A DNA stretch of 64,000 nucleotides from positions 1 through 64,000 of the forward strand of contig JAGIBP010000014.1 of NCBI GenBank assembly GCA_017744285.1, written 5' to 3'. The stretch is from Variovorax sp. (GTDB taxonomy: Bacteria > Pseudomonadota > Gammaproteobacteria > Burkholderiales > Burkholderiaceae_C). A program made the position numbers and the translations under genes. The notes under the pieces are model-generated. The model saw only the letters and a program-made list of their open reading frames with translations. It did no database searches and had not been told where the DNA came from. Shown here one piece after another: positions 1 to 64,000 of the stretch. The stretch's first letter is position 1. Every line of letters begins with the position of its first letter.

Positions 1-300
1 CAGACCTCGGGCATCGAGCAGATCAACCAGGCGATCACGCAGATGGACCAGGTGACGCAGCAGAACGCCGCGCTGGTCGAGGAAGCCGCTGCCGCTGCCG
101 CATCGCTGCAGGAGCAGGCCGGCAGCCTTTCGCAAAGGGTGAGCGTGTTCAAGCTGGACGCCCAGGGCCATCGCCCGATGGCCGTCGCACAGCGCGCAGT
201 GCCGGCAAAGCCTGCGCCGATGGTCAAGAAGGCCGCGGCACCGGCGCAGAAGCCCGCCGCGTTTGCCGTGGCAGCAGGCGGCGATTGGGAGTCGTTCTGA
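1..300 (+). CDS. Methyl-accepting chemotaxis protein, C-terminal end (partial)
   Basis: Only the last 99 residues are present; the gene enters from the left edge with an open frame from base 1. The sequence QINQAITQMDQVTQQNAALVEE is split here for brevity (QINQAITQMDQ, then VTQQNAALVEE) and is the distal methylation helix of the cytoplasmic signalling domain. An Ala/Pro-rich flexible linker follows. The protein ends in DWESF, a variant of the NWETF pentapeptide that tethers the adaptation enzymes CheR and CheB in family members. The ligand-binding domain is outside the window, so the stimulus is unknown. The convergent gene 305-697 begins 4 bases after the stop. Confidence 0.93.
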   Translation, partial: QTSGIEQINQAITQMDQVTQQNAALVEEAAAAAASLQEQAGSLSQRVSVFKLDAQGHRPMAVAQRAVPAKPAPMVKKAAAPAQKPAAFAVAAGGDWESF

Positions 301-304
301 CCCG

Positions 305-697
305 CTAGAGCTCCGGCCCGGCCGCCGGATCCGCGTGCTGCTCGTTGAAGCGCTTTTCAGCGGCGCTCAGATGGGTGGTGAGGACGTGCGAGATGACGTT
401 GATGCCAAGGCCCGCGAAGAGCGCGGGCAGCAGGTAGAGCGCCACCCGAACTTCCGAGACGAAGAAGACGTCGTCCGCGAGGGAAGGCGTCGCACTCGCG
501 AGCGTCGCCAGCCGCTGCAGGAAGAAGACATCGATACCCGCGATCGCGACCAGCGTGAATCCGAGAACCAGCACCGTGAAACGCGAGATCGCTCGCTTGG
601 CGATCAGCACGCCGTAGATCGTGAACGGCAGTACGACGGACACGGCCACCATGATCCAGAAGCGCACTTCCGTGAAGACCGAATAGCTGACGTGCAT
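305..697 (-). CDS. Small inner-membrane protein, unknown function
   Basis: This 130-residue protein has no family I recognise. It shows about three hydrophobic helices: residues 12-32 (FWIMVAVSVVLPFTIYGVLI), 40-58 (FTVLVLGFTLVAIAGIDVF) and 84-103 (VALYLLPALFAGLGINVIS). A short polar C-terminal tail ends the protein. Its start has a typical coding pattern and codon use matches the surroundings. It converges with the chemoreceptor gene and is divergent from nothing nearby, so its role cannot be read from context. Confidence 0.75.
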   Translation of the reverse strand: MHVSYSVFTEVRFWIMVAVSVVLPFTIYGVLIAKRAISRFTVLVLGFTLVAIAGIDVFFLQRLATLASATPSLADDVFFVSEVRVALYLLPALFAGLGINVISHVLTTHLSAAEKRFNEQHADPAAGPEL

Positions 698-822
698 GGC
701 TGAAACCTCGGGTGGCTGGAACGGGTAGAGACCGAAGACGCGGAGCTTGGCATGCGTGCCGCCCCGGGATTGTCTAGCGCAGGTAAAGAAATCGGGCCAG
801 CAAATGTCAGCCGTAACGTCGC

Positions 823-2145
823 TCAGCGCTTCGGCGGCGACTTGCCGGGGGCGGAAGGCTTGTGTGGCGACTTCGCTTCGTCAGGGCCGAGCAGCTTGTC
901 CATCGCCTGCCCCACGCGCGCGCCGATCGCGGTGCCCACGCCGGGCAGCACCGCGGTGCCGACCGCCGCGCCCGCCAGCGCAGCGCCGGTGAGCGACAGC
1001 ACAGGCGCATCGAGCGTACCGCCGAGCTTGAGCGGAACACCCACGACGCCATCCACGATGTCGACTGCCGCCTCGCCATCGAGCTTGCGGTTCAACACAG
1101 TGGCCGCGCCGCTCGCGGTGAGCACGCCCGATCTCGCCTTGAGATTGCTGTAGCGCAACATCACGCCGTCGTCGGTGGATTGCGTGTCGAGCGTGCCAGT
1201 CAGCGATTCCAGCCGGGTCAGCCCGCCCCGTGCCGAATCGGGGGCGGTCACGGCCTTGGCGAGATCGAACCCTGTGAGCGTCGCCGGTGCAACAGTGAAG
1301 CGCGTGCGGGAGTGCAGGTGGCGAATCAGCTCGCCGACGTTCGCGCCCTGGGTGTCCACCTCCGTCGGCCCGTTGACTTTGCCTTCGACCGCGCTGTGGC
1401 GCCCGAAGCTGCGCAGGAATGACGCGAGGTCCACGCTCTTCGCCTCCAGCGCGGCGGTGAGCCGCACATGGCCATCGTCTCCGGATTCGAGCCGGGCGGA
1501 GCCGTTCCACGTGCCGCCGCCGAGGTCGATCAAGGTTCGCCAGCGGTCGTCCTCACCCTCTCGCTCGACACGCAAGCGGGCCGGCGGCGAGACGCCCGGC
1601 CGGCGAATCTCGGCTTCGCGGGGGCGCCAATGCGGATCGAAACGCACATCGACGTCGTACGCCAGTGCGATGTCGCGGCGGTCGATCCACGAGATGTCGC
1701 GCAGGCGCACCGTCTGGACGGGCACCTCGGTGAGCGACCAGCCCCCCGCGAGCGCAACCGTCGTATCGCCGCCGTTCCAGCGACCACGGAACGCGCGCAC
1801 GGAAGCGCGCGGCAGCACCGCACCGCTCAGCTCGATTTCGTCGACGGCAACCTTGCGGCCCCAGAGCGAAGCCAGCCGCGGCCGGACCACGATGCGATGC
1901 ACGGTGATCGGCCTTGGCTGCGCGGTCGCGATGTCTTCGAGCTCGATGACCGGCGAGGGCCGCAGCGCCCAATGCGCCGCACCGATGCGCAGGCCGATCC
2001 CCGACGCCTTCTCGAAGCGCGCGGCAATTTCCGAGGCGAGCTGCTCGTCGCTCGGCAACCGGTCGCGAACCCAGATGACCAGTCCGCCCAGCAGCACCAC
2101 CAGCAAGGCGGCGGAGACAGCAATCCAACGTCGCGTCCGGCTCAT
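823..2145 (-). CDS. AsmA-like family protein
   Basis: About 440 residues. I chose the start at MSRTRRWIAVSAALL because it places a membrane anchor (residues 7-27) right at the N-terminus; the upstream in-frame ATG at 2211 would add a polar stretch with no conserved look. The rest is a long beta-rich periplasmic region resembling the AsmA/YhjG group, with a hydrophobic Gly/Ala-rich patch (GAALAGAAVGTAVLPGVGTA) near the C-terminus, as in other AsmA-C proteins. AsmA-family proteins are thought to bridge the envelope and move phospholipid to the outer membrane. The tail is Lys/Pro-rich. Divergent from the thioesterase gene. Confidence 0.75.
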   Translation of the reverse strand: MSRTRRWIAVSAALLVVLLGGLVIWVRDRLPSDEQLASEIAARFEKASGIGLRIGAAHWALRPSPVIELEDIATAQPRPITVHRIVVRPRLASLWGRKVAVDEIELSGAVLPRASVRAFRGRWNGGDTTVALAGGWSLTEVPVQTVRLRDISWIDRRDIALAYDVDVRFDPHWRPREAEIRRPGVSPPARLRVEREGEDDRWRTLIDLGGGTWNGSARLESGDDGHVRLTAALEAKSVDLASFLRSFGRHSAVEGKVNGPTEVDTQGANVGELIRHLHSRTRFTVAPATLTGFDLAKAVTAPDSARGGLTRLESLTGTLDTQSTDDGVMLRYSNLKARSGVLTASGAATVLNRKLDGEAAVDIVDGVVGVPLKLGGTLDAPVLSLTGAALAGAAVGTAVLPGVGTAIGARVGQAMDKLLGPDEAKSPHKPSAPGKSPPKR

Positions 2146-2252
2146 GGGCGTAGCTTGCGCACATCGAGGCCGCTCTGCTGTCAGCGATGAGCGCGTCGTT
2201 TTCTGCGCCAATCGCTATAGTCTGCGCAGCCCGAATCTGGAGAAATTTCCCA

Positions 2253-2681
2253 ATGCGCATCTGGAAGAAAGAAATCTCGGTCGAGGAATTGACCCGAAGC
2301 CACATCGATACGGCGGTCGCCAACCTCGGGATGGAGTTTCTGGAGATCGGGGACGACTTCATCCGGGCTCGCGTTCCCGTCGACAAGCGCACGGTGCAGC
2401 CCTACGGCATCCTGCACGGCGGGGTCTCGGTGGTGCTGGCGGAGACGCTGGGCTCCTGCGGCGCGCACTACTCGGCGCCCGAGGGCCATCGCGCAGTCGG
2501 GCTGGACATCAACGCGAACCACATCCGGTCCGCAACGTCGGGATGGGTCACCGGCACGGCGCGGCCGGTGCACCGGGGCCGGACCACGCAGGTCTGGCAG
2601 ATCGACCTCACCAACGATGCAGGCGAGCTGACCTGCGTCTCGCGCATCACCATGGCCGTGCTGATGCCCGGCGGCAACTGA
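2253..2681 (+). CDS. Hotdog-fold acyl-CoA thioesterase (YdiI/PaaI type)
   Basis: 142 residues, the usual length for this family. The start MRIWKK is preceded by GGAGAA about 8 bases upstream; an in-frame ATG at 2187 lacks a comparable site. The central helix carries YGILHGGVSVVLAETLGS, in which His-Gly-Gly and the Glu of AET are the conserved hydrolase motif of YdiI/EntH-type thioesterases. The family hydrolyses aromatic or medium-chain acyl-CoA or acyl-carrier-protein thioesters in the cytoplasm. The true substrate is not evident. The NCS2 permease follows 72 bases downstream and may be co-transcribed. Confidence 0.88.
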   Translation: MRIWKKEISVEELTRSHIDTAVANLGMEFLEIGDDFIRARVPVDKRTVQPYGILHGGVSVVLAETLGSCGAHYSAPEGHRAVGLDINANHIRSATSGWVTGTARPVHRGRTTQVWQIDLTNDAGELTCVSRITMAVLMPGGN

Positions 2682-2753
2682 CCGTCCCGGCGGCCCGCCG
2701 CGCCTACAACCGCTTTTTGGCAAAAGAAGAAACAAACCAACGAGGAGAAAACC

Positions 2754-4118
2754 ATGAGCGAGTCCTACCTTCCGCGCTGGCAAAAGGTGTCGGCCAGTGC
2801 GGGTGCCGTTGTCACACCCGAACAGCGCCTGCCCTGGCCGCAGACCGCTGCGATGGGCGTGCAACACGTGATCGCGATGTTCGGCGCCACGGTGCTGGCG
2901 CCGATCCTGATGGGGTTCAACCCCAATGTGGCGATCCTCATGAGCGGCATCGGCACGCTGCTGTTCTTCTTCATCACCGGCGGGCGCGTGCCGAGCTACC
3001 TGGGGTCGAGCTTCGCCTTCATCGGCGTCGTGATCGCGGCGACGGGCTATGCGGGCTCGGGGCCGAACACCAATCTCGGCGTGGCACTCGGGGGGATCAT
3101 CGCGTGCGGGCTGGTCTACGTGCTGATCGGCGTGATCGTGGCGCTCACGAACGAGCGGCGCACCAAGCGCGCACCCGTCAAGGGCCTTGAAGGCATGGAG
3201 GTCGAGGAAGTCGAGAACGACGTGGCGGTGCACTGGATCGAGCGGCTGATGCCGCCGGTGGTCACCGGCGCGGTGGTGGCGGTGATCGGGCTCAACCTCG
3301 CGAGCGTGCCGATCAAGAACATGGCGCCCACAGGCTTCGACACCTGGATGCAACTCGTGACCTTCCTGAGCGTGGGCCTGATCGCGGTCTACACGCGCGG
3401 GATGATGCAGCGGCTGCTGATCCTCATGGGGCTGATCGTCGCCAGCATCATCTATGCCCTGCTGACCAACGTGCTCGGGATGGGCAAGCCGATCGATCTC
3501 GGCCCGCTCGCCGCGGCGGCATGGTTCGGCATGCCGACCTTCTCGTCGCCGGTGTTCGACGCGAATGCGATCCTGCTGATCGCGCCGGTGGCCGTCATCC
3601 TCGTGGCTGAAAATCTCGGCCACATCAAGGCCGTCGGAGCCATGACAGGTCGCGACCTCAACCCGTACCTGGGCCGGGCCTTCATCGGCGACGGCGTCGC
3701 GACCATGGTGAGCGGCGCGCTCGGCGGCACCGGCGTGACCACCTATGCGGAAAACATCGGCGTGATGGCCGCGACCAAGATCTATTCGACCGCAATGTTC
3801 GTCGTCGCCGCGCTGATCGCCCTGGTGCTGGGCTTCAGCCCGAAGTTCGGCGCGCTGGTGCAGGCAATCCCGCTGGCAGTGATGGGCGGCGTGAGCATCG
3901 TCGTGTTCGGCCTGATTGCGGTGTCGGGCGCGAAGATCTGGGTCGACAACAAGGTCGATTTCTCGAAGAACAAGAACCTCATCACCGCAGCGATCACGCT
4001 GATCCTCGGCACAGGCGACTTCACACTGAAGTTCGGCCAGTTCGCACTCGGCGGCATCGGCACCGCCACCTTCGGCGCGATCCTGCTCTACGCGCTGCTC
4101 AACCGCTCGGAGAATTGA
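2754..4118 (+). CDS. NCS2 family nucleobase:cation symporter (uracil/xanthine permease)
   Basis: 454 residues with about 12-14 hydrophobic segments. It has the NCS2 signatures: a QHVIAMFG motif in helix 1, the conserved VAENLGHIKAVGAMTGRDL segment (residues 286-304) containing the substrate-binding Glu, and GGTGVTTYAENIGVMAATK around helix 10. The family imports uracil, xanthine or urate with protons or sodium. The AENLGH form and overall length fit the UraA/RutG branch better than the xanthine/urate branch, but this is a judgement. A strong ribosome site, GAGGAGA, precedes the start. Confidence 0.9.
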   Translation: MSESYLPRWQKVSASAGAVVTPEQRLPWPQTAAMGVQHVIAMFGATVLAPILMGFNPNVAILMSGIGTLLFFFITGGRVPSYLGSSFAFIGVVIAATGYAGSGPNTNLGVALGGIIACGLVYVLIGVIVALTNERRTKRAPVKGLEGMEVEEVENDVAVHWIERLMPPVVTGAVVAVIGLNLASVPIKNMAPTGFDTWMQLVTFLSVGLIAVYTRGMMQRLLILMGLIVASIIYALLTNVLGMGKPIDLGPLAAAAWFGMPTFSSPVFDANAILLIAPVAVILVAENLGHIKAVGAMTGRDLNPYLGRAFIGDGVATMVSGALGGTGVTTYAENIGVMAATKIYSTAMFVVAALIALVLGFSPKFGALVQAIPLAVMGGVSIVVFGLIAVSGAKIWVDNKVDFSKNKNLITAAITLILGTGDFTLKFGQFALGGIGTATFGAILLYALLNRSEN

Positions 4119-4227
4119 AATGAAACCTGGTGCAAGAGGTGTTCTGTCAGGTGATAGCGAAGCGTCTGTTTCATGGCGCGGAAGCCACTCCCGTTAGACT
4201 CCAACGCTTTTCGCACCTACGTTTTCC

Positions 4228-4986
4228 ATGGCCGATGCATCCGCCGCGCGCAGCAAGACGGTATTCGAGTTCAAGAGCGCAACGCTGCCGCTGATCGCGG
4301 TCATTCTCCGCACCGCCGATCTCGACGTGCTCGCTGAAGCGCTCGACGCCCAGCTTGCGGATTCCCCCGACTTCTTCGAGCAGGAGCCGGTCGTCATCGA
4401 CCTCTCGCAACTGCAGGACGAAGACGCGGAAGCCGACATCGACTTCGTGCGCCTGCGCGACATGCTTTCGCGCCACCAGACGCAACCCGTCGCAGTGCGT
4501 GGCGGCACCGATGCGCAGAACGCCGCGGCGCGTGCCGCCGGTTTGTCCGTCACCGCGATGCCTGCCGCGCCGGCGCCCAAGGCGGCAACCCCACCCGCAG
4601 AGCCGCCGAGCGAAGCCCCGCAGATCGTGCGCGAGGTGCCGGTGCCGGCCAACGGCACGCTGGTCATCGACAAGCCGCTCCGCTCAGGCCAGCAGGTGTA
4701 CGCGCGCGGGGGCGACGTGATCGTCACGGCCATCGTGAGCTTCGGCGCCGAAGTGATCGCGGACGGCAATGTCCACGTGTACGCACCGCTGCGCGGCAAG
4801 GCGATCGCCGGTGCGCGCGGCAACACCGAGGCGCGCATCTTCACGACCTGCCTGGAGGCGCAGCTCGTCGCCATCGCCGGCATCTATCGCACATCCGAAG
4901 TCCCGCTGCCGCCCGAAGTGGCAGGCAAGGCGGCGCAGATCTCGCTTCAGGACGGCAAGAAGATCCTGATCGAGGCGATCGAATGA
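4228..4986 (+). CDS. minC: Septum site-determining protein MinC
   Basis: 252 residues. The N-terminal domain (about 1-105) is the FtsZ-inhibiting MinC_N fold. A Pro/Ala linker (about 110-140) follows. The C-terminal domain (about 145-250) is the beta-helix that dimerises and binds MinD, with the signature VYARGGDVIVTAIVSFGAEV and GNVHVYAPLRGKAIAGARGN. MinC blocks Z-ring assembly at cell poles. It is first in the order minC-minD-minE; minD starts 50 bases downstream. Confidence 0.97.
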   Translation: MADASAARSKTVFEFKSATLPLIAVILRTADLDVLAEALDAQLADSPDFFEQEPVVIDLSQLQDEDAEADIDFVRLRDMLSRHQTQPVAVRGGTDAQNAAARAAGLSVTAMPAAPAPKAATPPAEPPSEAPQIVREVPVPANGTLVIDKPLRSGQQVYARGGDVIVTAIVSFGAEVIADGNVHVYAPLRGKAIAGARGNTEARIFTTCLEAQLVAIAGIYRTSEVPLPPEVAGKAAQISLQDGKKILIEAIE

Positions 4987-5036
4987 GATTCCGGCATCAA
5001 CCGAACAACTGAAACGAACGAAAGAGGAATGTGGCA

Positions 5037-5852
5037 ATGGCCAAAATTGTGGTGGTGACATCGGGCAAGGGCGGCGTCGGCAAGACGACCACGAGCGCGA
5101 GCTTCGCGTCCGGTCTCGCTCTGGCAGGCAAGAAGACGGCTGTGATCGACTTCGACGTCGGCCTGCGCAACCTCGACCTCATCATGGGCTGTGAGCGCCG
5201 CGTGGTGTTCGACCTGATCAACGTGATCCAGGGCGAAGCCAACCTGAGCCAGGCGCTCATCAAGGACAAACACTGCGAGAACCTCTACGTGCTGGCCGCC
5301 TCGCAGACACGCGACAAGGACGCGCTGACGCAGGACGGCGTCGAGAAGATCCTCAAGGAGCTGGCCGAGCAAGGCTTCGACTACATCGTCTGCGACTCGC
5401 CCGCCGGCATCGAGGTCGGCGCGCTGATGGCGATGCACTTCGCAGACGAAGCGCTCATCGTCACCAACCCCGAGGTGTCCTCGGTGCGCGACTCGGACCG
5501 CATCCTGGGCATGCTGAGCTCCAAGACCAAGCGCGCCAAGGAAGGCGGCGAGCCGATCAAGGAAAACCTGCTGATCACGCGCTACAACCCGAACCGCGTG
5601 GCCGGCGGCCAGATGCTGTCGCTCGAAGACATCCAGGACATCCTGCGCATCAAGCTCATCGGCGTGATCCCCGAGTCCGAGAGCGTGCTGCAGGCCTCCA
5701 ACCAGGGCGTGCCCGCGATCCACGACAAGGACACCGACGTGGCGCAGGCCTACAGCGACGTGGTGGCCCGCTTCCTCGGCGAGGAACGCCCGATGCGCTT
5801 CGTCGATGCCGAGAAACCCGGCTTCTTCAAACGAATCTTCGGAGCGAGGTAG
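5037..5852 (+). CDS. minD: Septum site-determining protein MinD (ParA-type ATPase)
   Basis: 271 residues. Deviant Walker A KGGVGKTT lies at about residues 10-17, with the Lys-signature of the MinD/ParA class. [15 protein letters not shown] is the MinD-specific segment. The C-terminus [10 protein letters not shown] is the amphipathic membrane-targeting helix that oscillates pole to pole. I chose ATG 5037 over GTG 5031, because GAGG lies 9 bases before the ATG and only 3 before the GTG. minE follows 7 bases after the stop. Confidence 0.98.
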
Positions 5853-5859
5853 TAGCCCC

Positions 5860-6135
5860 ATGTCCCTCCTTTCCTTTCTGCTGGGCGAGAAGAAGAAGAC
5901 GGCGAGCGTCGCCAAGGAACGGCTGCAGATCATCCTGGCGCACGAGCGCAGCAGCCTCGGCGGCAAGCGCCCCGACTACCTGCCGGAGCTGCAGCGCGAG
6001 CTGATCGCGGTCATCTCGAAGTACGTGTCGATCAAGGCCGAGGACATCAAGGTCCAGCTCGAGCGGCAGGACGACCTCGAGGTGCTGGAAGTGAAGATCG
6101 AGCTGCCCGACGGCACCGCCGTCGCGACCCGCTGA
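5860..6135 (+). CDS. minE: Cell division topological specificity factor MinE
   Basis: 91 residues, the normal size. The N-terminal region [30 protein letters not shown] contains the membrane-binding helix and the anti-MinCD helix (split: [13 protein letters not shown], then [13 protein letters not shown]). The C-terminal topological-specificity domain dimerises. MinE stimulates MinD ATPase and restricts MinC to the poles. The start at 5860 gives the canonical N-terminus; a longer in-frame ATG at 5806 lies inside minD. It ends the minCDE operon. Confidence 0.97.
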
Positions 6136-6244
6136 CGCAGGAGCGGTCGTCGCGGCGCGGCGGCCGCGCGATCATTGCGCGGGGTCAACGAGCGGCCCGC
6201 CGCGCGCCGGTACGCTGGGGTCTTTCGCACCAGGGAGGCCCCCG

Positions 6245-6709
6245 ATGAAGGCTCCGCATCGCTTCGACCCGCTTTCTCTCGATCTGCCGTTCATGGACGA
6301 GGCGCACGACGAGCTCATGCGCCTGCTGGCGATCATCGACGGCACCGATGACGCGCACCTGCCGGCCGCCTGGCGCGACCTCGTCGAATGCGCCGCCCTC
6401 CGCTTCGCGCACGAGGACCAGTGGATGGACGCCACCGGCTACGCCACCCGCAGGGACCACCAGATCCAGCACCGCGTGGTGCTGGAGGTGATGCGCGAGG
6501 CGCTCGCGCAGGCATCCGCGGGGCCAGCGGCCCACGTGCGGCAGATGGCTTGGCAATTCAGGGACTGGTACCACAAGCACGTCCAGACGCTGGACGCCGC
6601 ACTGGCGCTGCACCTGCGCGGCAGGCGCTTCGACCCGGCGAACGGCACGCTCGGGCCGAGGCGCGACAGCACCGCCGGCCCGGCGCTGAACCTTCGGACA
6701 AGCCGCTGA
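6245..6709 (+). CDS. Bacteriohemerythrin-like protein
   Basis: 154 residues. It carries the ligand pattern of a hemerythrin four-helix bundle: PFMDEAHDEL near residue 20, ALRFAHEDQWM near 57, RDHQIQHRVVLEV near 75, and WYHKHVQTLD near 105. These supply the His and carboxylate ligands of a non-haem di-iron site that binds dioxygen. Proteins of this kind act as oxygen stores or sensors. The C-terminal 25 residues after HLRGRRFD look unstructured. Start preceded by GGGAGGCCCCCG. It converges with the gene ending at 6717. Confidence 0.87.
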   Translation: MKAPHRFDPLSLDLPFMDEAHDELMRLLAIIDGTDDAHLPAAWRDLVECAALRFAHEDQWMDATGYATRRDHQIQHRVVLEVMREALAQASAGPAAHVRQMAWQFRDWYHKHVQTLDAALALHLRGRRFDPANGTLGPRRDSTAGPALNLRTSR

Positions 6710-6716
6710 CCGGCAT

Positions 6717-7980
6717 TCAGGCCGCGGCGGCGCCCTCCGCTGGCGCCGACGGCAGCAGGCCGCCCAGCAGCCAGCGCATCAAGTCCGCGACGGAGCGGAT
6801 TTCGCTTCCGAACGGCAGCCGCCCCGCGCCGCGGAAGAACAGCCCCCGCTGGGCTTCCCCGGCCAGCGCATGGCCCAGCATCTTGTCGATGCAGAACTTG
6901 CCCCAGCCCGGCGTGCCATCACGCAGGCCGCAGCGGGCGAGGCAGTCGAAGCGCATCGTGCATTGGATTTCGTGGTGGACCTTGGCCTGCAGCCGCGGCT
7001 CCAGCCGCAGGTACTTGGCAAGCCAGCCCGTGCGTACCGCGCGTGCGGGCAGGCCCGCCACGCTCGTGAACTCGACGATGTCCTCGGCCTTCGCGTCGGC
7101 CAGCACGCGCTTGAAGCCCGGGTCCGCGTCGCATTCGAGCGTGACGGCGAAGGCCGTGCCCAACTGCACGGCCGTCGCGCCGAGCGACTGGACGCGGCGG
7201 ACGTCGTCGAGGCTGCCGATGCCGCCGGCCACGACGAGCGGGATGCGTCCCTCGATGCCGGCCGGCCGAGCGGAAGAATTCCAGCGTCTGCGGCAGCACC
7301 ACTTCGAAGTCGAAACGCGGATCCGCGAGGTCGCCCACCTTCGATGCGCCGAGATGGCCGCCAGCGAGCCGCGGATGCTCGATCACGATCGCATCGGGCA
7401 GGCGCCCCTTCTTTTCCCACTTGCGCACGATGAGCTGCACGCCACGCGCATCGGACAGGATCGGGATCAATGCCGCCCGCGGGTGGTCGCTCGCCAGTTC
7501 GGGCAGGTCCAGCGGCAGGCCGGCGCCGACCACCAGCGCGTCGGCGCCACAGGCCAGCGCATGCCGCACCTGCGCTTCGTAGGCCGACAGCGCCTTCATC
7601 ACGTTCACCGCGACGAGGCCGCGTCCGTCCGCGAGGCGGCGGGCCCGCGCGATCTCGCGCCCGAGGGCCTCGAGGTTCGCGGCATCGATGCGCTCGCGCG
7701 CATCAGGCTCGCCGTCGAGATGCGCGGTCCGCGCCATGAGGTCCGCGTGCAGGCGTCGCAGGTCGACCGAGGAGACCGTGCCCACCGCGCCCAGCCCCGC
7801 GACCGTGCCGGCAAGACCGCCCGCGGAGACACCCACGCCCATGCCGCCCTGCACCACCGGAAGCAGTTCGCGACCCGCGAGGGTCCAGGGGCGAAGGCCG
7901 GAGCGCGAGGCGATCGACTTCAACGCGGCTGCGGTGGCCGCCGCGTCGCCCGGCCCCGCGCAGGAAGCGGTGCACGGCAT
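6717..7980 (-). pseudogene. Nitronate monooxygenase (2-nitropropane dioxygenase family), frameshifted
   Basis: Two reading frames together give one complete family member. The N-terminal frame (7980 down to about 7260) has LLPVVQGGMGVGVSAGGLAG, the FMN-binding start of NPD enzymes, and LPQTLEFFRSAG. The C-terminal frame (about 7260 down to 6717) picks up at VVAGGIGSLDDVRRVQSLGA, the phosphate-binding loop, and runs to the natural end. Removing one base from the GGCC-GGCC repeat near 7257-7268 restores a continuous SAGGIEGRIPLVVAGGIGSL. The family oxidises alkyl nitronates with FMN. Its ATG overlaps the ompW stop (TGATG). It is either a true pseudogene or a single-base error in the read. Confidence 0.82.
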
Positions 7981-8639
7981 CAGAATCGGTACCCGACACC
8001 CGCACCGAACAGCCAGGGATCGAGCTTCACGGTGGAGAGCCTGGCGCCGAACTGCGTCACGTCCGTGCGGATCTGGACCTTCTTGACGTCGAAGTTGAGG
8101 AAGACGTTCTTCGTGAGCGCGATGTCCACCCCGCCGCCCACCGCCAGGCCGAAGCTGTTGCGGTCGAGGTCCAGGGGGCCGACGGTCGGCACGAAGAGAT
8201 TCACCGAGCTGATGCGCGTGTAGTTCAGGCCCACGCCAGCATAGGGGCGGATCTTCGCCTCGGGCATGAAGTGGTACTGCAGCATCAGCGTCGGCGGCAG
8301 GTGCTTGAAGGTGCCGATATCCACCGGTCCGCCCAGCGCACTTTGCTGCACCGTCACCGTTTGCTTCTGCGGGACAGTCAATACCAACTCGGCTGCGAGG
8401 TTGGGCGTGAAGAAATAAGTGACGTCGATCTCGGGGATCGTCTTGTTGTTGACCGTGATGGCATTCGACGGAATGCCCAGCGACGGCACCGGATCGGACT
8501 TGTCGGCGGTGTCGATTCGCACGGCGCGGGCGCGCACCATCCACGAGCCTTGCGGCGCTTCCTGCGCGTCGGCGGGCATGGCGCACAGCGCGCCGAGGAT
8601 CGCGATGGCATTCCATGCGCGCGAACGTATCCTGTTCAT
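7980..8639 (-). CDS. ompW: OmpW family outer-membrane protein
   Basis: 219 residues. A signal peptide ends at ADA-QEA (about residue 26). The mature part is an 8-strand beta-barrel: EIDVTYFFTPNLAAELVLTV, PPTLMLQYHF, RPYAGVGLNYT and a C-terminal GAGVGYRF with the terminal aromatic needed for Bam-dependent insertion. OmpW proteins form narrow hydrophobic channels for small apolar molecules. It is the first gene of a two-gene leftward unit with the nitronate monooxygenase, whose start codon overlaps its stop. Confidence 0.9.
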   Translation of the reverse strand: MNRIRSRAWNAIAILGALCAMPADAQEAPQGSWMVRARAVRIDTADKSDPVPSLGIPSNAITVNNKTIPEIDVTYFFTPNLAAELVLTVPQKQTVTVQQSALGGPVDIGTFKHLPPTLMLQYHFMPEAKIRPYAGVGLNYTRISSVNLFVPTVGPLDLDRNSFGLAVGGGVDIALTKNVFLNFDVKKVQIRTDVTQFGARLSTVKLDPWLFGAGVGYRF

Positions 8640-8883
8640 GAATCAATCTACTCCTGAGTGGACCGGCATCGAGGGTGTGCCGGCAACCGCAGCGAGTGTC
8701 CGTGACGGGTGCGGCGCGCACCCTTGATGCATGACAAGGCCAGCCGCATCGCGCGCCCCGTTGGGGAGGGCGTTGATCCAGGTCAGCAGTTTGCGCACCC
8801 GGGTTTCACACACCGGGGCTTCCATCGAACCGGCCTGTCGGCGTATCGTGGCGGCTCCAACATCAACCTGGAGACATCGCACC

Positions 8884-9381
8884 ATGGCAACCAGCAGAAC
8901 GAGCACGACCGCCGCGAAGAAGGCGGGCTCCACGCGCGGCGGCAGCAGCGCGGCCGATGATGTGCAGGACGCCTTCGTCAGGCCGCTCAAGGGCATGGCG
9001 GAGCGGCTGCAGAACCTGCCGCTGGCGGGCGCGGCCGGCGCGATCGTGGAGAGCGGACGCAAGGACCTGCAGGCGCTCGTGCAGGCCAACGAGAAGTCCT
9101 ACCAGGGGCTGCAGGCGGTCGTGCAGCGGCAGACCGAGATGCTCAAGTCCTCCATCCAGGAATGGCAGAGCGCCGTCAAGGGCATGTCGGGGGGCGATCC
9201 GCGCGAGAACCTCTCCAAGCTCGATGCGATGGGGAAAGCGGCCTTCAAGCAGGCGCTGGACGACATCCGCGAACTGTCCGAAATGGCCGCGAGGTCGCAG
9301 TCCGAGGCTTTCGAGGTGGTGCGCAAGCGCATCGGCGAGAACGTGGACGAGGTGAGCAAGCTGTTGCGCAGCCGCAAATAG
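8884..9381 (+). CDS. Phasin family protein
   Basis: 165 residues, mostly helical. A low-complexity Ser/Thr/Ala head (1-22) precedes a long amphipathic region with heptad character: KGMAERLQNLPLAGAAGAIV, KDLQALVQANEKSYQGLQAV, and a tail RKRIGENVDEVSKLLRSRK. The motif QANEKSYQGLQAVVQRQTEM is typical of phasin_2-type polyhydroxyalkanoate granule coat proteins. Phasins coat PHA granules and control their number and size. ATG 8884 is preceded by GGAGA and starts where family members start; the longer in-frame extension to 8731 is not conserved in character. Confidence 0.8.
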   Translation: MATSRTSTTAAKKAGSTRGGSSAADDVQDAFVRPLKGMAERLQNLPLAGAAGAIVESGRKDLQALVQANEKSYQGLQAVVQRQTEMLKSSIQEWQSAVKGMSGGDPRENLSKLDAMGKAAFKQALDDIRELSEMAARSQSEAFEVVRKRIGENVDEVSKLLRSRK

Positions 9382-9505
9382 CCCCGCCCGGCGCCGGCCT
9401 CGGCGCTTGTCCTTCGCGAAAACGAGAAATACGCCCGTGACCTGACGCGCAGGAAGCGTACATTGGGCAGGTTTCCTCCAGCGATCCGACGATCACGAAT
9501 CAGCC

Positions 9506-9751
9506 ATGGCATCGATTTCTCAGACTCGCGCATCCTCGAAGGCGGACGCCGAAGCCGTCGAGCGTGAACGCTTGCGGCAGGCTCTGCCCGTCACGGTGGG
9601 GCACCTGCGGCAGCACCAGGCCGACCAGATCGACGACAACGACATCGAAGCCTACGTCCGGCTCAACTGGCTCGAATGGCATGGCGGCGGGTTGCGGCTC
9701 ACGATCACGGGCCGCAACGTCTGCGCGCAGGTGGCGCCCATCGCCCCCTGA
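9506..9751 (+). CDS. Small hypothetical protein
   Basis: 81 residues, no recognised domain. A charged N-terminal part (residues 9-40, rich in Glu, Arg and Gln) leads to YVRLNWLEWHGGGLRLTITGRNVC, which looks like a small beta-hairpin. No signal peptide or membrane segment is visible. Codon use matches the flanking genes and the frame has a clear start and stop, so I accept it as a gene with modest confidence. It converges with the RcnB-like gene 10 bases downstream. Confidence 0.5.
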   Translation: MASISQTRASSKADAEAVERERLRQALPVTVGHLRQHQADQIDDNDIEAYVRLNWLEWHGGGLRLTITGRNVCAQVAPIAP

Positions 9752-9760
9752 GATGCGCAG

Positions 9761-10165
9761 CTAGCTGCCGGCGATGATCTGCGCGATCAGGCCCGTGGCC
9801 ACGGCGGCGAGCACGAAGTCGCCCCCCACGCCCACCCACTGGTAGCCGCGCGGCGGCGCCTGCAGGCGGCGGGCGTGCCAGTCGTTGACCACGTAGGCGC
9901 GGCCCCGGTACGCGGTGGGCAGGCGGTCGCCGCGGTGCCATTGCGCGTAGGGTTGCACGTAGCCGTGGCGGATCACCTGGGGCTGTGGGCGAAAGCCCGG
10001 GCGGCCAGGGCCGTCGTAGCCGCGATGCTGCAGTTCGGGCCGGTCATGGGCGCCGCGGCGGTCCGGCCCGCGATCGAAGCGGCCGTCCTGCGCGAACGCG
10101 CTCCCCGCCATGCACATCGCCAGCGCGGCGGCGACGAAAGTCATGTGCTTCTTCGACTGGGTCAT
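9761..10165 (-). CDS. RcnB-like periplasmic protein
   Basis: 134 residues. The signal peptide is MTQSKKHMTFVAAALAMCMA followed by GSAFA. The mature N-terminal part is rich in Arg, Asp, Gly and His. The C-terminal part has YRGRAYVVNDWHARRLQAPP and YQWVGVGGDFVLAAVATGLI, the conserved RcnB block (W-x-x-x-L-x-x-P-x-x-G-x-x-W). RcnB family proteins are periplasmic and linked to nickel/cobalt homeostasis in E. coli. The start codon at 10165 is preceded by AAGGAG; a longer frame reaching 10558 is not needed. Confidence 0.78.
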   Translation of the reverse strand: MTQSKKHMTFVAAALAMCMAGSAFAQDGRFDRGPDRRGAHDRPELQHRGYDGPGRPGFRPQPQVIRHGYVQPYAQWHRGDRLPTAYRGRAYVVNDWHARRLQAPPRGYQWVGVGGDFVLAAVATGLIAQIIAGS

Positions 10166-10271
10166 GATGGAACTCCTTCTTCGTTGACGAGGAGTCCAGT
10201 GTGCGCAGCCCATGTAACGGCCAGGCCCCGCGACTGTCTCCGCGAGGTGAAGGAAGGTAAAGCGCGCCCGC

Positions 10272-10568
10272 TCAGGGCGCGCTGCCCTGCGGTCCGACGG
10301 CAGGCGCCGCGGCATGGCGACCGCCGGTCGCGGGCAGCTTGCGGCCCAGGCTTTCGCCCCAGCGCCGCACCGGCGCGCTCGCGCGCTCGGCCGTGTGGTT
10401 GACACCGCGCCGAGTGGCATCGGCGCCGCGCTCGATGCCGCGGCCGGTGGCGTTGGCACCCCGTTCGATGCCGCCGAGGACCTTGTTGTCGGTGGCGGCG
10501 AGGACGGCCGAAGGCAGCAGCAGGCCGGAGGCGGCCAGCGCGAAGCAGGCGCATGCAAGGAGTTTCAT
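10272..10568 (-). CDS. Small secreted protein with ERGA-type internal repeat, unknown function
   Basis: 98 residues from MKLLACACFALAAS. A signal peptide with a small-residue site (AVLAATD) is clear. The mature part contains GIERGANATGRGIERGADAT, an 11-residue unit repeated twice and echoed as RRGVNHTAER. The tail is Pro/Ala-rich and polar. I do not recognise a family. An in-frame ATG at 10586 adds six residues and is possible. It lies 27 bases downstream of the cobalamin adenosyltransferase gene on the same strand. Confidence 0.6.
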   Translation of the reverse strand: MKLLACACFALAASGLLLPSAVLAATDNKVLGGIERGANATGRGIERGADATRRGVNHTAERASAPVRRWGESLGRKLPATGGRHAAAPAVGPQGSAP

Positions 10569-10595
10569 CGTGTGAGGGAACTTCATTTCTCGATT

Positions 10596-11183
10596 TCAGG
10601 GGGCGGTGGATTCCCGTTCCTGCGCGGCGGCGCGTGCCATGCGTTCGCTCTTCCAATAGACGTCGTCGCCGCCGTCCACACGGTTGAGCACGCGCGCGAG
10701 CACGAACAGGAGGTCGCTCAGCCGATTGAGGTAGCGGCGCAGCGTGTCGTTGAGCGCGTCCTGCGCACCGAGGGCGACCACGGCGCGCTCGGCCCGGCGC
10801 GCCACGGTGCGGCACACATGCGCGAGCGATGCGCCGCGCGTGCCCGCCGGCAGGATGAATTCCGCCAGGCGGGGCAGCGTGGCATTGTGGTCGGCCAGGG
10901 CGTTGTCGAGTTGCAGCAGCGCCTCGGGCTTGAGCAGCGTGAACCCGGGCATCGACAACTCGCCGCCGAGGTTGAACAGCTGGTGCTGCACATCGACGAG
11001 CAATTCGCGCACGTCCGCCGGCAGCGGCTCGCAGAGCAGCACGCCGATGTGGGAGTTGAGCTCGTCGACGTCGCCCATGGCCTGCACGCGCAGGTGGTCC
11101 TTGCGGACCCGGGTGTTGTCGCCGAGGCCGGTCGTGCCGTCGTCGCCGGTGCGCGTCGCGATCTGGGAGAGGCGGTTGCCCAT
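10596..11183 (-). CDS. Cob(I)yrinic acid a,c-diamide adenosyltransferase, PduO type
   Basis: 195 residues. The ATP-binding head TRTGDDGTTGLGDNTRVRKD is diagnostic, followed by QAMGDVDELNSHIGVLL and, in the C-terminal helices, TVARRAERAVVALGAQD and LNRLSDLLFVLARVLN. The enzyme transfers adenosine from ATP to cob(I)alamin, making coenzyme B12. The start MGNRLSQIATRTG at 11183 places the ATP motif at residue 11 as in the family; a much longer upstream frame overlaps the divergent GlcD-like gene. No cobalamin riboswitch is visible in the 67-base gap. Confidence 0.94.
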   Translation of the reverse strand: MGNRLSQIATRTGDDGTTGLGDNTRVRKDHLRVQAMGDVDELNSHIGVLLCEPLPADVRELLVDVQHQLFNLGGELSMPGFTLLKPEALLQLDNALADHNATLPRLAEFILPAGTRGASLAHVCRTVARRAERAVVALGAQDALNDTLRRYLNRLSDLLFVLARVLNRVDGGDDVYWKSERMARAAAQERESTAP

Positions 11184-11250
11184 GGAATATCCCTGTCTTT
11201 CTTTCACAAGTGCGGTTCGTAGAATGTTAGACCCTCCCAGGAGCCCGCCG

Positions 11251-12675
11251 ATGAACGCCCCCACCGCACTGTCCCACCTGACGCCCGAGATCGCCCTGCG
11301 CGAGGTGCCGGACGCCCTGATCAACGCCTTGAAGGCGCGCTTCGGCGACCAGTGCTCGACGGCCATGGCCGTGCGCACGCAGCACGGCCGCGACGAGTCC
11401 TCGTTCGAGGCGCCGCCGCCCTCGGCCGTTGTGTTTGCCGAAAACACCCAGGACGTGGCCGACGCGGTGAAGCTGGCGAGCGACCACAACGTGCCCGTGA
11501 TTCCGTTTGGCGTCGGCTCCTCGCTCGAGGGCCACCTGCTGGCGGTGCAGGGCGGCATCAGCATCGACGTGGGCCGCATGAACCGCGTGCTCTCGGTCAA
11601 CGCCGACGACCTCACGGTGACGGTGCAGCCGGGCGTGACCCGCAAGCAGCTCAACGAAGAGGTCAAGAACACGGGCCTCTTCTTCCCGATCGACCCGGGC
11701 GCCGACGCCTCGATCGGCGGCATGAGCGCCACGCGCGCCAGCGGTACGAACGCGGTGCGCTACGGCACGATGCGCGAGAACGTGCTCGCGCTCGAGGTGG
11801 TCACCGCGAGCGGCGAAGTCATCCGCACCGGCACGCGGGCCAAGAAATCCTCGGCCGGCTACGACCTCACCCGCCTCTTCGTCGGCAGCGAGGGCACGCT
11901 GGGCGTCATCACCGAAGTCACGCTGCGCATCTACCCGCTGCCTGAAGCGGTATCCGCCGCGATCTGCTCGTTCCCGAGCATCGAGGCGGCAGTCCGCACG
12001 GTCATCGAGACCATCCAGCTCGGCGTGCCGATCGCGCGTGTCGAACTGATCGACGTGAACACGGTGCGCATGGTCAATGCCTACGCGAAGCTCGGTCTGC
12101 GCGAGGAGCCCATGCTGCTGATGGAGTTCCACGGCTCGCCCAGCGGCGTGAAGGAGCAGGCCGAGACGGTCCAGGAGATCGCCAGCAACCACGGCGGCAA
12201 CGCCTTCGAATGGGCCAGCACGCCCGAGGAACGCACGCGGCTGTGGACCGCGCGGCACAACAGCTACTTTGCGGCGGTGCAGTCGCGTCCCGGCTGCCGC
12301 GCCATCTCCACCGACACCTGCGTGCCGATCTCGCGCCTGGCGGACTGCCTGCTCGAATCGGTCGCCGAGGCCGATGCCAGCGGCATCCCCTACTTCCTCG
12401 TGGGCCATGTGGGAGATGGAAATTTCCACTTCGGCTATCTTCTTGACCCGAACATCCCGCAAGAGCGCGTAACTGCAGAGAAGCTGAATCACTCACTCGT
12501 GGCGCGCGCGCTCGCCCTGGGTGGCACCTGCACCGGCGAACATGGGGTCGGCCTGCACAAGATGGGTTTTCTGGTCGACGAAGCCGGCGCGGGCGCCGTG
12601 GAGGTCATGCGCACCATCAAGCGGGCGCTCGACCCCAAGAACATCATGAACCCGGGAAAGATCTTCAGCCTCTAG
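11251..12675 (+). CDS. FAD-binding oxidase (D-lactate/glycolate dehydrogenase, GlcD-like)
   Basis: 474 residues. The N-terminal PCMH-type FAD domain (about 40-220) has VIPFGVGSSLEGHLL, GMSATRASGTNAVRYGTMREN and VGSEGTLGVITEVTLR. The C-terminal cap (about 230-470) has FLVGHVGDGNFHFGYLLD and TCTGEHGVGLHKMGFL, the His-containing active-site segments of D-2-hydroxyacid dehydrogenases. Such enzymes oxidise D-lactate, glycolate or related hydroxyacids and pass electrons to the respiratory chain or a cytochrome. ATG 11251 is preceded by CCAGGAG. It converges with parB. Confidence 0.9.
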   Translation: MNAPTALSHLTPEIALREVPDALINALKARFGDQCSTAMAVRTQHGRDESSFEAPPPSAVVFAENTQDVADAVKLASDHNVPVIPFGVGSSLEGHLLAVQGGISIDVGRMNRVLSVNADDLTVTVQPGVTRKQLNEEVKNTGLFFPIDPGADASIGGMSATRASGTNAVRYGTMRENVLALEVVTASGEVIRTGTRAKKSSAGYDLTRLFVGSEGTLGVITEVTLRIYPLPEAVSAAICSFPSIEAAVRTVIETIQLGVPIARVELIDVNTVRMVNAYAKLGLREEPMLLMEFHGSPSGVKEQAETVQEIASNHGGNAFEWASTPEERTRLWTARHNSYFAAVQSRPGCRAISTDTCVPISRLADCLLESVAEADASGIPYFLVGHVGDGNFHFGYLLDPNIPQERVTAEKLNHSLVARALALGGTCTGEHGVGLHKMGFLVDEAGAGAVEVMRTIKRALDPKNIMNPGKIFSL

Positions 12676-12694
12676 CCGAGGCCACGATCTCCGC

Positions 12695-13636
12695 TCAGGC
12701 GGTCTGGCGGATCCGGTCGATCAGGCCGTTCAGCGCATCCAGCGATCCGAAGTGGATCGCCAGTTCGCCGCTTTCCTCCACGCGCCCTCCCCGCTTGGTG
12801 CGCTTCTTGATCCGCACTTCGACTTCGGCGGCCAGCAGGTCCGCGAGCTCCTCTTCCACGCGCAGCAAGTCGCGAGATTTCTCGGGCGCGCCGCGCCGGG
12901 TGTTCGGGGTCAGGCTGAATTCGGCCGCCAGCTTCTTGACCAGCGCCTCGGCCTCGCGCACCGACATCTTCCGGGCGGCGATCTGGTTGGCCGCGGTGAT
13001 CTGGGTGCCCTTGTCGAGCGACAGCAGCGCGCGGGCGTGGCCCATGTCGATATCCCCGGCCATGAGCATGGCCTGCGCCGGTTCGGCCAGGTTCAGCAGC
13101 CGCAGCAGATTGCTGGCGGCGCTGCGGGAGCGGCCCACGGCCTGCGCCGCGGATTCGTGAGTGAGCCCAAACTCGGCAACCAGCCGTTGCAGGCCCTGAG
13201 CCTCTTCCAGCGGGTTCAGGTCTTCGCGCTGGATGTTCTCGATCAGCGACATGGCCGCGGCGGCCTCGTTGGGCACGTCGCGCACCAGCACGGGGACGGT
13301 TTCGAGGCCTGCAAGCCGCGCGGCCCGGAAGCGGCGCTCGCCGGCGATGATCTCGAACTCGGCATGCTTTTCGCGCGCCGCATCGGCGTCCAGACGGCGC
13401 ACGAGGATCGGCTGCATGATGCCCTGCGCCTTGATGCTCTCGGCGAGTTCGTAGAGCGCGCCCTCGTCCATCCGCGTGCGCGGCTGGTACACGCCGGGGA
13501 CCATCTGGTCGAGGTTCAGCGTCGTGGGGCTCGGGGGCGTGGCGTCGTCCGTGACGGCGCCGTCGGCGCCGTTGAAGGTGGGGCCCAGGAGGGCTTCGAG
13601 TCCGCGGCCGAGGCCCTTGGGTTTTTTGGTCGCCAT
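12695..13636 (-). CDS. parB: Chromosome partitioning protein ParB (CTPase, parS binding)
   Basis: 313 residues from MATKKPKGLGRGLEALLGP, the usual ParB N-terminus that contacts ParA. ELAESIKAQGIMQPILVR and IAGERRFRAARLAGL are boxes I and II of the CTP-binding domain; IENIQREDLNPLEEAQG is box III. The helix-turn-helix (HESAAQAVGRSRSAASNLLRLL) reads parS. The C-terminal dimerisation segment ends RVEESGELAIHFGSLDALNGL. Two matching parS sites lie 2-3 kb upstream on the same map, inside rsmG and mnmG. Confidence 0.97.
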   Translation of the reverse strand: MATKKPKGLGRGLEALLGPTFNGADGAVTDDATPPSPTTLNLDQMVPGVYQPRTRMDEGALYELAESIKAQGIMQPILVRRLDADAAREKHAEFEIIAGERRFRAARLAGLETVPVLVRDVPNEAAAAMSLIENIQREDLNPLEEAQGLQRLVAEFGLTHESAAQAVGRSRSAASNLLRLLNLAEPAQAMLMAGDIDMGHARALLSLDKGTQITAANQIAARKMSVREAEALVKKLAAEFSLTPNTRRGAPEKSRDLLRVEEELADLLAAEVEVRIKKRTKRGGRVEESGELAIHFGSLDALNGLIDRIRQTA

Positions 13637-13641
13637 GGAAG

Positions 13642-14184
13642 TCAATGGTCCTTCAGGAAATCGTTCAGGAGGGACCGGCCCTCGGGCCAGTCGCCCAGGC
13701 CGGATTCGCTGTTGAGGTGGCCGCGCGCGCCGGCGTCGATGTAGTTCGCACCCCAATCGCGTGCCATCGCGCGGGAGCGCTCGGCGGCGCAGTAAGGGTC
13801 GTTGCTGGCGGCGATCATCAGTGCCGGAAAGGGCAGCGGCTGCCGCACGATCGGTGCCCAGCCCGGGATCATCTGCCGAAGGTCGTCGCGTTCGAGGTCT
13901 CCGGGCGCGACCAGGAGCGCGGCCCGCACCTTGCCCGCATGGCGCGTGTGCTGCGCCCAGGCCGCGACGAGGATGCAGCCGAGGCTGTGCGCAACGAGGA
14001 CCACGGGCCCCGACGCCGCAAGGACAGCCTCCTCCAGCCGCGCGGACCAGTCGCCGCGCAACGGCCGCATCCAGTCGTGCTGTTCGACGCGGTGATCACC
14101 ATGGATCGCCTCCCAGCGGCTTTGCCAATGGGCGGGGTCGCTGTTCTGCCACCCGGGCAGCAACAGGATCTGGGAAGAGGTCAT
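13642..14184 (-). CDS. RBBP9/YdeN-type alpha/beta hydrolase, lodged between parA and parB
   Basis: 180 residues. The N-terminal LLLPGWQNSDPAHWQSRWE is the RBBP9/YdeN signature. The nucleophile elbow VVLVAHSLGCILVAAWA gives Ser in H-S-L-G. The acid is in MIAASNDPYC and the base in RGHLNSESGLGDWPEG. These are small serine hydrolases of unclear physiological substrate. It lies between parA and parB with only 5 bases to the parB start and 34 to the parA stop, so it must be transcribed with them. Nothing in its sequence suggests a segregation role. Confidence 0.9.
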   Translation of the reverse strand: MTSSQILLLPGWQNSDPAHWQSRWEAIHGDHRVEQHDWMRPLRGDWSARLEEAVLAASGPVVLVAHSLGCILVAAWAQHTRHAGKVRAALLVAPGDLERDDLRQMIPGWAPIVRQPLPFPALMIAASNDPYCAAERSRAMARDWGANYIDAGARGHLNSESGLGDWPEGRSLLNDFLKDH

Positions 14185-14218
14185 GGGCTCGGGTCAGTCA
14201 GTCGGTGGGGGAACGGTG

Positions 14219-15088
14219 TCAGGGGGATTCGGGAGATTCTTCGGGATCGTGGACCGCCACGGTCGGGGGGTCCATCGGGGTCGGGGCGGGCGTTGCCGCG
14301 GCGTCGGAGGCCATCGCGCTCGCGGGCGGCATCTTCTGAACCAGCTCTTCGGCAAAGGCGACGAAAGCCTGGCTGCCCTTGGCCGGCGGGTCGAACACGA
14401 CCCCCGGGAGCCCATAGCTCGGGGCTTCGGCCAGGCGCACGTTGCGTGGGATGACGGTGTCGAACACCTTGTCGCCGAAGTGCGCCTTGAGTTGTTCACT
14501 GACCTGCTGCTGCAGCGTGATGCGTGGATCGAACATCACACGCAGCAACCCGATGATCTGCAGGTTCTTGTTGAGGTTGGCGTGCACCTGCTTGATGGTG
14601 TTGACCAGGTCGGTCAGGCCCTCCAGGGCGAAATACTCGCACTGCATCGGCACGATCACGCCGTGGGCCGAGCACAGGCCATTCAATGTCAACAAACTGA
14701 GGCTTGGCGGACAATCGATGAGGATGAAGTCGTATTCGGCACCCACCGCGGCGAGCGCGGTGCGCAGGCGCTTCTCGCGCCGGTCGAGCGTGACCATCTC
14801 GACTTCCGCGCCGGCCAGCTCGCGGTTGGCGCCGAGGACGTCATAGCCGCATTTCTCAGCCTTCACCCGCGCTTCGGCGACCGAAGCGGATTCGAGCAGC
14901 ACGTCGTACACCGTGGTCTCGAGCTGGCGCTTGTCGATGCCCGAGCCCATGGTCGCGTTGCCCTGGGGATCGAGATCGATCATCAGGACGCGCTGCCCGA
15001 CCTTCGCCAGGCCGGCCGCCAGGTTCACGGTGGTCGTCGTCTTGCCGACGCCGCCCTTCTGGTTCGCGATGCAGAAGATCTTGGCCAT
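14219..15088 (-). CDS. parA: Chromosome partitioning ATPase ParA (Soj)
   Basis: 289 residues. Start [20 protein letters not shown] has the deviant Walker A KGGVGKTT at residues 11-18. Walker A-prime VLMIDLDPQGNATMGSG and Walker B DFILIDCPPSLSLLTLNGL follow. It has no N-terminal helix-turn-helix, so it is the chromosomal (type Ib) form. ParA forms a nucleoid-bound ATP dimer gradient that pulls ParB-parS complexes apart. A 30-residue Ala/Pro-rich tail (ASAMASDAAATPAPTP) after the core is unusual in length. It is followed by the hydrolase and parB. Confidence 0.96.
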   Translation of the reverse strand: MAKIFCIANQKGGVGKTTTTVNLAAGLAKVGQRVLMIDLDPQGNATMGSGIDKRQLETTVYDVLLESASVAEARVKAEKCGYDVLGANRELAGAEVEMVTLDRREKRLRTALAAVGAEYDFILIDCPPSLSLLTLNGLCSAHGVIVPMQCEYFALEGLTDLVNTIKQVHANLNKNLQIIGLLRVMFDPRITLQQQVSEQLKAHFGDKVFDTVIPRNVRLAEAPSYGLPGVVFDPPAKGSQAFVAFAEELVQKMPPASAMASDAAATPAPTPMDPPTVAVHDPEESPESP

Positions 15089-15099
15089 GAGTGAAGCGA

Positions 15100-15714
15100 C
15101 TACCTGGAGATCGCCAGCCGGACGCCGAAGCCGATCAGGAAAAGACCCGCCACCTTGTTCAGCCAGCCGGTGATGCGGGGGTTCTCGCGCACCCGCTCGG
15201 CCAGAAAGTGCGTCAACAGGGTCGCCGAGAGGCCGTAGAGGAAGGTCAGGACCGCGATGGTCAGGGCCATCACCGCGAAGGTCGTGAGCCCCTGGTGGCG
15301 GGCAGGATCGACGAACAGCGGGAAAAACGCCATGTAGAAGACGATCGCCTTGGGGTTCAGCAGCGTGATCGTGAGCGCCTGCTGGAAATACTGCCGGGGG
15401 CGGATATGAAGAATGGGCGCGGCGCCGGGCTTGGCGCGCAGCATCTTGAAGCCGAGCCACGCAAGGTACAGCGCTCCGAACCACTGAACGACATGGAAGG
15501 CCGTCGGATAGGCCGTCAGCAGTGCGGCCACGCCGGCCACGGCGGCCCACATGAGCACCTGGTCACCCGAAATCACGCCGAACGTGGCCGCCAGCCCGCC
15601 GCGAATGCCGCCTTTGCTCGTCGAGGTGATCAGGGCGAGGTTTCCCGGCCCGGGGATCGCGAGAAAAAGGATGATGGCCGCGACGAACGCGCCGTAGTCA
15701 GCGATGCCGAACAT
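15100..15714 (-). CDS. LysE/RhtB family amino-acid exporter
   Basis: 204 residues with six hydrophobic segments. The family signature FLAIPGPGNLALITSTSKGG (residues 17-36), including the PGP motif, is present, as is the conserved LLNPKAIVFYMAFFP segment near residue 120. Such proteins export amino acids, homoserine lactone or related compounds. It sits between rsmG (59 bases upstream) and parA (11 bases downstream) on the same strand, an unusual insertion in the rsmG-parA order. The substrate cannot be told. Confidence 0.9.
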   Translation of the reverse strand: MFGIADYGAFVAAIILFLAIPGPGNLALITSTSKGGIRGGLAATFGVISGDQVLMWAAVAGVAALLTAYPTAFHVVQWFGALYLAWLGFKMLRAKPGAAPILHIRPRQYFQQALTITLLNPKAIVFYMAFFPLFVDPARHQGLTTFAVMALTIAVLTFLYGLSATLLTHFLAERVRENPRITGWLNKVAGLFLIGFGVRLAISR

Positions 15715-15773
15715 GCGAATTGCTCAAAAAGGGAAGCGTCGAGTCTAAGCGAGGTCGACGCCGCGCACGCTGC

Positions 15774-16412
15774 TCAGCCGGCAGGTTTTCGCATCCAGAC
15801 GATGCAGCGCTCCGCGTCGAGCCCTGGAACCTTCAGTTGTTCCACGTGAAACACCTCGGCTTGGGGCGGCAGTTGGGCGATTTCGTCTTCGGGCACCCTG
15901 CCCTTCATCGCCAGCCAGCGGCCCTCGGGGGCCAGAAGATGGACAGACCCCAGGACGAAATCCGGCAGGGAGGCAAAAGCGCGCGAACTGATGACCTCGT
16001 AGCTGCCCGTCAGGGTTTCGACACGGGCGTGCAGCCCGCGCAGGTTGCGCAGCGCGAGTTCGGAGGCCACTTGCTGGATAAACGCCGCCTTCTTCGCGAC
16101 CGCATCGACGCAAGTGACCTGGATGTCGTCTCGCACGATGGCGATGACCACGCCGGGCAATCCCGCGCCCGCGCCCACATCGAGGAGCTTTGCCACGCCC
16201 GCACATTCGCGGCGGAGTGGGCCGATGGCCGCCAGGCTGTCCAGCAGATGATGGGTGAGTACCGCCGCCGGATCCCGCAACGCGGTCAGGTTGTAGACCT
16301 TGTTCCACTTGAGGATCAATGCGCCGTACGCGAGCAATTGCTCGACCTGCCGATCGTCCAGCGCCAATCCGAGGGCGCTGGCGCCCTCTCGCAGCTGTTG
16401 TTCCTGGTTCAT
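15774..16412 (-). CDS. rsmG: 16S rRNA (guanine527-N7)-methyltransferase RsmG
   Basis: 212 residues. The SAM-binding motif [18 protein letters not shown] lies at about 70-87, preceded by [15 protein letters not shown], typical of GidB/RsmG. It methylates G527 of 16S rRNA; loss gives low-level streptomycin resistance in other bacteria. Its ATG overlaps the mnmG stop in an ATGA (16409-16412), so translation is coupled. A parS-like site lies within its 3' part at 15838-15853. Confidence 0.96.
15838..15853. other. parS site, one mismatch, inside rsmG
   Basis: TGTTCCACGTGAAACA differs from the parS consensus TGTTTCACGTGAAACA at one base (T to C at position 5). It is in the coding sequence of rsmG. 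It would be a ParB loading site near the candidate origin. Confidence 0.8.
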
Positions 16413-18358
16413 TCGGCCGCCTGTGCCTCGGCAGGCGCCGAATCGCGCAAGAAGGCGCGGTGTCCGCCCTTGCGCAAATGGATCATCAGCAGCGAGATCG
16501 CCGCGGGCGTGACCCCCGAGATCCGCGAGGCGATGCCGAGCGTTTCGGGGCGATGCTTGGCCAGCTTCTGCCGCACCTCGATGCTGAGCGCCTGGACCTG
16601 GCTGTAATCCAGGTCCGCCGGCAGCTTGAGATTTTCGAAGTGCGCGGCGCGTTCGACCTCGTCGTGCTGACGGTTGATGTAGCCCGAGTACTTGGCAGCG
16701 ATCTCGATCTGTTCGATCTCTGTCTCGCCGAGCGGCGCCTCGGAGCGGTATTTGCCGCCGTCCAGGGACATGAGCGATTCGTAGCTCACATTCGGCCGAC
16801 GCAGCAGGTCGCCGAGGTTGTACTCGTGGTCGATCGCCTTGCCCAGGACCCGCTCCGACTCCGAAGCAGCCAGATTGCGCGGATTGACCCAGATCGAACG
16901 CAGCCGCTCTGTTTCACGTGAAACAAGGTCCCGCTTGCGCGAAAAAGCATCCCAGCGCGCGTCATCCACCAGGCCGAGCTTGCGGCCGATCTCGGTCAGC
17001 CGCATGTCGGCGTTGTCTTCGCGCAGCTGGAGGCGGAACTCGGCCCGACTCGTGAACATCCGGTACGGCTCGGTCACGCCCTTGGTGATCAGGTCGTCGA
17101 CCAGCACCCCGAGGTAGGCCTCGTCACGCCTCGGCAGCCAGGGTTCGTCTCCCCTGCATTGCAGCGCGGCATTGATGCCGGCGAACAGCCCCTGCGCCGC
17201 TGCTTCCTCGTAGCCGGTGGTTCCGTTGATCTGGCCAGCGAAGAACAAGCCTCCGATCGCTCGCGTCTCGAAACTGCTCTTGAGCTCGCGCGGATCGAAG
17301 TAGTCGTACTCGATGGCGTAGCCGGGGCGCAGGATGTGCGCGTTTTCCAGGCCCACCATCGAGCGAACCAGCTGGAACTGGATGTCGAACGGCAAGCTGG
17401 TCGAGATTCCGTTCGGGTAGTACTCGTTGGTCGTGAGGCCTTCGGGTTCGAGAAAGATCTGATGGCTTTCCTTGTCAGCGAAGCGGTTGATCTTGTCTTC
17501 CACGCTCGGACAGTAGCGCGGACCCACGCCATCGATCTTGCCGGTGAACATCGGGCTGCGGTCGAAGCCCGACCGAATGATCTCGTGCGTGCGCGCATTG
17601 GTGTTCGTGATCCAGCACGGCATCTGCTGCGGATGCATGTCCGCCCGGCCCATGAAGCTGAAGACCGGCATCGGCCCGGCCCCGCCGGGCATGCCGTCGC
17701 CGGGCTGCTCGGTGCACTTCGAGAAATCGATGGTCCGGCCATCCAGGCGCGGCGGCGTGCCGGTCTTCAGCCGGCCTTGCGGCAGTTTCAGTTCCTTGAG
17801 GCGCGCCGACAGACTCACCGCCGGGGGGTCGCCCGCGCGCCCTGCCTGGTAGTTGTCCAGGCCCACGTGGATGCGACCGTCGAGGAAAGTCCCAGCGGTC
17901 AAGACCACGGCCCGCGCCCGGAAGGCGATGCCGACCTGGGTCACGGCGCCGACAACCCGGTCGCCTTCGATCATGAGGTCGTCCACGGCCTGCTGGAAGA
18001 GAGAAAGGTTCGGCTGGTTCTCGAGCCGACGGCGGATGGCGGCCTTGTAGAGCACGCGATCGGCTTGCGCCCGTGTGGCCCGCACCGCCGGCCCCTTGCT
18101 CGAATTCAGGACCCGGAACTGGATCCCGCCTTCATCCGTCGCGATGGCCATCGCACCGCCGAGCGCGTCCACCTCCTTGACGAGGTGGCCCTTGCCGATG
18201 CCGCCAATCGAGGGATTGCAGCTCATCTGCCCCAGCGTCTCGATGTTGTGGGTCAGCAAGAGCGTGCGAGCGCCCATGCGGGCGGAGGCCAGTGCGGCTT
18301 CGGTGCCGGCGTGACCGCCGCCGACGACGATCACGTCGAATTCTTCGGGATACAGCAT
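16409..18358 (-). CDS. mnmG: tRNA uridine-5-carboxymethylaminomethyl modification enzyme MnmG
   Basis: 649 residues. FAD-binding [20 protein letters not shown] is at residues 11-30. [20 protein letters not shown] is the NADH/FAD-contact motif; [20 protein letters not shown] and the C-terminal [15 protein letters not shown] complete the family pattern. With MnmE it makes cmnm5U34 in tRNAs. It precedes rsmG by an ATGA overlap. A perfect parS lies inside the gene at 16910-16925. The 5' side (18359-18513) carries an extragenic palindrome. Confidence 0.97.
16910..16925. other. parS site, perfect match, inside mnmG
   Basis: TGTTTCACGTGAAACA, the exact 16-bp palindromic parS recognised by chromosomal ParB. 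Located in the mnmG reading frame. Together with the rsmG site it marks a ParB spreading region next to parAB. Confidence 0.93.
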
Positions 18359-18465
18359 GAGAGTGGGGGCGCACTAACGCGTGCGCGGCGCAAAAGAGGG
18401 CATCGATTTTAATCGCCACTGCCCCCACTCGCTGCTTTGGGGACAAAGCCAGTGCTTGTCCTGTT

Positions 18466-18482
18466 GCTATCTATTTGATAGC
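18466..18482. repeat. Extragenic palindrome GCTATC-N5-GATAGC, copy 1
   Basis: GCTATCTATTTGATAGC, preceded by TT, in the gap between mnmG and the DUF1328 gene. A second copy with different centre bases is at 32087-32103. Short dispersed GCTATC palindromes are familiar in intergenic regions of Comamonadaceae. Confidence 0.6.
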
Positions 18483-18513
18483 GTCCCGGTACCCCCCGAA
18501 GGCTGCATCGCGG

Positions 18514-18699
18514 CTAATCCAGGGTTTTCTTCACGGCCCCCACCCCCAGCGCCGCCAGAACGAGGAACACGATCGTCAGGATCAAGAACAGCCCGAAGAG
18601 AACCTTGGCGATGCCGGCCGCCCCTGCGGCCACACCACCAAAGCCCAGGGCGCCGGCGATCAGCGAGATCACGGCAAACACGATGGCGTACTTCAACAT
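18514..18699 (-). CDS. DUF1328 small membrane protein
   Basis: 61 residues: [20 protein letters not shown] then [20 protein letters not shown] and a third hydrophobic run, ending VGAVKKTLD. The Gly-rich [18 protein letters not shown] segment is the family signature. DUF1328 proteins are about 54-60 residues with two membrane helices and unknown function, often stress-induced. The start at 18699 fits this length; an upstream in-frame ATG at 18738 would add 13 polar residues. Confidence 0.85.
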
Positions 18700-18876
18700 G
18701 CGTGGACTCCTTGCGATGACGACCACCGCAGCCAGCAAAGCTTAGGAATCGGCCCTGGGCGACCTCATAGTCGGCCCGCGCGAGCCACCGTAGGACAACA
18801 ACGCGCAGGCCGTGAACCGGCTAGCATCGGTGTCCCTTTCCACAACACACATCGACACTCCCACGGAGGTTTTCGC

Positions 18877-19485
18877 ATGAAGCTGTACTACTCGCCAGGC
18901 GCCTGCTCGCTGTCTCCCCACATCGCGCTGCGCGAAGCCGGATTGGCGTTCGAGCCCGTCCTCGCCAGCACCAAGAGCCACAAGCTGCAGGACGGCACGG
19001 ACTACTACGGCATCAACCCCCTCGGCTACGTGCCGATGCTGGAACTCGACGACGGCACGCGCCTGCGCGAAGGCCCGGCCATCGTGCAGTACATCGCCGA
19101 CCTGGCGCCCACCAAGAACCTCGCGCCGGCGAACGGCACCCTGCCGCGCTATCGCCTGCAGGAATGGCTCACCTTCATCGGCACGGAGATCCACAAGACC
19201 TTCTCGCCGCTGTTCAATCCGAACATGCCGGAAGAAGCCAAGGCGATCTTCAAGGCCAAGCTCCAGCAGCGCTACGAATGGCTCGACGGGCAGCTCGCGG
19301 GCAGGGAATTCGTCATGGGCGAACACTTCACCGTCGCGGACGGCTACCTGTTCACCGTCACGAACTGGACCAAGCCGATGAACATCGACCTGAGCGGCTA
19401 CCCGAACGTCCAGGCCTGGCACGCCCGCATCGCGGCGCGGCCGGCCGTGCAGGAAGCGATGAAGGCGGAAGGCCTCATCAAGTAA
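18877..19485 (+). CDS. gstA: Glutathione S-transferase, beta class
   Basis: 202 residues. The thioredoxin-like N-terminal domain MKLYYSPGACSLSPHIALRE has Cys10 in PGACS, the catalytic residue of beta-class enzymes. NPLGYVPMLELDDGTRLREG carries the cis-proline and glutathione-binding segment. The helical C-terminal domain ends in EFVMGEHFTVADGYLFTVTN. Length equals E. coli GstA. It conjugates or reduces electrophiles with glutathione. GGAGG lies 8 bases before ATG 18877. It converges with the MFS gene. Confidence 0.93.
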   Translation: MKLYYSPGACSLSPHIALREAGLAFEPVLASTKSHKLQDGTDYYGINPLGYVPMLELDDGTRLREGPAIVQYIADLAPTKNLAPANGTLPRYRLQEWLTFIGTEIHKTFSPLFNPNMPEEAKAIFKAKLQQRYEWLDGQLAGREFVMGEHFTVADGYLFTVTNWTKPMNIDLSGYPNVQAWHARIAARPAVQEAMKAEGLIK

Positions 19486-19523
19486 GAGCCCGGGAACTTG
19501 CTTCGAGAGCCGCCGGCGGCCGT

Positions 19524-20756
19524 TCAGCCGATCGCCAGCGGCTTCTGCCTCGACGCAAGCAGCGCCCCGATCCAAAGGGTCACCGCCGAGGCCACCAACC
19601 CTCGCGCGAGACCCCCGGGGCCGTCGGCGATCCAGCCCGTCACGGTCGGGCCGACGATCTGGCCCAGCGCGAACACGATCGTGAAGGCGCTGATCCCCGT
19701 GGCCCATTGCGAGGCCGGCAGGTTGTGGCGGACGAGCGCCGTCGTCGACGCCACCACCGACAGGAACACCGCGCCGAACAGCAGTCCCGAGGCCATGGTG
19801 AGCGGCCAGGACGGGCTGACCACCGCCAGCATGGTCGCGACCCCGAGCAAGGCATTGAGGACGGCCTGCGGTCCGCCGCCTCGAAAGCGATCGAGCAGCC
19901 CCGACCACAGCCGCGACGAGGCCACGCACGCCAGCCCCAGCAGCGTATAGAACAGCGTGACGTCACCCGGGCCCGCGCCCTGCTCGCGCAGCAGGGCGAT
20001 CACGAAAGTCATGTAGCCGATGTACCCGGCCCCGAAAAGCAGATAGCCCCCCAGCGCCCATCCGAAACGCCGCACCTGGACCTGCGCCTGCACCGGCGTG
20101 GCCGGTGCGGTGCCCGATGGCGGCGAAGCCACCGGCGCATGCGCATCGCGCGGCATGGCGCGCGGGGCGAGCGCGAGCACGCCGGTCGCCACGAAGCTCG
20201 CGAGTCCGAGCCCCCACCACGCCCAGGCCCAGCCGCGGGATGTGCCCGAAGCCGCTTCGAGCACCGCCGGCACCAGGAGCGCCGACAGCATGATGCCGAG
20301 CCCCGTGCCGCCGTAGTAAAGCCCCAGCAGGAAACCCGCGCGCGTCGGCTGCAGCGACCCGAGCCGCGCGGCGAGCAACCCGCCGGCCACGAACACCCAG
20401 GCGCTCGCAAGCCCGGCCAGCAGGCGCTGTACCAGCAGGGGCAGCGCGGCCGCGAGAAAGCCGCTCGCCACCATGAACACACTGGCCAGGATCGACCCAC
20501 CCACCAGCAGGCGCATCGGCCCCAGGCGCCGCATCAGCGCGGGCATCGTCAGCGCACCGAGCAGGTAGCCGGCGGCATTGGCGGTGTTCATGCCGCCGGC
20601 CAATGCGTAGCTCCAGCCGAGGTCCTCGCGCATCGGCGGCAGCAACAGCGCGTACGAGAAGCGCGTGATCCCGAGCGAGACCGCCGCTCCGAGCGACAGC
20701 GCCAACGCGAGCTTCAGGACATGGGCAGGCGTGGGCGTGGCGGCGTTCGACGTCAT
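19524..20756 (-). CDS. MFS transporter, YbfB/YjiJ family
   Basis: About 410 residues from MTSNAATPTPAHVLK, with twelve hydrophobic segments. SLGITRFSYALLLPPMREDLG and WSYALAGGMNTANAAGYLLGA are the family signature (helices 1-2). An Ala/Pro/Thr linker (VASPPSGTAPATPVQAQVQV) separates the halves, then YLLFGAGYIGYMTFVIALLR. The family is of unassigned substrate. The start at 20756 avoids an unlikely 22-residue polar extension. It is divergent from nemA across 113 bases. Confidence 0.86.
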   Translation of the reverse strand: MTSNAATPTPAHVLKLALALSLGAAVSLGITRFSYALLLPPMREDLGWSYALAGGMNTANAAGYLLGALTMPALMRRLGPMRLLVGGSILASVFMVASGFLAAALPLLVQRLLAGLASAWVFVAGGLLAARLGSLQPTRAGFLLGLYYGGTGLGIMLSALLVPAVLEAASGTSRGWAWAWWGLGLASFVATGVLALAPRAMPRDAHAPVASPPSGTAPATPVQAQVQVRRFGWALGGYLLFGAGYIGYMTFVIALLREQGAGPGDVTLFYTLLGLACVASSRLWSGLLDRFRGGGPQAVLNALLGVATMLAVVSPSWPLTMASGLLFGAVFLSVVASTTALVRHNLPASQWATGISAFTIVFALGQIVGPTVTGWIADGPGGLARGLVASAVTLWIGALLASRQKPLAIG

Positions 20757-20869
20757 GGGGTGCGGCCATTCTGCGACATCGCCTAGCAGCAAATCGACAA
20801 CCCCGCGACAGCGGGGATGCATCTCCCGGGTTTACCCTTTGCTCCGTTCTCAACAACAACCCGTCGAAC

Positions 20870-21973
20870 ATGTCTTCCCTCTTCGATCCGATCCAGGTTG
20901 GCGATCTGCATCTGCGCAATCGCGTGGTGATGGCGCCGCTCACGCGCAACCGCTCGCCCAACGCGATCCCGCGCGACATCACGGCCACGTACTACGCTCA
21001 GCGTGCGAGCGCCGGACTGCTGATCACCGAAGCCACCGCCATCAGCCACCAGGGCCAGGGCTATGCCGACGTCCCGGGCCTCTACGGCACCGAACAGCTC
21101 GATGCCTGGAAGCATGTGACCCAGGCGGTGCACGCCAAGGGCGGGAAGATCGTGGTGCAGCTTTGGCACGTGGGTCGCGTCTCGCACAGCGAACTGCAGC
21201 CCGACGGCGGCCAGCCGGTCGCGCCTTCCGCGATCGCCGCGAAGACCAAGACCGTGCTGATCAAGAACGGCGTGCCGACATTCACCGACACCTCCGTGCC
21301 CCGCGCCCTCGACGCCGCCGAACTGCCCGGCATCGTGCACAGCTATGCCGTGGCCGCGCGCAACGCGGTCGAGACCGCCGGATTCGACGGCGTGGAAGTC
21401 CACGGCGCGAACGGCTACCTGCTCGACCAGTTCCTCAAGACCAACAGCAACAAGCGCACGGACGACTACGGCGGCAGCATCGAGAACCGCGCCCGACTGC
21501 TGCTCGAAGTGACGCGCGCCGTGGTCGACGCCGTCGGCGGCGGCAAGACCGGCATCCGGCTGTCGCCGGTCACGCCCGCCAACGACGTGCACGACGACGA
21601 TCCGCAGCCGCTGTTCGACTACGTGGTGCGCCAGCTCGCGCCGCTGAACCTGGCCTACATCCACATCATCGAAGGCGCCACCGGCGGGCCGCGCGAGATC
21701 GCCGACCGCCCCTTCGACTACGAAGCGCTCAAGGCAGCCTATCGGAAGGCCGGGGGCAAGGGCGCGTGGATGGTGAACAACGGCTACGACAAGCCGCTCG
21801 CGGAAGCGGCCCTCAAGGAAGGCGACGACCTCGTCGCCTTCGGCAAGGCGTTCATCTCGAACCCGGACCTGGTGCGTCGCCTGCGCGAAGGCGCGCCGCT
21901 CAATGCGTGGGACAAGAACACCTTCTACGGGGGCGGCGAAGCAGGCTACACCGACTATCCCGCGCTCGCCTGA
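20870..21973 (+). CDS. nemA: Alkene reductase, Old Yellow Enzyme family (NemA-like)
   Basis: 367 residues, the NemA length. RNRVVMAPLTRNRSPNAIP is the FMN-binding start. HGANGYLLDQFLKTNSNKRT and DDYGGSIENRARLLLEV are the diagnostic OYE motifs, with the proton-donating Tyr region near YGTEQ. It reduces activated C=C bonds (enones, N-ethylmaleimide, nitro-esters) with FMN and NAD(P)H. Stop at 21973 overlaps by 19 bases the 3' end of the convergent sensor-kinase gene. Confidence 0.94.
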   Translation: MSSLFDPIQVGDLHLRNRVVMAPLTRNRSPNAIPRDITATYYAQRASAGLLITEATAISHQGQGYADVPGLYGTEQLDAWKHVTQAVHAKGGKIVVQLWHVGRVSHSELQPDGGQPVAPSAIAAKTKTVLIKNGVPTFTDTSVPRALDAAELPGIVHSYAVAARNAVETAGFDGVEVHGANGYLLDQFLKTNSNKRTDDYGGSIENRARLLLEVTRAVVDAVGGGKTGIRLSPVTPANDVHDDDPQPLFDYVVRQLAPLNLAYIHIIEGATGGPREIADRPFDYEALKAAYRKAGGKGAWMVNNGYDKPLAEAALKEGDDLVAFGKAFISNPDLVRRLREGAPLNAWDKNTFYGGGEAGYTDYPALA

Positions 21974-23346
21974 GCGTCCTGCGGCCCGAAGGCGAGGCTC
22001 ACGCGCAGGCCCCCGGCCTCCGAGGCCTTCGCGAAGCTCAGCTCCGCACCGAGCAGCTTCGCGTACCGGGCCACGATGGCGAGGCCGAGGCCGGCGCCTT
22101 CCCCGAGCTTCTGGCCCGCCGGCCCCTGCGTCCAGCGCTGCATCAGGTCGCGCTGCCCTGCCGCGGGGATGCCCGGCCCGTCGTCGACCACGCTCAGGGT
22201 GCGGCCATCCAGCTCGATCGTGATCGTCCGGCCGCCGTAGCGCAGCGCGTTGTCGATGAGGTTGTCGAGCGTGCCTTCGACCAGCGCGGCATTGGCCTGC
22301 ACCGTGACCGGCTCGTCCAGACCCAGGCCCCCCAGGTCCACGCCCTTGGCGTCCGCGCGCGCCAGATGCCGCATCACCGCCTCGCGCGCCAGCACGTCGA
22401 GCCGAAGCGGCTGGCGCTGCAGGCCGGTGCGCCCTTCGTCCGCCAACGCGAGCGCGAGCAGCTGGTCTACGAGATGACTGGCGCGCGCCTGGCTCGCCGC
22501 GATCTGCTCGAGCTGCTCGCGCCACACCGAGGGCGTGTGCTGCGCGAGCCCGTAGTCCGCCAGCGCGCGGATGCCCGCCAGCGGCGTGCGCAGCTCGTGC
22601 GCCACGTTGCCGGCGAACTCCCGCTGTGCCGACGCGCTCTGCGCCAGGCGATCGAGCAAGGCGTTGAGCGTGTCGGCCAGCTGCTCGAGTTCGCGCGAAC
22701 TGCGCGCGACCGGCACCGGCGTCAGGTCGCTCGCATTGCGCTTCTCCAGCGTCTGGCGCAGTTCGTCCAGCGGCCTCAGCTCGCGCCGGATCCCGCGCCA
22801 CAGCCAGGTGGCCAGCCAGGCGAGCAGCACCATCTGCGGCGCGATCGAATAGAGCAGCAACTGCCTCACCAGCACCCCGCGCGCAGCGGTGGTCTGGCCG
22901 ATCACGACATGGAACCTCGGCTCGCCCTCGTGGGTCAGCGCCACCGCGCGCAGCACCTTGCCGTCGTAACTGACGTAGGAAAAGTGATGTGGCTCATCGG
23001 CGCCGGGGAGCGGCGCCTTGAGGCCCGCATGGCCGGCAAGCAGGGAACCGTCGGCCCGCAGCACCGCGAAATACACCTGCTCCGTCTGGTCGAACAGCAG
23101 GTTCGTCACTTCGCGCGGCGTCAGCGGAAATTCGAGCCCGCTGTCGCCGGCATGCACATTGGCCGCGACCGCGTAGGCGTCGTCGAGCAAGGCACGGTCG
23201 AAGGCCTGACGGTTGAAGTAGCTCGCGACGTAGAGCGCCACCGCCGTACCGAGGAACCAGGTCAGCGCCAGCGGCAGCAGCACCTGGCGCAGCACGCTCG
23301 CGGTCAGCGACGGAGCCGCCGGGCCGCTCGGCGGGGCGATGGTCAC
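21955..23346 (-). CDS. Sensor histidine kinase (TctE-like)
   Basis: 463 residues from a GTG at 23346. An N-terminal membrane helix (LPLALTWFLGTAVALYVASY), a periplasmic 2CSK_N-like sensor region (about 40-165), a second helix (IAPQMVLLAWLATWLW), then a HAMP-like linker. The H-box is EFAGNVAHELRTPLAGIRAL; N box DNLIDNALRYG; G boxes VDDGPGIP and EGAGLGLAIVARY. The GTG overlaps the stop of the response regulator gene (GTGA), so the two are translationally coupled. The 2CSK_N sensor type is often linked to tricarboxylate uptake, but no tct genes adjoin. Confidence 0.9.
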   Translation of the reverse strand: MTIAPPSGPAAPSLTASVLRQVLLPLALTWFLGTAVALYVASYFNRQAFDRALLDDAYAVAANVHAGDSGLEFPLTPREVTNLLFDQTEQVYFAVLRADGSLLAGHAGLKAPLPGADEPHHFSYVSYDGKVLRAVALTHEGEPRFHVVIGQTTAARGVLVRQLLLYSIAPQMVLLAWLATWLWRGIRRELRPLDELRQTLEKRNASDLTPVPVARSSRELEQLADTLNALLDRLAQSASAQREFAGNVAHELRTPLAGIRALADYGLAQHTPSVWREQLEQIAASQARASHLVDQLLALALADEGRTGLQRQPLRLDVLAREAVMRHLARADAKGVDLGGLGLDEPVTVQANAALVEGTLDNLIDNALRYGGRTITIELDGRTLSVVDDGPGIPAAGQRDLMQRWTQGPAGQKLGEGAGLGLAIVARYAKLLGAELSFAKASEAGGLRVSLAFGPQDAQASAG

Positions 23347-24032
23347 CCCTCGGCTTCCAGCAGGTAGCCGATCCCTCGCAGTGTGCGGATGGCCGCGCCG
23401 CTGCCCACCAGCTTCTTGCGCAGCCGCGAGATGAAGGCCTCGAGCGCGTTGTCGCCGAGCGAGTCGTCGAAGCTCGACAGCTTGTCCGACAGCTCGCGCT
23501 TGCTGATGGTGCGGCCGGGCGGACTCATCAACTCCCACAGCACCTCGAATTCGCGGGCAGGAAGGTCGAGCGGCACGCTCCCGATGCCGAAGCGCCGCGC
23601 GCGGCGGTCCAGGCGCAGGCGCCCGAGCGTGGAAACGTCTTCCGTGCCCTGGGCGCGCCGCACGAGGGCGCGAAGCCTCGCTTCCACTTCGGCGAGATCG
23701 AAAGGCTTGCCCAGGTAGTCGTCCGCCCCGGCGTCGAGCCCGGCGATGCGCTCCTCGGTGCGGTCGCGGGCCGTGAGCACCAGCACCGGCGTGCGATCGC
23801 CGCGCGCCCGGGCCTGCCGCAGCGCGGTCAGTCCGCTGGACAGGCCGCTGGTCGGGCTGGACGTCGCCGGCAGGTTCAGGTCCAGCAGCACCGCATCGAA
23901 GCGCTGCACGCGCCAGAGGTGGTCCGCGTCCTCCACGCTCCCCGCCACGTCGACGCGGTGCCCCGCATCGGCCAGGCTGCGCAACACCACATCACGCAAA
24001 ACGGCATCGTCTTCGACCAGAAGGATTCGCAT
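23343..24032 (-). CDS. OmpR-family response regulator (TctD-like)
   Basis: 229 residues. Receiver domain MRILLVEDDAVLRDVVLRSL has acidic pocket Glu-Asp-Asp near residue 8; the phospho-acceptor lies in FDAVLLDLNLP, and TARD and GADDYLGKPF carry the Thr and Lys switch residues. The C-terminal winged-helix DNA-binding domain has LPAREFEVLWELM and LRKKLVGSGAAIRTLRGIGY. It has a longer-than-usual loop after the phospho-site (PATSSPTSGLSSG). Partner kinase overlaps downstream. Upstream lies the 440-base region proposed as origin. Confidence 0.92.
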   Translation of the reverse strand: MRILLVEDDAVLRDVVLRSLADAGHRVDVAGSVEDADHLWRVQRFDAVLLDLNLPATSSPTSGLSSGLTALRQARARGDRTPVLVLTARDRTEERIAGLDAGADDYLGKPFDLAEVEARLRALVRRAQGTEDVSTLGRLRLDRRARRFGIGSVPLDLPAREFEVLWELMSPPGRTISKRELSDKLSSFDDSLGDNALEAFISRLRKKLVGSGAAIRTLRGIGYLLEAEG

Positions 24033-24471
24033 GGCTTGGCAGAAAGAGAAAAAGGCAGGAGGGCCTGTTTGTACAGCATGCGCGCCCCGGCGGTGCGCCA
24101 TTGGCGCCACTACACGCAAGTCGCAGGCGGTGTCAAAGCACAACTCTGGGGACAGTTCCGGCACAAGCGAGAGGTTGTCCACAGCCTCACCGCGCCCGGC
24201 CGAGTTGTCCGCAATGGCGGCACACCGCGAAAGCGCGGCTGCGCACAATGAACAAGGAACCGCAAGTCGTTGTCAGGCATGAAGAAAAGCGGCATGTCCA
24301 CAGAAGACTGCGTCCTTTACCTACTACTACTAATCTAAATAAGAGAAATAGGAGAAAGGATAGGAACAGCCGTCGATTTCCTGGGCCCACCTTCGCGGCG
24401 CTGGACATTGCCACGGTGGAAAGGTTCAAACTCCGCCTCATCCCCCTCGTTTCATGGAAGGAGCCCCCGCG
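24033..24471. other. 439-base non-coding region, candidate chromosome replication origin
   Basis: No gene fits here. DnaA-box-like nonamers: TTGTCCACA at 24175-24183 (one mismatch to TTATCCACA), TTGTCCGCA at 24205-24213 and ATGTCCACA at 24294-24302 (two mismatches each). A short GC stretch then leads to TTTACCTACTACTACTAATC (24317-24336), resembling a DnaA-trio run, and an AT/purine-rich tract to about 24366. This is the box, GC-cluster, trio, AT order described for DnaA-trio origins. Most left-hand genes in the par block run leftwards and most right-hand genes run rightwards. Two parS sites lie 7-8 kb away. dnaA is not in the window, so the call is tentative. Confidence 0.4.
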
Positions 24472-24666
24472 ATGAGTCAGAAATTCCAGGTCACCGGCAT
24501 GAGTTGCGGCCATTGCGCCAATGTGGTGCAGAACGCCGTCCAGACCATCGATCCCCGAGCCCAGGTCACGGTCGACCTGGAGACGGGCCACGTCGATGTG
24601 GTGAGCGAGCATCCGCGCGCGGACATCATCGTGGCCATTGAGAACGCCGGATACAAAGCGCAGTAG
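24472..24666 (+). CDS. copZ: Heavy-metal-associated chaperone (CopZ-like)
   Basis: 64 residues: one HMA ferredoxin-like domain with GMSCGHCANVV (Cys12-x-x-Cys15), the metal-binding loop. Such chaperones carry Cu(I) to P-type ATPases or CueR. AAGGAG precedes the ATG by about 9 bases; an in-frame ATG at 24454 adds six residues and has no better site. No copper ATPase or regulator adjoins, so mercury or zinc cannot be excluded. Confidence 0.85.
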   Translation: MSQKFQVTGMSCGHCANVVQNAVQTIDPRAQVTVDLETGHVDVVSEHPRADIIVAIENAGYKAQ

Positions 24667-24777
24667 CGCGGCGGCGCTGCGCCGATGCGCAGCCGGAGGG
24701 AAACGCCTCGATAGAAGTTGAATACTTTATGTTTCAACGTGCAAAATGTGTCCTTTGTGCAGACACAACGAGGTGCC

Positions 24778-25548
24778 ATGCTCTCCAGCCTTTTGCCTGC
24801 CTCGGTGCGCGAGGCCGCGTACCGACGCAAGTTCCTGGAAAACCAGGACGAGAACCTGTTCATGGGTTCCTTCGAGAGCTTCGCCGCGGCCGAGGCGCAT
24901 GCGCCCACCGGCAAGGCCGTGGGCTATGACAACCCGCAGGCGGCGACCACGCTCTACAGCCACCAGATCTATTTCTACGACTACCCGGCGCTGTTCTGGC
25001 TCGGGCGCTCGATCGACAGCGGCCTGCGCACCGTGTTCGACCTGGGCGGACACATCGGCATCAAGTACTACGCGTTCCGGCGCGTGCTGAACTACCCGCC
25101 CGAGATGCAATGGACAGTCTGCGACGTACCCGGCGTGGTCAAGGCGGGCGAAGAGGTCGCGGCGCAGCGGCAGGTGACGCAGCAGCTCGATTTCACGACC
25201 GATTTCCGCAAGGCGAGCGGCTGCGACGTGCTGTATGCCTCGGGCAGCCTGCAGTACCTGCCCCAGCGCCTCTCGGAACTGCTCGCCGAAATGCCGGTGA
25301 AGCCCAAGCGCATCATCATCAACACGGCGGCGGTGCATCCCGAGAAGACGCTCTATACCCTCAACAGCATCGGCGTGGCGGTGTGCCCGTACCGCATCGA
25401 GCACCATGACCGCCTGTTCGCCGATCTCACGGGCGCGGGCTACGTCCGGCGCGACGCCTGGCGCAACGAAGGCAAGCCGATCGAGGTGCCCTTCGTGGAA
25501 GGGGGCGAGAAGCCCTACTACGCCGGCTGCTGCTTCGACATCGCCTGA
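24778..25548 (+). CDS. Putative methyltransferase, TIGR04325/LIC12133 family
   Basis: 256 residues. VFDLGGHIGIKYYAFRRVL is the glycine-rich SAM-binding-like loop; WTVCDVPGVVKAGEEVAAQR matches the second acidic strand of family members; VLYASGSLQYLPQRLSELLA is the third. The C-terminal segment GGEKPYYAGCCFDIA is aromatic/cysteine-rich. The family often occurs with polysaccharide biosynthesis genes, but here none adjoins. The start 24778 gives a normal N-terminus, preceded by GAGGTG. An AT-rich promoter-like region with a GTTGAA/TTCAAC inverted repeat (24717-24738) lies upstream. Confidence 0.72.
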   Translation: MLSSLLPASVREAAYRRKFLENQDENLFMGSFESFAAAEAHAPTGKAVGYDNPQAATTLYSHQIYFYDYPALFWLGRSIDSGLRTVFDLGGHIGIKYYAFRRVLNYPPEMQWTVCDVPGVVKAGEEVAAQRQVTQQLDFTTDFRKASGCDVLYASGSLQYLPQRLSELLAEMPVKPKRIIINTAAVHPEKTLYTLNSIGVAVCPYRIEHHDRLFADLTGAGYVRRDAWRNEGKPIEVPFVEGGEKPYYAGCCFDIA

Positions 25549-25593
25549 GGTGCGCTCCGGGGCCATCGCGTCGCCCCGGCTACCATCCGGGGC

Positions 25594-26337
25594 ATGCTTT
25601 TCAATCCCCGGATCCTGATCGCCGAGGACGAATCCGGCATTGCCGACACCCTGCAGTACGTGCTGCGCACCGACGGCTTCGCGCCGGTGTGGTGCGCGAC
25701 CGCGCAGGAGGCGATCGCGCAGTTCGTGGCCGAGCCGCCGGCGCTCGCGATCCTCGACATCGGCCTGCCGGACATGAACGGCTTCGAGCTCTTCAAGCGG
25801 CTGCAGGCCCTGCCCGGCGGCGCCGAGGTGCCGATGCTGTTCCTGACCGCGCGTAGCGACGAGATCGACCGCGTGGTCGGGCTGGAGCTCGGCGCGGACG
25901 ACTATGTCGCCAAGCCCTTCTCGCCGCGCGAACTGGTGGCGCGGGTGCGGACCATCCTGCGCCGCAGCGGCCGCCACGCAAACGGCGCGCCCGCCACGAC
26001 GCCTGCCGCCGCGCCTTCGCAAGCGCCCTCCCCCGGCCTGCCCTTCGCGGTCGACACCGAACGCATGCAGATCCGCTATTACGGCCGGCTGCTGGAGCTC
26101 TCCCGCTACGAGTACGGCCTGCTGCGCCTCATGGTCCAGCGGCCGGGCCGCGTCTTCACGCGCGACGAACTGCTGCGCCTGGTGTGGGACGAATCCAGCG
26201 AGAGCTACGACCGCACGGTCGACGCCCACGTCAAGACCCTGCGCGCCAAGCTCAAGGCGATCGCGCCGGACGTCGAAGCGATCCGCACGCTGCGGGGTAC
26301 CGGTTACGCGCTGAACGAAGAACTCCCGCCGGCCTGA
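25594..26337 (+). CDS. creB: Response regulator CreB
   Basis: 247 residues, OmpR family. Receiver: ILIAEDESGIADTLQYVLR, phospho-Asp in LAILDIGLPDMNGFELFKRL, and GADDYVAKPFSPREL. A 30-residue Ala/Pro linker precedes the winged-helix domain, which has LSRYEYGLLRLM, RPGRVFTRDELL and VDAHVKTLRAKLKAI. The ADTLQYVLRTDGF segment and the partner kinase point to CreB rather than another paralogue. In E. coli CreB binds TTCAC-N6-TTCAC. One such site lies at 32226-32241. creC starts 4 bases after the stop. Confidence 0.88.
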   Translation: MLFNPRILIAEDESGIADTLQYVLRTDGFAPVWCATAQEAIAQFVAEPPALAILDIGLPDMNGFELFKRLQALPGGAEVPMLFLTARSDEIDRVVGLELGADDYVAKPFSPRELVARVRTILRRSGRHANGAPATTPAAAPSQAPSPGLPFAVDTERMQIRYYGRLLELSRYEYGLLRLMVQRPGRVFTRDELLRLVWDESSESYDRTVDAHVKTLRAKLKAIAPDVEAIRTLRGTGYALNEELPPA

Positions 26338-26341
26338 CAGG

Positions 26342-27781
26342 GTGACGCGCAGAACACGCATCTTCATCGGCATCCTGCTGATCTACACGGCGGGCATCGC
26401 CTTGCTGCTGTATCGCGTGGTGTCCGACATCGACCCGCGCTACCGCGAGTCGGCGGAGGAATCGCTGGTCGAGACCTCGCAGCTCATGGCGAGCCTGATC
26501 GAGCAGGACGTGATCGCGGGCGCCATCAACATCTCGCGGCTCGAGCCGCTGTTCCGCTCGGTCTATGCGCGGCGCTTCTCGGCGCAGATCTACAACCTGC
26601 ACAAGAACCGGGTCGAGCTGCGCATGTACGTCACCGACCGCTCGGGCCGGGTCCTCTTCGACTCGCTGGGCCGCAACACCGGCGCCGATTTCTCGCAGCG
26701 CACCGACGTGAGCCGATCGCTGGCCGGGGTCTACGGTGCGCGCACCTCGCGCGACATCGCGAGCGATCCGCTCACCTCGGTGATGTACGTCGGCGCGCCG
26801 ATCCGATGGGGCAACGAGATCGTCGGCGTGGTCACGGTCGGCAAGCCGGTGCGCAGCTTCGGCCAGTTCGTGGAGGACGCGCGCGCGCGCACGCTGTGGG
26901 TGGGCGTGGGTTCGGCCTTCGCGCTGCTGGTGGGGGCGATCATCATCTCGATCTGGCTGGTGCGGCCGTTCGGGTTGATCTCGGACTACGTCGGCTGGCT
27001 GCGCAGCCAGCGCAGCCTGAGCCTCTCGCGCATGGTGCGGCGCGCGCTCGACACGCTGCGTGGCGGCCTGCGCGAGATGCGCGATGCGCTCACCGGCCGC
27101 AACTACGTGGCCGATTACGTGCAGACCTTCACGCACGAGGTGAAGAGCCCGCTGTCGGCGATCCGCGGCGCGGCCGAGCTGATCCAGGAGCCTTCGATGC
27201 CGCAGGCCGAGCGCGAGCGCTTTCTTGCCAACATCGCGCACGAGACGCAGCGCATCCAGGAAATCGTCGACCGCATGATGGAGCTCACCGCGCTCGAGAC
27301 GCGGCGTGCGCTCGAACGCAGCGAGCCGGTGGCACTGGCGCCGCTCCTGCGCGAGATCGGCGCGGGGGCGCAGGCGGCGGCCGCCCGGCGCGAGATCCGC
27401 ATCAACGTCGCGATCCACCACGAGGCGCGCGTCGAAGGCGATCCCTTCCTGCTGCGCCGCGCGATCAGCAACCTGCTCGACAACGCGATCGACTTCTCGC
27501 CGGACGGCGCCGAAGTGCTGCTCGCGCTGGAAGCCGAGGGCCGCCGCGCGCGGATCACCGTGCGCGACCGCGGCCCCGGCATTCCGGACTACGCGAAGGA
27601 CAAGGTCTTCGAGAAGTTCTATTCACTGGCGCGGCCGCACAGCCGCAAGAAGAGCACGGGCCTGGGCCTCGCCTTCGTGAAGGAGATCGCCGCCCTTCAC
27701 CGGGGCCGCGTGGAGCTGGTCAATGCGCCGCGAGGCGGCGCGCAGGCCACGCTCACCCTGCCGCTGCTTTCGCATCACTGA
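26342..27781 (+). CDS. creC: Sensor histidine kinase CreC
   Basis: 479 residues from GTG 26342. First membrane helix IFIGILLIYTAGIALLLYRV; periplasmic sensor (about 30-185) containing RLEPLFRSVYARRFSAQIYN and MYVTDRSGRVLFDS, typical of CreC; second helix near 185-205; HAMP. H-box YVQTFTHEVKSPLSAIRGAA; N box NLLDNAIDFSPDG; G boxes VRDRGPGIPDYAKDKVFEKF and STGLGLAFVKEI. It lacks an adjacent creD or creA. Stop overlaps by 7 bases the convergent gene 27775-28392. Confidence 0.9.
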   Translation: MTRRTRIFIGILLIYTAGIALLLYRVVSDIDPRYRESAEESLVETSQLMASLIEQDVIAGAINISRLEPLFRSVYARRFSAQIYNLHKNRVELRMYVTDRSGRVLFDSLGRNTGADFSQRTDVSRSLAGVYGARTSRDIASDPLTSVMYVGAPIRWGNEIVGVVTVGKPVRSFGQFVEDARARTLWVGVGSAFALLVGAIIISIWLVRPFGLISDYVGWLRSQRSLSLSRMVRRALDTLRGGLREMRDALTGRNYVADYVQTFTHEVKSPLSAIRGAAELIQEPSMPQAERERFLANIAHETQRIQEIVDRMMELTALETRRALERSEPVALAPLLREIGAGAQAAAARREIRINVAIHHEARVEGDPFLLRRAISNLLDNAIDFSPDGAEVLLALEAEGRRARITVRDRGPGIPDYAKDKVFEKFYSLARPHSRKKSTGLGLAFVKEIAALHRGRVELVNAPRGGAQATLTLPLLSHH

Positions 27782-28392
27782 CCGCGGATCAGGGCCAGGT
27801 ACGCGCTGCGCGTGCCGGGACTCACCGCATCGATGAGCTGCCGGTAGGCCGTCTTGTGGCGCGCGAGCATCCGCGCCGAAGCCACCGCCTTCGACTTGCA
27901 GTACCAATGGCAGGTGTGCTGCATCAGGAAGAGCTCGGCCGACAACATGAACGCCTTGGCCTTCGGCGAACGCTGCGCCGCGTTCTGCGCCACGTCGGCA
28001 ATGCCGCGCGCGTGGATCGCGAACGCGCGGCGCAGGTCGAAGGTCGCGGCCGGCAGGAACTGGGCGGCGTACGGGATCGCGAACGGCAAGGTGCTGACGC
28101 GCGCGTCCTTTTCGTCGACACGCGCGAACTCGGCGGCGAAGTGGCTGAACTGCGTCGAGAGCGTGCGCTCGGTGCCGTCGAGCACGGCCCAGATCTGGGC
28201 GCGCCGTTCGGCGTCGTCCTCGCCGAGGCAGCGCAGGTAGCCTTCGGTGAGGGTCTCCATCAGCTTCTCGATCTGGTAGTGGCCGAGATGGCTCCCAAGC
28301 AAGGCGACGCGGCGGCGCTGGTCGGCGGACTTGAGGACGGACGCGCCGACAAGGAGGAGGATGGCCAGGATCAGGAGGTCCATGAAGTGCAT
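27775..28392 (-). CDS. Membrane-anchored hypothetical protein next to creC
   Basis: About 205 residues from MHFMDLLILAILLLVGASVL, one N-terminal membrane helix and a helical cytoplasmic or periplasmic body with no family I know. Features: a Cys pair in MQHTCHWYCKSKAV near residue 168, and many Ala/Arg-rich helices. I prefer the start at 28392 (or 28383) because a start at 28428 would put a perfect 13-base hairpin inside the coding region. Its 3' end overlaps creC by 7 bases. Function unknown. Confidence 0.62.
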   Translation of the reverse strand: MHFMDLLILAILLLVGASVLKSADQRRRVALLGSHLGHYQIEKLMETLTEGYLRCLGEDDAERRAQIWAVLDGTERTLSTQFSHFAAEFARVDEKDARVSTLPFAIPYAAQFLPAATFDLRRAFAIHARGIADVAQNAAQRSPKAKAFMLSAELFLMQHTCHWYCKSKAVASARMLARHKTAYRQLIDAVSPGTRSAYLALIRGQ

Positions 28393-28398
28393 GAAGAA

Positions 28399-28433
28399 AG
28401 GGGATGTGGAGTTTAGAGATCTCCACATCCCCT
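28399..28433 (-). terminator. Perfect 13-bp hairpin, likely terminator of gene 28460-28894
   Basis: Arms AGGGGATGTGGAG (28399-28411) and CTCCACATCCCCT (28421-28433) are exact reverse complements with a 9-base loop. In the leftward direction it lies between the stop at 28460 and the start at 28392, and is followed by TTCTTC, a short U-rich tract. It could instead be a leader hairpin of the next gene. Confidence 0.55.
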
Positions 28434-28459
28434 CTTCGGGATCGGCACTGCGGCGCGGG

Positions 28460-28894
28460 TCAGCACTCGCCCTGGTCGCTCAGGCCGTAGGTGCATTCAA
28501 ACGGGTCGCGCCATGTGTAGCCCGGGTAGAACAAGGTGACCACATCCCCTGTGTCCCAGTACAGCGTGCCGGTGCCTCCGGAACTGATCTTCCAGTGGCC
28601 CCGTGTGTTGTCGCTGAATTCGACGACGCCCTTCGCATGGCACGGCGAATACCTGTCGTGTGCCCCGATCTTGGCTGGGACGGGATAGGCCTTCAGAAAG
28701 AAGCGAGCAACGTCGTTCCGGCTGACCCTGAAGGTCTTGCAGCCTTCACGCAGGTCTTCGTCGTCGCTCTTTCCAACTTCTTGAATCAGGACCCTGGTAA
28801 CGGTCCGCGGCTTCACGCGCGCTTGGGCAGTTGCTGCCGACATCGTGAGTGCGACGCATACGGCGGTCAGAAGCATCGAGGTCTTCATCACCAT
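28460..28894 (-). CDS. Secreted cysteine-containing protein, tandem paralogue B (possible immunity protein)
   Basis: 144 residues. Signal peptide MVMKTSMLLTAVCVALTMSA with AQARV cleavage. Mature part has four cysteines: GCKTF, YSPCHAKG, FECTYGL and the C-terminal GEC. It is clearly homologous to the upstream neighbour 28954-29397: CKTFRVSRNDVARFFLKA aligns with CKKFKPTKSQVLRFFKRA, and DPFECTYGLSDQGEC with DPYACTYGLGDEPEC. No known family is recognised. Base composition is lower in GC than the surroundings. Tandem periplasmic duplicates beside an hcp remnant are typical of type VI immunity arrays, but this is inference. Confidence 0.7.
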   Translation of the reverse strand: MVMKTSMLLTAVCVALTMSAATAQARVKPRTVTRVLIQEVGKSDDEDLREGCKTFRVSRNDVARFFLKAYPVPAKIGAHDRYSPCHAKGVVEFSDNTRGHWKISSGGTGTLYWDTGDVVTLFYPGYTWRDPFECTYGLSDQGEC

Positions 28895-28953
28895 TTGGCG
28901 GTCTTTGCCTCGGTCTTATCTCGGTCTTATAGGACACCTCAAGGTGCGGTCGC

Positions 28954-29397
28954 TTAGCACTCGGGTTCGTCGCCAAGCCCGTAAGTGCATGCATAGGGGT
29001 CATGCCACCCATTTTTCCTATAGAACAGATCAATCACTACGCCATCGCCGAAAGTAACGTACGCCATTCCGCTGGAGAACAGAACCCACTGGCCCGAAGA
29101 TCCGTCGGTGTACCTGATCGTGCCTTCTGCGGCACACGAGGAGTAGCGCTCGTGTAACAGCTTAGATTTGTCCTCCGGCGGTTTAGCACGCTTAAAAAAG
29201 CGCAATACCTGACTCTTGGTCGGCTTGAACTTCTTGCACGCCCGTTCCTCATGTTCGTCATTCAGCGATTCATCATTCAGGCCAGTCGACTTTATTCGAA
29301 CATCGAGAATTTCTCTGGCGTAAAGCAGCCCAGGACCAGCCAAAGTTAGCGTAATTGCTACCCAGACGAAAGGCCGATACTTTTGCGGTTTCACCAT
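28954..29397 (-). CDS. Secreted cysteine-containing protein, tandem paralogue A (possible immunity protein)
   Basis: 147 residues. N-terminal hydrophobic segment FVWVAITLTLAGPGLLYA acts as a signal peptide. The mature protein has the same cysteine layout as the downstream paralogue: ACKKF, YSSCAAEG, YACTYGL and PEC at the C-terminus. Noticeably AT-richer than flanking genes (many Lys and Asn codons), suggesting recent transfer. It is preceded by the hcp stub, 15 bases away from its start side. A tryptophan/aromatic beta core (GQWVLFSSGMAYVTFGDGV) is shared with the paralogue. Function is not known. Confidence 0.7.
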   Translation of the reverse strand: MVKPQKYRPFVWVAITLTLAGPGLLYAREILDVRIKSTGLNDESLNDEHEERACKKFKPTKSQVLRFFKRAKPPEDKSKLLHERYSSCAAEGTIRYTDGSSGQWVLFSSGMAYVTFGDGVVIDLFYRKNGWHDPYACTYGLGDEPEC

Positions 29398-29412
29398 CTC
29401 GCGGTCGCCGCT

Positions 29413-29496
29413 TCAGTCGGGGTTTTTCTGGCAATTTCGGGGTGCCGGTAGCCCGCCCGAAATCCCGGCGAGCTTCAAGAAGATGTCTTGTGCCAT
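29413..29496 (-). pseudogene. Remnant of hcp (type VI secretion tube protein), N-terminus only
   Basis: A 27-codon frame starting MAQDIFLKLAGISGG then LPAPRNCQKNPD and a stop. The first 12 residues match the conserved N-terminus of Hcp proteins (MAQDIFLKxDGI), which form the inner tube of type VI secretion systems. Identity stops after about residue 14, where the rest of Hcp (about 150 residues) is missing. A strong ribosome site GGGAGG lies before the ATG, so the front of an intact gene is preserved. It lies just upstream of the two tandem paralogues. Confidence 0.6.
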
Positions 29497-29650
29497 GCAG
29501 TCCTCCCTGAAAGTGCGTGTGATGGCAGGCAACGGCTGATGCCTGCTTCTCAAACATTACTGCATGAACTGCCCCTGCGGGCTTCCGGATCGGAGTTTCA
29601 GAAGCTTCCTCCGCCAGATCGGATTCGGAGGAGGAGGTCACGCCATGGAA

Positions 29651-32032
29651 CTACCGGAAGAAATCGAGGATGCGACTGCGTTCCTCGGCAGCCGGCGGCG
29701 GGCCCACGGGTGCGCCGGCGAGCGCTTCGGCCGAGGTCGGCGCCTCGTTGTCGACGCCGAGGCTGGCGACGCCATGGCCCGGTCCGAACTCGTCGAAGTA
29801 CCACTCGCCGTCGACGTTCACGAGCCCGCCCGGCGCGCGCGGCTCGCTCACGGGCACGCCCTTGAGCGCCGTCTGCATGAAGCCGACCCAGATCGGCAGG
29901 CTCAGGCTGCCGCCGGTCTCGCCGCGCACGCCGAGCTGGCGGGGCGTGTCGTAGCCGATCCATGCGATGCCGACCATCGAAGGCTGGAAGCCCGCGAACC
30001 AGGTGTCGAAGGAATCGTTGGTGGTGCCGGTCTTGCCGAAGAGGTCATTGCGGCGCAGCGCCTGGCCGGCGCGGCTCGCGGTGCCGCCCTTGACCACGCT
30101 TTGCAGCAGCGAGCCCATCACGAAGGCATTGCGCTCGGGAATGGCGCGGCGGCTCTCGTCGAGCGCGGGCGCCTCGGTCTCGAGCAGGACCTTGTCCTTC
30201 ATGTCGGTGACGCGCGTGACCAGGTAGGGGTTCACGCGATAGCCGCCGTTGGCGAACACCGAGTACGCGGCCGCCATCTGCATCGGCGTCACCGAGCCCG
30301 CGCCGAGCGCCATCGGCAGGTTGGCCGGCTGCTTGTCGCGGTCGAAGCCGAAGCGCGTGACCCAGTCCTGCGCGAAGTCGACGCCGATGGACTGCAGCAC
30401 GCGGATCGTGACCATGTTCTTCGACTGCTGCAGCGCGCGGCGCAGCGTCATCGGGCCTTCGTAGGTGCCGTCGAAGTTCTTCGGCTCCCAGGCCTGCCCG
30501 CCGGGGCCGGCGTCGAAGTGCAGCGGCGCATCGTTGACGATGGTGCTCGGCGCGAAGCCTTTCTCCAGCGCCGCGGAATAAATGAACGGCTTGAAGCTCG
30601 ACCCCGGCTGGCGCCAGGCCTGCGTCACGTGGTTGAACTTGCTGCGTCCGAAGTCGAAGCCGCCGACGAGCGCCTTGATCGCGCCGCTCTTCGGGTCCAT
30701 CGCGATGAACGCGCCTTCGACCTCCGGCACCTGCGTGATCTCCCAGCCGCCCTTGGCGGTCTTCGCCACGCGGATCACCGCGCCGCGGCGGATCCTGATC
30801 GCGGCCGGCGCCTTCGCCGCCAGGCCCGACTGCGCGGGCCGCAGGCCTTCGCCGGTGATCTGCAGCGTCTCGCCGTTGGCGCGCACCGCGGTCACCTGCT
30901 TCGCGCTGGCGTCGAGCACCACGGCGGCGATCAGGTCGCCGTTGTCGGGGTGGTCGGCGAGCGCGTCGTCCACTGCATCGTCGAGTTCCTTCGGGTCGTC
31001 CGGCAGATCCGCGACGGCCTCCGGGCCCCGGTAGGGCTGGCGGCGTTCGTAGTCGAGGATGCCGCGCCGCAGCGACCGGTAGGCCGCCGCCTGGTCGCCG
31101 GCATCGAGCGAGGTGTAGACCTTCAGGCCGCTGGTGTAGATGCTGTCGCCGTACTGCGCATGCATCATCTGCCGCACGGTCTCGGCCACGTACTCGGCAT
31201 GCAGCCGGTCGGGGTCGGCGGCATCGCGCAGGTGCAGTTCCTCCTGCCTGGCCTGCTGCGCCTGCTCGGCCGTGATGAAGCCCGTCTCCTGCATGCGGTC
31301 GATCACGTAGAGCTGCCGCGCGCGCGCGCGGCGCGGATTGGCCACCGGGTTGTTCGTGCCCGGCGCCTTCGGCAGGCCCGCGAGCATCGCGGCCTCGGCG
31401 ATGGTCACCTTCTGCAGCGGCTTGCCGAAGTAGGTCTCGGCGGCAGCCGCGAAGCCATAGGCGCGATTGCCCAGGTAGATCTGGTTCAGGTAGATCTCGA
31501 GGATCTGGTCCTTCGTGAGCTCGCGCTCGAGCTGCATCGACAGCAGGATCTCGTAGGCCTTGCGGCTGAGCGTGCGCTCGGAGCTCAGGTAGACGTTGCG
31601 AGCGACCTGCATCGTGATCGTGGAGGCGCCCTGCTGCCGCCCGCCGCGCAGGCTCGAGAAGGCGGCGCGAACGAAGCCCTTGTAGTCGACGCCGCCGTGA
31701 TCGTAGAAGCGCGCGTCCTCGACGGCGAGCACGGCGTCCTTCATCACTTTCGGGATCTCCGCGAAGGGCGTGAGCGTGCGGCGCTCCTCGCCGAACTCGC
31801 CGATCAGGCTGCCATCTGCCGCGAACACGCGCAGCGGCAGCTTGGGCCGATAGTCGGACAGGTCGGAGACGCTCGGGAGCTTCGGGTAGATCACCGCGAC
31901 GGCGGTGGCCGCGCCGATCATGACGACGAGGGCGCCCGCCGCCACGGCGGCGCCGCCCCAGAGGGCGATGCGGCGCAGCCGGCGCGAGGGCGCCGAGCGG
32001 GCGCGCTCGCTGGAAGGTGTGGGTTTCAACAT
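29651..32032 (-). CDS. mrcA: Penicillin-binding protein 1A (bifunctional transglycosylase/transpeptidase)
   Basis: 793 residues. Membrane anchor at about 20-45. GT51 domain: AVEDARFYDHGGVDYKG, GASTITMQVARN, RKAYEILLSMQLERELTK and EIYLNQIYLGNRAYGFA. An OB-like insertion follows, with a long Asp-rich segment near 330-355. Transpeptidase: QPGSSFKPFIY (SxxK), SKN and KTGTT motifs. It polymerises and crosslinks peptidoglycan at the cytoplasmic membrane. A last motif QLGVRGETGGSLSLPIWVGF is typical. It is transcribed away from the exosortase operon, sharing the 313-base promoter gap. Confidence 0.95.
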   Translation of the reverse strand: MLKPTPSSERARSAPSRRLRRIALWGGAAVAAGALVVMIGAATAVAVIYPKLPSVSDLSDYRPKLPLRVFAADGSLIGEFGEERRTLTPFAEIPKVMKDAVLAVEDARFYDHGGVDYKGFVRAAFSSLRGGRQQGASTITMQVARNVYLSSERTLSRKAYEILLSMQLERELTKDQILEIYLNQIYLGNRAYGFAAAAETYFGKPLQKVTIAEAAMLAGLPKAPGTNNPVANPRRARARQLYVIDRMQETGFITAEQAQQARQEELHLRDAADPDRLHAEYVAETVRQMMHAQYGDSIYTSGLKVYTSLDAGDQAAAYRSLRRGILDYERRQPYRGPEAVADLPDDPKELDDAVDDALADHPDNGDLIAAVVLDASAKQVTAVRANGETLQITGEGLRPAQSGLAAKAPAAIRIRRGAVIRVAKTAKGGWEITQVPEVEGAFIAMDPKSGAIKALVGGFDFGRSKFNHVTQAWRQPGSSFKPFIYSAALEKGFAPSTIVNDAPLHFDAGPGGQAWEPKNFDGTYEGPMTLRRALQQSKNMVTIRVLQSIGVDFAQDWVTRFGFDRDKQPANLPMALGAGSVTPMQMAAAYSVFANGGYRVNPYLVTRVTDMKDKVLLETEAPALDESRRAIPERNAFVMGSLLQSVVKGGTASRAGQALRRNDLFGKTGTTNDSFDTWFAGFQPSMVGIAWIGYDTPRQLGVRGETGGSLSLPIWVGFMQTALKGVPVSEPRAPGGLVNVDGEWYFDEFGPGHGVASLGVDNEAPTSAEALAGAPVGPPPAAEERSRILDFFR

Positions 32033-32086
32033 GTGGATGGGCCTGCGCAGGATGCTCGGAACACTCTTTTACAGAGTCGTACGTTT

Positions 32087-32103
32087 GCTATCAGTCGGAT
32101 AGC
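32087..32103. repeat. Extragenic palindrome GCTATC-N5-GATAGC, copy 2
   Basis: GCTATCAGTCGGATAGC, preceded by TT, in the PBP1a/VIT-VWA gap. Same arms as copy 1 at 18466-18482 but another loop. May serve as a transcript terminator or be a remnant of a dispersed element. Confidence 0.6.
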
Positions 32104-32225
32104 AGCGCCGGCGGGAATAGGAGCAACCCTGCATTTTCTAGTTCCCGGCGCGGATCTCAAAAGGGCTTGCGCCCCAATGCTGATGCGCGCGGCGGAAGCC
32201 GGTGTGAAGTCCCTTGCGCGCGGAC

Positions 32226-32241
32226 TTCACACAGACTTCAC
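32226..32241 (+). promoter_or_regulatory. CreB-type operator (cre-tag)
   Basis: TTCACACAGACTTCAC, exactly TTCAC-N6-TTCAC, the cre-tag/Blr-tag recognised by CreB homologues in Enterobacteria and Aeromonas. It lies about 105 bases before the VIT/VWA gene. A TTCAC in the opposite orientation is at 32204-32208. CreB and CreC are encoded 5 kb to the left. Binding here is inferred. Confidence 0.55.
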
Positions 32242-32345
32242 ACGACGGCGGCGTCTTCAAACAGGCTTCCCACTGGCTTCGCGCTCCCCCTCGACAGTGC
32301 ATGCGTGCGCCGTTGCACGACATCGAGGGACAAGGACACAACGCC

Positions 32346-34418
32346 ATGGAAGCTTCCATACCCCGCTCCGGCCGCTGGCTCTGGCTGGGCACGCTCGGCC
32401 TCGCCAGCGCCTGCTGCGCCCTGCTCATCGCGCGGCCCGTGCACGCGCAGCAGCAGGAGGCGCCGGGCCCGCGCCTCGCGACCGAGAGCCCGTACTTCTT
32501 CGTGAAGAGCGATGATCCGGAGGTCGATCGCCTGCCGCTCAAGGGCACCGAGGTCGACGTGAAGATCTCGGGCGTGATCGCCGACGTGACGGTCACGCAG
32601 ACCTACCGCAACGAAGGACGGCGCCCGATCGAGGCGGGCTACGTCTTTCCCGGATCGACGAAGGCCGCGGTCGGCGGGCTCAACGTGCGGCTGGGCGAGC
32701 GCCTCGTCACCGCGCAGATCCGCGAGAAGCAGCAGGCCCGCATCGAGTACGACAGCGCGAAGAAGGAAGGGAAGACGGCGGCCCTGCTCGAACAGCACCT
32801 GCCCAACGTGTTCCAGATGAACGTCGCGAACATCCTGCCGGGCGACGACGTGAAGGTCGAGCTGCGCTACACCGAGCTCCTGGTGCCGCAGGGCGGCAAC
32901 TACCGCTTCGTCTTTCCGGCGGTGGTCGGCCCGCGCTACAACAGCCCGCAGTCCGCGAACGCGCAGGCCGCCTGGGTCGCGCAGCCCATCCTGCGTGCGG
33001 GCGTCGCGCCGGACACCCGTTTCAAGCTCAAGGTGGCGATCGACACGCCGATGGGCATCAAGGAAGTGCGTTCGCTCACGCACGAGGTCGATGTGCAGCG
33101 CCGGGACGGCGACACGCATGCCGACATCGCGCTCGCGAGCGGCAACGGCCCGGCCGACAACCGCGACTTCGTGATGGACTGGCGGCTTGCCGGCGAGCGC
33201 GTCGAGTCGGGGCTGATGCTCTACGAGGGCCATGGCGAGAACGCCGAGAACTTCTTCCTCGCGATGGTGGAGCCGCCGAAGTCCGTGCCCGCGAACGCGA
33301 TCTCGCCGCGCGACTACATCTTCGTGGTCGACATCTCGGGCTCGATGCATGGATTTCCGCTGGACACGGCCAAGGCCACGCTGGAGCGCCTCATCGGGGG
33401 ATTGCGTCCGAGCGACAGTTTCAACGTGCTGCTGTTCTCGGGCAGCAACCGCATGCTTTCGCCGCACTCGGTGCCCGCGACGCGCGCCAACATCGAGCAG
33501 GCGCTGGCCACGCTGCGCAACTACAACGGCAGCGGCAGCACGGAGCTCATCCCCGCGTTGAAGCGCGCCTATGCCGAACCGAAGGCCGATGACGTGTCGC
33601 GCACCATCGTTGTCGTCACCGACGGCTACGTCACGGTCGAGCGCGAGGCCTTCGAGCTGGTGCGACGCAACCTCTCGAAGGCCAACCTGTTCGCCTTCGG
33701 CATCGGCTCGTCGGTCAACCGGCACCTGATGGAAGGCCTGGCACGCGCCGGCATGGGCGAGCCCTTCGTCATCACCGACCCGGTGCAGGCGCCGGAGCAG
33801 GCGGCGCGCTTCCGCCGCATGATCGAATCGCCGGTGCTCACCAGCGTGAAGGCGCGCTTCGAAGGCCTGGACGTCTACGACGTGGAGCCCGCCGCCCTGC
33901 CCGACGTGCTCGGCGAACGGCCGGTGATCGTGTTCGGCAAATGGCGCGGCGAGCCCCGGGGCCGCCTCGTCATCGAAGGCCGCGGCGCGAACGGCCCGTA
34001 CCGCCAGGTGCTCGAAGTCGACCCGCAGGGGCGCCGGGACGCCGCCGCGCTGCGCAGCCTGTGGGCGCGCCATCGCATCGAGCGCCTCGGCGACCAGGAG
34101 GCGCTGGAAGGCGGCGACGCGTATCGCCAGCGCATCACCGACCTGGGCCTGCGCTACAGCCTGCTCACGCCCTACACCAGCTTCATCGCGGTGGACCAGG
34201 TCGTGCGCCACCCCGCGCCGCAGAACAGCATCGGCGTCGACCAGCCGGTGCCGTTGCCCCAGGGCGTGAGCGAACTCGCGGTCGGCCAGGGCTTCGGCGC
34301 CGAAGTGCCGAGCACGCCCGAGCCGGAAACGCTCGGCGCGATCGCGGTCGTGCTCTCGGTGCTTGCGATGCTGCGCCGCCGTGCGCGTCGCCACGATGCA
34401 CGCCGCTTCACGGCCTGA
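32346..34418 (+). CDS. VIT/VWA domain protein with PEP-CTERM-like sorting tail (exosortase target)
   Basis: 690 residues. Signal peptide ends at HAQQQ (about residue 35). VIT domain about 45-170 (TQTYRNEGRRPIEAGYVFP; EKQQARIEYDSAKKEGKTAA). VWA domain about 320-495 with MIDAS DISGSMHG at 329-336. C-terminus: TPEPET at 657-662 (PEP at 658-660), hydrophobic LGAIAVVLSVLAML, then RRRARRHDARR. That is motif, membrane helix and basic tail, the layout of exosortase substrates. The same VIT/VWA architecture is the target of class GN sortases in marine proteobacteria; here the tail is PEP-CTERM-like instead. The exosortase gene follows 12 bases later. Role probably surface or envelope adhesion. Confidence 0.85.
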   Translation: MEASIPRSGRWLWLGTLGLASACCALLIARPVHAQQQEAPGPRLATESPYFFVKSDDPEVDRLPLKGTEVDVKISGVIADVTVTQTYRNEGRRPIEAGYVFPGSTKAAVGGLNVRLGERLVTAQIREKQQARIEYDSAKKEGKTAALLEQHLPNVFQMNVANILPGDDVKVELRYTELLVPQGGNYRFVFPAVVGPRYNSPQSANAQAAWVAQPILRAGVAPDTRFKLKVAIDTPMGIKEVRSLTHEVDVQRRDGDTHADIALASGNGPADNRDFVMDWRLAGERVESGLMLYEGHGENAENFFLAMVEPPKSVPANAISPRDYIFVVDISGSMHGFPLDTAKATLERLIGGLRPSDSFNVLLFSGSNRMLSPHSVPATRANIEQALATLRNYNGSGSTELIPALKRAYAEPKADDVSRTIVVVTDGYVTVEREAFELVRRNLSKANLFAFGIGSSVNRHLMEGLARAGMGEPFVITDPVQAPEQAARFRRMIESPVLTSVKARFEGLDVYDVEPAALPDVLGERPVIVFGKWRGEPRGRLVIEGRGANGPYRQVLEVDPQGRRDAAALRSLWARHRIERLGDQEALEGGDAYRQRITDLGLRYSLLTPYTSFIAVDQVVRHPAPQNSIGVDQPVPLPQGVSELAVGQGFGAEVPSTPEPETLGAIAVVLSVLAMLRRRARRHDARRFTA

Positions 34419-34430
34419 GGGGTGCGCGCC

Positions 34431-35333
34431 ATGTCTCTTGCCGCATTGGCTCAAACCCACCCGCGCGTGATCGATTGGGGCATTCGCCTGGACCGCGCAC
34501 CGGCCACGGCGTGGCTGGCCTTGCAGGCTGTCGCGCTCGCGCCGCACGCGCTGTGGATGGCGCGCCGCCTGCACGACGGCTCGGACGATCCGCTCGGGCT
34601 CCTGGCCTTGGCCGCACTGGCGGTGCTGGTGTGGCGCGCGAGACGGGAGCTGCGGCCCGCGCCGCGCCTGGGCTGGCTCGCGCTGGCCACCGCCGGCACG
34701 CTGGCTGCCGCGGTGCTGCGCACCGGCGTGGGTCCGCTGCCCGCGCTGCCGCCCCTGGCCGCGGCGCTGGCTGCGGTGCTGGCGCTGGCCTGCGGCCTGC
34801 TCGCCTTCCTGCCGCGGCGCATCGCCGGCCCGCCGGTCGTGCTGCTGGCGATGCTGGCCTTGCCGCTGCTGTCGTCCCTGCAGTTCTATGCGGGCTATCC
34901 GCTGCGCGTGGTCACGGCCGAAGCCAGCCGATGGCTGCTGATGGCTGGCTTCAGCGTGGCACGCGAAGGCAGCAGTCTTCTCGTCGACGGCCAGCTCGTG
35001 ATCGTCGATGCGCCCTGCTCCGGCGTGCAGATGGCGTGGCTCGGCTACTTCACCGCCTGCGTGGCCGGCTTGGGGTCGGGCCTCGAGGGCCGGCGTTTCC
35101 TCGCGCGGCTGCCCGCGGTGGGGCTGCTGGTGCTGGTCGGCAACATCCTGCGCAACAGCGTGCTGGTGGCGCTCGAAGCCGCGGGGCGGGTGCCGCCGCC
35201 CTGGCTGCACGATGCCTTCGGCCTGATGGTGCTCGCGCTGGTCTGCGGCGGCATCGCCTGGGTGATGGCCGGGCGCGCGAATTCCGGATCGATCACTTCC
35301 GTGGGAGGCCGCCATGTCGATACCGCTCTTTGA
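34431..35333 (+). CDS. Exosortase/archaeosortase family transpeptidase
   Basis: 300 residues, about eight hydrophobic segments, inner membrane. Catalytic triad by motif: Cys196 in DAPCSGVQMAW, Arg241 in GNILRNSVLV, His260 in WLHDAFGLMV. Exosortases cleave the PEP-CTERM tail and are thought to transfer the protein to another envelope molecule. The ATG at 34431 follows GAGGGG; a GTG at 34422 is possible. It sits right behind its likely sole substrate and overlaps the EpsI-like gene by 20 bases. I do not assign a numbered subtype (Xrt letter), since this needs a model search. Confidence 0.88.
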   Translation: MSLAALAQTHPRVIDWGIRLDRAPATAWLALQAVALAPHALWMARRLHDGSDDPLGLLALAALAVLVWRARRELRPAPRLGWLALATAGTLAAAVLRTGVGPLPALPPLAAALAAVLALACGLLAFLPRRIAGPPVVLLAMLALPLLSSLQFYAGYPLRVVTAEASRWLLMAGFSVAREGSSLLVDGQLVIVDAPCSGVQMAWLGYFTACVAGLGSGLEGRRFLARLPAVGLLVLVGNILRNSVLVALEAAGRVPPPWLHDAFGLMVLALVCGGIAWVMAGRANSGSITSVGGRHVDTAL

Positions 35334-35886
35334 CCGCTGGTTCGCGAACCGATTCGTCAACCGCATCGCGCACAAGGCGGCGTTCGCCTCGGCGATGCTG
35401 CTGTGCGTGCTGTGGTCGGCGGCGTCCGCCCTTCACGGCGGCGCGGAGCCGGGCAGGGACACGAGCTTCCAGGAATGGCCCGCCGAATGGGAAGGCGCGC
35501 CGCTGCGCCCGCTGGCGCTCAGCGAGGTCGAGCATCGCTTCGCCGACCGCTTCCCGGGCGCGATCGCCCGCATGACCGACGGGCGCCAGATGCTCGTCAT
35601 GCGCCGCGTCGACACGCCCACCCGCATGCTGCATCCGGCCGCGGACTGCTACCGCGCGCTCGGCTACGGCATCGCGCAGGCCCGGCTCGAGCAGGATGTG
35701 CATGCCCGACTGTGGCGCTGCTTCGTCGCCCAACGCCATGGCGGGCAGAAATTGCACGTCTGCGAGCGCATCGTCGATGCCGGGGGCGCCGCTTTCACCG
35801 ACACTTCAGCCTGGTACTGGGCGGCAGCCAGCGGGCGGTCGAACGGCCCCTGGCAAGCTGTGACCCTGGCAAGACCCATCGAGTGA
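35314..35886 (+). CDS. EpsI-like exosortase-associated protein
   Basis: 190 residues. One N-terminal membrane helix (AAFASAMLLCVLWSAASALH) and a periplasmic domain. PTRMLHPAADCYRALGYGI aligns in place with the HSPxxCYPxxGW-type segment of EpsI proteins, usually fused to or next to exosortases. Four other Cys (WRCFV, LHVCERI) are present. Its gene begins within the exosortase gene (20-base overlap) and is 7 bases from the next gene, so the three are co-transcribed. Annotation by context and this one motif; no strong domain match claimed. Confidence 0.7.
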   Translation: MSIPLFDRWFANRFVNRIAHKAAFASAMLLCVLWSAASALHGGAEPGRDTSFQEWPAEWEGAPLRPLALSEVEHRFADRFPGAIARMTDGRQMLVMRRVDTPTRMLHPAADCYRALGYGIAQARLEQDVHARLWRCFVAQRHGGQKLHVCERIVDAGGAAFTDTSAWYWAAASGRSNGPWQAVTLARPIE

Positions 35887-35893
35887 GAGAGAT

Positions 35894-37168
35894 TTGCTGA
35901 AGAAGGCCCTGATCTATCTGTTTTTCGTGATCCTGGCGCTGGTGCTCACGGCAGGCGTCGCGGCGTACCTGATCGTGCGGCTCGCCCTCGCGCCCGGCCC
36001 CGACGAATGGCCCGCGCGGGTCCAGGCCGGGCCCCTGGCCTTCGATGTCGGCGTGCCCACCGCCATCCGGCTCGCGACCTCGTCATGGTTCGCGCCGTGG
36101 ATCGCGGGTCGCACGCTCGACACCGGCTTCGGCCCCGTGACCTTCGGCTGGGACGAGCCCTCCGGCACGCTCGAACTGCAATGCGCGCCCTGCAGCGCCA
36201 CGGTGCATTCGCTGGGCAAGGCGCCGATCCGCGTCGATCGCCTCAAGGCCACCGTGCGCCGGGATGCCGGCACGCTCGGCGGCGTGCTGGAGGCCTCGGC
36301 GCCCGGCGCGGTGGCGGCGGAAGGCAGCGGCAGCGTCGTGCTCCACGGGCGCTGGGACGGGCGATTGACGCAGAAAAGCCTGCAACTCGACATCCGCGCC
36401 GATGACGCACCGATCGCACACTGGTATGCGGTGCTCGCGCCCGACCTGCCCGAACTCAAGCATGCGCGCATCGGCGGCACCATGGGCCTGCGCGCGCAGG
36501 TGGGGCTGCCGGGTGGGGCCTATTCGCTGCATCCGCGGATCGAAGGCTTCACCGTCGACGGACTGGGCACCGAGGCGATCGCCAATGCGCGCACCAGCTG
36601 CGGGCCCGCGAGCCGCCTGGGCAGCGAAAGCTGGCTGGCCCGCGCGGTCATCTCGGCCGAGGATCAGCGCTTCTTCAACCATCCTGGCTACGACCTGACC
36701 GAGCTCGCGGCCTCGCTGGAAGCCAACCAGAAGGCGTCGCGCACCGAGCGCGGCGGCAGCACGATCACGCAGCAGCTGGCCAAGATCCTGGTGACCGGCG
36801 GCGAGCAGAACGCCGAGCGCAAGCTGCGCGAGCTGCTCTACGCGGTCGAGATGGAGCAGACGCTGGGCAAGATGCGCATCCTGCAGCTCTACCTCGACAA
36901 CGCGCCGTGGGGTGCACGCATTTGCGGCGCCGAGACCGCGGCGCGCACCTATTTCAAGCGCCCGGCGCGCAACCTCGAACCGGTGCAGGCGGTCTGGCTC
37001 GCGTCCATGCTGACCAATCCGGCGTTGGCGGTGCGCAAGTGGCAGCAGGACGGGAACATCAACGTCGACCGTGCCACCCGGGTGGCCGAAGGCGTGCGCG
37101 GCATCAGCAAGGTGCAGCGCGACGCCCTGCTCAAGAGCGTCGCGGCGGCCAGGTTTCCCGCGCCATAG
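35894..37168 (+). CDS. Monofunctional biosynthetic peptidoglycan glycosyltransferase (GT51)
   Basis: 424 residues starting with TTG. N-terminal membrane helix (LIYLFFVILALVLTAGVAAYL); a periplasmic region of about 200 residues with no known domain (about 40-240); then GT51: ISAEDQRFFNHPGYD with catalytic Glu256, GGSTITQQLAKIL, RKLRELLYAVEMEQ and LQLYLDNAPWGA. No transpeptidase domain. The extra N-terminal domain is unusual for a monofunctional enzyme. As the last gene in the exosortase operon it may supply or modify the acceptor glycan for the sorted protein, which is speculation. Confidence 0.85.
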   Translation: MLKKALIYLFFVILALVLTAGVAAYLIVRLALAPGPDEWPARVQAGPLAFDVGVPTAIRLATSSWFAPWIAGRTLDTGFGPVTFGWDEPSGTLELQCAPCSATVHSLGKAPIRVDRLKATVRRDAGTLGGVLEASAPGAVAAEGSGSVVLHGRWDGRLTQKSLQLDIRADDAPIAHWYAVLAPDLPELKHARIGGTMGLRAQVGLPGGAYSLHPRIEGFTVDGLGTEAIANARTSCGPASRLGSESWLARAVISAEDQRFFNHPGYDLTELAASLEANQKASRTERGGSTITQQLAKILVTGGEQNAERKLRELLYAVEMEQTLGKMRILQLYLDNAPWGARICGAETAARTYFKRPARNLEPVQAVWLASMLTNPALAVRKWQQDGNINVDRATRVAEGVRGISKVQRDALLKSVAAARFPAP

Positions 37169-37230
37169 GCCCGGCGCGAACGCACCAGGATGGCGCACCG
37201 GGGCGCGTCCTGGCTGGCATCCATCTTGCG

Positions 37231-38346
<1,116 letters not shown>

Positions 38347-38410
38347 GCGCTCCGTCCCCGGGCCTTCCCCCTCTTCTTCCCTTCCACCACTGCCTCTTCG
38401 GAGACCCACC

Positions 38411-39682
38411 ATGTCCAAGAAAACTGAAATCTCTTCCACCGATGTGCAGCGCCGCACGCTGCTGAAGGGCACCGCGGGCATTCTTGCGGCGGGCGTGTTC
38501 CCGGCGATCCATGCGCAGGAGAAGATCGTGCTGCGCTACATCGGCACCGCGGTCAACCAGGACAAGGCGATCGCCGAGAAATTCAAGGCCGACACCGGCA
38601 TCGAGATCCAGTACGTGGCCGTGACCACCGACGACGTGACCAAGCGCGCCGTCACCGCGCCGAACAGCTTCGACCTGATCGACACAGAGTATTTCTCGCT
38701 CAAGAAGATCGTGCCCACCGGCAACCTCAAGGGCATCGACACGAAGCGCGTGAAGAACGCCGACAAGATCACCACGCTCTTCACCAAGGGCGAAGTGGCC
38801 GGCAAGAAGGTGGGCGACCAGGGCACCGCGCCGATCAAGGTGATCTACCTCGAAGGCGAGAAGAGCAAGGCCTTCGCGAAGTCGCCCACGCAGTTCATGT
38901 CGCTGATCCCGACCACCTACAACGCCGACACGCTGGGCATCCGGCCCGACCTGATCAAGCGGCCGATCGCCTCGTGGGGCGAGCTGCTGAACCCGGAGTT
39001 CAAGGGCAAGGCGGCGATCCTGAACATCCCCTCGATCGGCATCATGGACGCGGCGATGGTGGTGGAGTCCAAGGGCCTGCACAAGTACGCCGACAAGGGC
39101 AACATGACCAAGGCCGAGATCGACCTCACCATCAAGACGCTGATCGAGGCCAAGAAGGCCGGCCAGTTCCGCGCGCTGTGGAAGGACTTCAACGAGTCGG
39201 TCAACCTCATGGCCTCGGGCGAGGTCGTGATCCAGTCGATGTGGTCGCCGGCGGTCACCGCGGTGCGCGGCAAGGGCATCGACTGCGTGTTCCAGCCGCT
39301 CAAGGAAGGCTACCGTGCGTGGGCCTCGGGCTTCGGGCTCCCGGCGACGCTCTCGGGCCGCAAGCTCGATGGCGCCTACGAGTTCATCAACTGGTTCCTC
39401 GACGGCTGGGCCGGTGCCTACCTCAACCGCCAGGGCTACTACAGCGCGGTGCTCGACACCGCGAAGGCGAAGATGGAGCCCTACGAGTGGGCCTACTGGA
39501 TGGAGGGCAAGCCCGCCGAGAAGGACATCAAGAGCCCGCAGGGCGAGGTGATCGCCAAGGCCGGCACGGTGCGCGACGGCGGCAGCTACGAACAGCGCAT
39601 GGGCGGTATCGCATGCTGGAATGCGGTGATGGACGAGAACGAGTACATGGTTCGCAAGTGGAACGAGTTCGTCGCCGCCTGA
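38411..39682 (+). CDS. ABC transporter substrate-binding protein (PotD-like)
   Basis: 423 residues. A twin-arginine-like leader DVQRRTLLKGTAGILAAGVF ends near AIHAQEK. Mature body is a two-lobe periplasmic binding fold, with SFDLIDTEYFSLKKIVPTGN and AILNIPSIGIMDAAMVV as recognisable segments. Follows the ATPase by 64 bases. The lack of an obvious polyamine-binding aromatic box leaves the ligand open. Strong codon bias. Confidence 0.88.
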   Translation: MSKKTEISSTDVQRRTLLKGTAGILAAGVFPAIHAQEKIVLRYIGTAVNQDKAIAEKFKADTGIEIQYVAVTTDDVTKRAVTAPNSFDLIDTEYFSLKKIVPTGNLKGIDTKRVKNADKITTLFTKGEVAGKKVGDQGTAPIKVIYLEGEKSKAFAKSPTQFMSLIPTTYNADTLGIRPDLIKRPIASWGELLNPEFKGKAAILNIPSIGIMDAAMVVESKGLHKYADKGNMTKAEIDLTIKTLIEAKKAGQFRALWKDFNESVNLMASGEVVIQSMWSPAVTAVRGKGIDCVFQPLKEGYRAWASGFGLPATLSGRKLDGAYEFINWFLDGWAGAYLNRQGYYSAVLDTAKAKMEPYEWAYWMEGKPAEKDIKSPQGEVIAKAGTVRDGGSYEQRMGGIACWNAVMDENEYMVRKWNEFVAA

Positions 39683-39686
39683 ACCC

Positions 39687-40598
39687 ATGAGTGCCATCGC
39701 GACAGCGGCCGCCGCCTCGCCCAAGGGCCCTGTGCGCGCCTGGTGGCAGGCGGCGCCGTTCGCGGGGGTGTTCGTGCTGTTCTTCATCGTTCCGCTGGCG
39801 CTGATCGCGATGGTCAGCCTGTGGAACTTCAACGAGTACGAGCTCATCCCCGCGCTGTCGCTGCGCAACTACCTGAGCATCTTCGAAGGCTGCTCGCATC
39901 TCACGGACAACGGCGATCTCTGCGTCACGCTGTCCACCTATCTCAGCACGCTCAAGTTCTGCGCGATCGTGTGGGCGGTCACGCTGGCGCTGGGCTTCGT
40001 GGTGGCGTACTTCCTGGCCTTCCACGTGCGCTCGACGGCGATGCAGACGCTGCTCTTCGTGCTGTGCACCGTGCCCTTCTGGACCTCGAACGTGATCCGC
40101 ATGATCTCGTGGGTGCCGCTGCTGGGCCGCAACGGGCTGGTGAACCAGGGCCTGATGTGGCTCGGCGCGGTCGACTCGCCCATCGAATGGCTGCTGTTCT
40201 CGGACTTCTCGGTCGTGCTCGCCTTCGTGCACCTCTACACGATGTTCATGATCGTGCCGATATTCAACTCGATGATGCGCATCGACCGCTCGCTGCTCGA
40301 AGCCGCGAGCGACGCGGGCGCCTCGGGCTGGCAGACGCTGTGGAACGTGATCGTTCCGCTCTCGCGCACCGGCATCCTGATCGGCTCGATCTTCGTCATC
40401 ACCATCGTGATGGGCGACTTCGTGACCATCGGCGTGATGGGCGGCCAGCAGATCGCCTCGGTCGGCAAGATCATCCAGGTGCAGACCTCCTACCTGCAGT
40501 TCCCGCTGGCGGCGGCGAACGCGGTGATCCTGCTCGCGGTGGTGCTGATGATCATCTGGGCGCTCACGCGGCTGGTCGACATCCGCAAGGAGCTCTGA
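39687..40598 (+). CDS. ABC transporter permease (PotB-like)
   Basis: 303 residues, six hydrophobic helices. The conserved EAA loop is EAASDAGASGWQTLWNVIVP near residue 208, which contacts the ATPase. The periplasmic loop with NYLSIFEGCSHLTDNGDLCV contains two Cys. Starts 4 bases after the substrate-binding protein stop and ends 1 base before the second permease. Confidence 0.92.
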   Translation: MSAIATAAAASPKGPVRAWWQAAPFAGVFVLFFIVPLALIAMVSLWNFNEYELIPALSLRNYLSIFEGCSHLTDNGDLCVTLSTYLSTLKFCAIVWAVTLALGFVVAYFLAFHVRSTAMQTLLFVLCTVPFWTSNVIRMISWVPLLGRNGLVNQGLMWLGAVDSPIEWLLFSDFSVVLAFVHLYTMFMIVPIFNSMMRIDRSLLEAASDAGASGWQTLWNVIVPLSRTGILIGSIFVITIVMGDFVTIGVMGGQQIASVGKIIQVQTSYLQFPLAAANAVILLAVVLMIIWALTRLVDIRKEL

Positions 40599-40599
40599 G

Positions 40600-41490
40600 A
40601 TGGGCCAGCGCATCGGCGAACGCCGCAGCCCCGGCTTCTGGCCACTGGCAGGGGTGTTCGCGCTGTTCGTGCTGTTCCTCTACGGGCCGATGATCACGAT
40701 CTTCGTGCTGAGCTTCCAGGGGCCGGAAGGCGGCCTCACCTTTCCGCTGCGCGGCGTGTCGCTGCACTGGTTCCGCAAGCTCGCCGAAGGCCTGGGCACG
40801 GTCGACATCGGCGCGGCGTTCCGCCGTTCGATGCTGCTGGGCGCCGTGGTGATGCTGTTCACCGTGGTGCTCTCGGTGCTCGCCGGGCTTGCCTTCCGCA
40901 AGAAGCTGCGGGGCGGCAACCTGCTCTTCTTCGTCACCATCGCGAGCCTCATCATGCCTTCGATCATCGTGTCGCTCGGCATCGGGCTGCAGTTTCGCCT
41001 GCTCGACAGCGGCATCAAGGGCGCGCTCGCCGCGCTCGATGCCACCCGCACGCTCGAGAACTACGGCACCGCGCTCGGGCTCCTGACCTCGGCGCTCGGG
41101 GCGCATCTCACCTGGACGCTGCCCTTCGGGCTCCTGATCATGTTCGCGGTGTTCAACCGGTTCAATCCCGCGTACGAGGAAGCCGCCCGCGACCTGGGCG
41201 CGACGCCGTGGCAGAGCTTCTGCCACGTCGTGCTGCCGCTGATCGGGCCCTCGGTGGTCGGCATCGGCATGTTCGGCTTCACGCTGAGCTGGGACGAGAT
41301 CGCGCGCACCTCGCAGGCCATCGGCGACGTCAACACGCTGCCGCTCGAACTCCAGGGCCTCACCTCGACCGTGACCACGCCCGCCATCTATGCGCTCGGC
41401 ACCGTGACCACCGTGGTGTCGTTCGCGGTGATGGCGATCGCACTCGGCGCGGCGGCGCTGCTGCGCAGGCGGTCGGCGCGCGGGCGATGA
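40600..41490 (+). CDS. ABC transporter permease (PotC-like)
   Basis: 296 residues, six helices. EAA loop EEAARDLGATPWQSFCHVVL near residue 190. The N-terminal helix PLAGVFALFVLFLYGPMITI is typical of the second permease. Starts 1 base after the previous stop, so the whole unit (ATPase, binding protein, two permeases) is one operon. The racemase follows 1 base later. Confidence 0.92.
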   Translation: MGQRIGERRSPGFWPLAGVFALFVLFLYGPMITIFVLSFQGPEGGLTFPLRGVSLHWFRKLAEGLGTVDIGAAFRRSMLLGAVVMLFTVVLSVLAGLAFRKKLRGGNLLFFVTIASLIMPSIIVSLGIGLQFRLLDSGIKGALAALDATRTLENYGTALGLLTSALGAHLTWTLPFGLLIMFAVFNRFNPAYEEAARDLGATPWQSFCHVVLPLIGPSVVGIGMFGFTLSWDEIARTSQAIGDVNTLPLELQGLTSTVTTPAIYALGTVTTVVSFAVMAIALGAAALLRRRSARGR

Positions 41491-41491
41491 C

Positions 41492-42226
41492 ATGGCTCGC
41501 CTGCTCGTCATCAACCCCAACACGTCCGCCTCGGTGAGCGAGCGGCTGCAACGGCACGTGAGCGGCGCGGCGGGCGCCGGGCTGCAGGTGAACACCGTCA
41601 CGGCCCGCTTCGGGGCGCCGTACATCGCGAGCGAGGCCGGCTACGCGGTCGCCCAGCACGCCACGCTCGACGCCTTCGCGGTCGCGCACGCGCATGGGCA
41701 GCGGCCCGATGCGGTGCTGATCGGCTGCTTCGGCGACCCTGGCCTCTTCGCCCTGCGCGAGGGCGCGGGCGTTCCAGTGTGCGGGCTCGCCGAGGCGTCC
41801 TTCCTGGCGGCCGCGCGCCACGGCCGCTTCGCGGTCGTCACCGGCGGCGAAGCCTGGCGGCCGATGCTCGAACGGCTGGCCTGGTCGCTGGGCCATTCGG
41901 AAGCGCTCGTGGGCATCCACACCGTGGCGCCGACGGGTGCCCAGCTCGCCGCCGATGCCGAGGCGGCGCGCCTGCTGCTGGTGCAGGCCTGCCGCGAGGC
42001 CGTGGTGCGATTCGACGCGGAGGCGGTGATCGTCGGCGGCGCGGGCCTCGCCGGCCTGGCCGCCGGGATGGCCGCCAGCGTGCCGGTGCCGCTGATCGAC
42101 AGCGTGGTGGCCGGCGCCCAATGGGCGATGGAGGCATTGCGTTCGCCGGCCCCCCCGCCCCCGCACGCCAAGGGCTTCGGCGTGGCATGGCAAAGCGTCT
42201 CGTGGGAGCTGGAGTCCTTCGGCTGA
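41492..42226 (+). CDS. Asp/Glu racemase family protein (hydantoin/allantoin racemase-like) lacking the second Cys
   Basis: 244 residues. LLVINPNTSASVSERL is the family start. The first catalytic Cys is Cys79 in LIGCFGDPGLF. VVTGGEAW carries the conserved turn. The second catalytic Cys, normally in a G-C-A-G-M motif, is replaced by Gly183 in VIVGGAGLAGLA (codons GTC GGC GGC GCG). Without it two-base racemisation is unlikely, so the enzyme may be a decarboxylase-like or isomerase-like relative. It is in the importer operon, so it probably acts on the imported compound. Confidence 0.82.
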   Translation: MARLLVINPNTSASVSERLQRHVSGAAGAGLQVNTVTARFGAPYIASEAGYAVAQHATLDAFAVAHAHGQRPDAVLIGCFGDPGLFALREGAGVPVCGLAEASFLAAARHGRFAVVTGGEAWRPMLERLAWSLGHSEALVGIHTVAPTGAQLAADAEAARLLLVQACREAVVRFDAEAVIVGGAGLAGLAAGMAASVPVPLIDSVVAGAQWAMEALRSPAPPPPHAKGFGVAWQSVSWELESFG

Positions 42227-42284
42227 ACGTCCTTCGGCACCCCCACCGCCAGCGCGGTCGTCCCGACCGTGTCACCATCGCGCG

Positions 42285-43187
42285 ATGACCACCCCCCGCC
42301 CTCCCCACGTCCACGCCGTGCCGGCGGCCTCGCTCGCTCAGCCGCGTCCGCTCGAGCAGATCGTCGCGGGCGTCTCGACCAGCGACGGCGACGGCGTCAA
42401 GCTCACGCGCGTGCTCCACCAGACGCTGCAGGAACGGCTCGACCCCTACCTGATGCTGGACGCCTTCGGCAGCGACAACCCGGGCGACTACATCGGCGGC
42501 TTTCCGAGCCACCCGCACCGCGGCTTCGAGACGGTGACCTACATGATCTCGGGGCGCATGCGCCATCGCGACAGCCACGGCCACGAGGGCCTGCTGTCCA
42601 ACGGCGGCGTGCAATGGATGACGGCCGGGCGCGGGCTGGTGCACAGCGAACTGCCCGAGCAGGAAGAAGGCCTGATGGAAGGCTTCCAGCTCTGGCTCAA
42701 CCTGCCGGCCAAGGACAAGATGCGCGAGCCCTGGTATCGCGACATCCAGAGCGCGGAGATCCCCGAGTTCGTCACGCCCGCCGGGGTGCATGTGCGCGTG
42801 ATCGCGGGCGAAAGCCACGGCATCGCGGGCGCGATGCAGCGCGAGCAGACCGAGCCGCTCTATCTCGACATCGCCCTGCCCCCCGGCGCGGAGTTCGCCC
42901 AGCCGCTGCCGCCCGACCACAACGTGCTGGTCTACGTGTTTCGCGAGTCGGTCTTCATCGGCAGCAGCGAGATCCCGACCAAGCGCATGGCGATCCTGGC
43001 CAACGAGCCGGACGCCGACGGCGTGCTGCTGCGCGCCCCGGCCACCAACCACAGCACCGCCCGCGCGCTGCTGATCGCCGGCAAGCCGCTGCGCGAGCCG
43101 ATTGCGCAATACGGCCCCTTCGTGATGAACACCCGCGAAGAGGTGATGCAGGCGGTGCACGACTTCCAGCAAGGCCGCTTCCGCTGA
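42285..43187 (+). CDS. Pirin family protein
   Basis: 300 residues, bicupin. FPSHPHRGFETVTYMISG supplies the His ligands of the N-terminal metal site, and HRDSHGHEGLLSNG and GRGLVHSELPEQE complete it. Family members include quercetin 2,3-dioxygenases and transcription-linked redox proteins. The C-terminal cupin has lost obvious metal ligands. Start preceded by a weak site. Confidence 0.9.
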   Translation: MTTPRPPHVHAVPAASLAQPRPLEQIVAGVSTSDGDGVKLTRVLHQTLQERLDPYLMLDAFGSDNPGDYIGGFPSHPHRGFETVTYMISGRMRHRDSHGHEGLLSNGGVQWMTAGRGLVHSELPEQEEGLMEGFQLWLNLPAKDKMREPWYRDIQSAEIPEFVTPAGVHVRVIAGESHGIAGAMQREQTEPLYLDIALPPGAEFAQPLPPDHNVLVYVFRESVFIGSSEIPTKRMAILANEPDADGVLLRAPATNHSTARALLIAGKPLREPIAQYGPFVMNTREEVMQAVHDFQQGRFR

Positions 43188-43319
43188 GCACGCGCCCGGG
43201 CGGGTTCATTTTTCTTTACGCGCGCTAACGCCCGCCTCACTCGCGGGAAACATGCGGCCGCCACACTTTCCTTCACCTGCTGCCCATCGGCGGCGGGCTT
43301 CTAGAAAGGAAGCACTCTC

Positions 43320-43883
43320 ATGATCACCTCTCGCAATCGCCTTCTCTGTGCCGGTCTGCTGGCCGCCTCGATCGCCTCGGGCGCCTTCGCCCAGGCACCG
43401 GCCGCCGCGCCTGCAGCGCCTGCGCCGCAGGCCCAGCCCGGCGCGCAGGCTCCGGCCAAGGCTGCCAATGCGCGGGAAGACCGCGCCCAGCGCTTCGAGC
43501 AGATGAAGCAGCGCCATGCGCAGCACCTCGCGGCGCTCAAGGAAAAGCTCAAGCTGACGCCCGCGCAGGAAGGCGCCTGGAACAACTTCGCGCAAGCGCA
43601 GCAGATGCCGCCGGCGCCTGCGGAAGGCCCGCGCATGAACCGCGACGAGTTCGCCAAGCTCACCACGCCGCAGCGCCTGGACCTGATGGAAAAGCGCCAG
43701 GCCGAGCGCAGCGCGATGTTCGCCAAGCGCGCCGACGCGACCCGCAGCTTCTATGCGACCCTGACGCCTGAACAGCAGAAGACCTTCGATGCGGAGTCGA
43801 TGCGCCGCTTCGGCCCGGGCGAACGCGGCGAACGCGGCGGCCCGCACCATCCGCACCATCCGGCCGCGCCCGCCAAGAGCTGA
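43320..43883 (+). CDS. Spy/CpxP family periplasmic protein
   Basis: 187 residues. Signal peptide ends at GAFAQAP (about residue 25). The mature part has two LTxxQ motifs, LTPAQEGAWNNFAQ near 81 and LTPEQQKTFDAE near 151, the hallmark of the Spy/CpxP chaperones that protect against envelope stress. An Ala/Pro-rich linker precedes the helical domain, and the tail is GERGGPHHPHHPAAP, a His-rich stretch possibly binding metal. GAAAGGAAGC lies upstream of the start. Confidence 0.85.
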   Translation: MITSRNRLLCAGLLAASIASGAFAQAPAAAPAAPAPQAQPGAQAPAKAANAREDRAQRFEQMKQRHAQHLAALKEKLKLTPAQEGAWNNFAQAQQMPPAPAEGPRMNRDEFAKLTTPQRLDLMEKRQAERSAMFAKRADATRSFYATLTPEQQKTFDAESMRRFGPGERGERGGPHHPHHPAAPAKS

Positions 43884-43921
43884 GCCGCCGCCGGGTGACC
43901 GGCCTTGCGAAAGAAGGTAGA

Positions 43922-43953
43922 AGAAGCCCGCCGCGCGCAAGCGCCGCGGGCTT
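43922..43953 (+). terminator. Candidate terminator hairpin after the Spy-like gene
   Basis: Arms GAAGCCCGC (43922-43930) and GCGGGCTTC (43945-43953) are exact complements around a GC-rich 14-base loop that can pair further. No clear U-tract follows. It lies in the gap before the GTG of the next gene. Confidence 0.4.
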
Positions 43954-44012
43954 CGTCCACAACGTCCTGCGTTCCTACACTTGCTCCATTCCTCGCGCCG
44001 TACAAAACACCC

Positions 44013-44798
44013 GTGAAGCCCTCGTCTCCCGCGGTCGCCGTGACGACCCTGCCGACTTCGCTGAAGGTCATGACCGTGAACACCCACAAGGGGTTCACGG
44101 CGCTGAACCGCCGCTTCATCCTCCCGGAGCTCCGGGACGCGGTGCGCACGGTCGGCGCGGACGTGGTCTTCCTGCAGGAGGTGCTGGGCACGCACTCGCG
44201 GCACTCGCGCAGGATCGACAACTGGCCCGAGGCGCCGCACTACGAATTCCTCGCCGACACGATGTGGCCGCAGTTCGCCTACGGCCGCAACGCGGTGTAC
44301 CCCAGGGGACACCACGGCAATGCGGTGCTGTCGAAGTTCCCGATCGTCCATCACCGCAACCACGACGTCTCGATGCAAGGGCCCGAGAAGCGCGGCCTCT
44401 TGCACTGCGTGCTGCGGCTGCCCGCACGCACGGTGGACGTGCACGTGATCTGCACGCACCTCGGGCTGGCGGAGAATCACCGCCAGCAGCAGCTCGAACT
44501 CCTGTGCCACATCGTGCGCGACGAGGTGCCGGCCCAGGCGCCGCTGATCGTCGCGGGCGACTTCAACGACTGGCGCGGCAAGGCGCACTCGATCCTCGAG
44601 CGGGGCGCCTCGCTGCGAGAGGTGTTCGTGCAAGCGAACGGCGTGGCGGCACGGACCTTCCCGGCGCGCTTTCCGATGCTGCCCCTGGACCGCATCTACG
44701 TGCGCAACGCGGCGGTGCATGCGCCCGTGGTGCTGCCGCGCCGGCCCTGGTCGCACCTGTCGGACCATGCGCCGCTGGTGGCGGAGATCGAGCTGTGA
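44013..44798 (+). CDS. Endonuclease/exonuclease/phosphatase family protein (YbhP-like)
   Basis: About 261 residues. Motifs of the EEP fold: [36 protein letters not shown] and the C-terminal [12 protein letters not shown]. The start is uncertain: GTG 44013, GTG 44040 or ATG 44070. I chose 44013, since the ATG lies inside the first motif. It overlaps clsB by GTGA, and the set with clsB and the YbhN-like gene matches the E. coli ybhP-ybhO-ybhN arrangement. Substrate unknown; lipid or nucleic acid phosphodiesters are both possible. Confidence 0.85.
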
Positions 44799-46033
44799 GC
44801 GCCGGCCGAAGCCAGCACTGGACCGGCGGCAACCGCGTCGAGCTGCTCGAGAACGGTGAGCAGTTCTTCCCGCGCGTGTTCGAGGCCATCCGCACCGCGC
44901 GGCGCGAAGTGATTCTCGAGACCTTCATCCTGACGGAGGACAAGGTCGGGCTCGAACTGCGCGACGCCGCATGCGAAGCGGCGCGGCGCGGCGTGAAGGT
45001 CGACGTGATGGTCGACGGCTTCGGGTCGGCGGACCTGTCGGCCGCGTACATCGAGGGGCTCACCTCGGCGGGCGTGCGCCTGCGCGTGTTCGATCCGGGC
45101 AAGCGGCTTTTCGGCCAGCGCATCAACTACTTCCGCCGGATGCACCGCAAGATCGTGGTCGTCGACGGCGAGACCGCCTTCGTCGGCGGCATCAACTTCT
45201 CGGCGGACCACCTGCTCGACTTCGGCCCGATGGCCAAGCAGGACTACGCCGTGGAACTCAAGGGGCCGATCGTCGCGGAGATCCATCACTTCGTGCTGCG
45301 CGCGATCGCGCTCGGCGCCAAGGGTCCGGGCTGGATGCGGCGGCGGCTGCGGGCCACGGGGCATGGCGTGGTGAAGCCCGGGGGCGAGACCGAGGCGCTC
45401 TTCGTGACGCGCGACAACCGGCGGCACACGAACGACATCGAGCGCCACTACCGCGCGGCCATCCGCAGCGCGCGCGAGCGCATCGTGATCGCCAATGCCT
45501 ATTTCTTCCCCGGCTACCGGCTGATCAAGGAGATGCGTCGCGCGGCCCAGCGCGGCGTGGCGGTGCACCTGATCCTGCAGGGCCAGCCCGACATGCCTTT
45601 CGTGCGGGTGGCGGCGAGCATGCTCTACCACCACCTGCTGCACGCGGGGGTGTGCATCCACGAGTACCTCGAGCGGCCCCTGCACGGCAAGGTGGCGCTG
45701 GCGGACGACCAGTGGAGCACGGTGGGTTCGAGCAATCTCGACCCGCTGAGCCTGTCGCTGAACCTCGAGGCCAACGTGGTCGTGCGCGGGCGCGAGTTCA
45801 ACCAGGCGCTGTGGGAGAAGCTGCATCACCTCATGCAGAACAGCTGCCGGCAGGTGCAGGCCGCCGACCTCGGCGAATGGAGCCTGTGGCGGCTGGTGCG
45901 CAGCTTCTTCGTCTTCCACCTGCTGCGGTGGTATCCGTCGTGGGTGGGCTGGCTGCCGCGCCATGTGCCGCAGCTCAAGCCGCTGGGCGAGTCGCGCCCG
46001 CGCGGCGGCTCCACGCAGACGGATGTCGCGTGA
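44795..46033 (+). CDS. clsB: Cardiolipin synthase B
   Basis: 412 residues. Two HKD motifs of the phospholipase D family: [20 protein letters not shown] near residue 116-135, and [20 protein letters not shown] near 295. [20 protein letters not shown] is the family start. ClsB condenses phospholipids to cardiolipin and can use other alcohols. It starts with GTG, overlapping the previous stop, and its stop overlaps the ATG of the next gene (TGATG). Confidence 0.93.
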
Positions 46034-47028
46034 TGGCGGGCGCACCGACGGCCGATTCGCCGGCCCCCGCGCGACCCGCCGGCTCGACCGCCTGGGCGTA
46101 CGCGCGGCGCCTGGCGACCTGGGCCTTCTTCGCGCTGGTCATCGCGCTGGTCTGGCGCCAGACACGCCACGTCGACGCATCGAAGGTGCTCGCCTCGATC
46201 CGTGCCATTCCGCTTCCCATGGTGCTCGCGGCCGCCCTGCTCGCGTGCTGCAGCCACCTGCTGTACAGCACCTACGACCTGCTCGGGCGCCGCATGACCG
46301 GTCACCGCCTGGGCACGCGGGCGGTGATGGGCGTGACCTTCATCAGCTACGCGTTCAACCTCAACTTCGGCTCGCTGGTTGGCGGCGTGGCCTTCCGGTA
46401 CCGGCTCTACTCGCGGCTGGGCCTGGGGCCGAGCACCATCACGCGCATCCTTGCCTTCAGCATGCTCACCAACTGGCTCGGCTACGTCGTGGTGGCCGGC
46501 GCGGTGTTCTGCATCGGGTCGATGGACCTGCCGCCGGACTGGCGCATCGACGCGGGCGGGCTGCGCCTGCTCGGCGCGGGGCTGATCGGCGCGGCCGTGG
46601 CCTATCTCGCGCTGTGCGCCGTCGCGCGCGAGCACACCTGGCAGGTGCGTGGCCATGAGCTGGACACGCCGCCGCTGCGCATCGCGCTGCTGCAGCTGGC
46701 GGTGTCCTCGGTCAACTGGATGGTGATCGCGGGGGCGATCTGGTGCCTGCTCCAGCGGCAGGTGGAGTACCCCGCGGTGCTGGGTGTCTTCCTTCTCGCC
46801 GCGGTGGCCGGGGTCATCACGCATGTGCCGGGCGGGCTGGGCGTGCTGGAGGCGGTGTTCCTCGCGCTGCTGTCGCACCGCGTGCCGGAGGCGCCACTGC
46901 TCGGTGCCGTCCTTGCGTACCGCGCGCTCTACTATCTGCTGCCGCTGGCGGTGGCGCTCGTCTTCTACGCCGTGGCGGAAGTGCATGTCCGGCGGCTGCG
47001 AAAGTCCCCGGGCGCATTCCTGGACTGA
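46033..47028 (+). CDS. YbhN/UPF0104 family flippase-like membrane protein
   Basis: 331 residues with about eight helices. SHLLYSTYDLLGRRMTGHRL, AFNLNFGSLVGGVAFRYRLY and GVITHVPGGLGVLEAVFLAL are family motifs shared with MprF/AglD-type flippases. In E. coli ybhN sits with clsB. A lipid flippase role for a cardiolipin precursor is plausible but unproven. Confidence 0.88.
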   Translation: MAGAPTADSPAPARPAGSTAWAYARRLATWAFFALVIALVWRQTRHVDASKVLASIRAIPLPMVLAAALLACCSHLLYSTYDLLGRRMTGHRLGTRAVMGVTFISYAFNLNFGSLVGGVAFRYRLYSRLGLGPSTITRILAFSMLTNWLGYVVVAGAVFCIGSMDLPPDWRIDAGGLRLLGAGLIGAAVAYLALCAVAREHTWQVRGHELDTPPLRIALLQLAVSSVNWMVIAGAIWCLLQRQVEYPAVLGVFLLAAVAGVITHVPGGLGVLEAVFLALLSHRVPEAPLLGAVLAYRALYYLLPLAVALVFYAVAEVHVRRLRKSPGAFLD

Positions 47029-47131
47029 TTCCCGCGCGCGTCGGCCCGCTCTGCCGAGCCAGCGCATGCTGCGCCGTTTTTCGCCTGAACGCCTACAGGG
47101 ACGCCGGAACGCACCGCCTAAGTTGGACGGC

Positions 47132-47851
47132 ATGGCGCATTCCGTCACCCTCGCGAGTCCGACCGATCTGCCGGGATTCCGGCGCGAAGCCCGGACCCTG
47201 CTCGCCGCGCTCGTCCCGCCCGAGGAAGCCCGGTGGAACGCGCCGGCGCACGCGCCGCCGGAACCCCGCGCCCCCTTGCCCAGGCGGCACCTCGACGGCG
47301 ACGAGCGACCCCAGGCCGGCGTCAACCTGGTGCTGCCCCGTTCGTTCCTGACCTTGTGCACCATGGTCATCCTGCACCACGACCCGGCGCGTTTCTCGCT
47401 CCTGTACCGCCTGCTCTGGCGACTGGTGCACGAGCCGGGCCTCTACCGCGACGCGCATGACGACGATCGCCAGCGTGCCCTGCACATGGCGCGCGCGGTG
47501 CGCCGCGACATGCAGAAGATGAAGTCCCAGGTGCGCTTCAGGCCGCTCGCGCATGCGTCGGGCGACGAGCCCCTGCACATCGCCTGGTTCGCGCCGGAGC
47601 ACTACATCGTCGAGGCGGTCGCGCCTTACTTCCTGCGCCGCATGTCGCAGGCGCCATGGGCCATCCTGACCCCGGAGCGCAGCGTCCGCGGCCGGGGCGA
47701 CTCGCTCGAGTTCGGCCTGGGTGCGCGCTGCGAGCGCGGGCTCGACCGCGACGCCGGCGAGGGCCTGTGGCTGGGGTGCTACCGCCAGGCGTTCAGAAGC
47801 GATACAGATAGCGAAGCCGCACGAAGTTCTCCCCCGGATTCGGCTCCTTGA
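47132..47851 (+). CDS. DUF4130 (TIGR03915) putative DNA repair protein, C-terminally truncated
   Basis: 239 residues. MAHSVTLASPTDLPGFRREA is the family start. RALHMARAVRRDMQKMKSQV, DEPLHIAWFAPEHYIVEAVA and FLRRMSQAPWAILTPERSV are its core. The frame goes as far as GEGLWLGCYRQAF, then departs into SDTDSEAARSSPPDSAP, which is the antisense of the pagL end. Family members usually continue with an NPARLK...KEMP block, and many Comamonadaceae carry a fused UdgX uracil-DNA-binding domain. That part is absent here. Probably a decaying gene. Confidence 0.75.
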   Translation: MAHSVTLASPTDLPGFRREARTLLAALVPPEEARWNAPAHAPPEPRAPLPRRHLDGDERPQAGVNLVLPRSFLTLCTMVILHHDPARFSLLYRLLWRLVHEPGLYRDAHDDDRQRALHMARAVRRDMQKMKSQVRFRPLAHASGDEPLHIAWFAPEHYIVEAVAPYFLRRMSQAPWAILTPERSVRGRGDSLEFGLGARCERGLDRDAGEGLWLGCYRQAFRSDTDSEAARSSPPDSAP

Positions 47852-48368
47852 TGCCGCCGTTCGAGACGTGCTGGAGCCGCAGCGCGACTTCATGCTCGCG
47901 CTGCGCGCCGAAGGAAAGCCCCACGCCCAGCACCTCGGTGAACTGGAAGGCGGTGCTGAACTCGCGGCCCTGCGTCGTGCGGTAGAGGGAGTCCATGACC
48001 AGGCCGCCGATGCCCGCCTCCACGAACCAGGGCGATCGCCCTTCGGCGAAGCGGTAGCGCGCATTGGCGATGGCGCCGATCTGGAAGTAGTTGTTCTTGC
48101 CGTCGCCCGCGGGCCGGGTCGCGCGCCAGCCGCCGACGAAGAAGTCGCCATAGAAGCTGACATCGCCGCCCCAGAACAGGCGCGGCGTTCCGAACGGCAT
48201 CGTCAGCCCGACCGCCAGCGAGTCGGTCGAGCGACCGGACTGGAAGGTCGTCCCCGCGTCCACGTAGACCCCCATCGAGCGGGGGTCCGAGGCGGCGTGG
48301 GAGGCGGTGGATAGCAGCATGGCCCCTGCGCACAAGACGGCTGGAACGCAGGAGGTCATGTTTCTCAT
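47793..48368 (-). CDS. pagL: Lipid A 3-O-deacylase PagL
   Basis: 191 residues. Signal peptide MRNMTSCVPAVLCAGAMLLS with TASHA cleavage. Outer-membrane beta-barrel. C-terminal LQHVSNGGIKEPNPGENF has His167, Ser169 and Glu180, matching the catalytic triad of PagL. It ends in YLYRF, the terminal aromatic for barrel insertion. PagL removes the 3-O acyl chain from lipid A, dampening TLR4 recognition. Its 3' 59 bases overlap the truncated DUF4130 gene. I chose start 48368; ATG 48359 is equally plausible. Confidence 0.9.
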   Translation of the reverse strand: MRNMTSCVPAVLCAGAMLLSTASHAASDPRSMGVYVDAGTTFQSGRSTDSLAVGLTMPFGTPRLFWGGDVSFYGDFFVGGWRATRPAGDGKNNYFQIGAIANARYRFAEGRSPWFVEAGIGGLVMDSLYRTTQGREFSTAFQFTEVLGVGLSFGAQREHEVALRLQHVSNGGIKEPNPGENFVRLRYLYRF

Positions 48369-48480
48369 TCTTTGCACCTGCAAGAAGTTTTTGCTTAGGA
48401 ATTGAGACGAGTCTTGCATAGTAAGCACTTTCACCGATTGATTCCCGCCCCTGCCGAGTAGGACGCCGACGCAAATTTCA

Positions 48481-48495
48481 TGCTGCAGTGCAGCA
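48481..48495 (+). promoter_or_regulatory. Candidate PhaR operator
   Basis: TGCTGCAGTGCAGCA, TGCTGCA and TGCAGCA arms around one central base, about 63 bases before the phasin-like gene. TGC-rich palindromes of this type are bound by the PHA repressor PhaR upstream of phasin genes in related bacteria. Supports the PHA annotation of the downstream gene. Confidence 0.45.
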
Positions 48496-48558
48496 AACAC
48501 AGGGCGCAGCGCCTATAGTGGTGACCGAGCCACCTGCGCTGTTCCAGGGTTTTCCGCG

Positions 48559-49059
48559 ATGTCTTCCGCCCGCTTCTTCAATCCCCTCATGCTGTGGGCC
48601 GACGTCGCCCTCACGACCCAGGAAATGCTGCTGTCCTCCGGCGCGGTGATCCACTTGCGCACCGCCCGGATGGCGCGCGCGGGCCTCGCGCCGAGCGACG
48701 CGGACCTCGCCGAGTTCCAGCTCATGGGGCACGAGAAGCTCGCGGCGGCGAGCGAGGCCAGCGCGGCGATGGTGAACCAGCTGCACACGACCCAGTTCGC
48801 GCTTCTCAACCGCGCCGTGCGGCATTGGCTGGGCGGCGCCGTCGCCCTGTGCTCGCTCGCCACGAGCACCTCGCAGGCCCAGGCGTTGACCCACGCGGAA
48901 GCGCTCGGCGCCTCCGCGGCACGCACGGCCGCGGCCGTGAGCCAGCTCAGCAGCGCGAGCGCGCGCATCGTGCAGCGCGGGCTGAAGCCGATCCACGCCA
49001 AGGCGACCTCGAACGCGCGCCGCCTGGCCCCGCCGCTCATCCCGGCGCCGATCGCCTGA
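48559..49059 (+). CDS. Polyhydroxyalkanoate granule-associated phasin-like protein
   Basis: 166 residues. MSSARFFNPLMLWADVALTT and FQLMGHEKLAAASEASAAMV are shared with the PHA-granule phasins of Comamonadaceae that start with a FNPL segment. The rest is Ala-rich amphipathic helix. No membrane helix or signal peptide. A TGC palindrome upstream suits regulation by PhaR. A second, unrelated-type phasin is at 8884-9381. Confidence 0.7.
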   Translation: MSSARFFNPLMLWADVALTTQEMLLSSGAVIHLRTARMARAGLAPSDADLAEFQLMGHEKLAAASEASAAMVNQLHTTQFALLNRAVRHWLGGAVALCSLATSTSQAQALTHAEALGASAARTAAAVSQLSSASARIVQRGLKPIHAKATSNARRLAPPLIPAPIA

Positions 49060-49113
49060 AAAAAGTCGCGGCCGCCAAGCTTCGCCCGACGCGAGGCTTG
49101 CTAGCCTGCGTGC

Positions 49114-49548
49114 ATGCGAATCTCCGAACTCGCCCGCCGCACCGGCGTGACGGTGCATGCACTGCGCCACTACGAGCGCCTGGGCCTGCTGGTGCCGGCG
49201 CGCACCGCATCGGGCTACCGCGACTATCCCGAGACGATGCGCCGCGAGGTCGTCTTCATCGCGATGTCGCGGCGCATCGGCTTTTCGCTGGCCGCGATCG
49301 GCGAGCTGCTGCCAGCCTACCGCGCGCGCCGGCTCAGCATCGAGACGCTGACCGATGCACTGTCGCAGCGCGTCGAGGCCATCGACCGGCAGATCGCCGA
49401 GCTCCAGGCCCTGCGCGCGCAGGTGCTCGACCATGCGAAGTGGTTGCGCGAGCAGCAGCCGTCATCGCCGCGCCAGGACGCCAACGAACGCGCCCGCTCC
49501 TGGCCCCGGACCGCGGCACGGCGCGGATCAGGAAAGGACACCCGATGA
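49114..49548 (+). CDS. MerR family transcriptional regulator
   Basis: 144 residues. N-terminal winged helix-turn-helix: MRISELARRTGVTVHALRHY and GLLVPARTASGYRDYPE. A coiled-coil dimerisation helix (LTDALSQRVEAIDRQIAELQ) follows, then an unstructured polar tail, with no metal-binding Cys. The stop overlaps the thioesterase ATG (ATGA), so it may control that gene. Confidence 0.9.
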   Translation: MRISELARRTGVTVHALRHYERLGLLVPARTASGYRDYPETMRREVVFIAMSRRIGFSLAAIGELLPAYRARRLSIETLTDALSQRVEAIDRQIAELQALRAQVLDHAKWLREQQPSSPRQDANERARSWPRTAARRGSGKDTR

Positions 49549-49982
49549 ACGCGAACCCGAATGCGAATCCGCTGCGGCACATCGAGGACGCGGTGCTCGC
49601 CATGCCCATGGCGCGCACGCTCGGCCTGCGCTTCACGCGGCTTGCGCCGGGCGAGGTGGAGCTCGAACTGCCGATCGCCGAGGCCTTCACCTTCCGTCCC
49701 GGCCAGCTCCAGGCGACGCCGGTGTTCGCCGCGGCCGACTTCGCCGCGGTGTCCGCGGCGGGGAGCCTGCTGCCGGCCGGCTGGCGCAATGCCACGGTCG
49801 ACGCCACGCTGAAGCTCGTCGCGCCCGCGGTCGGCGCGCTGCTGCGCGCGCGGGGTCGCGTGGTGAGCGCCGGCCAGCTGCTGACGGTCTGCGCTGCCGA
49901 GGTCTTCGCGGTGGATGCGCAGGGCGCGGAGACCCTGTGCGCCACGCTGCTGGGCTCGGCGCGCAACCTCCGGCCCGCCTGA
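49545..49982 (+). CDS. PaaI-like hotdog-fold protein
   Basis: 145 residues. MPMARTLGLRFTRLAPGEVE and the helix FRPGQLQATPVFAAADFAAV with DATLKLVAPAVGALLRARGR fit the PaaI/thioesterase hotdog fold. The HGG active-site motif of YdiI is missing; RPGQLQATP stands in its place, so hydrolase activity is uncertain. Starts by ATGA overlap with the MerR gene. Confidence 0.75.
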   Translation: MNANPNANPLRHIEDAVLAMPMARTLGLRFTRLAPGEVELELPIAEAFTFRPGQLQATPVFAAADFAAVSAAGSLLPAGWRNATVDATLKLVAPAVGALLRARGRVVSAGQLLTVCAAEVFAVDAQGAETLCATLLGSARNLRPA

Positions 49983-49991
49983 GCCGCTGGC

Positions 49992-51182
49992 TCAGTGCGC
50001 CGGAACCAGGCGCAGCAGGGTGATTTCCGAGGGCGCGCCCACACGCTTGGGCGGCCCCCAGTAGCCGGTGCCGCGGCTCGTGTAGACCCACATCCGCTGC
50101 AGCTTGTGCAGCCCGGCCGTGAAGGGCTGCTGGAGCGGCACGAACAGGTTCCACGGGAAGAACTGGCCACCGTGCGTGTGCCCGGAAAGCTGCAACTGGT
50201 AACCGGCCTCGGCCGCCGCGGGCGCGCTGCGCGGCTGGTGCGCGAGCAGCACGCGCGTCTGCACCATCGGCGGCGCGCCGTCGAGCGCGCGCATGGGATC
50301 GCTGGCGTGCGCCGCATCGAAATGCCCCGCCGTGTAGTCCGTGACGCCGGCCACCAGGAGCGCGCCCTCGAACACTTCCTCGTCGGTCTGCGCGCCCTTC
50401 ACGCTGCGCGTCTGCAGCACCACGTGCTCGTTGAGCAGCACGCGCAGGCCGAGCCGGCGCAGTTCGTCGATCCAGGCGTGCGCGCCGGCGTAGTACTCGT
50501 GGTTGCCCGTCACCACGAAGGTGCCGTGCCGCGCGCGCAGGTCCTGCAGCGGCGCGATGTGGTCGCGCAGCTCCGCCACGGTGCCGTCCACCAGGTCGCC
50601 GGTGATGGCGACCATGTCGGCGCCCAGGCCGTTGACCGCGTCGACGATGCGCTGGATGTAGCCGCGCCGGATCGTCGGACCGACGTGGATATCGCTCAGC
50701 TGCGCGATCGTGAACCCGGCAAGTGCGGCGGGCAGGTCCTGGATCGGCACGTCCACGCGCACCACCGGCGCGGTGCGCCGCGCGTTGAGGAAACCGACGA
50801 GGGTGATCGCAGTCGCAAGCAGCGGCACCGCGGCCGCACTGATGAACTGCCAGTGCGGCCAGTCGACCATCGCGCCGGAAAGCCGCCAGGCCCCCCAGGC
50901 GAGCAGCAGGCCGGCATCGCGCACGAGCGTGAGCACGATCAGCGACGAGAACCACCCCATGCTCAGCAGCCCGAGCCATTTCCAGCCGTCGGCGACCGGG
51001 CGCCCGGCCGAACGCAGGCCGATGAACGGCAGCGGCATCGTCGCCGCCGAGACGGCGATCGCGATCAGCAGCAGCGGCCAGCCGGCCCAGCCGGCCCAGC
51101 CGCCGGCCAGCGCGGGCAGCAGCCGCAGGCCGATGTAGATGTGCAGGAGGGTGGTGAGGACGGTGAGGGGTCGAAGCGGCAT
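49992..51182 (-). CDS. Metallophosphoesterase (YkuE-like), membrane-anchored
   Basis: 396 residues. Four or five N-terminal hydrophobic segments (to about residue 140) anchor it. The C-terminal domain has all calcineurin-like motifs: LSDIHVGPTIRRGYIQ, GDLVDG, VTGNHEYY, LAHQPRS and LSGHTHGGQFFPW. These bind two metals and hydrolyse phosphoester bonds, often of UDP-lipid or peptidoglycan intermediates. Start 51182 chosen; a GTG at 51218 would add twelve residues. Confidence 0.88.
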   Translation of the reverse strand: MPLRPLTVLTTLLHIYIGLRLLPALAGGWAGWAGWPLLLIAIAVSAATMPLPFIGLRSAGRPVADGWKWLGLLSMGWFSSLIVLTLVRDAGLLLAWGAWRLSGAMVDWPHWQFISAAAVPLLATAITLVGFLNARRTAPVVRVDVPIQDLPAALAGFTIAQLSDIHVGPTIRRGYIQRIVDAVNGLGADMVAITGDLVDGTVAELRDHIAPLQDLRARHGTFVVTGNHEYYAGAHAWIDELRRLGLRVLLNEHVVLQTRSVKGAQTDEEVFEGALLVAGVTDYTAGHFDAAHASDPMRALDGAPPMVQTRVLLAHQPRSAPAAAEAGYQLQLSGHTHGGQFFPWNLFVPLQQPFTAGLHKLQRMWVYTSRGTGYWGPPKRVGAPSEITLLRLVPAH

Positions 51183-51300
51183 CGGGAGGGGCAGGACGGA
51201 AAGATCCGCACCCACCAACTGCGAGCAATGCGCTCCACATTCAAGGGGCGTGCCACCCGCCCGGCCTAGGGGCTATCCCTGAGCGAGCGGGCGCGTTCGT

Positions 51301-51804
51301 TCAGTCGCCCGCGCGAACCGAAGCTTGTTGCTCGGGCCGGGGCCCGCCCATCGCCGAGGCGAAATCGACGTTCGAGGGCCAGATGAAGGCCGCCCGGGAG
51401 CCGACGCCGTTGAAGACGACCAGCGGCTGCGTCAGCGTGATGCCGCCCATGGTGGCCTCGATCTCGTAGGCGCCCGGGCCGAGGCGCGCGAGCATGTAGG
51501 GCGCCCCGGTCGAGGCCTGCATGATCTCGCGGCCGGTATAGCGCTCGCGCACCATGACCTGCACCTCGGAGGGGAACCGGGTGCCGCGCGCGGTGCGGCT
51601 GATCCCGAATTCCAGCGTGGCCGCCCAGCGCGGCGAGACGGTCTGCATGAAGCGCGCCTCCTCGCTGCTGCGGCCGCCGCACATGTACTCGATGCCCTGC
51701 GCCACCTGGATGGGCGGGTTCGTCAGCGCGTGCGCTGTCGTCATCGTGAATGCACCCAGCATCACCACGGCCGCGACGGGCCGCCACGCTCTGTTCGGGT
51801 TCAT
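51301..51804 (-). CDS. Secreted hypothetical protein with beta-sandwich-like domain
   Basis: 167 residues. Signal peptide RPVAAVVMLGAFTMTTAHAL. VQVMVRERYTGREIMQAS and LGPGAYEIEATMGGITLTQP resemble a carboxypeptidase-regulatory-like small beta domain (GPGxYxIxAT). One Cys in MCGGRSSEEARFM. No known family. An in-frame ATG at 51858 would add polar residues before the signal peptide. Confidence 0.6.
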   Translation of the reverse strand: MNPNRAWRPVAAVVMLGAFTMTTAHALTNPPIQVAQGIEYMCGGRSSEEARFMQTVSPRWAATLEFGISRTARGTRFPSEVQVMVRERYTGREIMQASTGAPYMLARLGPGAYEIEATMGGITLTQPLVVFNGVGSRAAFIWPSNVDFASAMGGPRPEQQASVRAGD

Positions 51805-51958
51805 TGCTGCTGTCCTCTTGCTCGAATGGCGAAATCCGCCGGAGATTTTGCTTAGCAAGAGTCGGGCTAGGAATAGCGTTTACGTGGAGGGGAAACAGCC
51901 TGGAAGTCTGCTTGGCGAATCGAATCCGAGCTTAGGCCCCGAAAACGACACCCGCATG

Positions 51959-52861
51959 TCAGGCGTCGAACGGCTTCTTGCCCAGCATGTCGATCACGTG
52001 CTCCACGAAGCAGGTGATCCGCGCCGCCAGCGCGGTGTTGCGGTAGTAGACCGCGTGGATCGACTGGCGCACGTCCAGCGTCTGCCGGGCGAACACCTGC
52101 ACCAGCTGGCCGCTGCGGCGGTCCTCGCGGGTCATGAAGTCCGACAGGCAGACGATGCCCAGGCCTGCCAGCGCCATGTGGCGCAGCGTCTCGCCGCTGG
52201 ACGAGGCCACGGTCGGCCGGATGCGCACCCCGCTGCCGTCCGCGTCGCGAAGGGGCCAGTCGTTCAGCGTCTCGGGCTGGGTGAAGCCCAGGAGCGCATG
52301 CTGCGCGAGCTGGCCGGGCGTGGCCGGCGTGCCGTGCCGCTTCAGGTAGGCCGGGCTGGCAAGCACCCGCACCCGGCTGGTGCCCACGGGCCGGGCGTGC
52401 AACGTGGAATCCTTCAGCACCCCGATGCGAAAGGCCACGTCGGTGCGCTTCTCGATCAGGTCGACGATGCCTTCGTTCGAGTTCAGCTCCAGCGCCACCT
52501 CGGGGTAGCGGGCCCGAAAGCCTTCGAGCAGCGGCACCAGCACGTGCAGCATGAAGGGCGTGGCCGCATCCACCCGCAGCCGCCCGGCCGGACGCATGCG
52601 CCGCGCGGCCATCTGTTCCTCGGCCTCGTCGACCGAGGCGAGGATGGCTCGGGCATGTTGCAGGAAGGCCGCGCCTTCCTCGGTGAGTTCCAGCCGCCGC
52701 GTCGTGCGGCGCAACAGCGTGGTCTGCAGCTTTTGCTCCAGCCGGCCCAGCGTGCGGCTGGTGGCCGAGACCGTCAGGCCCAGCGCTTCCGAAGCCGCGG
52801 TGATCGAGCCCGTGTCCACGACGGCCACAAGGGCCTGCAGTTCGTCGAGGGTGGTCTTCAT
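51959..52861 (-). CDS. LysR family transcriptional regulator
   Basis: 300 residues. N-terminal helix-turn-helix: ELQALVAVVDTGSITAASEA and LTVSATSRTLGRLEQKLQTT. The effector-binding domain follows, with FRIGVLKDSTLHARPVG and GLGIVCLSDFMTREDRR. It is divergent from the MFS gene across 94 bases, the typical LysR-target pair. The MFS and the aldo-keto reductase are probably its targets. Confidence 0.92.
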   Translation of the reverse strand: MKTTLDELQALVAVVDTGSITAASEALGLTVSATSRTLGRLEQKLQTTLLRRTTRRLELTEEGAAFLQHARAILASVDEAEEQMAARRMRPAGRLRVDAATPFMLHVLVPLLEGFRARYPEVALELNSNEGIVDLIEKRTDVAFRIGVLKDSTLHARPVGTSRVRVLASPAYLKRHGTPATPGQLAQHALLGFTQPETLNDWPLRDADGSGVRIRPTVASSSGETLRHMALAGLGIVCLSDFMTREDRRSGQLVQVFARQTLDVRQSIHAVYYRNTALAARITCFVEHVIDMLGKKPFDA

Positions 52862-52955
52862 TGTTGAAATCAAGTCAATAGATTTTGTCCGATCCACGGC
52901 TTTATCCGCAAAGGTCAAGCCCACACACTCCAGTCATCTGAAAAACAGGCTTGCC

Positions 52956-54131
52956 ATGAACCCCTCGACCAAAGCTTCGACCGCCCTGCTCGCGCTGGCC
53001 ACCGGCGCATTCGCGATCGGCACCACCGAATTCACCCCCATGGGCCTGCTGCCCGTCATCGCCGACGGCGTGGGGGTGGACATTCCCACCGCCGGCATGC
53101 TGGTCTCCGCCTACGCGGTGGGCGTCATGGCGGGCGCGCCGGCCATGACCCTGCTGTTCAGCCGCTTCGGCAAGCGCGCGGCGCTGATGGGGCTGATGCT
53201 CATCTTCACGCTCGGCAACCTGCTGTCGGCGCTGGCGCCGGGCTACACGACGCTGCTGCTGTCGCGCCTGGTCACCAGCCTCAACCACGGCGCCTTCTTC
53301 GGCATCGGAGCCGTGGTCGCCGCCAGCCTTGTGCCCAAGGACAGGCAGGCCAGCGCCATCGCGGCCATGTTCATGGGCCTCACGGTCGCCAACGTCGGGG
53401 GCGTGCCGGCGGCGACCTGGATCGGCCAGCAGGTCGGCTGGCGCCTGGCCTTCGGCGGCACGGCCGTGCTGGGGCTCGTCACCATCGCCGCGCTGTGGCT
53501 GGCGCTGCCTGCGGGCGAGCCCGGCGTGCGCCCGGACGTGCGGCGCGAGCTGAAGGTGCTCGCCCGCCGCGATGTGCTGCTCGCCATGGGCACGACGGTG
53601 CTGGGCTCCGGCGCGATGTTCGCGCTCTACACCTATGTGGCGCCGATGCTGGCCCACATCACGCAGGCCAGCCCCGGCTTCGTCGCCTTCGCCCTGGTGC
53701 TGATCGGCATCGGCTTCACGCTGGGCAACAGCCTGGGCGGCCGACTGGCCGATTGGTCCCTGGACGGCGCGACCAAGCTGATCCTCGCGGCGCTCGCCGC
53801 CGTGATGCTCGCGCTGCCGCTCTTGCTCGCGACGCATGTGGGCGCGGCGATCGGGCTCGTGGTCTGGGGCGCACTCGCCTTCGGCATCGTGCCGCCCGTG
53901 CAGATGCGCGTCATGCAGGCCGCGGCGCAGGCGCCCGGCCTCGCCTCGTCGGTCAACATCGGCGCGTTCAACCTGGGCAACGCGCTGGGGGCCGCGCTCG
54001 GAGGCTTGGTCATCGGCCAGGGGCTGGGCTACGCCGCCGTTCCCCTGGTGGGGGCCGCACTCGCCGCCGCCGGCCTGGGCCTGGTCTGGCTGGGCCAGGC
54101 GAGCCGCGGCCGTGCGGTGGCGAGCGCCTGA
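52956..54131 (+). CDS. MFS transporter, DHA1-type (AraJ/YdhP-like efflux)
   Basis: 391 residues with twelve helices. [20 protein letters not shown] (helix 1) and [20 protein letters not shown] are the DHA1/AraJ signature, and [20 protein letters not shown] is the helix 4 motif. Sugar or drug efflux is typical of the family. It begins a two-gene unit with the aldo/keto reductase 44 bases downstream. Confidence 0.9.
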
Positions 54132-54175
54132 TCGAACCCTGCCTCGAATTCATCCATCCATCCCGGAGTCCTTCC

Positions 54176-54985
54176 ATGAGCCACCCCCTCCCTTCCTTCG
54201 GCGTCGGCACCTTCCGCCTGACCGGCCAGACCGCCATCGATTCCGTGCGCAATGCACTGGACCTCGGCTACCGCGCCATCGATACCGCGCAGATCTACGG
54301 CAATGAAGCCGAGGTCGGCCAGGCCATCGCCGCGAGCGGCGTCGAGCGCGCCGACCTGTTCGTGACCACCAAGATCTGGACCGAGAATTGCGCCAGGAGC
54401 AAGCTCGTGCCCAGCCTGCGCGAGAGCCTGAAGAAGCTGCGCGCCGATTACGTGGACCTCACGCTGATCCATTGGCCGGCGCCGGGCAACGGCGTCGAGC
54501 TGGCCGAGTACATGACGGCGCTGGCCGAGGCCAAGTCCCTGGGCCTGACGCGCCAGATCGGCATCTCCAACTTCAACATCGAACTCACGAAGCAGGCCGT
54601 GGCCGCCGTCGGCCCGGGCGAGATCGCCACCAACCAGATCGAGTTGAGCCCCTACCTGCAGAACCGCAAGCTGACGGCCTTCCTGAAGGAGCAGGGCATC
54701 GCCGTGACGTCCTACATGACACTGGCCTACGGCAAGGTGCTGAAGGACCCGGTGCTCGCCAGGATCGCCGCCAGGCACCAGGCCACGGTGGCGCAAGTGG
54801 CACTGGCCTGGGCGCTGCAGCAGGGTTGGGCGGTGATCCCGTCGTCCACCCGCCGCGAGCACCTGGCGAGCAACCTGCTCGCCCGCGATTTGAAGCTCGA
54901 CGCCGAGGACATGGCGCAGATCGCCACGCTGGAGCGCAACGGCCGCGAAGTCAGCCCGGCGGGGCTGGCGCCCATCTGGGACTGA
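54176..54985 (+). CDS. dkgB: Aldo/keto reductase, 2,5-diketo-D-gluconate reductase B-like
   Basis: 269 residues, size of E. coli DkgB (267). The catalytic tetrad of AKR enzymes is visible: Asp in [17 protein letters not shown], Tyr in IYGNE, Lys in VTTKIW, and His in [25 protein letters not shown] and [13 protein letters not shown] are NADPH-binding segments. It reduces carbonyls such as methylglyoxal or 2,5-diketogluconate. GGAGTCC precedes the start. Confidence 0.9.
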
Positions 54986-55018
54986 GACCCGTATTCCGGC
55001 GACGCCGGCCCCTGCGAT

Positions 55019-55039
55019 CCGCGGGCGCCCCTCCCGCGG
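55019..55039 (+). terminator. Candidate terminator hairpin after dkgB
   Basis: CCGCGGG (55019-55025) pairs with CCCGCGG (55033-55039) over a 7-base loop; GG then TTT follows. It is 34 bases after the dkgB stop. The U-tract is short, so it is tentative. Confidence 0.45.
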
Positions 55040-55060
55040 GGGTTTCCCCCAATGCGAGAC

Positions 55061-55094
55061 CTTTGAGATCGATCAATATACTTAGGCCTCAAAG
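55061..55094 (+). promoter_or_regulatory. Inverted repeat upstream of the catabolic operon
   Basis: CTTTGAG (55061-55067) and CTCAAAG (55088-55094) are perfect complements across an AT-rich 20-base centre containing CAATATACTT, a likely promoter core. It lies 25 bases before the first Bug gene. It could be the operator for the MarR regulator at 62758. Confidence 0.4.
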
Positions 55095-55118
55095 CATTTA
55101 TCCAGCGCAAGGAGGCCC

Positions 55119-56099
55119 ATGCGACTTCGTCGTCGAGTTCTCGCCGCAGCCTTCGTTGCTGCTGCTGCCTGTCTGGCTCCGTTCGCGGCGAGTCATGCGC
55201 AAACGTATCCCGCGCAGCCGGTGCGGCTCATCGTGCCGTATGTCGCTGGCGGCCTGCCCGACACGGTCGCGCGCATCGTTGCGCAGCGGCTCACCGAATC
55301 GCTGGGGCAATCCTTCGTGGTCGAGAACAAGCCCGGCGCCGGCGGCGCGGTGGCCGCCGCGGCCCTCGCGCAGGCGCCCGCGGACGGCTACGCGTTCATG
55401 GTCACCGATGGACCCATGCTGGCCATCCAGCCATTCGTGAACGCGAAACCCGCCTTCAATGCGCAGAAGGACTTCGTCCCCGTGTCCCTGATCGGCGTCG
55501 CGCCGCTTTATCTCGCCGTCAATGCGAAGGTCGAAGCCACCACGCTGGACGCGCTGGTTGCCTTGGCCAAGGCCAAGCCCGGCGCGCTGAACTACGGATC
55601 CGCCGGCCTCGGAAGCATCCACCACCTCACCGCCGAAGCCATGAAGGCCGGCCTGGGCACCGACATCACGCACGTGCCCTTCCGTGGCAGCGGGCAGTCG
55701 GTTCCCGCGATGATCGGCGGGCAGGTCGACATGGTCTTCGCTTCGCCGCCTGCGCTCATGGGTTTCGTCCAGAACGGGCAGGCCAGGCTGATCGCGATCA
55801 ATGCCGCCAGACGCTCGCCCCAGGCGCCCGACGTCCCTGCGCTGGCCGAGAAGATCCCCGGGTTCGACTTCGCCTTCACCGTGGTGATGCTCGCCAGGCC
55901 CGGCACACCGGCGGCAGTGGTCGACAAGATCAACGCGGAGGTCGCCCGGATCGTGAAGGTGCCCCTGGTGGTCGAGCAGTTGCAGAAGGCCGGCGTCGAC
56001 CCGGAAGGCGCGGGCGTGGCGCAGACGGCCGCCGCCTTGCAGGCCGAGCTGCAACGCATCGCAGCCGCTGCACGGCACGCCAACCTGAGGCCCGAGTGA
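55119..56099 (+). CDS. Bug-family tripartite tricarboxylate transporter substrate-binding protein
   Basis: 326 residues. Signal peptide AAAFVAAAACLAPFAASHAQ. PVRLIVPYVAGGLPDTVARI and ENKPGAGGAVAAAALAQAPA are the Bug/TctC carboxylate-binding loops; LNYGSAGLGSIHHLTAEAMK is the third. Such receptors bind carboxylated solutes, fitting an aromatic-acid cluster. No TctA or TctB gene is in the window. The start has AAGGAGG 8 bases upstream. It opens the catabolic cluster. Confidence 0.92.
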   Translation: MRLRRRVLAAAFVAAAACLAPFAASHAQTYPAQPVRLIVPYVAGGLPDTVARIVAQRLTESLGQSFVVENKPGAGGAVAAAALAQAPADGYAFMVTDGPMLAIQPFVNAKPAFNAQKDFVPVSLIGVAPLYLAVNAKVEATTLDALVALAKAKPGALNYGSAGLGSIHHLTAEAMKAGLGTDITHVPFRGSGQSVPAMIGGQVDMVFASPPALMGFVQNGQARLIAINAARRSPQAPDVPALAEKIPGFDFAFTVVMLARPGTPAAVVDKINAEVARIVKVPLVVEQLQKAGVDPEGAGVAQTAAALQAELQRIAAAARHANLRPE

Positions 56100-56154
56100 G
56101 GGCCACCGCCGTGACCCGACGTTCGCGATGGCCTGACCCCCTGGAGATATCTCG

Positions 56155-57444
56155 ATGATGACCAAGGAAGAAAACGATCTGCTGTGCCGCGTCGAAGGCG
56201 ACGCCCCCATGGGGCAGCTCATGCGCCGGCACTGGACGCCCGTGTGCCTGCAAGAGGAAGTCGGCGAGCCGGACGGCACGCCGGTGAAGGCGCGCGTGTT
56301 CGGAGAAAACCTGGTGGTGTTCCGCGACACCGATGGCCGGGTCGGGGTGCTGGACGAAGCCTGCCCTCACCGGCGCGCGTCCCTGGTCTTCGGCCGCAAC
56401 GAAGAGGGCGGCATCCGCTGCCTGTACCACGGCTGGAAGATGGACGTCGAAGGCAAGGTGCTCGAAATGGCCTCCGAGCCCGCCGCCAGCGGCATGGTCG
56501 ACAAGGTCCGGCACAAGTCGTATCCCGTGAAGGAATGGGCCGGCATGGTCTGGGCCTGGTTCGGCCCGGCCGATGCGGTGCCCGAGTTCACGCCGCCGGC
56601 ATGGGCGCCGGACGAGCAGGTGCGCGTGACCATCGCCAAGGTCTGGCTGCCATGCAACTGGGCGCAGATTCTCGAAGGCGCGATCGACTCGGCGCACAGC
56701 TCCAGCCTGCACAGCTCCGACATGGTCCCGGCGCGCGTCGATGGCGCCAAGGCCACGGGCAAGGTCTGGCAGCGTCCCTCCACGGACAAGGCGCCGCGCA
56801 TGCAGGCGCAACGCACCTCCTACGGCTTCCGGTACGCGGCGCTGCGACGTCCGATCCAGAACGCGGCCACGCACGACTACGTGCGATCCACCGTGTTCGT
56901 GGCGCCGGCGACGGCCCTCATCCCGCCGAACAACCTCTACAACGTCGCGAACATCAACGTCCCGATGGACGACACCAACACCGCGTTCTACTTCATCGCC
57001 TGGGGCGATCCCGCGCAGACGCCCGAGACTGAAACCTGGCGCAAGTACCTGCGGCAGACCGTCGGCATCGATCTGGATGCCGACTACCGGCCCTTGCGCA
57101 ATGTCGACAACAAGTTCTGGCAGGACCGCCAGGCCATGAAGGCGGGCAACTTCACGGGGATCACCGGGTTTCCCAACCAGGACGTCGCCATGTGGATCAC
57201 GATGGGCCCCATCGCCGATCGCAGCGGCGACCGGCTCGGCGCGAGCGATCTCGCCATCGTCGAATTCCGGCGCGTCATGCTCGACGCGGTCCGCGCCTTC
57301 CGGAAGGGCGAGGCAGCCATCGGCACGGGCGCGCAGGCCATATCCACGCGGGTGTGCTCGTTCCAGTCCATCCTTCCGAAGACCACCGACTGGCGCGAGT
57401 TCGAGGCCCAGCCCGTGGGGCGCGATGGCGCCCAGGCGGGCTGA
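56155..57444 (+). CDS. Rieske-type oxygenase, phthalate 4,5-dioxygenase-like large subunit
   Basis: 429 residues. Rieske [2Fe-2S] motif: Cys70-x-His72 (DEACPHR) and Cys89-x2-His92 (RCLYHGW). The mononuclear iron triad is Asp178, His181 and His186 in EGAIDSAHSSSLHSS. MGQLMRRHWTPVCLQEEVGE is typical of the phthalate-4,5-dioxygenase (OphA2/LigX) branch. It would insert dioxygen into a carboxylated ring. Its electron partner is the reductase at 60611-61579. It is followed by a second Bug gene. Confidence 0.9.
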   Translation: MMTKEENDLLCRVEGDAPMGQLMRRHWTPVCLQEEVGEPDGTPVKARVFGENLVVFRDTDGRVGVLDEACPHRRASLVFGRNEEGGIRCLYHGWKMDVEGKVLEMASEPAASGMVDKVRHKSYPVKEWAGMVWAWFGPADAVPEFTPPAWAPDEQVRVTIAKVWLPCNWAQILEGAIDSAHSSSLHSSDMVPARVDGAKATGKVWQRPSTDKAPRMQAQRTSYGFRYAALRRPIQNAATHDYVRSTVFVAPATALIPPNNLYNVANINVPMDDTNTAFYFIAWGDPAQTPETETWRKYLRQTVGIDLDADYRPLRNVDNKFWQDRQAMKAGNFTGITGFPNQDVAMWITMGPIADRSGDRLGASDLAIVEFRRVMLDAVRAFRKGEAAIGTGAQAISTRVCSFQSILPKTTDWREFEAQPVGRDGAQAG

Positions 57445-57464
57445 CAAACTCAAGGAGACACGCT

Positions 57465-58448
57465 GTGCCAACGACCCGCCGTTGCGCTCTGGGCGCGCTG
57501 CTGCTTGCGCCGTTCAGTCATGCGTCGGCCCAGACGCCCCCCTACCCGAGCAAGCCGATCCGGCTCGTCGTGCCGTTTCCTCCGGGCGGCGGCGGGGATA
57601 CCATGGCCCGTCTCGTGACGACATCCATCGGTCGGGAACTCGGCGAGCCATTCGTCGTGGACAACATCGCCGGAGCGGGTGGAAACATCGGTGCCGCCAA
57701 TGCGGCTCGCGCGACCCCCGATGGCTACACGCTGCTCTACGGAACCAACGGTACGCACGGAATCAACCAGACGCTCTACCGCAAGATCGGCTTCGATCCA
57801 CGCAAGGATTTCGAGCCCATCGGCCGGCTCACGCGCATTGCGGCGATCCTCGTCGTGCGCCCTGGGCTGGAGGTTTCCAATGTGCAGGATCTGCTCCGAT
57901 TGGCAAGGGCCCATCCAGGCAAGCTGAGCTTCGGCTCCGCGGGCAACGGAACCACCTCTCATCTGGCTGGAGAGATGCTCAAGGCACAAGCGAACATCGA
58001 CGTCCTCCATGTCCCGTACCGTGGCGGCGCTCTGGCCATGACCGATCTGCTCGGAGGGCGGATCGACTTCATGATCGACGTGGCTCCCAACGTCGCGCCT
58101 CAGTTGTCGGGGGGGCGGGTACGTGCCCTCGCGGTCAGCACGGCACAGAGATCCGCCGCGTTCCCGGACTTGCCGACGATGGCGCAATCCGGGGTGGCCG
58201 GTTTCGAGATCAGCGCATGGGATGCGTTGTTCGTGCCTGCGGGGACGCCGCGGCCGATCGTGGAGACCTTGAACGCGGCCCTGCGCAGAGCGCTGGCCCA
58301 TCCGGAGTTGCGCAAGGCACTTCTCGACCGCGCGGCAGAGCCGTGGGACTCGTCCGCCGAGGAACTGGGTCAGTTTGTCGCCAGCGAACTCGTGCGGTGG
58401 GGAGATGCAGTGAAGCGATCCGGTGCAGTCATCGAAGGAGGCCTGTGA
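57465..58448 (+). CDS. Bug-family substrate-binding protein (second)
   Basis: 327 residues, GTG start with AAGGAG upstream. Signal peptide RCALGALLLAPFSHASAQTP. PIRLVVPFPPGGGGDTMARL and DNIAGAGGNIGAANAARATP are Bug loops. FGSAGNGTTSHLAGEMLKAQ is the third. Lower GC than its neighbours in places, and not a recent copy of the Bug gene at 55119 by visible divergence. The stop overlaps the next ATG (TGATG). Confidence 0.92.
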   Translation: MPTTRRCALGALLLAPFSHASAQTPPYPSKPIRLVVPFPPGGGGDTMARLVTTSIGRELGEPFVVDNIAGAGGNIGAANAARATPDGYTLLYGTNGTHGINQTLYRKIGFDPRKDFEPIGRLTRIAAILVVRPGLEVSNVQDLLRLARAHPGKLSFGSAGNGTTSHLAGEMLKAQANIDVLHVPYRGGALAMTDLLGGRIDFMIDVAPNVAPQLSGGRVRALAVSTAQRSAAFPDLPTMAQSGVAGFEISAWDALFVPAGTPRPIVETLNAALRRALAHPELRKALLDRAAEPWDSSAEELGQFVASELVRWGDAVKRSGAVIEGGL

Positions 58449-59602
58449 TGAGCGAAGCCAACTACGTCGGAATGCCGTCCGCCCTGCCGACGCATGTCAC
58501 GCACACGCGCGAATTTTTCCAGGCCCTCGACAACTTCACCCGGACGTTTGCGTTCCGGCCGGGCGACCGCGTTCTTTTCCTGACCGATCCGCTGCTCGAC
58601 CCGCGAGTGGTCGACGCGATCAGCGGGCACGCCAAGGCCCGCGGAGCCAGCGTGCGGCTGCTCATGGAGTCGAGTTCGCGGGTGGAAGAAATACCGGGCG
58701 ACGCCAAGGCCCTTCTCGAGCATGCGACGTTCGTGGTGTCCACGTGGTTCTGTTCGATCATCGACCCCTTCGCCATTGCGCTGCGCAAGAAGGGCCAACG
58801 GTGGGTCAAGATCACGTATTTCCGAAACCTCGACTTGCTGCATGCGCCGCAAGCGCGCTTCCCCATCGACCTTGTCGGTGAACTGACGCGGGCCACTGCG
58901 GCCCGGTATCCCACGGGCCGTGCCTTCGACCTCCACTTTACGGACAGCCGCGGCAGCGACTTTCGCATCCATTTCACGCCCGAGATGCGCGAGAACATGC
59001 TGTCGACCAATCGTTGGCGAGGTCGGATGGGTGCCGACGAAGATGGTTGCTATGTGCACTACCTCGCCTCGCATGGGCCGAATCTGTGGGATCACAACGC
59101 GGTCAGGAACGATCTCTCCGTGCCCACGCGCATGAGCGGGGTGTTGTATCCGCAATGGGCCGTGGGATTCGCGCGCCCCTTCTCGGAACGCATCGGCGTT
59201 CATTTCGAGGGCGAGTACGTCTGCAGGGTCGACGGTGAGTCCGAAGAGGCCCGAATCCTGCGCGAGATGCTGGTGGGGGGTCGGATGATCGAGGGCGGAG
59301 GCTGCGGCTTCAACCCGAAGGCACCACGGCACACCGTGTATCCCGCGGGTTCCAATGCGCCTGGCGCGCTCCATTTCGGCATCGACCTCGTGAAGCCTGC
59401 CGACTACATCCGACGCACCATGCCGGATTGGGAGGAGCCACCGATTCATGTGGACCTGGTGACGCTCGATGCCACGGTGAGGGCCGGTGAGAATCTCCTG
59501 ATCGACAACGGTTTTCTTTGTGCGTTGCGCGACCCGGAAGTGGTGGCCGCCGCCGCGCGTTTCGGCGATCCCGTGGAACTGCTCGAGGCCGGGGTCGCCT
59601 GA
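58448..59602 (+). CDS. M29-fold metalloenzyme, NicX-like (2,5-dihydroxypyridine dioxygenase-like)
   Basis: 384 residues. The C-terminal half has the M29/AmpT-type metal-ligand pattern: Glu in VHFEGEYV (about 254), His309 in ALHFGIDLV, and the H-x-D pair His334 and Asp336 in IHVDLV. NicX, the 2,5-dihydroxypyridine 5,6-dioxygenase of nicotinate catabolism, has this fold. Leucyl aminopeptidase activity is the alternative. The context is aromatic degradation, not peptide turnover, so I favour a ring-cleavage role but with care. Translation is coupled to the second Bug gene. Confidence 0.65.
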   Translation: MSEANYVGMPSALPTHVTHTREFFQALDNFTRTFAFRPGDRVLFLTDPLLDPRVVDAISGHAKARGASVRLLMESSSRVEEIPGDAKALLEHATFVVSTWFCSIIDPFAIALRKKGQRWVKITYFRNLDLLHAPQARFPIDLVGELTRATAARYPTGRAFDLHFTDSRGSDFRIHFTPEMRENMLSTNRWRGRMGADEDGCYVHYLASHGPNLWDHNAVRNDLSVPTRMSGVLYPQWAVGFARPFSERIGVHFEGEYVCRVDGESEEARILREMLVGGRMIEGGGCGFNPKAPRHTVYPAGSNAPGALHFGIDLVKPADYIRRTMPDWEEPPIHVDLVTLDATVRAGENLLIDNGFLCALRDPEVVAAAARFGDPVELLEAGVA

Positions 59603-59616
59603 GTTCTCCAATAAAG

Positions 59617-60609
59617 ATGTCCATGCTCCAACTCAGCGTCGCCATGGGCGACTACGACCGTACCCGCGCACTCTTCGACGGCCGCGTGCTCATCGATGGT
59701 GTCGATCCCGTCTACATGCTGCTCAACCCCGAGGAGATGTTCTTCCGGGCCATGCGAAGCCAGGACTTCGACATCACCGAGCTGTCCTTCTCGAGCTACC
59801 TCGTCAAGCACTCGCGCGGCGAGTGCCCGTACATCGCGGTGCCCGTCTTCCTGTCGCGTGCCTTCCGCCACACCTCCCTCTATGCGCGCAAGGACCGCAT
59901 CCGGCGGCCGGAAGACCTGAAGGGCAAGCGCATCGGCGTGCCGGAATACCAGCTCACGGCCAACGTATGGGCGCGCGCCATCCTGCAGGACGACCATGGC
60001 GTGCACCCGGAGGACGTCACCTGGGTGCGAGGCGGGATCGACCAGCCGGGGCGGCCCGAGAAGATCAAGCTCGCACTGCCCCCCGGGGTCCACGTGGAGG
60101 CCGCGCCGGACGGCACGACCATTTCCGAGCTGCTCGATCGCGGCGAGATCGACGCCTTCATGGCGCCGCGGCCGCCGAGCCGGCACATCCTGCAGAAGAA
60201 CCCGCACATCGCCTGGCTGTTCGACGATCCGACCGCCGCGGCCAAGGACTACTACCGGCGAACCGGCATCTTCCCCATCATGCACGTCGTCGGGATCCGC
60301 AAGACGCTCGCGGACAAGCACCCCTGGCTGCCCGCGGCCGTCCAGAAGGCATTCACGCAGTCGAAGGCGGCCGCGCTCGAACTCCTGTCGGACACGTCGG
60401 CCACCAAGGTCACCCTGCCCTTCGTCGAGGAGCAGCTCAAGGCCGCGCGCGACACGCTGGGCGAGGACTTCTGGTCCTACGGCGTGGCGCCGGCACGCAA
60501 GACCCTGGAGGCCTTCGTGCGCCACCACCATTCGCAAGGGCTCTCCTCGCGCCGGGTGGCCGTGGAAGAACTGTTCCACCCTTCGACGTACGAGAGCTAC
60601 AGCATCTGA
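59617..60609 (+). CDS. 4,5-Dihydroxyphthalate decarboxylase-like protein (Pht5/OphC)
   Basis: 330 residues. LSVAMGDYDRTRALFDGRV, LNPEEMFFRAMRSQDFDITE, LSFSSYLVKHSRGECPYIAV and GKRIGVPEYQLTANVWARAI are strongly of the Pht5/OphC type, which shares the periplasmic-binding-protein fold but has no signal peptide. Pht5 decarboxylates 4,5-dihydroxyphthalate to protocatechuate. In this cluster the substrate is likely a related dihydroxy-dicarboxylate. An in-frame ATG at 59623 is an alternative start. Confidence 0.85.
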   Translation: MSMLQLSVAMGDYDRTRALFDGRVLIDGVDPVYMLLNPEEMFFRAMRSQDFDITELSFSSYLVKHSRGECPYIAVPVFLSRAFRHTSLYARKDRIRRPEDLKGKRIGVPEYQLTANVWARAILQDDHGVHPEDVTWVRGGIDQPGRPEKIKLALPPGVHVEAAPDGTTISELLDRGEIDAFMAPRPPSRHILQKNPHIAWLFDDPTAAAKDYYRRTGIFPIMHVVGIRKTLADKHPWLPAAVQKAFTQSKAAALELLSDTSATKVTLPFVEEQLKAARDTLGEDFWSYGVAPARKTLEAFVRHHHSQGLSSRRVAVEELFHPSTYESYSI

Positions 60610-60610
60610 C

Positions 60611-61579
60611 ATGGGCGCCGAGCTGCATTCCGACACGGCCATGCCGCTGCGCGTGGCGGCCATCGCCGACGTGGCGACAGGCATCCGCAGCTTCGAGCTC
60701 GTCCAGGCCGACGGCACGGACCTGCCTGCCTTCACGCCAGGCGCCCACGTGCGCGTGCAGACGCCGTCCGGCGCACTGCGCAAGTACTCCTTGTGCAACG
60801 ACCCGGCCGAGCGGCATCGCTACGTCATCGCAGTGAAATGCGAAGCCGACGGCCAGGGCGGCTCGCGCAGCATGCACGAACAACTGCGTGTCGGCGATAC
60901 GCTGCCCACCTCGGTGCCGGAGAACGCCTTCCCGCTCGTCGAGCACGCCCGCTCGTACATCTTCATCGCGGGCGGGATCGGGATCACGCCGATCCTTTCG
61001 ATGATCCGCTCGTTCGGCGACCTCCCGCCGGCGCCCTGGAGGCTCCACTACCTCTCGCGCAGCGCGGAGACCACCGCCTTCCTGGACGTGCTCGCGCACC
61101 CGGCCTGGCGGCGCAACGTCGTGGTCCACCATGACGGCGCCGATCCGGCGAACGCGTACGACCTCTGGCCCGCGCTGGAGAAGCCCAACGCCGGCCATGT
61201 GTTCTGCTGCGGGCCCAAGGGATTGATGGAGTCCGTGCGCGACATGACCGGTCACTGGTCGCCGGCCCACATCCATTTCGAAAGCTTCAGCGAGGGCGGC
61301 GGCATCAAGCCCGATGACAAGGCGTTCACCGTGAGACTCGCCAGGTCGGGCGCCGAGTTCGAGGTGCCGGTCGGCCAATCCATCCTGGGCGTCATGCGCC
61401 AACATGGCTGCCACGCCCCGTCGTCCTGCGAAAGCGGCACCTGCGGCACCTGCCGCACCGGCCTCCTGGAGGGCGAAGCCGACCACCGCGACATGGTCCT
61501 GCTGCCCGAGGAGATGCAGAGCCAGATCATGATCTGCGTCTCGCGCGCCAAGGGCGATCGGCTGGTGATCGACCTGTGA
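60611..61579 (+). CDS. Phthalate dioxygenase reductase-like protein (FMN, NADH, [2Fe-2S])
   Basis: 322 residues. Flavin domain [23 protein letters not shown] domain [17 protein letters not shown] and [17 protein letters not shown]-terminal plant-type ferredoxin with [15 protein letters not shown] (Cys-x4-Cys-x2-Cys) and a final Cys in MICVSR. Same order as PDR/VanB. It feeds electrons to the Rieske oxygenase at 56155. Starts 1 base after the previous stop. Confidence 0.93.
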
Positions 61580-62754
61580 GCGATACCGCGCCCCTGCGTG
61601 TCGGCGTCATCGGCCTGGGCCGCGCCTTCACCCTGATGCTCCCGACGTTCCAGGGCGACCGGCGCGTCCGGCTGGTGGCCGCATGCGATCCGCGAGCCAG
61701 CGCGCGCGCCCGGTTTGCGAGCGATTTCGCAGGCGCCGCCTACGACAGCGCCGAGGCGCTGGTGGCCGATCCCGAGGTCGAGGCCGTGTACATCGCGAGC
61801 CCGCACCAGTTCCACGCCGGACACACCCGGCTTGCCGCCCTGCACGGCAAGCACGTGCTGCTGGAAAAGCCGATGGCCCTGTCCCTGGACGAATGCGACG
61901 CCATGATCCAGGCGTGCCGCGGCGCGGGCGTGCATCTCGTCGTGGGCCATTGCCACAGCTTCGATGCGCCGTACCTGCAGGCGCGTGCGATCGTCCGGGG
62001 CGGGTCCGTGGGCGCGGTCCGCATGATCCATGCCCTCAACTACACGGACTTCCTGTATCGGCCTCGCCGCGCCGAAGAGCTCGACACGGCGGCGGGCGGC
62101 GGTGTGGTCTTCAGCCAGGCGGCGCACCAGGTGGATGTGGTGCGCCTGCTGGCGGGCGGCCGAGTGACCCGCGTGCGCGCGGCCACAGGCGCGTGGGACC
62201 CCGAACGCCCCACCGAGGGGGCCTACACGGCGCTCCTGTGGTTCGACAACGGCGCCTTCGCCTCGCTCACCTACAGCGGATACGGCCATTTCGACTCCGA
62301 CGAGTGGAACGGATGGATCGGCGAAATGGGCCATGCCAAGGACCCCGCCTTGCATGGCGCCGCGCGCCGCCGTCTCCAGCAGGCGAGCAACCCACAGGAA
62401 GAGGCGCGTCTCAAGAACGAGAGCACCTACGGCGGCCCCGCCTACCAGCCGGCGCCGGCAGTCACGGGCGCGCGCCACCAGAGCTTCGGCCCCGTGGTGG
62501 TGTCATGCGAGCGGGCCGACCTGCGTCCGGTCCCCGACGGCGTGTGGATCTACGGGCACCACGAGAAGCACCTCGCCCGCCTGCCTGATCCTGCGGTGCC
62601 GCGCTCCGAAGTCATCGACGAACTGCACGCCGCCGTGCGCGAGGGCCGCAGCGCCTTGCATGACGGCCACTGGGCGCGGGCCACGCTGCAAGTGTGCCTC
62701 GCGCTGCTGCGATCCGCAGCCGAGAACCGGGACATCGAGTTGCCGGCCCGATGA
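61576..62754 (+). CDS. Gfo/Idh/MocA oxidoreductase (phthalate dihydrodiol dehydrogenase-like, OphB)
   Basis: 392 residues, GTG start overlapping the reductase stop (GTGA). [17 protein letters not shown] is a slightly altered Rossmann GxGxxx motif. [20 protein letters not shown] and [18 protein letters not shown] carry the family EKP motif. [12 protein letters not shown] and [15 protein letters not shown] continue the family pattern. In phthalate pathways the homologue rearomatises the cis-dihydrodiol. Fits the Rieske product here. Confidence 0.85.
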
Positions 62755-62757
62755 ACC

Positions 62758-63285
62758 TCAAGGCTGCTTGAGGTCTGCGCTTTCCGCCAGCGCCTCGTCG
62801 CGTGCGAGGTTGTCCAGCATCACCAGGAGACACCGGCGTGTGGTCTCCACGTCAGTCGCCCTCAGGCCCTGCATCGCCAGCGCATTCACTTCCTCGGCGA
62901 GCGGGACCAGCTTCTTCCGCAGCGCCTTGCCCTGGGGGGTGAGGTAGACATAGATGTTCTTGCGGTTGTCCGGAAGACGCTCCCGCGTGATGTAGCCCAG
63001 TTCCTCCATCGCGCGAAGCGCCACCACGGTGGTCGGCTCCATCACGCCTGCATCGTGGCTGAGTTCCCGTTGCGTGACACCGTCGCGCTCCCACAGGATG
63101 CGCAGAAAGGTCCAGTGGCCGAGCGAAACGCCATGGACCGCGAGCCTGGCCTGCAGCGACCGCAGGAAGCTGCGCGTCGCGTCCTTCACCAAGTGGGCCA
63201 TCCGGTCGTTGGGCACGGCTTCGTGCCAGTGCTTGAGGAGACGCTTGGAAATCTCGGCTTCGCGCGCGAGTCTCGGTGTTGGCAT
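62758..63285 (-). CDS. MarR family transcriptional regulator
   Basis: About 175 residues. Winged helix-turn-helix: TQRELSHDAGVMEPTTVVAL and LGYITRERLPDNRKNIYVYL with the wing, then PQGKALRKKLVPLAEEVN. It is convergent with the catabolic operon and probably controls it, perhaps through the inverted repeat at 55061. Start MPTPRLA at 63285 chosen; ATGs at 63294 and 63312 are possible. Confidence 0.9.
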   Translation of the reverse strand: MPTPRLAREAEISKRLLKHWHEAVPNDRMAHLVKDATRSFLRSLQARLAVHGVSLGHWTFLRILWERDGVTQRELSHDAGVMEPTTVVALRAMEELGYITRERLPDNRKNIYVYLTPQGKALRKKLVPLAEEVNALAMQGLRATDVETTRRCLLVMLDNLARDEALAESADLKQP

Positions 63286-63327
63286 GCCGGCCATTGTGCC
63301 GCAGCGATGCAAGCGGCAGGTCGAGGC

Positions 63328-64000
63328 TCAGTCCGCCGTGATGTGGTTCTTCCGGATGAACGCCCCCCAGTATTCGCGTTCCTTCTTCAGTTCCGCCGCG
63401 AACTGCTCCGGGGTGTCGTGCACGGGCAGCAAGGCTTGCCGCTCCAGGCGCTGTACCACCGCGGGATCCCTGAGCGCCTTGCCCACTTCGTCCGCGAGCT
63501 TGCGGATGATCGGCGCCGGCGTCCTGGCCGGCGCCATGACGCTGAACGAGGTCCATGCCTTGACGTTGATGCCCAGGTCTTCGAGGGCGGGCGTGTCGGG
63601 CAGCAGCGGCGTCTTCTGGTTGACCGCCAGCGCAAGCACTTTGCCGGACTTGATGTACGGGTCCACGGACGCCAGGTCGGTGTACATGAACTGCAGCCGC
63701 CCACTCAGCAGGTCCTGATAAGCGGGCGCCACGCCCTTGTAGGGCACGTGCGTGAACTTCGCTCCGGTGGCCTCTTCGAGCATGCGCACGCCGATGTAGA
63801 GCGGACTGCCCACGCCGGCGGAACCATAGAAGAACTTCTCCGGGTTCTTCTTGCCGGCCTCGATCAGGTCCTTCATCGACTTCCAGCCGCTGGCGGGGTT
63901 CGCCGCCACGACCATGGGCGCGAACACGCCGCGGCTCACGGCGGCGAGGTCCCTGTCGGCGTCGAAGGGCATGTTCTTGAGCAGCACCGGATTGATCCCC
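63328..64000 (-). CDS. Bug-family substrate-binding protein (third, partial)
   Basis: The gene runs off the right edge; about 224 C-terminal residues are visible, beginning GINPVLLKNMPFDADRDLAA. GSAGVGSPLYIGVRMLEEAT and THVPYKGVAPAYQDLLSGRL are Bug loops. The C-terminus is KEREYWGAFIRKNHITAD. It is the third Bug receptor within 9 kb, on the opposite strand from the other two, and may be the first or last gene of another unit beyond the window. Confidence 0.92.
   Translation of the reverse strand, partial: GINPVLLKNMPFDADRDLAAVSRGVFAPMVVAANPASGWKSMKDLIEAGKKNPEKFFYGSAGVGSPLYIGVRMLEEATGAKFTHVPYKGVAPAYQDLLSGRLQFMYTDLASVDPYIKSGKVLALAVNQKTPLLPDTPALEDLGINVKAWTSFSVMAPARTPAPIIRKLADEVGKALRDPAVVQRLERQALLPVHDTPEQFAAELKKEREYWGAFIRKNHITAD

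Follow-up and report, generated by a model that had tools for sequence, protein, structure and literature searches.

To our knowledge, neither the acceptor nor the function of any bacterial exosortase has been settled, and a locus that encodes an exosortase beside a candidate substrate and a peptidoglycan polymerase raises the question of what such an enzyme does with its target, and at what signal. The locus examined here lies in 64,000 nucleotides of a Variovorax contig, referred to below as the window. From comparisons of sequence, the account that we favour, and hold to be probable, is that of a dedicated one-substrate exosortase Q module within the CreBC cell-wall-stress regulon, which includes a GT51 polymerase with an orphan N-terminal domain.

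The four-gene operon and its conservation

Four open reading frames are present between positions 32346 and 37168 of the window, all on the forward strand, as the original prediction had it: a VIT/VWA surface protein (32346..34418), an exosortase (34422..35333), an EpsI-like protein (35314..35886) and a GT51 protein (35894..37168). The exosortase and EpsI-like frames overlap by 20 nt, and the GT51 frame opens with a TTG start 7 nt past the EpsI-like stop codon. The original prediction proposed that other genomes be surveyed for this four-gene order, and the order and strand of all four genes proved to be kept in 75 of 80 related loci (80 of 156 relatives, mostly Variovorax and not independent of one another, with L061 and L062 having an identical exosortase), so that the arrangement is not one of chance; three of the five loci without the full order are cut by contig ends. 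The view that a peptidoglycan polymerase is built into the module is borne out by the same 75 loci, in which GT51 is a standing member in this lineage, mostly at a short distance from the preceding gene (the gap in L042 is some 600 nt). The divergent neighbour of the operon encodes a PBP1A-type class A penicillin-binding protein (29651..32032, reverse strand; Pfam Transgly, Transpeptidase and PCB_OB), and PBP1A is found in the flanks of 67 of the 80 loci.

Exosortase Q and its apparent single substrate

The VIT/VWA protein (690 aa) has a VIT domain at residues 65-175 (Pfam VIT, 114 bits) and a VWA domain (VWA_3, 67.1 bits) with DISGSM at residue 329, and its MIDAS is invariant in the alignment. 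Against TIGR03788, the model for the marine proteobacterial sortase target, it scores 420.4 bits, under the cut-off of 551.65. Its C-terminal region contains an STPEP sorting motif (34311..34325, forward strand) followed by a membrane helix and a basic tail, as had been described; P658, E659 and P660 are invariant in 80 aligned sequences, and STPEP occurs in 75 of 79 locus tails. The original prediction was to fall if this tail failed every sorting-signal model; it clears the PEP-CTERM model (TIGR02595), narrowly, at 17.3 bits against a cut-off of 16, and the protein can be classed as a PEP-CTERM substrate.

The exosortase belongs to a named family, exosortase Q (XrtQ; NF012182, 373.7 bits, cut-off 270), although the model spans the exosortase alone, while the GT51 and the upstream tag discussed below come from the loci compared here. 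Its triad is C199/R244/H263 when counted from the GTG at 34422; homology makes the ATG at 34431 the likelier start, from which the residues are the Cys196, Arg241 and His260 originally reported. None of the three varies across an alignment of 81 sequences. The XrtN system (TIGR04476, TIGR04477) likewise combines a VIT-domain protein with an exosortase, but the enzyme here reaches 35 bits against the exosortase N model (cut-off 200). Exosortase T (NF033770) is also distinct: the enzyme scores 36.5 bits (cut-off 250), and the EpsI-like part that lies inside that model is a separate gene here. The product of this gene, of 190 aa, aligns at 37.1 bits with the C-terminal part of that model (positions 296-446), and in L099 and L107 the same domain is fused to XrtQ. 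The predicted overlap with the exosortase gene stands. The label ‘EpsI-like’ derives from this match and these fusions; no EpsI profile of NCBIfam or Pfam was among the matches listed at E<=1, and the sole Pfam match listed was QslA (E 0.058).

The system appears to be dedicated, as had been predicted, with one sorting enzyme and one substrate: the organism's own genome, which is 69% complete, has one exosortase and one PEP-CTERM protein above the cut-off, rather than the many PEP-CTERM proteins that would have spoken against a one-substrate system. Exactly one exosortase match is found in 34 of 37 genomes of the genus, and in the ten genus genomes with at most four contigs, PEP-CTERM matches at E<=1 number one in six genomes and two in four, among the matches listed. 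A second PEP-CTERM candidate in the window (53540-53614, reverse strand; 13.7 bits) is below the cut-off, has no membrane helix by eye and was rejected. A third match, C11, scores 12.1 bits.

The original prediction further held that an exosortase has here taken the place of a sortase in handling a VIT/VWA protein. An exosortase is indeed present, but the pairing is not new: Verrucomicrobium spinosum is reported to have a VIT/VWA protein with PEP-CTERM together with an exosortase that sorts it, in a system for which section 12 of PMC3237569 mentions neither GT51 nor CreBC. Our literature search found no paper on an exosortase with a VIT domain or on an exosortase with a transglycosylase and Variovorax, and none on XrtQ by title; the link to CreBC may already be in print.

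The GT51 protein and its possible relation to sorting

The GT51 protein (424 aa) is membrane-anchored, with a helix at residues 2-32, an orphan beta domain at about 40-225 and the catalytic domain at 247-379 (36632..37030, forward strand). Its PF00912 score, its fold and its two catalytic glutamates identify it as a member of GT51, and the active site, so far as residues can tell, is intact. The plain label of monofunctional glycosyltransferase does not survive: the protein shares the GT51 fold and catalytic glutamates with the monofunctional transglycosylases (TIGR02070), but it scores 132.6 bits against a cut-off of 182.65 and has about 245 extra N-terminal residues, including the orphan domain, for which the window's protein has no Pfam match. 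When the best candidates per genome were scored, this N-terminal domain was found in four of 300 Burkholderiales genomes, all four among the seven with an XrtQ match, so that the polymerase seems to be specific to the module. That GT51 accompanies VIT/VWA sorting systems in general is not supported, since 20 loci chosen by their TIGR03788 match (20 of 43 genomes with a match) have no GT51 within 16-17 kb, and L097, L098, L099, L107, L108, L109 and L110 have none either; the 20 TIGR03788 loci also have no exact CreB tag.

A less probable reading, to which we would give perhaps one chance in a few, is that the module consists of XrtQ, its substrate and its helper, with GT51 and the CreB tag as separate passengers and GT51 a spare polymerase unlinked to sorting. 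Such a reading would account for L045 and L076, which keep the other three genes and the tag with no GT51 in 6 kb downstream, so that sorting probably does not need GT51, and for L099 and L107, in which the VIT/VWA gene and the XrtQ-EpsI fusion are found with neither GT51 (in the stretch covered) nor an exact tag. It sits poorly, however, with the position of GT51 as the next gene in nearly all of the related loci, mostly closely spaced, and with the occurrence of its N-terminal domain, among the candidates scored, in genomes with an XrtQ match. Closer functional coupling is conceivable but unlikely: XrtQ might join the sorted protein to lipid II and GT51 might polymerise that unit into the wall, in the manner of Gram-positive sortases and penicillin-binding proteins. 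The apparent specificity of the GT51 partner for the module and the response of CreBC to wall stress would both suit this scheme, as would the attachment of sortase-processed proteins to lipid II described in PMC1569441, whereas the existence of relatives without GT51 argues against it.

CreBC and the putative CreB tag

About 5 kb upstream of the operon, on the forward strand, are creB (25594..26337), which encodes a response regulator (NF008296, 305.7 bits, cut-off 273) with 47% identity to its E. coli counterpart across 234 columns, and creC (26342..27781), which encodes a sensor histidine kinase (NF008312, 574.2 bits, cut-off 356); both thus qualify as equivalogs, whereas against the regulator and kinase models of the sortase system they score 133.7 and 98.1 bits, far under the cut-offs. 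The pattern TTCAC-N6-TTCAC, which we take to be the binding site of CreB, occurs exactly at 32226..32241 (forward strand; TTCACACAGACTTCAC), 105 nt ahead of the VIT/VWA ATG, and gives the operon the putative promoter pattern of the CreB regulon. It is the single exact site in the window and one of three in the genome. An inverted half-site, GTGAAG (32204..32209), lies 22 nt upstream of it; of the 77 loci with an exact tag, 47 have GTGAAG at most 60 nt upstream.

In the related loci (80 of 156 relatives) the exact tag is found in 77 of 79 regions upstream of VIT/VWA genes, the others being L069, with no tag within the roughly 180 nt covered, and L050, whose tag has one mismatch. Together the 80 loci span 1,134,750 bases and contain 81 exact sites, all upstream of VIT/VWA genes and none elsewhere, with the direct repeat oriented toward the gene in every case; the spacer and flanking bases vary, in rows that were chosen for having the tag. 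At least one of creB, creC and creD flanks the operon in 75 of the 80 loci; creD itself is in the flanks of 52, adjoining the operon and divergent where inspected, and the window's own genome (69% complete) has no creD match. Genome-wide, the tag also occurs away from this operon: 41 genus genomes contain 222 exact sites against 78 for the reversed pattern. Two of 19 genus-genome stretches around tags (mostly picked for a similar tag) are VIT/VWA operons, and nine of the other 17 adjoin a gene for an FAD-dependent oxidoreductase (by eye, from protein starts).

Putative control by CreBC was overlooked in the original prediction, and the upstream tag suggests that CreBC activates the operon. That the VIT/VWA operon has the TTCAC repeats merely through its position beside creD and mrcA-type genes, the repeats being left over from a divergent creD promoter or part of it and exerting no control over the operon, is improbable: creD does adjoin the operon in many loci, but the repeat faces the VIT/VWA gene at every site, and the tag persists in loci whose flanks showed no creD (the window, L005-L010, L081, L082 and L084), in L096 and L101, which have no creB, creC or creD matches, and before the VIT protein of L097, a distant exosortase locus equally without such matches.

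With the CreBC (BlrAB) regulon of E. coli, Pseudomonas and Aeromonas the module shares the CreB and CreC equivalogs, a creD gene adjoining in many relatives, and the pattern itself, which in E. coli stands 62 nt ahead of creD (this single site is within shuffle range, as 76 of 200 shuffles matched with one mismatch allowed); the difference is that the tag here stands ahead of an operon that encodes an exosortase and a wall polymerase. In P. aeruginosa, CreBC responds to loss of PBP4, and cefoxitin induces creD, according to PMC2654508, whose reference list contains a paper titled for the ‘cre/blr-tag’; the same source calls the mechanism of the link to the beta-lactam response ‘still uncertain’, with CreD not its sole driver, and describes CreBC of E. 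coli as a global metabolism regulator, so that the signal in Variovorax may differ.

The presence of creBC and a CreB tag also weakens the contrast originally drawn with the proteobacterial dedicated sortase system (target TIGR03788, class GN sortase TIGR03784, kinase TIGR03785, regulator TIGR03787), which was said to have a two-component system of its own: the two share the VIT/VWA family and the company of a two-component system, and differ in that one sorts by a sortase and the other by an exosortase, under the putative control of CreBC.

A proposed stress-responsive sorting module

Under the favoured reading, CreC would sense disturbed wall synthesis, as is known in Pseudomonas when PBP4 is lost, and CreB would bind the tag and the operon be expressed. 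The VIT/VWA protein would be exported and retained by its C-terminal helix, and XrtQ with its EpsI-like helper would cut it at STPEP and hand it to a cell-surface acceptor; meanwhile, the GT51 protein would polymerise lipid II beside the class A penicillin-binding proteins and so sustain glycan synthesis. Under wall stress the operon would thereby supply both a surface protein for adhesion or scaffolding and an additional wall polymerase. More speculatively, and with the odds well against it, the module could be a CreBC-triggered Gram-negative counterpart of sortase anchoring, in which the VIT/VWA protein made under stress is transferred by XrtQ to lipid II, or to a short glycan extended from lipid II, and the dedicated GT51 enzyme, guided by its orphan domain, incorporates the product into peptidoglycan.

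In soil bacteria that can be cultured, one putative promoter brings one substrate and its one exosortase together with a wall polymerase and a stress regulator, and because the module has one substrate, cleavage, acceptor and purpose become directly testable. If anchoring to lipid II or glycan proved true, the acceptor of a bacterial exosortase would be named, and CreBC would gain a direct output in wall repair.

The exosortase Q module and its conservation

On an open-reading-frame reading of the window, four genes running in one direction occupy 32346-37168: a VIT/VWA protein of 690 aa with VPSTPEPETLGAIAVVLSVLAMLRRRARR close to its C-terminal end, an exosortase, an EpsI-like protein, and a 424-aa protein with a GT51 domain in its C-terminal part. 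The source genome is 4.09 Mb in 107 contigs and 69% complete; judged by this locus, its nearest named relatives belong to Variovorax. Pfam matches in the module are VIT, VWA, Exosortase_EpsH and Transgly. The exosortase scores above the NCBIfam exosortase Q (XrtQ) cut-off (373.7 bits versus 270) and just 35 to 43 bits against the XrtN, XrtO and XrtT models; the residue numbering used for it in the original prediction is consistent with translation from ATG 34431, and the homologs agree with that start as well. The tail of the VIT/VWA protein exceeds the PEP_CTERM cut-off (17.3 versus 16), and the protein aligns at 68-671 to TIGR03788, the marine sortase target model, at 420.4, under the cut-off of 551.65. 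Among NCBIfam models, the sole match of the EpsI-like protein is to the C-terminal part of exosortase T.

An exosortase pattern scan of one genome per species (84,980 species) gave 156 confirmed relatives, the best 80 of which were analysed; 79 of these 80 exosortases are distinct. Order and single strand of all four genes are kept in 75 of these best 80 loci; in three (L041, L043 and L054) contig ends interrupt the set, and in two (L045 and L076) VIT, XrtQ and EpsI are present with no GT51 found in the next 6 kb. The exosortase triad is invariant in 81 sequences, and the 80 VIT/VWA proteins compared likewise show no variation in PEP or in the MIDAS residues; STPEP occurs in 75 of 79 tails, the variants being GAPEP (L076) and ATPEP (L079, L080 and L083). 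In two further loci, L099 (G315) and L107 (G477), XrtQ and the EpsI-like domain form one fused protein adjoining the VIT/VWA gene, with neither GT51 nor an exact CreB tag in the stretch examined.

A single substrate

The window's own genome, at 69% completeness, holds one exosortase and a single PEP-CTERM match over the cut-off, the module's VIT/VWA protein. Exactly one exosortase was matched in 34 of 37 genus genomes and none in three. At E<=1, PEP-CTERM matches numbered one in six and two in four of 10 genus genomes of <=4 contigs; the same search returned up to 85 in other families of the order, and so is able to reveal many. The module and its one-substrate sorting are well supported.

Putative control by CreBC

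The direct repeat TTCAC-N6-TTCAC, here called the CreB tag, lies at 32226-32241 (TTCACACAGACTTCAC), 105 nt upstream of the VIT/VWA ATG; in E. coli MG1655 the same pattern lies 62 nt upstream of creD. Of the 79 loci having a VIT/VWA gene, 77 carry an exact site at most 500 nt ahead of the match to it; L050 has a tag with one mismatch, and L069 none in the ~180 nt of upstream sequence examined. Both strands of the 80 loci (1,134,750 bases) contain 81 exact sites, all upstream of VIT/VWA and oriented toward it. Among 34 dissimilar upstream regions, the window's included, mean conservation is 0.50 in flanking columns and 0.82 in spacer columns; as these were picked for having the tag, half-site conservation is 1.0 by selection, and the evidential weight therefore rests on the 77 of 79. 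An inverted half-site, GTGAAG, occurs within 60 nt upstream of the tag in 47 of 77. The tag also precedes the VIT/VWA gene in L096 and L101, two XrtQ-type loci that carry GT51 and do not belong to the 80, and in L100, which is not a new case since its exosortase is identical to that of L047.

CreB (25594-26337; 47% identical to E. coli CreB) and CreC (26342-27781) are both above equivalog cut-offs. In relatives CreD adjoins the operon, with creB and creC close by: at least one of the three is in the flank of 75 of 80 loci (creD 52, creC 36, creB 10), a count for which L034, L041, L043 and L069 offer hardly any upstream sequence; all three are absent from the flank of L057. PBP1A is in 67 of 80 flanks, and in the window it occupies the position of creD elsewhere. 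Between creC and PBP1A lie two small, related-looking proteins (28463-28894 and 28957-29397, both minus strand), ending in CTYGLSDQGEC and CTYGLGDEPEC, with no Pfam match. Motif and linkage together strongly suggest that CreBC controls the module.

Exclusivity of the tag to the VIT/VWA operon genome-wide is ruled out by 222 exact sites in 41 genus genomes, versus 78 for the reversed pattern (three versus two in the window's own genome). In nine of 17 non-VIT stretches fetched (L180-L184, L186-L188 and L190, same genus), the exact tag lies near the start of a gene that, judged by eye from the protein's beginning (VDLLVVGASFAGLACARA or a close variant), encodes an FAD-dependent oxidoreductase; this gene may be another CreB target. 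Exact tags also lie near a small membrane protein (MDNGH...; L191-L193) and near the start of a ~1000-aa open frame (MLQVANRKLAS...; L194-L195). At locus L097 the tag is directly upstream of an 823-aa membrane VIT protein (8464-10956, minus strand) with VPEPETW near its end, similar to XrtN targets (114.6 bits versus a cut-off of 250); after it come a distant exosortase, scoring 129.1 bits against XrtQ (under the cut-off), and an EpsI-like gene. The tag may thus extend past XrtQ systems, and a similar one is present at L098.

Relation to known sorting systems

PMC3237569 describes a VIT/VWA family whose members end in one of three kinds of tail: GlyGly-CTERM, LPXTG paired with a sortase of its own, or, in Verrucomicrobium, PEP-CTERM paired with an exosortase. 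Twenty loci chosen by TIGR03788 match had neither GT51 nor the exact tag within 16-17 kb; seven had a regulator 30-38% identical to CreB. One of these loci (L158) is an exosortase T system (687.3 bits). In P. aeruginosa, according to PMC2654508, PBP4 loss activates CreBC and cefoxitin induces creD.

In the GT51 protein (35894-37168), a CxxC pair (C97, C100) is invariant in the N-terminal orphan domain, which lacks a Pfam match, as are C236 near and C344 within the GT51 domain; these cysteines may form disulfides. Fold and active site make glycosyltransferase activity likely. This kind of sorting system is known, and the present one is set apart by its putative control through CreB and by a dedicated GT51 protein that bears an orphan domain; that the sorted protein might be joined to the cell wall is speculation.
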